Positions 1 through 14,494 of a stretch of 14,494 nucleotides of DNA are shown one piece after another (position 1 is the first letter of the stretch; each line of letters starts with the position of its first letter). The DNA lies in contig CALATK010000190.1 of the NCBI GenBank assembly GCA_937891805.1, positions 1-14,494 of the forward strand, given 5' to 3'. The notes beneath the pieces were generated by a model, which made no database searches, had not been told where the DNA came from, and was given only the letters and a program-made list of their open reading frames with translations. This DNA is from an uncultured Fibrobacter sp. Its GTDB lineage: Bacteria; Fibrobacterota; Fibrobacteria; Fibrobacterales; Fibrobacteraceae. The translations under genes were made by a program, and so were the position numbers.

Positions 1-90
1 TCCGAACTGGCAATCGCTTTGCTTGCCTTCGGAGCGCTATTTATAGGTTATATGGTGTGGAGCGCGGTCAAGCCTCGAAAAAAAACTTAG
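1..90 (+). CDS. C-terminal end of a membrane protein (partial)
   Basis: Frame 1 is open from the window edge to a TAG stop at 88-90 and encodes 29 residues. About 20 are hydrophobic (ALLAFGALFIGYMVW), followed by a basic tail ending KPRKKT, which is what a C-terminal transmembrane helix with a cytoplasmic tail looks like. The stop overlaps the stop codon of the convergent FISUMP gene by about four bases, so there is no room for a terminator between them. The family cannot be identified from so short a piece. The call rests on frame, hydrophobicity and the tight convergent end. Confidence 0.5.
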   Translation, partial: SELAIALLAFGALFIGYMVWSAVKPRKKT

Positions 91-776
91 TCCTTGACAC
101 AACGGACCGAGAAAGCATTGTCCGTCGAATACTTGTTCTCGTGGATGCTTTCGTCACCAAATTCTAGCATACGGGCATAGGCCTTCTTGGTCTTTTTGCC
201 CTTTTCCTTGGAAGAACTCCAGAACAAGGCCCGTTCTTTAAGCTTGTCAGAACGGCCTTCCTTAGATACATAACCAGCGGGTAACGCAGAGAATCCCAAT
301 GCGTCCGTACCTGTGTTTATGATTTCGTATTCGTCCAAGTAAATGGCTTCACCCGTGTGCTGGTCGTAAACTTTCTTTTTTTTCTTTTTGACCTTCCAGT
401 CGTCCTTTGTCCTCAAAGTGTTTCCGGGCTTTGATTTGGAATTCTCCGATACATAAGACACCAGGTCACGCCATTCCGAGCGGGAAGGAAGATGCCAACC
501 GACAGGGCAAGCCTTTTCCGCTTTTTTCCACGTATAAAGCCGACCGTATTTTTTACAATTTTCGGTCTTTCTCTCATAGCACCAGGAATCATCCATATGC
601 AGGTTGAGGTTTTCGGCCATCCAGGTCTGCTTTCCAAGTTTGATAGTCTTGTAGGTTTTCCCATCGCGATCGTCCTTAAAGGATCCTTTGGCGGGGGCAG
701 CCAGGGAAACGGAAACAAAACCCATCAAGCAAATGCAGGCAATCCACTTATTCATACACCAAACCCTTTTGTTCAT
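87..776 (-). CDS. FISUMP domain-containing secreted protein
   Basis: This is a secreted protein with one FISUMP domain, a family abundant in Fibrobacter; its biochemical role is unknown to me. A signal peptide (MNKWIACICLMGFVSVSLA, cut before APAKG) precedes the domain. Diagnostic strings in order are DGKTYKTIKLGKQTWMAENL, SWCYE, YGRLYTW, CPVGWHLPSRSEW, GFSALPAGY, LFWSSS and the terminal FSVRCVKD. Cysteines in SWCYE, ENCKKYG, KACPVG and VRCVKD may form disulfides. Two starts are possible. ATG at 776 has no clear Shine-Dalgarno but a TATTTTA box 10 nt upstream. ATG at 755 has AAAAGGG eight bases upstream and gives a more compact signal peptide. No lipobox is convincing. The MORN-variant gene lies upstream on the same strand, 61 bp away, so the two may be co-transcribed. 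The family call is firm, the start is not. Confidence 0.9.
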   Translation of the reverse strand: MNKRVWCMNKWIACICLMGFVSVSLAAPAKGSFKDDRDGKTYKTIKLGKQTWMAENLNLHMDDSWCYERKTENCKKYGRLYTWKKAEKACPVGWHLPSRSEWRDLVSYVSENSKSKPGNTLRTKDDWKVKKKKKKVYDQHTGEAIYLDEYEIINTGTDALGFSALPAGYVSKEGRSDKLKERALFWSSSKEKGKKTKKAYARMLEFGDESIHENKYSTDNAFSVRCVKD

Positions 777-837
777 TATCTGTCCATAAAATACATAATA
801 AGCTCAACAGTTTGCGAAGAAAAAGCAGTCGTCAAAG

Positions 838-1437
838 CTAAAAGTCGCAGTTTTTAACACAACGATTGGCCTGAAATTCAGCTTCAAGAACTTTAACGCC
901 CTTATTGTAACGACGATAGCTACCGTGGCGAAGTCCTCTTTCGAAGGTCATTTCCTCTTTCAGAGCACCTAAGTCGTCATAAAGCTGAGCCACTCCATGA
1001 ATCTGACCACGAGAATACGGAATTTTTCTTCGCAAAGTACCCCGCTCGTCCCATTCTTCGCTCACACCCTCAAGAACACCATTCTTGTATATTTCTCTAG
1101 ACTTTTTCAATCCATTGTCGTGATAATTGACAGACGGCCCGTTTTCTACGCCTGCTTCGTAAGCGATTTCTTGCCATGGCTTGCCGTTCTCGTAAAAACT
1201 GGAAAACGTTCCTTCCAAAAGACCATTGCGGTAAAACGCCTTGATTGCAAGTTTACCATCTGGATGGTACGACACGGACCAGCCTTCCTTGACGTCAGTT
1301 CCATGCTGAACTGTAAAAAAGCGGGACAAGTTTCCTTGTGGATAAAATTTTTTTACCGTATCCAAAGGGAGTTCTTCGGCTACAACAGTATTCGCAGCCA
1401 TCATTATTAAAAAACCACTAAAAAAAAGTCCCTTCAT
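838..1437 (-). CDS. Secreted MORN-variant (YwqK-like) repeat protein
   Basis: A 199-residue exported protein. Residues 1 to about 20 form a signal peptide (MKGLFFSGFLIMMAANTVVA, then EELPLD). From about residue 45 to 190 it consists of roughly six repeats of about 23 residues with the MORN_2-type pattern of aromatic, x, x, GxLxxxxxYxxGxxxG. Examples are YHPDGKLAIKAFYRNGLLEG, YENGKPWQEIAYEAGVENG and YHDNGLKKSREIYKNGVLEG. Proteins of this class are often labelled YwqK-family antitoxin, but the repeat is a general beta-hairpin scaffold and no toxin partner is visible here. A pair of cysteines close to the C-terminus (RCVKNC) could be disulfide bonded. The ATG at 1437 has no Shine-Dalgarno; a TACATTT box lies 7 nt upstream. 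It is divergent from the radical SAM gene and followed by the FISUMP gene. Function is unknown; the repeat call is confident. Confidence 0.8.
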   Translation of the reverse strand: MKGLFFSGFLIMMAANTVVAEELPLDTVKKFYPQGNLSRFFTVQHGTDVKEGWSVSYHPDGKLAIKAFYRNGLLEGTFSSFYENGKPWQEIAYEAGVENGPSVNYHDNGLKKSREIYKNGVLEGVSEEWDERGTLRRKIPYSRGQIHGVAQLYDDLGALKEEMTFERGLRHGSYRRYNKGVKVLEAEFQANRCVKNCDF

Positions 1438-1441
1438 CGGG

Positions 1442-1479
1442 CAAAAATGTAGCTATATCCATACCGATTTTGTATTTTG
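1442..1479. promoter_or_regulatory. Divergent promoter region with two TAnnTTT-like boxes
   Basis: Only 51 bp separate the start codons of two divergent genes. On the minus strand TACATTT (1445-1451) ends 7 nt before the MORN-variant ATG. On the plus strand TATTTTG (1473-1479) ends 9 nt before the radical SAM ATG. Both resemble the -7 element known from the Bacteroidota housekeeping sigma factor. Neither gene has a recognisable Shine-Dalgarno. Assigning these as promoter boxes is inference from position and similarity. Confidence 0.4.
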
Positions 1480-1488
1480 TGTGGGCTC

Positions 1489-2994
1489 ATGCGTATTACT
1501 TTCTTAAATCCTCCGTTCCATCCGATGTTCAGTCGCGAGTCCCGCAGCCCGTGCGTGACCAAATCGAGTACACTTTACTGGCCCATGTTCCTGAGTTACG
1601 CCGCCGGCACTGCCGAAGCGGATGGCAACGAGATTCAGCTGATTGATAGCCCCGCCATGGAGCTTGACCTGCCCAAGACGCTGGAGGGCATCAAGAAATT
1701 TGACCCGGCACTGGTCGTCTGCAGCACCAGCACACCTAGCATTTTGAACGACCTCAAGGTGGTTCACACCATCAAGGATACGCTCCCGAACGTGAAGGTC
1801 GCCATCATGGGTACCCACGCGACGGCTGAACCGCTGGAATCCATGGAGATGGAACCCTCCCTCGATTTCGTGATCATCGGCGAGGCGGACTACACCTGCC
1901 GGAACCTCGCGAGGAGCCTGCGGGGCGACGGTGTTCCCGTGAACCAGATTGCGGGCCTCGCCTTCCGCAAGGCGGACGGCACCACCGACTTCCAGCCCGA
2001 GGGCCCGAAAATCGAGAACCTGGACGAGCTCCCGTGGGTCTCGAAGGTTTATCGCAAGCACCTTTACAGTTGCTACAAGAAGTATTTCTACGGCGCGAAC
2101 CTGAACCCGCTGATTGTAATTTTGAGTGGCCGCGGCTGCCCGAACCGCTGTAGCTACTGCGTGATTCCGCAGACGCTGAACGGCCACAAGTTCCGCCGCC
2201 GCACGCCCAAGGACGTGGTGGACGAACTGCAGTACATCAAGGAAAACTTTGACGACCTCGGCGAAGTCTTCTTCGAAGACGACACGTTCACCGCAAGCCA
2301 CGAGCATGTGCGCGAAATCTGCAACCTGATTCTGGAACGCGGCCTCAAGATTACGTGGAGCTGCAACGCCCGCGCCGATGTTCCGCTGGATTTGCTCAAG
2401 CTGATGAAGAAGGCGGGCGGCCGCGAGATGTGCGTGGGTTTTGAAAGCGCAAGCCCTGTGGTTCTCGAGAACATCCACAAGGGTGTGAAGAACACCGACA
2501 AGGCAATCGAGTTCACGAAGAACGCCCGCAAGGCAGGCCTGCTGGTGCACGGCTGCTTCATGGTGGGCAACCCGGGCGACACTCCGGAAACCCTCCGCAT
2601 GACGCTGGACTACGCCAAGAAGTTGAACCCGAACACCGCGCAGTTCTACCCCATTATGGCGTACCCCGGAACCGAGGCCTACAAGGAAGCCCTCGAGAGC
2701 GGGGCATTACAGACAAAGGATTACAATCAGTGGCTGGACAAGGACGGGTTCCACCGCACCACCATCCAGCGCGGTGAACTCAGCAGCCAGGCACTTGTAG
2801 ATTTCTGCGACAAGGCCCGCCGCGAGTTCTACCTGCGTCCGAGCTACATATTCCGTCAGGGAATCATGGCCCTCAAGAACCCCCGGGAACGCTACCGCGT
2901 GATGCGTGGATTCGGCACGCTGGTGAAGCACCTGTTTAGGAAGCACGGGCAGCTCGCCCCTGTGGCGCGCCAGGCCCCGACGGTGAAAGAGTAA
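1489..2994 (+). CDS. B12-binding domain radical SAM protein
   Basis: A 501-residue class B radical SAM enzyme. The N-terminal ~150 residues look like a cobalamin-binding Rossmann domain (MRITFLNPPF, LIDSPAMELD, VVCSTSTPS, MGTHATAEP, DFVIIGEAD). The cluster motif CPNRCSYC (Cys217, Cys221, Cys224) should bind the 4Fe-4S cluster that reductively cleaves S-adenosylmethionine. Downstream strings typical of the radical SAM barrel are EVFFEDDTF, GREMCVGFESAS, FMVGNPGDTPETL and QFYPIMAYPGTEAY. Members methylate or rearrange unactivated carbons in lipids, cofactors or natural products; the substrate cannot be read from sequence or from neighbours. I chose ATG 1489 over an in-frame TTG at 1477 because MRITFLNPP is the usual beginning of the domain. 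The gene stands alone on its strand, uses noticeably more G/C-ending codons than the gene before it, and runs into a dispersed repeat three bases after its stop. Confidence 0.9.
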   Translation: MRITFLNPPFHPMFSRESRSPCVTKSSTLYWPMFLSYAAGTAEADGNEIQLIDSPAMELDLPKTLEGIKKFDPALVVCSTSTPSILNDLKVVHTIKDTLPNVKVAIMGTHATAEPLESMEMEPSLDFVIIGEADYTCRNLARSLRGDGVPVNQIAGLAFRKADGTTDFQPEGPKIENLDELPWVSKVYRKHLYSCYKKYFYGANLNPLIVILSGRGCPNRCSYCVIPQTLNGHKFRRRTPKDVVDELQYIKENFDDLGEVFFEDDTFTASHEHVREICNLILERGLKITWSCNARADVPLDLLKLMKKAGGREMCVGFESASPVVLENIHKGVKNTDKAIEFTKNARKAGLLVHGCFMVGNPGDTPETLRMTLDYAKKLNPNTAQFYPIMAYPGTEAYKEALESGALQTKDYNQWLDKDGFHRTTIQRGELSSQALVDFCDKARREFYLRPSYIFRQGIMALKNPRERYRVMRGFGTLVKHLFRKHGQLAPVARQAPTVKE

Positions 2995-2995
2995 C

Positions 2996-3087
2996 GAGTT
3001 GTTAGTTTTCAGTCCTCAGTATTTAATTTGGCACCAAAGGTGCGATTATAAGGACTCACAACTGACTACTCAAGACTCACTACTCAT
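2996..3087 (+). repeat. Dispersed hairpin repeat, copy A
   Basis: The whole gap between two convergent stop codons is one repeat unit. Its core runs AGTTTTCAGTCCTCAG, a TAATTTGG box, then the hairpin GCACC-AAA-GGTGC (3031-3043), then CGATTATAAG and a tail of degenerate ACTCACAACT-like decamers ending ACTCATT. A second copy lies in inverse orientation at about 11833-11930. Roughly nine of ten core positions agree, and the stem differs by a compensatory change. The hairpin lacks a strong T-run, so terminator function is uncertain. Confidence 0.75.
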
Positions 3088-4293
3088 TTACCGTCCGGCG
3101 AACTGGTCGCCTGATTTAATTTCCGTTTCCTTCGAGCCGTTCAAATTCACGAGACGGCTAGGGTCGTAACGCATATTTCGAGCCAGGCCATCGCGGAGCG
3201 CGTGCAACCTGTCGAAAAATTCCGCCGGCTCTTGAGCCGTAAGCAAGGTCTGCCGAACCTGCATAGCGGCATCGTCGTTACCATCGTTCAGAACATGGAT
3301 CCTATCGCCTTCGGCTCCAGGATGACATTCCTGTGGGACAGCATTCCTTTCGTCTAAACAGAACCCCTTGCAGAGTCTTGCCGCCAGCTGCTTGAGGCGG
3401 CCCAGCGCGCCCATTTCCGTAGAACCGTCTTCCAGTTTGAACTTGTAGTAAAGCGGAAACACGTCCAAAGCATCTACCGCAGAAATTTCCTTAGGGGCTA
3501 GACCTTCCCAGGCGTCGGCAATCTGGCCAAACAACCAGGGGTTGTGCATGGCGCCACGCCCGATGGACACGCCGGAAACACCATAGTTCTCAATACGGTC
3601 AAAAGCGGTCTCCACACTGTTCACGTCGCCGTTCCCGATTACAGGAATCTTCGCTACGGCGGCCACCTTCCCTATCCAGTCCCAGTCGGCAAGGCCGTTG
3701 TAGCCTTGCAGGCGAGTCCGTCCGTGGACGGTGAGCAATTCTACACCCTCGCCTTCGGCAATCTGCAAAGTCTCCAGCACGTTGATACTTTCACTATCCC
3801 AGCCGATACGGCACTTGAGGGTAAGCGGCATCTCCGGGCAAGAACGGTCCAATGCCGCGCGGACCTCGTGCAGGATTTCCTGCAGGCGGCGCAGGTCCCG
3901 AAGCAGGCCCGAGCCGCTCCCCTTCCCCGCCACCTTCGGGGCGGGGCATCCGGCGTTGACCTCTATGAACTCCGGATGGAGCTCCAGCGCGATTTTCCGG
4001 GCGGCTTCCGCCATCTTGTCCGGAAACCTCCCGAAAATCTGGATACCGAAGGGACGTTCTTCCGGAAAAAACTTCAGCTGCTTGTGGCCGTCCAGCCTAA
4101 AGATGGCGTCACCGTCGGTAGGCACGAACTCCGACACCAGAAGGCCCATGCGGTTGCCCGACAGCACCCGGCAGAGCCTGCGGAAAGGCGCATCCGTCAC
4201 CCCGTCCATAGGGCTGAGGATCGTATTGGGAAAAATCTCCCTGTCCCGGAGCCTAAAAGACGTCCTTTTCGGCTTTTTCACAACTTTCAACAT
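3088..4293 (-). CDS. tRNA-dihydrouridine synthase (Dus family)
   Basis: This flavoenzyme family reduces uridines in the tRNA D-arm with NADPH. The TIM barrel begins NTILSPMDGVTDAPFRRL (from residue 23). The catalytic loop EVNAGCPAPKVAGKGSGSGL places the general-acid cysteine at Cys116. FMN-contacting motifs follow: LTLKCRIGW (Lys160), TVHGRT (His190), IGNGDV (220-224) and SIGRGAMHNPW (from 243). The helical C-terminal domain starts near LGRLKQLAARLCKGF. At 401 residues it is longer than the usual 310-350. Most of the excess is residues ~312-340, which are encoded by a palindromic dispersed repeat kept in frame, plus a C-terminal tail (KETEIKSGDQFAGR). ATG 4293 is preferred to GTG 4302; the only Shine-Dalgarno-like sequence is a weak GTGGTAAGA. 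It is divergent from the HU gene and convergent with the radical SAM gene. Subfamily (A, B or C) is not settled by eye. Confidence 0.92.
   Translation of the reverse strand: MLKVVKKPKRTSFRLRDREIFPNTILSPMDGVTDAPFRRLCRVLSGNRMGLLVSEFVPTDGDAIFRLDGHKQLKFFPEERPFGIQIFGRFPDKMAEAARKIALELHPEFIEVNAGCPAPKVAGKGSGSGLLRDLRRLQEILHEVRAALDRSCPEMPLTLKCRIGWDSESINVLETLQIAEGEGVELLTVHGRTRLQGYNGLADWDWIGKVAAVAKIPVIGNGDVNSVETAFDRIENYGVSGVSIGRGAMHNPWLFGQIADAWEGLAPKEISAVDALDVFPLYYKFKLEDGSTEMGALGRLKQLAARLCKGFCLDERNAVPQECHPGAEGDRIHVLNDGNDDAAMQVRQTLLTAQEPAEFFDRLHALRDGLARNMRYDPSRLVNLNGSKETEIKSGDQFAGR
3294..3331 (-). repeat. Palindromic dispersed repeat inside the dus gene
   Basis: On the coding strand the segment reads GTCATCCTGGAGCCGAAGGC followed by GATAGGATCC. 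It folds as ATCCT...AGGAT (3299-3303 with 3319-3323) around an inner GCC-GAA-GGC. The form matches a widespread bacterial repeat of the GTCATCCTGAGCGAAG type, normally intergenic. Here it encodes part of an insertion, QECHPGAEGDRIHVL, in the Dus C-terminal domain with no frameshift. That it is repeated elsewhere in this genome is inference; no second copy is in the window. Confidence 0.55.
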
Positions 4294-4386
4294 TCTTACC
4301 ACATTTATTCACAAATTTTCCGCAATGAAAGCCCGAAAAAAATATTTATTTTTCGCTAGACCTATACGCTAATTCGTTGTTAATCC

Positions 4387-4393
4387 TATATTT
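4387..4393 (+). promoter_or_regulatory. TATATTT box before the HU gene
   Basis: TATATTT ends five bases before the GTG start of the HU-like gene, and there is no Shine-Dalgarno in between. If it is the -10/-7 element, transcription would begin at or within a few bases of the start codon, giving a leaderless or near-leaderless mRNA. No convincing -35 hexamer was found at 16-18 bp spacing. Position-based inference. Confidence 0.35.
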
Positions 4394-4398
4394 AAGTC

Positions 4399-4755
4399 GT
4401 GCCTAACGTAACAAAACAATCTCTTATTCTTGATATAGCCAAGTCCACAGGGCTTGCCCGCAACGACATCAAGGTCGTGGTGGAACAGTTCCTGGACCTG
4501 GTGGGTGAAAAACTCATCGATGGCAATACCATCGAAATCCGTGGCTTCGGGACCTTCGCCTGCAAACCCCGCAAGGCTCGCCCGGCCCGCAACCCCCGCA
4601 CCGGCGAGACCGTCCTCATCGAGGAGCGCCTGGTGCCCACCTTCAAGTTCAGCAACGACATCAAGGACAAGATCAACACGTTGGAAAACATTGCCGCCGA
4701 AGCCGAAAGCCTCCCCGAGGTCGCAACGGAAACGGCACAGGACTCCGAAGGCTGA
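4399..4755 (+). CDS. HU/IHF-family DNA-binding protein with acidic tail
   Basis: A nucleoid-associated protein that bends DNA as a dimer. The fold is clear: helical N-terminal half (KQSLILDIAKSTGLARNDIK to about residue 40), then IEIRGFGTFACKPRKARPARNPRTGETVLIEERLVPTF split over residues 45-82. This contains the GFGTF turn (49-53) and the DNA-intercalating arm RNPRTGE (64-70). A normal family member is 90-100 residues; this one has 118. The extra tail, ENIAAEAESLPEVATETAQDSEG in sense, is acidic and probably disordered. The start is GTG, with no Shine-Dalgarno and a TATATTT box just upstream. The gene is monocistronic, ending in a hairpin terminator about 50 bp after the stop that overlaps the end of convergent rsuA. 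HU and IHF subtypes cannot be separated by eye. Confidence 0.95.
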   Translation: MPNVTKQSLILDIAKSTGLARNDIKVVVEQFLDLVGEKLIDGNTIEIRGFGTFACKPRKARPARNPRTGETVLIEERLVPTFKFSNDIKDKINTLENIAAEAESLPEVATETAQDSEG

Positions 4756-4804
4756 CCCGAGTCGGCCTCGTGCCCGCGACACCAAATCAAGAATTGATAA
4801 AGCC

Positions 4805-4834
4805 AGGCCTTCTCTCAGGAGAGGGCCTTTATTT
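4805..4834 (+). terminator. Rho-independent terminator after HU, overlapping rsuA
   Basis: The stem is AGGCC (4805-4809), a TT bulge, CTCT, loop CAGG, AGAG, GGCCT (to 4828), followed by a T-rich run TTTATTT. It terminates the plus-strand HU transcript. The last codons and stop of minus-strand rsuA (4815-4817) lie inside the hairpin. On the minus strand the hairpin is followed by GGCTTTATC, so it may act weakly in both directions. Confidence 0.75.
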
Positions 4835-5519
4835 CGTCTTCTGTCAAGAACCGCCAACCGCCCGTGCCCAGAGACCTGTCCAGCAGCACCGGTCCAATGG
4901 CGACCCGCTCCAGGGTCTCCACGTGATTGCCGACGGCGGCGAACATGCGGCGCACCTGATGGTACAGGCCTTCGCCGATGGAAATGACCACAGAGCCGTT
5001 CTCTACGGAAATCTCCTTGGCCTCCACCGGGCGGCGTTCGTCCTTCAGCATCACACCCTTCAGCAGGTCGCTTTTCTGGCCTTCGGTAAAGGGCCGGGCC
5101 AGAGTCACGCGGTATTTTTTCAGCAGGCCCTTCTTGGGACTTTCCACCTTGTGGATAAAGTCCCCCTGGTTCGAAAGCAAAATCAGTCCCGATGAATTGG
5201 CGTCCAGGCGGCCCACGGTCTGGATTCCCATGGCCGTAAATCGGTCCGGTAGCAGGCTATAGACCGACGGATAATCGCGAGCGTTGTGGCTGCACTCCAC
5301 ATCTACGGGCTTGTACAGCATCACGTAGAGCTTTTCCACCGTTGGGATTTCTTCGCCGTTTACCGTGATGAATTCGGGCCGTTCCTTGAGTTCCAGAAAA
5401 GGGTCTTCCACCACGTTCCCGTTCAGTTCCACCAGACCCATGCGGACCAGGGCGCGGGATTCCTTGCGGCTACCGAAGCCGATGGATGCAAGCAGTCGTT
5501 CCACAGTCAAAGCAGGCAT
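4815..5519 (-). CDS. rsuA: 16S rRNA pseudouridine(516) synthase RsuA
   Basis: RsuA converts U516 (E. coli numbering) of 16S rRNA to pseudouridine. An N-terminal S4 RNA-binding domain occupies residues 1-60 (MPALTVERLLASIGFGSRKE, VRMGLVELNG). The catalytic domain follows, with YVMLYKPVDVECS and the active-site motif GRLDANSSGLILLSNQGDF, where Asp106 is the expected nucleophile. Near the C-terminus EGLYHQVRRMFAAVGNHVETL is the RsuA/RluB/RluE signature, and the YHQV form fits RsuA. Length 234 is typical. Its ATG shares one base with the stop of the preceding gene (TAATG), indicating translational coupling at the end of the envelope operon. No Shine-Dalgarno was assigned. It is a translation gene among envelope genes, so its position probably reflects co-transcription rather than a shared pathway. 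Confidence 0.93.
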   Translation of the reverse strand: MPALTVERLLASIGFGSRKESRALVRMGLVELNGNVVEDPFLELKERPEFITVNGEEIPTVEKLYVMLYKPVDVECSHNARDYPSVYSLLPDRFTAMGIQTVGRLDANSSGLILLSNQGDFIHKVESPKKGLLKKYRVTLARPFTEGQKSDLLKGVMLKDERRPVEAKEISVENGSVVISIGEGLYHQVRRMFAAVGNHVETLERVAIGPVLLDRSLGTGGWRFLTEDEIKALS

Positions 5520-6391
5520 TATTCCTCCACCAGCCAGTTCAGGATTTTCGTACGCACGTAGCCCAGTTCAGGGAGTTCTCCGGTCTTGAGAACCGCTGCA
5601 CGGCGACGCCAGAATACAAAGGCGAATATGCCGCCATATACGGAACTGACCGTCAAGAACCAAACCGTTCTGCACAAATTAATGGTCGCCTCGATATGGC
5701 CTGCCGACTGCAAGTCATGATCGCGGGTCCAGTCCATCCGCAGGTCCCAATCTTCTAGAAACGGATAGCCCTTGAGCATGGCGTTCAGGGCAGCTCCATA
5801 GCCCATGGACTTGTAATCCATGCGGATCCCTTCTACGTAGCAATCCCTGAAACGCACTTGGAATACGTTTAAAAAACTGTTCAGGATTTTCTTGCTGTAA
5901 CGCAGGCCCCGTTCGTCAATGTCCGGAGTCAGCAGCAGGGTCCAGAATTCCCGTTCCGTCAGGCTATTCCTAGCTTCAGGCTCGGAGCTCGGGGGTTGTA
6001 GTTCGGGGGTTGAAGTTTCTGGCTCAGGGGTCGTGTTTTGTGGCTCAGGTTCGGTGACCGATGTTTTGGGAGCGGGACTCGGAATGTCCGCAGCTGTCTC
6101 GGTCCGGGCACTTGCGTCCTTTTGAGGCTCTGAAGTTGAAGTTTCAGGCTCGGGGCTCAGCGCAGTCTCCTCCACAGGCCTTTCTTCTGCAGGTTGCTCC
6201 GGTTCTGGTTCCTGCTCCTCCTTCGCCTTCCATTCTTTCGTGTAGTTCCAGAGTCTTTTCTTGAACACGAACAGGTCCGCCACGAATCCCGATTCCGTCA
6301 GGTGAAAGTCCAGCCGGAACACCACAGGGAACAGCAAGACAACTGCTGCGATGATGGCGACAAGAATCAGGACCAGGCTGAAGGCGCTCAT
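5519..6391 (-). CDS. Membrane protein with Pro/Glu-rich linker, unknown function
   Basis: A 290-residue protein not assigned to a known family. Residues 3-25 form a transmembrane helix (SLVLILVAIIAAVVLLFPVV). A short beta-like stretch (FRLDFHLTESGFVADLFVFK) is followed by a low-complexity linker of about 85 residues (58-145) made of Pro, Glu, Ser and Thr with repeated EPETST and PEPE units. A globular part follows (FWTLLLTPDIDERGLRYSKK, DCYVEGIRMDYKSMGYGAAL, EDWDLRMDWTRD). A second hydrophobic segment is TVWFLTVSSVYGGIFAFVFW at about 242-261, with a basic tail. The beta strand after the first helix and the Y-G-AA pattern recall the DUF2953 type of membrane protein, a weak resemblance only. 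It is coupled at both ends: its ATG overlaps the mlaC-like stop (TAATG) and its stop overlaps the rsuA ATG. It probably acts at the inner membrane with the upstream envelope genes. Confidence 0.75.
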   Translation of the reverse strand: MSAFSLVLILVAIIAAVVLLFPVVFRLDFHLTESGFVADLFVFKKRLWNYTKEWKAKEEQEPEPEQPAEERPVEETALSPEPETSTSEPQKDASARTETAADIPSPAPKTSVTEPEPQNTTPEPETSTPELQPPSSEPEARNSLTEREFWTLLLTPDIDERGLRYSKKILNSFLNVFQVRFRDCYVEGIRMDYKSMGYGAALNAMLKGYPFLEDWDLRMDWTRDHDLQSAGHIEATINLCRTVWFLTVSSVYGGIFAFVFWRRRAAVLKTGELPELGYVRTKILNWLVEE

Positions 6392-6966
6392 TATTCCGCT
6401 TCGTCGGCCTTCTTGCTGATAATGTCAATCAGTTCGGCAAAAGACTTGGTCTTGAGAATCTGGCTGAACTGATCCTTGTAGTTACGGGCGGTAGAAAGGT
6501 CGTCGATAACCAGGTCCCAGGCCATCCACTTGCCGTTTACCTGGGTCATCTTGTATTCCAGAACGGCTTCCTTGCCCTTGTTCCACAAGTGGGCCACCAC
6601 GCGAGCCTCGTTATCCTTTTTCATCTTGGCAGGCTCGTAAATCGTGGAATCCGCACGGTAGAGTTCCAGGCGCTTCGCACTGGAGTTGCGGACCATGCGC
6701 TTGAATTCTGACACAAACTTTTCTTGGGAAGCGGCGTCCTGGGCGTTCCAGTCCTTGGCCGAAAGGCTCTTCTTGGCAAGCATCTCGAAGTCGAAACTAT
6801 CGCTCAGCAGGTCCTTGACGCGATCCTTTTCCTTGGCGGTATGGTTGGACTTTTTCAGCAAGGCCTGCAGTTCACCGTCCTTTTTCTTGATGGCGGCAAC
6901 AGGGTCTTCGGCGGCAAAGGCCACCAGAGAAAGGCCAACAACCAAAATCATCAACTTCTTAAACAT
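6391..6966 (-). CDS. MlaC/Ttg2D-family periplasmic phospholipid-binding protein
   Basis: A 191-residue exported protein. The signal peptide is MFKKLMILVVGLSLVAFA, cut before AEDP. The mature part fits the MlaC/Ttg2D fold: DPVAAIKKKDGELQALLKK, a helical stretch ending FDFEMLAKKSLSAKDW (position of the family's fDFxxma motif), FVSEFKRMVRNS, then strands DSTIYEPAKMKKDNEARVVA, EAVLEYKMTQVNGKWMAWDL and VIDDLSTARNYKDQFSQILK. MlaC proteins shuttle phospholipids across the periplasm between the outer-membrane MlaA complex and the inner-membrane MlaFEDB transporter. No mlaA, D, E or F is in the window. A good Shine-Dalgarno (AAGGAG) lies in the 16-bp gap after tolC. The operon context beside a TolC-family gene fits envelope lipid homeostasis; the exact partner complex is unknown. 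Confidence 0.88.
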   Translation of the reverse strand: MFKKLMILVVGLSLVAFAAEDPVAAIKKKDGELQALLKKSNHTAKEKDRVKDLLSDSFDFEMLAKKSLSAKDWNAQDAASQEKFVSEFKRMVRNSSAKRLELYRADSTIYEPAKMKKDNEARVVAHLWNKGKEAVLEYKMTQVNGKWMAWDLVIDDLSTARNYKDQFSQILKTKSFAELIDIISKKADEAE

Positions 6967-6982
6967 GGGAATTTACTCCTTT

Positions 6983-8338
6983 TTAAAATCTGGCTTGATA
7001 GTCTTTTAAACTCAACCCCATCCTGGCAATGAGTTCCGCCACTTCCACATTGTACTTGCACACCGCAAAAAGGTAATCTTTCTGCAAGGTCACGTTCTGG
7101 GTGTAGGCGCTTACCAGTTCGCCCGTCTTGGACTTGTCCAGGTCGTACTGCATGGCGGCCCCCTTCAGAATGGCTTCGGAGGCCTTGAGGCTTTCTTTCA
7201 GGGCTTCCATCTTCTCCTGGGCGGCGACCACCTGGTAATACTGCTCTTCGGCCTTGGCCATCAGGCCGTCCGCCGCATAGGCTTCTTTCATTTTCAGGCC
7301 ACGGTATTCTACCCGGGCTTCGCGATAGCCAGCCCACTGCTTCCAGAAATTCAGCCGGTACCTGAGCCCGATACCGATAACGCCCGAAAGTTTGTTCACG
7401 GCGTCTTCGGCAAAGGCATCCTTCTGCATCACCTTGCGGTTTCCGGCCCAGCTTTTTACGTATTCCACTTCACCCAGCACAAAGAACTCCGGCGCGAGCT
7501 TTGCCTCCGCCAAATCCATCTGGGTCCGTTTCGCGATAAGCCCCGCCGAAAGCTGTTTCAGTTCCGGATTGCTCTGCAAGGTGAGCAACCGAACCTCTTC
7601 CAGAAGGGGCAACTTTTCCTTGCGGGGGACAAGCACCGTATCTTCTGCGGCAAAGACATCGCCATCCTGCAGGTTCAGCGAAAAGCGGATAGCCAGTTGC
7701 ACCCGTTTCATGCCCAGTTCCGCCTCGGTCACGCCCTCCTTGACCGTATGCATTTTCGCCTTCAGGTTCAAAAAGTCCATCTGGCTCACATTGGGATCGT
7801 CGTCGTCCAGGGCTTCTTCCATCTGCTCGTAGGCTTCATCTACACGCTTCTGGGCATCGGCGGCCAAGCGTTTCATTTCAAGGGCCAGCAGGTAGTTGTA
7901 ATAATAGGTCTGCAGTTCCACTTCTTTTCGCAAGAGGGCGTTTTCGATGGCAAAGGACTTCTGCTGCACATCCGCTTCCAGGGCCCGCTTGCCGGAGCGG
8001 TACTGCCCCAAGTTCAGGGGCTGCACGAACTTGGCCTGCACTCCCCAGAAAGGGCCCATCTTGGAAAAGTCATAGACATCAACCGTATCGCCCCAGTTAT
8101 CTACAGATTCCTTAAGGCCGGGGGCAGGGCCCACCATCATGGAAACGTCCAGGGTGGGCAAAATGGCTTCGGCCTTCAGGCTCTGGATTTTTTCCTTTTT
8201 CGATTCGGTTCCAAATCGGGCTTCTGCAATTTGCGGGTCATTTGCAAGCCCAGCCTCGACAAAACGCAAACAGTCGTAACGGACTTCTCCCGCTACGGCA
8301 ATGCCTGCAAGCATCGTCAAGAGCAAAAACTTTTTCAT
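6983..8338 (-). CDS. TolC-family outer-membrane protein
   Basis: A 452-residue precursor with signal peptide MKKFLLLTMLAGIAVAG. It is rich in long alpha-helical coiled segments: SKKEKIQSLKAEAILPTLDV, ALEADVQQKSFAIENALLRK, VDEAYEQMEEALDDDDPNVS, MQYDLDKSKTGELVSAYTQN. Two outer-membrane-efflux repeats interrupted by strands (FWGVQAKFVQPLNLG; GVIGIGLRYRLNFW) are what a TolC-type trimeric channel-tunnel shows. I chose ATG 8338 because it starts a textbook signal peptide and has AAAGGTGG five bases upstream. The frame stays open upstream to an ATG at 8503, but those 55 codons run through a palindromic element and would bury the signal peptide. No fusion protein or pump gene is adjacent, so whether it serves efflux, protein secretion or another transporter is open. 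mlaC-like follows after 16 bp. Confidence 0.9.
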   Translation of the reverse strand: MKKFLLLTMLAGIAVAGEVRYDCLRFVEAGLANDPQIAEARFGTESKKEKIQSLKAEAILPTLDVSMMVGPAPGLKESVDNWGDTVDVYDFSKMGPFWGVQAKFVQPLNLGQYRSGKRALEADVQQKSFAIENALLRKEVELQTYYYNYLLALEMKRLAADAQKRVDEAYEQMEEALDDDDPNVSQMDFLNLKAKMHTVKEGVTEAELGMKRVQLAIRFSLNLQDGDVFAAEDTVLVPRKEKLPLLEEVRLLTLQSNPELKQLSAGLIAKRTQMDLAEAKLAPEFFVLGEVEYVKSWAGNRKVMQKDAFAEDAVNKLSGVIGIGLRYRLNFWKQWAGYREARVEYRGLKMKEAYAADGLMAKAEEQYYQVVAAQEKMEALKESLKASEAILKGAAMQYDLDKSKTGELVSAYTQNVTLQKDYLFAVCKYNVEVAELIARMGLSLKDYQARF

Positions 8339-8341
8339 CAA

Positions 8342-8501
8342 GGCCACCTTTGGAAATTGCTTTGATGAAAAAAATTTGAGCGAGACCGAGTGCTGGCAGG
8401 AACGAAAAGTGGCGAATACTGGATGTATTTGCCACTTAGAGTGACGAAACAGCACGATGCGTCGCAGCCAAATTTTTGAAAATGAATTTTTAAAGGTGGC
8501 C
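8342..8501 (-). repeat. Palindromic element of ~160 bp before tolC that includes its RBS
   Basis: Outer arms are perfect 10-mers, GGCCACCTTT (8342-8351) and AAAGGTGGCC (8492-8501). Inside, AAATTTG ends face each other across imperfect arms with shared TGCTG blocks. The centre is a 13-bp stem AAGTGGCAAATAC / GTATTCGCCACTT (one G.T pair) with five-base loop ATCCA. On the coding strand the downstream outer arm is the tolC Shine-Dalgarno, so in the mRNA the upstream arm could mask it. The segment has no stop in the tolC frame. The shape suggests a MITE-like or REP-like unit. Confidence 0.65.
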
Positions 8502-8513
8502 ATCAACCTAAAT

Positions 8514-9200
8514 TTATAAAAAAGATTGATTTACAAGCATTTTATACTTGGAAATGACACGCTCATAGTAACGCATGGGCAAGGGCCTCCCCCGCTCCAG
8601 CAGCTTGTCCACGGCGGAATGCCCCAGGTTGTAGGCCACCAGGGCTTCTTTCCAGTTGCCGTATTTTCCGATAAGGCGAATCAGGTAGGCCGTTCCCACC
8701 GTCACGTTCACCTCAGGTTTGAACAGGTCCTCTTCGGAATTCACCCGGAGCCCAAACCGCCACGCCATCTTCTGGGCCGTTTCAAGCTTTATCTGCATAA
8801 GCCCGAGTGCTCCCGAAAAAGCTCCCGACTGCATGCGGCCCCGGGCGTTGGGGTTACCGTGGCTTTCCTGGGCCACCACCGCAAGCACCATCAGGGGGTC
8901 AATGGAATAGGCATGGGATATCTGCCAAAGCTGCTCCGTGAGGCGACGGCGGGCATCTTCCGAAAGTTTCTTTTCCGACAAAAAATCTACGGCCCGGTCT
9001 ATCCTCACGTATTCCAGAGTCCAGTTGCCGATTACGTCCAGCTGTTCAATTTCGGCCCTCAGGGCACGCTCTTTTTTGGAAAGGCTTTCCAGTTCGCTGC
9101 GTTGGAGTCCCCAGTAAAAAACAAAAGAGAAAAGGACAACGAAGGTAAGTCCAAAGGCAAGCACCGCCACAGGCGTCGAAAGTCCAAGACTATTCTTCAC
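8514..9200 (-). CDS. Membrane-anchored lytic transglycosylase (SLT domain)
   Basis: This enzyme cleaves the MurNAc-GlcNAc bond of peptidoglycan with formation of a 1,6-anhydro end. Residues 11-31 are an uncleaved N-terminal transmembrane anchor, followed by a short coiled coil (SELESLSKKERALRAEIEQL). The SLT domain starts near residue 95. YSIDPLMVLAVVAQESHGNP holds the catalytic Glu112; GALGLMQIKLETAQ, NVTVGTAYLIRLIGKYGNW and EALVAYNLG are the remaining family motifs. The start is GTG with GGAG about ten bases upstream. It overlaps the end of the STAS-like gene by 11 bp, so translation is probably coupled. Both proteins have one membrane helix next to a coiled coil, and a direct contact is plausible but unproven. 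A 12-base gap separates its stop from the palindromic element before tolC. Confidence 0.92.
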   Translation of the reverse strand: MKNSLGLSTPVAVLAFGLTFVVLFSFVFYWGLQRSELESLSKKERALRAEIEQLDVIGNWTLEYVRIDRAVDFLSEKKLSEDARRRLTEQLWQISHAYSIDPLMVLAVVAQESHGNPNARGRMQSGAFSGALGLMQIKLETAQKMAWRFGLRVNSEEDLFKPEVNVTVGTAYLIRLIGKYGNWKEALVAYNLGHSAVDKLLERGRPLPMRYYERVISKYKMLVNQSFL

Positions 9201-9879
9201 GCCGGGTATTCTCCAGGTGCTTCAGGTAAGAAACCCAGTCGCGAATTGCCCCGAAGGAATTCAGCTGGGATGTATCTTCCACCACGCCCAGCCTTTTCAA
9301 GGGACCAATTGAAGATTCCAGCTTGTCGATTTCCTGCACATAGCGGTCCCGCTGGCTTTCCAGGGCCATAATTTGGGACTGCTTGTCGGCAATGTCTTTC
9401 CCCTGGGCGGCAATGATTAAGAACAAAGTAATAAGCCAACCCATTATCAGCACGCCGGCCGCAATGGCCACGCTCGGACTCAGGCGAAGTCCCGTCTTTT
9501 TGCCGTAATAGACGCCTACCTGCTTCAGCTGCTTGGAAAGGCCGGAACTCTTGTAAGCCTCGCGGCTTTCATGGATTTCAAAAATATTCTTGTACCTGGA
9601 AAAATATTCTAATAGTTCTTCGTTCCTGAACAGGAGCACCATAGTAGAATTCCGCTCCCTGGTCTTGTTCATCAAATCCAGGAACATTTCCAGGTAGTCA
9701 TCTACGGCAAAGTGAGCACGCTCCAGATTCAAAAAGAAAAACACTCCGGGCCCAGACATCAGGGAGTCCAGCTTTTCCCGGACGGCAGAAAGCTGCGCCT
9801 TGCTCAGGGAACCCGACAGGGAAATTTCCACGTCGTTTCCAAAGTCTTCTATCTGTATGTCAATCAGGTCCGCCCTCAT
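9190..9879 (-). CDS. STAS-like domain, transmembrane helix and coiled-coil protein
   Basis: A 229-residue protein in three parts. Residues 5-108 resemble a STAS (anti-sigma-factor-antagonist) fold: VEISLSGSLSKAQLSAVREK, then a strand FFFLNLERAHFAVDDYLEMF, a helix LDLMNKTRERN, strand MVLLFRN and the C-terminal helix region with FEIHESREAY. Residues 136-157 form one transmembrane helix (VAIAAGVLIMGWLITLFLII) preceded by basic residues, so the STAS part should be cytoplasmic. Residues 160-195 are a periplasmic coiled coil (DIADKQSQIMALESQRDRYV). At the position of the phosphorylated D-S-S of SpoIIAA there is V-D-D (Asp60, Asp61). Fusion of STAS to a membrane helix is unusual. ATG 9879 has AAGAGGTGA just upstream, inside the GH57-like gene's end. 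The STAS call is by pattern, not by alignment score. Confidence 0.65.
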   Translation of the reverse strand: MRADLIDIQIEDFGNDVEISLSGSLSKAQLSAVREKLDSLMSGPGVFFFLNLERAHFAVDDYLEMFLDLMNKTRERNSTMVLLFRNEELLEYFSRYKNIFEIHESREAYKSSGLSKQLKQVGVYYGKKTGLRLSPSVAIAAGVLIMGWLITLFLIIAAQGKDIADKQSQIMALESQRDRYVQEIDKLESSIGPLKRLGVVEDTSQLNSFGAIRDWVSYLKHLENTRREE

Positions 9880-9882
9880 GCA

Positions 9883-11739
9883 TCACCTCTTGGAGAGCGT
9901 CATGTTCATCTTGCATTCAAATTTTTCCGAGGCGGCCAGGGACGATTTCCAGAAAGGATAAACACGAATTCCCTGGAACATCTGGGGGGCCGCCGCCGAA
10001 GACGCACTGAAAATCGGCCCGATAAAGACCGGCGTTGGCGTCTCGAATTCCAGTTCTATGGCGGCATCCAGGCTAGAATCAAAAACCTTGAACTTCTTTG
10101 CATCCGGATAAATGAATGGCTCCCTGCGGTCCCACTTGACCTTGGATCCATCCGCGACAATGCAGGGGCCTTCGCCCGACTCCAAAAGTCCAAGCTCCAT
10201 CAAGGTCCCGAAATAGCAGGGATTTTCCTGATAGGTGGTGTTGGCCACCTCGTAAGCCACTCCTATACGGGGAGACCCGTTGTCAAAGTGCAGTTCCTTC
10301 TTGACCAAGAAAACGCCCTGTTTCTCGCCGACACGGTAGCCCTGCTCTCCGCTCAGCTGCACCTGGGCACTGCCGCTTTCCCGTTTCACCTGGTAATCGT
10401 AATGTTCCAGGAACAGGCGGTCGCGCCCGGCCAACAGCACGCCTATCTGCTCTGTGGTCAAGTCCTCATTGGGCAACAGGCATTCCGCAAGGAATAAAGC
10501 CGGTCCACCGTCATCGTGCCAGGCATTCACCAAATTCACGGCAGGAGTCTTGTGGTTGAGCAACCTGAGGATACCCCCCTGGTAATAATCCACTAGGCAA
10601 GAAATCTCCGGATTTTCCACCCAGATCTGTTTCATGCCCTGAAGCATAAAATCGCTCACGTCTATACGCAGGCCCGAAAAATTCATTCGGGAATCCAGGT
10701 CGTGAGCGGCCTTCTGCAGGTAGCGGAAGCCCCACTGACGCACCTTCAGGCTGCGCATGCCCTCGTCGTCTTGCAGGTTCCGGTAAAAAATCGGCGACAT
10801 GGCGGGCAGAAGTTCCTCGTAGAACTTTTCCAGGTCCTTGCCCTGCAGGTTGCCCTTGCCCCTGTGGAACAGGTTCAGCAGGTCCTTTTGCAGGGTATTG
10901 ATCTCGGGACGCTGCACAAGCATCTCCCGGCAAGTGTTGGCCGCAAAGGGGAGCCCCAGCTTGCGACCCGCAGAAACAAGATTGCTGAGAGCCCCTTCCG
11001 GCTGGAGCTGGTTCACGATATAGCTCACGGGCCAGGTCTGCACCTCGTTCGTCTCTACAAAATCTACCAGACGCTCGAAGAAGCCCACAATTTCTTCGGC
11101 CTGCGGGGGCAAGTCCAGCAGCACCACCACGGGCTTTTCTTCGTGATTGTAGGATTCCGCAATTTCCCGCCAGCGAAGGTCGTCTTCGCCGATAGCCTTG
11201 GAAAGTTCGTCAGAAACAGGAACCACCCGCATCAGGGAGCCCTGGTCTTCGACAGTGAACCACCCCGAAACCGGAGAATTGCGGCCCAGGGCCTCCCGAA
11301 CGGCGGCCTCGCTCACCAGCGCATAGTCAAAGGCGCACTCCTCCAGCACAGAAATCATGCCCATTTCCCAGACCAGGGACGAATTAAAATAACCCTGGGG
11401 TTCCAGGCCCAAGAAGGATTTCAGCTTGGACCGGTGCTTTTTCAACTGGCGGACCTGCAGGTCCTTCGGGAACAGCGGAAGCATGGGGTCGTAATAACCA
11501 CCGCCCAAAAATTCAACAAGACCCTCGTCAACCCCGGCCTTGATTTTACCTATGGACAAGGGCTTCGCCGTCTTCTTCAGCATTTCCATAGTCGGGCCGT
11601 CCATAAAGATGGAGCACTTCACCTTCCGGTAGTTCAGCAAAATCTCGAGACCGTCCGACAGGTTGCGGGCGACGGACTCCAGATTGCCGTAGGCCGTCTG
11701 GGGCGAAAGCTGAAGCAAAAAAGAAACGACGGGTTTCAT
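9883..11739 (-). CDS. GH57-like protein, probably catalytically inactive
   Basis: A 618-residue protein with the layout of GH57 4-alpha-glucanotransferase/alpha-amylase. An N-terminal barrel has VEFLGGGYYDPMLPLFPKD (compare GGFYEPVLPLIPK) and GYFNSSLVWEMGMISVLEEC. A middle helical domain has REMLVQRPEINTLQKDLLNL (compare RNFLVKYPEsNxmHK). A C-terminal beta domain of DUF1926 type has VKKELHFDNGSPRIGVAYEV and MFQGIRVYPFWKSSLAASEK. Key family residues are changed: the N-terminal HNHQP is LSPQT (12-16), the WLTERVW nucleophile position is Ser121 instead of Glu, and the acid-motif DGEKFG region reads DLPPQAE. No signal peptide, so cytoplasmic. It heads the run of seven genes, three bases before the STAS-like gene. 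ATG 11739 lacks a Shine-Dalgarno. The family call is by motif recall from Thermococcus-type enzymes; loss of activity is inference. Confidence 0.75.
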   Translation of the reverse strand: MKPVVSFLLQLSPQTAYGNLESVARNLSDGLEILLNYRKVKCSIFMDGPTMEMLKKTAKPLSIGKIKAGVDEGLVEFLGGGYYDPMLPLFPKDLQVRQLKKHRSKLKSFLGLEPQGYFNSSLVWEMGMISVLEECAFDYALVSEAAVREALGRNSPVSGWFTVEDQGSLMRVVPVSDELSKAIGEDDLRWREIAESYNHEEKPVVVLLDLPPQAEEIVGFFERLVDFVETNEVQTWPVSYIVNQLQPEGALSNLVSAGRKLGLPFAANTCREMLVQRPEINTLQKDLLNLFHRGKGNLQGKDLEKFYEELLPAMSPIFYRNLQDDEGMRSLKVRQWGFRYLQKAAHDLDSRMNFSGLRIDVSDFMLQGMKQIWVENPEISCLVDYYQGGILRLLNHKTPAVNLVNAWHDDGGPALFLAECLLPNEDLTTEQIGVLLAGRDRLFLEHYDYQVKRESGSAQVQLSGEQGYRVGEKQGVFLVKKELHFDNGSPRIGVAYEVANTTYQENPCYFGTLMELGLLESGEGPCIVADGSKVKWDRREPFIYPDAKKFKVFDSSLDAAIELEFETPTPVFIGPIFSASSAAAPQMFQGIRVYPFWKSSLAASEKFECKMNMTLSKR

Positions 11740-11744
11740 GGGAT

Positions 11745-11752
11745 AAAGGATA
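11745..11752 (-). promoter_or_regulatory. TATCCTTT box before the GH57-like operon
   Basis: On the minus strand TATCCTTT ends five bases before the ATG of the operon's first gene, preceded by CTATTTTTAC. No Shine-Dalgarno is present. The same arrangement is seen before the HU, MORN-variant and radical SAM genes. Promoter function is inferred from recurrence of the arrangement. Confidence 0.35.
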
Positions 11753-11760
11753 GTAAAAAT

Positions 11761-11812
11761 AGGGGCTAGGGTCTAGGATCTAGGGGTTAGGATCTAGGGG
11801 CTAGGGACTGGG
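11761..11812. repeat. Degenerate 14-bp tandem repeat
   Basis: About three and a half units of 14 bp: AGGGGCTAGGGTCT, AGGATCTAGGGGTT, AGGATCTAGGGGCT, then AGGGACTGGGG. Units differ at two to four positions. It begins 22 bp upstream of the GH57-like start, so it may flank or overlap the promoter. G-richness on one strand is marked. Confidence 0.75.
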
Positions 11813-11814
11813 GA

Positions 11815-11944
11815 AATGTGGGGTGTGAAATTAGTAATGAGTTGTGAGTTATGAGTTGTGAGTTCTTATAGTCGCGCCTTTGACGCCAAATTATATGCTG
11901 AGGACTGAAAACTGACGACAGATAACTCAACAATGTGGGGTGTG
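11815..11944 (-). repeat. Dispersed hairpin repeat, copy B, flanked by 13-bp direct repeats
   Basis: AATGTGGGGTGTG occurs exactly at 11815-11827 and again at 11932-11944. Between them lie 104 bp that are the inverse of the repeat at 2996-3087, with the same CAGTCCTCAG, TAATTTGGC, hairpin, TATAAG and CTCACAACT blocks when read on the minus strand. The hairpin (11874-11886) reads GCGTC-AAA-GGCGC on that strand. Perfect flanking repeats look like a target duplication or a recombination footprint. Confidence 0.75.
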
Positions 11945-12049
11945 GGGGAAGTCTCCCCCTGATTTCTGTTTCGCCAGGCATTGCCTGAAACAAGGTTGGT
12001 GAGCCTGTCGAACCATCCATCACCCCCTCTCCTAGGGGCTTCGCCCCTA
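11944..12049. repeat. Cluster of three short perfect hairpins
   Basis: GGGGGA-AGTC-TCCCCC (11944-11959), CAGGCA-T-TGCCTG (11975-11987) and TAGGGGC-TTC-GCCCCTA (12033-12049) follow each other within 106 bp. Between the last two, GGTGAGCCTGTCGAACC (11998-12014) resembles the widespread GGTTCGACAGGCTCACC type of interspersed repeat. The last hairpin is followed by AAACCCTTTTTT, so it could act as a weak plus-strand terminator, although no plus-strand gene precedes it. Confidence 0.55.
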
Positions 12050-12228
12050 AAACCCTTTTTTCAACAAATCTCTCCCTCGATGTGTACATTCCCTCGCTCG
12101 CAAAACTCATTTCATTCGATTGCTCTCTCGAGAAGCACACATCTCGGTCAAAAAATAAGCGGTTGGCTCGGGAAATAAATGCTTTTTGTTGGTGAGATTC
12201 GCTTTAGCAGGAACGGTAAGTTACTGCA

Positions 12229-12270
12229 GGCGGAAACTCTTGTGACTGTTAGTCCCTGCGAGTTTCCTCC
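12229..12270. repeat. Inverted repeat with 11-bp arms
   Basis: GGCGGAAACTC (12229-12239) pairs with GAGTTTCCTCC (12260-12270) except for one position; the loop is 20 bases. No T-run follows on either strand, so a terminator is unlikely. It could be an operator or part of the repeat mosaic; no function is assigned. Confidence 0.45.
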
Positions 12271-12286
12271 AAGAAGCCGCACCCCC

Positions 12287-12317
12287 TTGTCATGCCCCGC
12301 TTGACGGGGCATCTCCC
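12287..12317 (+). repeat. Palindromic GTCATGCCCCG-type unit
   Basis: ATGCCCCG (12292-12299), loop CTTGA, CGGGGCAT (12305-12312) form a perfect 8-bp stem inside TTGTCATGCCCCGCTTGACG and the following GGGCATCTCCC. The related form with ATTCCCCG and the identical CTTGA loop lies inside the FISUMP lipoprotein gene at 13071-13091. The pair shows that one repeat family occupies both intergenic and coding positions here. Confidence 0.65.
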
Positions 12318-12330
12318 TTTCATACCATCG

Positions 12331-12363
12331 TAAAAAAGCCCGAAGTCTTTGGAACTTCAGGCT
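12331..12363 (-). terminator. Rho-independent terminator of the FISUMP lipoprotein gene
   Basis: On the minus strand AGCCTGAAGT, loop TCCAAAG, ACTTCGGGCT form a 10-bp stem with one T.G pair, immediately followed by six T. It lies 28 bp after the stop codon. On the plus strand the hairpin is not followed by T, so it works in one direction only. Confidence 0.88.
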
Positions 12364-12390
12364 CATACTCATATTGCCGTAGCAGTTACT

Positions 12391-13635
12391 TTATTCAGAA
12401 TCCTTGACGCAACGGACGGAGAAGTCGCGGTTCTTGTCAACATTGCCCAGTTCCGCATAGTCATTGCAGTAGCCCATATACACGTAGTAGGAGTAGTCGC
12501 TATCGTCCTGCGTGGCACTCCAAAAGTAAGCACCGAGGGTGAAATAGTAGAAGTAACCAACGTTGCCCCTGTAGCCAGCGGGCAGCGCGGAAAAGCCGTA
12601 GGCGTCCTCGTTGGTGATGCCGCTATACGCCCTCCAGTCAGTTTGGGCCTTGAGTTTTTGGCCCGCTGTGGACTCACCGCCCACCGCGGCGAACAGGGCG
12701 TTCCATTCATCCTGCGTGGGAACGTGCCAACCGTCGGGACACACCCCCTGCACGTTGCCCTTGCCCAGGGTGATGCAGTCATGACCGAAGCCACACTCAT
12801 CCTCGAACTTGCCCATGGCGGCAGCCCAGGTATAGAGTCTCCCATACACGGAGCAGTCGCCCGCCATCTTTGTTCCGGCACTTCCGCCGCCACACCAACT
12901 GTTTGCGGTCTGATAGTTCAGATTCTCAGCCATCCACTTCTTGCTGTAGGCGGGGTTTTCGCTTGCGATGGTCACGAACCTGTAGAGTGTGCCGTCTCGG
13001 GTATCACAAAATTGCGTATCGGGATTGTAGGCCAAGTCATCGCAGGATTTTTTTTGTCCGCTGGAGGAAGATTCTCCGTCAAGCGGGGAATGACGAGATG
13101 ATGATTCCGGGGAATGACGAGATGATGAAGACCCCTCGCTACCAGTGTCGGAACTGAACTCCGAGGCGGCGCTAGAGGAAGATTCCTCGTCGACATTTGT
13201 GTCACCTGACAAATCGGGTTCGTCCGATACTTCGCTGCTGAACGGCCTGAACTGCTTCTTGGAGGAACTGGACTGTCTCGACATCAGATCTTCCAGATCA
13301 GCTTTCAGCTTGTCCCCGTCAAGCCCGTCCTTAATTTTTTCAATGATGGCGGAGTCGGTAACAACCACCCACTTGTTCTCTAGACAGGCAAAAAATGAGG
13401 TGTCCACCTTGGCGACTTCTTTTTCACAAATGTCGGGCAGGGTTGCCTCGCTCCCGTAAACGGGAATTTCGCTAGACAAATCGCTGGAACTGTCGTCACA
13501 GGCGGCAAAGACCAGCGGTAGAGAGATTGCCACGCACCACTTCGACAAGCTCAGTGACCTTGTGCTCGCAATGACACGATGTTTCCACGCAGGGCGGCTC
13601 AAGGATGACGCAACAGCAAAATTCTGTTTCTTCAT
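12391..13635 (-). CDS. FISUMP domain lipoprotein
   Basis: A 414-residue surface-type lipoprotein. Residues 1-46 are a long signal peptide ending in lipobox FAAC (lipidated Cys46, then DDSS). A charged spacer follows (EIPVYGSEATLPDICEKEVA, FFACLENKWVVVTDSAIIEK), then a Ser-rich linker with SSSRHSPE/SSSRHSPL repeats around residues 170-188. The FISUMP domain runs from about 200 to the end: DGTLYRFVTI, KWMAENLNY, NSWCGGG, YGRLYTWAAAM, VCPDGWHVPTQDEWNALFAA, GFSALPAGYRG, AYFWSAT and FSVRCVKDSE. ACGGAG six bases before ATG 13635 is a clear Shine-Dalgarno, unlike most lead genes here. Two dispersed repeats form part of the coding sequence, one in the signal peptide (residues ~18-38) and one in the linker. 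A strong terminator follows. Likely anchored in the outer or inner membrane with the domain on a flexible stalk; ligand unknown. Confidence 0.9.
   Translation of the reverse strand: MKKQNFAVASSLSRPAWKHRVIASTRSLSLSKWCVAISLPLVFAACDDSSSDLSSEIPVYGSEATLPDICEKEVAKVDTSFFACLENKWVVVTDSAIIEKIKDGLDGDKLKADLEDLMSRQSSSSKKQFRPFSSEVSDEPDLSGDTNVDEESSSSAASEFSSDTGSEGSSSSRHSPESSSRHSPLDGESSSSGQKKSCDDLAYNPDTQFCDTRDGTLYRFVTIASENPAYSKKWMAENLNYQTANSWCGGGSAGTKMAGDCSVYGRLYTWAAAMGKFEDECGFGHDCITLGKGNVQGVCPDGWHVPTQDEWNALFAAVGGESTAGQKLKAQTDWRAYSGITNEDAYGFSALPAGYRGNVGYFYYFTLGAYFWSATQDDSDYSYYVYMGYCNDYAELGNVDKNRDFSVRCVKDSE
13067..13129 (-). repeat. Palindromic repeat duplicated in the Ser linker of the FISUMP lipoprotein
   Basis: ATTCTCCG-TCAAG-CGGGGAAT (13071-13091) is the same palindrome type as at 12292-12312. 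The half CGGGGAATGACGAGATGATG (13084-13103) recurs at 13108-13127 with a 24-bp period, giving an eight-residue tandem SSSRHSPE / SSSRHSPL in the protein. Frame is kept throughout, so the insertion and its duplication lengthened the linker without breaking the gene. Confidence 0.7.
13520..13583 (-). repeat. Dispersed repeat within the lipoprotein signal peptide
   Basis: On the coding strand CGTGTCATTGCGAGCACAAG, then GTCACTGAGCTTGTCGAAGT and GGTGCGTGGCAATCTCTC form an imperfect palindrome in which GTCATTGC...GCAC faces GTGC...GCAATC. The two halves match widespread bacterial interspersed repeats (TCATTGCGAGC and GAGCTTGTCGAAG types). It encodes HRVIASTRSLSLSKWCVAIS, in the n-region and start of the hydrophobic region. 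Confidence 0.6.
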
Positions 13636-13661
13636 TATTTTCTCCGTAAGTTTGTAATTTG

Positions 13662-13679
13662 CTTACTTCGGAATGTAAG
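13662..13679 (-). promoter_or_regulatory. Small hairpin in the leader of the FISUMP lipoprotein gene
   Basis: CTTACATTCCGAAGTAAG has 5-bp perfect arms (CTTAC/GTAAG) and lies about 27 bases before ATG 13635, between a T-rich run and the Shine-Dalgarno. It may be a leader structure or a palindromic operator. The rest of the 132-bp gap down to the GNAT gene shows no terminator with a good T-run. Confidence 0.3.
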
Positions 13680-13767
13680 AAAAAAAACAGTTTTGGCCAA
13701 TATTTTTGAAGAAACCGGCCCTGCAGGTCCACTTTGTATGAAATTTCCCCGTAGGCTGCGAAAAAAT

Positions 13768-14298
13768 TTACGTTTCCAAGTCCATCAGGTCGAAATACAT
13801 CAGCCTTGTATGCGGGTCGTTGTCGTCCTGCGTCATGAAGCGGAAGCCGTTCTTCACGTAAAACGGGACGGCCTCCAAGTAAGCGTCCACCGTCAAGAAA
13901 CGGCACCCCGTCTTGTTCTCTATAACAAACATGGACTTGATGTAATCCAATACCGTAGTCCCAATCTGCCGCCCCTTGGCAAATGTTTCTACACCAAGGC
14001 GACACAACTTAACCGCTGGGTAACTTTTCAACCGTTTTTCGTTTGGAAACCCCCATTTTTTTCGGAATCGATTGAACTCCGCTCGGTCCTTGAAATCCGT
14101 AATGGCCACCTTGTCGTTTGCAAGGCTGCAATAGGCATAAACCTTACTTGCATCATCAACGTCAACACAAGCATACGTAACAGCAATCAGATACTTCTGA
14201 AACGCAGCAGCATGGTTAAGGATAAAATCGTTCAAATCTCCGTCACCACAGTCAAAACTTTTGACGGCATTGATCGGGTCTAGCCGAACAAATTTCAG
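13768..14298 (-). CDS. GNAT-family N-acetyltransferase, non-canonical start
   Basis: The acetyl-CoA binding core is clear: YPAVKLCRLGVETFAKGRQI, with the GRQIGT pyrophosphate loop (family form R/Q-x-x-G-x-G/A), TVLDYIKSMF, FLTVDAYLEAVPFYVKNGFR and a last strand TRLMYFDLM. Homology by memory to small GNATs, including TacT-type toxins, places an N-terminal FDCG-D-DLNDF segment before it. That segment is present here in frame (KFVRLDPINAVKSFDCGDGD, then LNDFIL). No ATG, GTG or TTG precedes it before the in-frame TAG at 14314. The only plausible start for the full domain is CTG at 14298 (176 residues). The first canonical candidate, TTG at 14235, would remove strand one. It may be translated from CTG by coupling to the upstream gene, 12 bp away, or be a damaged copy. 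Product class is confident, start is not. Confidence 0.75.
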   Translation of the reverse strand: MKFVRLDPINAVKSFDCGDGDLNDFILNHAAAFQKYLIAVTYACVDVDDASKVYAYCSLANDKVAITDFKDRAEFNRFRKKWGFPNEKRLKSYPAVKLCRLGVETFAKGRQIGTTVLDYIKSMFVIENKTGCRFLTVDAYLEAVPFYVKNGFRFMTQDDNDPHTRLMYFDLMDLET

Positions 14299-14310
14299 TG
14301 AATAATTTTT

Positions 14311-14494
14311 CTATACCTGCCGAAAGCACGGGTCGATACCTCCGTTGGCCGCTTCACGGGCACGCTTCTCAGCCATGCCATGCTCATAGGCCTTTTTCAT
14401 GAATTCGTAATTCCGCAGGCGGCGGGCACGAATTTCCGGAGGTTCCGGATGCCGCTCTTCCATACGGGCCAAAAACCGGCGAGCATCCTCGCCG
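14311..14494 (-). CDS. C-terminus of an unrecognised charged protein (partial)
   Basis: Sixty residues are visible, ending at TAG 14311-14313; the start lies beyond the window. The sequence is highly charged and probably helical (FLARMEERHPEPPEIRARRL, EFMKKAYEHGMAEKRAREAA) and ends GGIDPCFRQV. It ends 12 bp before the presumed CTG start of the GNAT gene on the same strand, so the two are probably co-transcribed. In the TacT/AtaT class an antitoxin precedes a GNAT toxin in just this way, but this tail does not resemble the ribbon-helix-helix antitoxins I know, and no function is claimed. Confidence 0.55.
   Translation of the reverse strand, partial: GEDARRFLARMEERHPEPPEIRARRLRNYEFMKKAYEHGMAEKRAREAANGGIDPCFRQV

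Follow-up and report, generated by a model that had tools for sequence, protein, structure and literature searches.

A probable heptamer-array repeat with a hairpin core in Fibrobacter intergenic spacers, one copy of which lies between 13-bp direct repeats

Cyanobacterial STRR heptamers are dispersed arrays of 7-bp units, in which we know of no hairpin core, and MITEs are short, non-coding, dispersed elements with partly inverted ends. Xanthomonas carries heterogeneous heptameric repeats of the (GGGANTN)n type, which are degenerate and intergenic, are often convergent and differ from strain to strain (PMC4692102). MacGregor 2015 reported TAACTGA direct repeats in Beggiatoaceae, some Cyanobacteria and Bacteroidetes, and relayed the proposal that heptamers favour polymerase slippage (PMC4679880). 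As quoted in both papers, Mrazek 2007 found heptamers to be the commonest class of longer repeats in most genomes, and slippage was proposed as their source (PMC4692102, PMC4679880). Heptameric intergenic repeats are already known, as in Xanthomonas and cyanobacteria; for Fibrobacter, no description of such repeats was found among the matches listed, judged by title and abstract opening, in a literature search whose coverage leaves out most subscription journals.

The locus considered here lies in a stretch of 14,494 nucleotides, all of which was analysed (the window), from an uncultured Fibrobacter. The window is Fibrobacter-like in its genes, as it encodes two proteins with a Fib_succ_major domain and a GH57-like protein that is 98-100% identical, in its best segment, to five Fibrobacter bins. 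An initial annotation had described a 104-bp unit between perfect 13-bp direct repeats and had proposed that these flanks could be a target-site duplication left by a recent movement. The repeats themselves are as described: AATGTGGGGTGTG occurs exactly twice in the window, at 11815-11827 and 11932-11944, with no third site on either strand, and 104 bp (11828-11931) separate the two words. A 13-bp repeat appeared in 0 of 2000 simulations of a 260-bp region under a first-order Markov model, a null that takes no account of 7-bp periodicity. Between 11755 and 11931, the share of matching bases is 54% at lag 7, 55% at lag 14 and 49% at lag 21, against 21-31% at every other lag up to 24, and a coding control (10001-11500) gives 22-31% without a peak at lag 7. 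Words follow one another in this region in the order CTAGGNN, TGTGGNN, TGAGTNN, then, beyond an interrupting core, ACTGANN/ACTCANN (Table 1). Because it sits in 7-bp register in this heptamer run, with arrays on either side, the left 13-mer amounts to two ordinary words of the run, and TGTGG-type words similar to it were also read from the sequence to the left of the unit at five other loci (L011, L013, L012, L006 and L022). The block entered by the right 13-mer, from about 11942, is also matched in G052, G036 and G046, genomes without a match to the unit model. A search of 11815-11960 against plasmid records gave no match.

We therefore propose, with a probability of roughly 0.7, that the feature is a dispersed intergenic heptamer-array repeat of Fibrobacter with a hairpin core inside, that its 13-bp flanks are words of the composite, and that it changes by slippage plus recombination. 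The consensus unit would comprise a core TTATARTCGC NNC loop GNN GCCAAATTA and inward-facing arrays of 7-bp words, within longer composite spacers. With the heptameric intergenic simple-sequence repeats it shares the 7-nt periodicity, the intergenic place and the variation in length by whole units.

Table 1. Positions of the two copies of the unit and of their parts in the window
Feature	Position	Strand	Basis
Copy A of the unit, stop to stop between convergent Radical_SAM/B12 and Dus genes; other spacer in relatives	2996..3087	-	Alignment, domain search, comparison of relatives
Hairpin core of copy A, GCACC/GGTGC variant	3024..3051	-	Alignment A1
Outer heptamer array, words CTAGGNN/TTAGGNN	11758..11812	+	Lag-7 match 0.71 in a 56-bp window from 11761; best other tested lag 0.35
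Left 13-mer AATGTGGGGTGTG	11815..11827	+	Exact word search, 7-bp register
Left arm of copy B, TGAGTNN-type heptamers	11828..11865	+	Lag-7 match 0.77
Hairpin core TTATAGTCGCGCC..GACGCCAAATTATA, one stem mismatch in copy B	11866..11895	+	Alignment A1, consensus fold, genus-wide core pattern (pattern applied to the genus genomes rather than to the window itself)
Right arm of copy B, complementary-type heptamers (ACTGANN/ACTCANN)	11896..11931	+	Lag 7 0.52, lag 14 0.62 over 11894-11931
Right 13-mer AATGTGGGGTGTG, continuing into GGGGGAAGTCTCCCCC, which belongs to a distinct dispersed block	11932..11944	+	Word search, block matches

The Xanthomonas repeats are among the closest known systems: both consist of degenerate 7-bp words, are mostly intergenic with many convergent (inverted) pairs, lie near the ORF on their 5' side and vary in length and sequence between related strains (PMC4692102). 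The same source describes one G-rich word family with G-quadruplex potential, whereas a Fibrobacter genome carries several word families, with other words in other species, and has, unlike what is described there, a conserved and covarying hairpin core between the arms (PMC4692102). The TAACTGA repeats are likewise intergenic heptamer direct repeats, and ACTGATA-type words occur in the Fibrobacter right arms; TAACTGA, however, is an exact word placed mostly just before start codons, related heptamers being rare in the genome studied, while the Fibrobacter words are degenerate and form inverted arms around a core (PMC4679880). Degeneracy and arrangement around a core also set these arrays apart from the 7-nt long simple sequence repeats of Mrazek 2007, as those are summarized in the papers that cite them.

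On the sequences compared, such arrays recur across the genus, built of other words. Ten Fibrobacter genomes were sampled over 400 kb in all; of the 22 periodic segments at lags 4-11 found there, 19 have lag 7, and they are present in 7 of the 10. In the outgroup stretches, lag-7 segments numbered four in G016, one in G015 and zero in G014, G017, G018, G020 and G021, G019 having no readable base. In the unit itself, degenerate heptamers (TGAGTNN, CTAGGNN, TGTGGNN) form arrays that face inward on either side of a hairpin core, and neighbouring array pairs are inward in 17 cases and outward in none, the rest having equal direction; these counts combine 6 of 8 pairs in the 400 kb with 11 of 23 in loci of genome G001 that had been chosen for arrays. 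The words can be nested, as at L013 in G001, where CTAGG, TGTGG, TGAGT, the core, ACTCA, CCTCG and CCTAG follow in this order. Its ortholog in G031, L083, retains mainly outer arms, as if the inner part had been gained or lost at the centre. The string TGAGTNNTGAGTNNTGAGT was counted 111 times in G001, 154 in G025, 190 in G031 and 98 in G068, and is absent from 42 of 61 genomes; a rough estimate of its chance expectation is well below one per genome, and being its own reverse it makes a reversed-sequence control uninformative for these counts.

The unit is dispersed. With copy A as query, 14 places were found in G001, the nearest genome compared; of the other 20 genomes, three gave a single place each. 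The query 11815-11960 found 55 places in G001 at an E value of 1 or less, and many of these match only the arms. The 16 G001 copies analysed are those with a recognisable unit, core and retrieved locus. Fifteen of them have an ORF of 80 aa or more on either side, by mechanical ORF calls, with overlaps of up to 19 bp at L014, L019, L021 and L024; the remaining copy, L001, is bounded on one side by a contig end and is spanned by an 82-aa ORF. Neighbouring genes are convergent, divergent or tandem, and in 9 of the 16 copies the start or end of an ORF is no more than about 20 bp away from the unit. That the unit is dispersed, intergenic and non-coding, and that its presence varies among close relatives, is supported. 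A terminator of convergent genes was considered and rejected, as units are found in every gene orientation, and so was an intrinsic terminator, as no T-tract was read after the core stem. At gathering score, Rfam gave no match in the window or in the relatives L063, L061 and L038, and only rRNA in L064 and L043; the strict core pattern gave none in viral contigs.

Folded to a consensus, 16 copies give a long hairpin of heptad spacing whose inner stem is 5 bp. In the same alignment, cells changed on both sides of a pair number 8, against a shuffle mean of 2.4 and above all 500 shuffles; the covariation score was reached by 13 of 500 shuffles, the number of both-side changed pairs by 40, and the number of pair types, which is not exceptional, by 458. 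When the partner strand is slid, paired cells fall from 93% to 31-46%. A core pattern with fixed outer letters and four free stem positions has 47 occurrences, spread over 14 of the 80 genus genomes, its reversed control giving no match, and the free positions are complementary in 45 of the 47 (12 of 14 distinct sequences) in four pair combinations, one of which, GC/GC, makes up 33. Judged from these alignments and patterns, the core stem covaries. Cores of the same type occur in other species with arms made of different words, such as GGAAGTA (L159) and TTGGTTA (L165). Folding strength differs between copies: L020 with its flanks reaches z -4.95 and copy A as RNA z = -3.42, while copy B, with its stem mismatch, folds weakly (z -1.29 as RNA, -1.63 as DNA). 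Model R1 matches 67 of the 80 genomes, including weak matches, matches at the same place on both strands and at least one, at L167, without the architecture, and the distribution of the unit was taken from the strict core pattern (14 of 80) instead.

Comparison of orthologous loci indicates how the spacers change. Flank segments of 14 G001 copies were matched at 39 places, 30 of which were taken as loci, and L024 was added from G031 alone; 31 orthologous pairs at 13 unit loci were compared between G031, G025 or G068 and G001, with L001, L020 and L021 set aside. The flank segments are 77-100% identical, at least 91% in 35 of the 39, and 86% for L024. Nineteen pairs retain the unit and three have part of it (L018); in eight it is lost or replaced beside conserved genes (L102, L101, L099, L087, L083, L096, L076 and L109), and in one a contig end cuts it (L107). 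Identity (0.11-0.59) and inspection by eye agree on the first seven losses; L109 was called on inspection alone, its computed identity of 0.83 coming largely from shared sequence outside the core; at L099 short arms are left and the core is gone. Within the unit and 60 bp on each side, 20 of 22 isolated indels (2-42 nt, with no second gap within 20 columns) are multiples of 7 (7, 14 or 28), against 2 of 13 outside, counts that are non-independent in that several pairs share one G001 locus. In G025, a composite of about 180-190 bp is almost identical at two loci, beside GH57 and beside a gene here called gene X (L100), with different right ends.

The second copy in the window illustrates a larger change. 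It had been said to fill 2996-3087 in inverse orientation, exactly between two convergent stops and free of 13-bp flanks, and each of these points holds: copies A and B, inverted, are 80% identical over 101 columns (2989-3089 against 11828-11928), the spacer is bounded by a stop at 2992-2994 and an opposite-strand stop at 3088-3090, and the longest word common to its flanks is 4 bp. At this site A, the unit spans the whole interval between the two stop codons in the window and in relative L061. In L062, L063, L064, L071 and L067 the interval holds a different, roughly 180-bp spacer, nearly identical in all five, and L065, L066, L068 and L069 carry parts of it. Outside the site-A spacer, L067 shares only 80-84% identity with the window. 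The comparison identifies site A as a replaced spacer rather than an insertion into a spacer. The alternative spacer is near-identical even though the genes of those genomes are only about 80% identical, so that this spacer, too, may be an element that spreads, or else a conserved RNA.

Under the favoured reading, array length would change by replication slippage of one or two words, and whole spacers would be spread or exchanged by homologous or ectopic recombination, or by gene conversion between similar composites. Recombination between composites as the source of the swaps is suggested by the near-identical composite at two G025 loci; it is read from sequence states, and the named relatives at the window loci are metagenome assemblies, several contigs of which end at repeats. 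Selection on the neighbouring genes would confine change to the spacer, and the core palindrome could persist because a hairpin, in DNA or RNA, is under selection, or because template switching corrects quasipalindromes. The initial annotation had also allowed for slipped-strand or recombination events, an alternative that fits the 7-bp indels and the spacer replacements. Whole spacers differ among relatives whose nearby coding segments are mostly 91-100% identical, and the smaller differences are nearly all multiples of seven bases. What had looked like a transposon footprint becomes a case of rapid, patterned turnover of spacers in a genus important for fibre digestion in the rumen, and the old question of why seven is the favoured bacterial repeat length becomes testable by strain comparison.

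It could be argued, tentatively, that the unit is a selected functional spacer element, such as an mRNA 3' hairpin, a multi-frame stop or a site for a nucleoid or RNA-binding protein, its spread and covariation following from function. The strict core pattern with its covarying stem in 14 of 80 genomes, the closeness of 9 of 16 G001 units to an ORF boundary (about 20 bp or less) and 7-bp words like TGAGTTG, which as read give a stop in every frame, agree with this; but units are lost or replaced between close relatives, all gene orientations are occupied, the T-tract of intrinsic terminators is absent, and template-switch correction can also yield covariation. A more doubtful proposal is that an unrecognised process in Fibrobacter writes and rewrites gene spacers as inward 7-nt arrays around a hairpin core common to the genus, which the core would nucleate, for example by fold-back template switching, new words being placed centrally and older ones pushed outward. 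The nested word order of L013 would result from this.

We consider it unlikely that copy B is a non-autonomous element inserted with a 13-bp target-site duplication, and that relatives with a single 13-mer are true empty sites. None of the 16 G001 copies has a direct repeat of at least 8 bp within its 30-bp flanks, the longest shared word being 3-7 bp, so that the proposed duplication fails for the family. The corresponding lengths are 13 bp for copy B, 4 for copy A, 4 and 5 for the two copies of L061, and 8 for L071, the ortholog of copy B; flanking repeats are thus largely missing from other copies, and closely similar TGTGG words belong to longer heptamer arrays beside other copies (L011, L013), so that both grounds on which the initial annotation would have given up its reading largely apply. 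When flanks were cross-paired among 21 copies (420 pairs), the common word was mostly 4-6 bp and reached 11-13 bp in four pairs. Two of these join related loci (copy B with L071 or L009), and the other two join the unrelated L011 with copy B and with L071, at 11 bp each. The left heptamer run of L011 thus holds 11 bp of the word, in a left flank close to that of copy B, and the right 13-mer is absent there; at L009 the right word is found with one base different and the left word is absent. The 13-bp pair is unusual, yet on this comparison it is made of the family's ordinary words. Constant-length target-site duplications were not found in the 16 G001 copies, and neither were defined terminal inverted repeats, the periodic arms varying and having no sharp common ends (some rows of alignment A1 were trimmed shorter by hand); in both respects the unit differs from MITEs.

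The exact pair does occur elsewhere. The left neighbour, gene X, is common to L009, L100, L105, L107 and L154. At L154, in another species, the unit lies between both exact 13-mers, and L105 has the unit with an exact left 13-mer and one mismatch in the right. Age or exchange could account for a flanked unit common to two species, and recent movement is doubtful because that other species has the unit with both words. Three relatives have one 13-mer and lack the unit: in L063 (RUG831) the GH57 side is joined to a single exact 13-mer; in L180 (G037) one exact 13-mer is preceded in tandem by a degenerate copy, AATGTAGAGTGCG; and in L181 (G078) the 13-mer has a single mismatch and the contig ends there. 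L178 and L179 have neither unit nor 13-mer in the stretch examined; the reading covered five of eight outgroup junctions, all but L183-L185. A duplication at this one locus is conceivable because of these three relatives. Their single-13-mer states are predicted by duplication, and deletion between the 13-mers or a recombination junction would explain them as well. At least one empty state may be such a junction, since the RUG831 contig L107, which ends beside gene X, breaks off inside the left part of the unit, so that L063 may represent a recombination junction. L071, moreover, carries the unit with an altered left flank, and the GH57 locus has the unit in G025 and lacks it in G001, with no duplication seen by eye at the junction. 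As a general warning, what looks like an empty site with one copy in a relative need not be a pre-insertion state and can have arisen as a recombination junction. At L009, L100 and L182 a REP-like insert on the left takes the place of the left word. The right side of the gene-X locus in G001 (L009) matches window positions 12105-13313 at 98%; in the window, therefore, the GH57 gene is joined to the sequence that lies after gene X in G001. Across 11740-12105, the GH57 gene is joined to the side of the Fib_succ_major gene, which follows gene X in L009, and this join is possibly a rearrangement at repeats or a chimeric one. GH57 adjoins 5S rRNA in L064 and L043, and also 23S in L043.

REP elements, which are presented as GTAG/CGTC-tagged (PMC3733652), resemble the unit in being short dispersed extragenic palindromes, and a REP-like palindrome moved by a RAYT/Y1 transposase would match a short intergenic palindromic core in tens of copies; Y1_Tnp genes are indeed present in some Fibrobacter (G052, G037). 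This origin is very unlikely: no Y1_Tnp was found in G001, G025 and G031 (81-84% complete) and only one, with an internal stop, in G068, these four being among the genomes richest in unit matches (the equally rich G070 and G078 lay outside the search). The repeat is defined by its extended periodic arms as well as by the palindrome, no GTAG or CGTC tag was seen at the palindrome foot in alignment A1, and the genomes searched gave no clear cognate Y1 transposase, points in which the unit differs from REP elements. Assembly artefact, in which collapsed or chimeric joins at repeats would produce both flanks and replacements, is hardly credible: the named relatives are metagenome bins with several contigs ending near repeats, but independent bins agree in their spacer states (the window and L061 against five relatives at site A), 7-bp indels recur in three genomes, and 7-bp arrays are also present in the near-complete, few-contig genomes G004, G005, G060 and G066.

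Other repeats occur in the window. A 160-bp element at 8342-8501, with ends GGCCACCTTT/AAAGGTGGCC, has ATCAA on both sides (8337-8341 and 8502-8506); it is present in L061, L062 and L071 and absent, with a single ATCAA, in L063, L064, L065, L067 and L068, a call that does not extend to L066 and L069, which the anchor did not resolve. It has 23 matches in five genomes at 82-100% identity, its strict end pattern being found only in three orthologous copies among 20 loci, with similar, diverged ends in eight others, and it appears to be a better transposition candidate than the 11815-11944 unit. A block of about 215 bp at 12053-12275 has many copies, about 73-90% identical, across genus genomes, including genomes without unit-model matches, and no Rfam match in the window. 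Repeats at 5972-6158 lie inside a Pro/Glu/Thr-rich coding stretch (ORF 5519-6391), and the relatives L061 and L062 have REP-like GTCATCCTCACGAAAGTGAGGATCC hairpins in the corresponding stretch. Finally, 12286-12318 and 13065-13128 hold inverted repeats of the GTCATGCCCCGC.. type and a direct repeat, CGGGGAATGACGAGATGATGA, spaced 24 bp.
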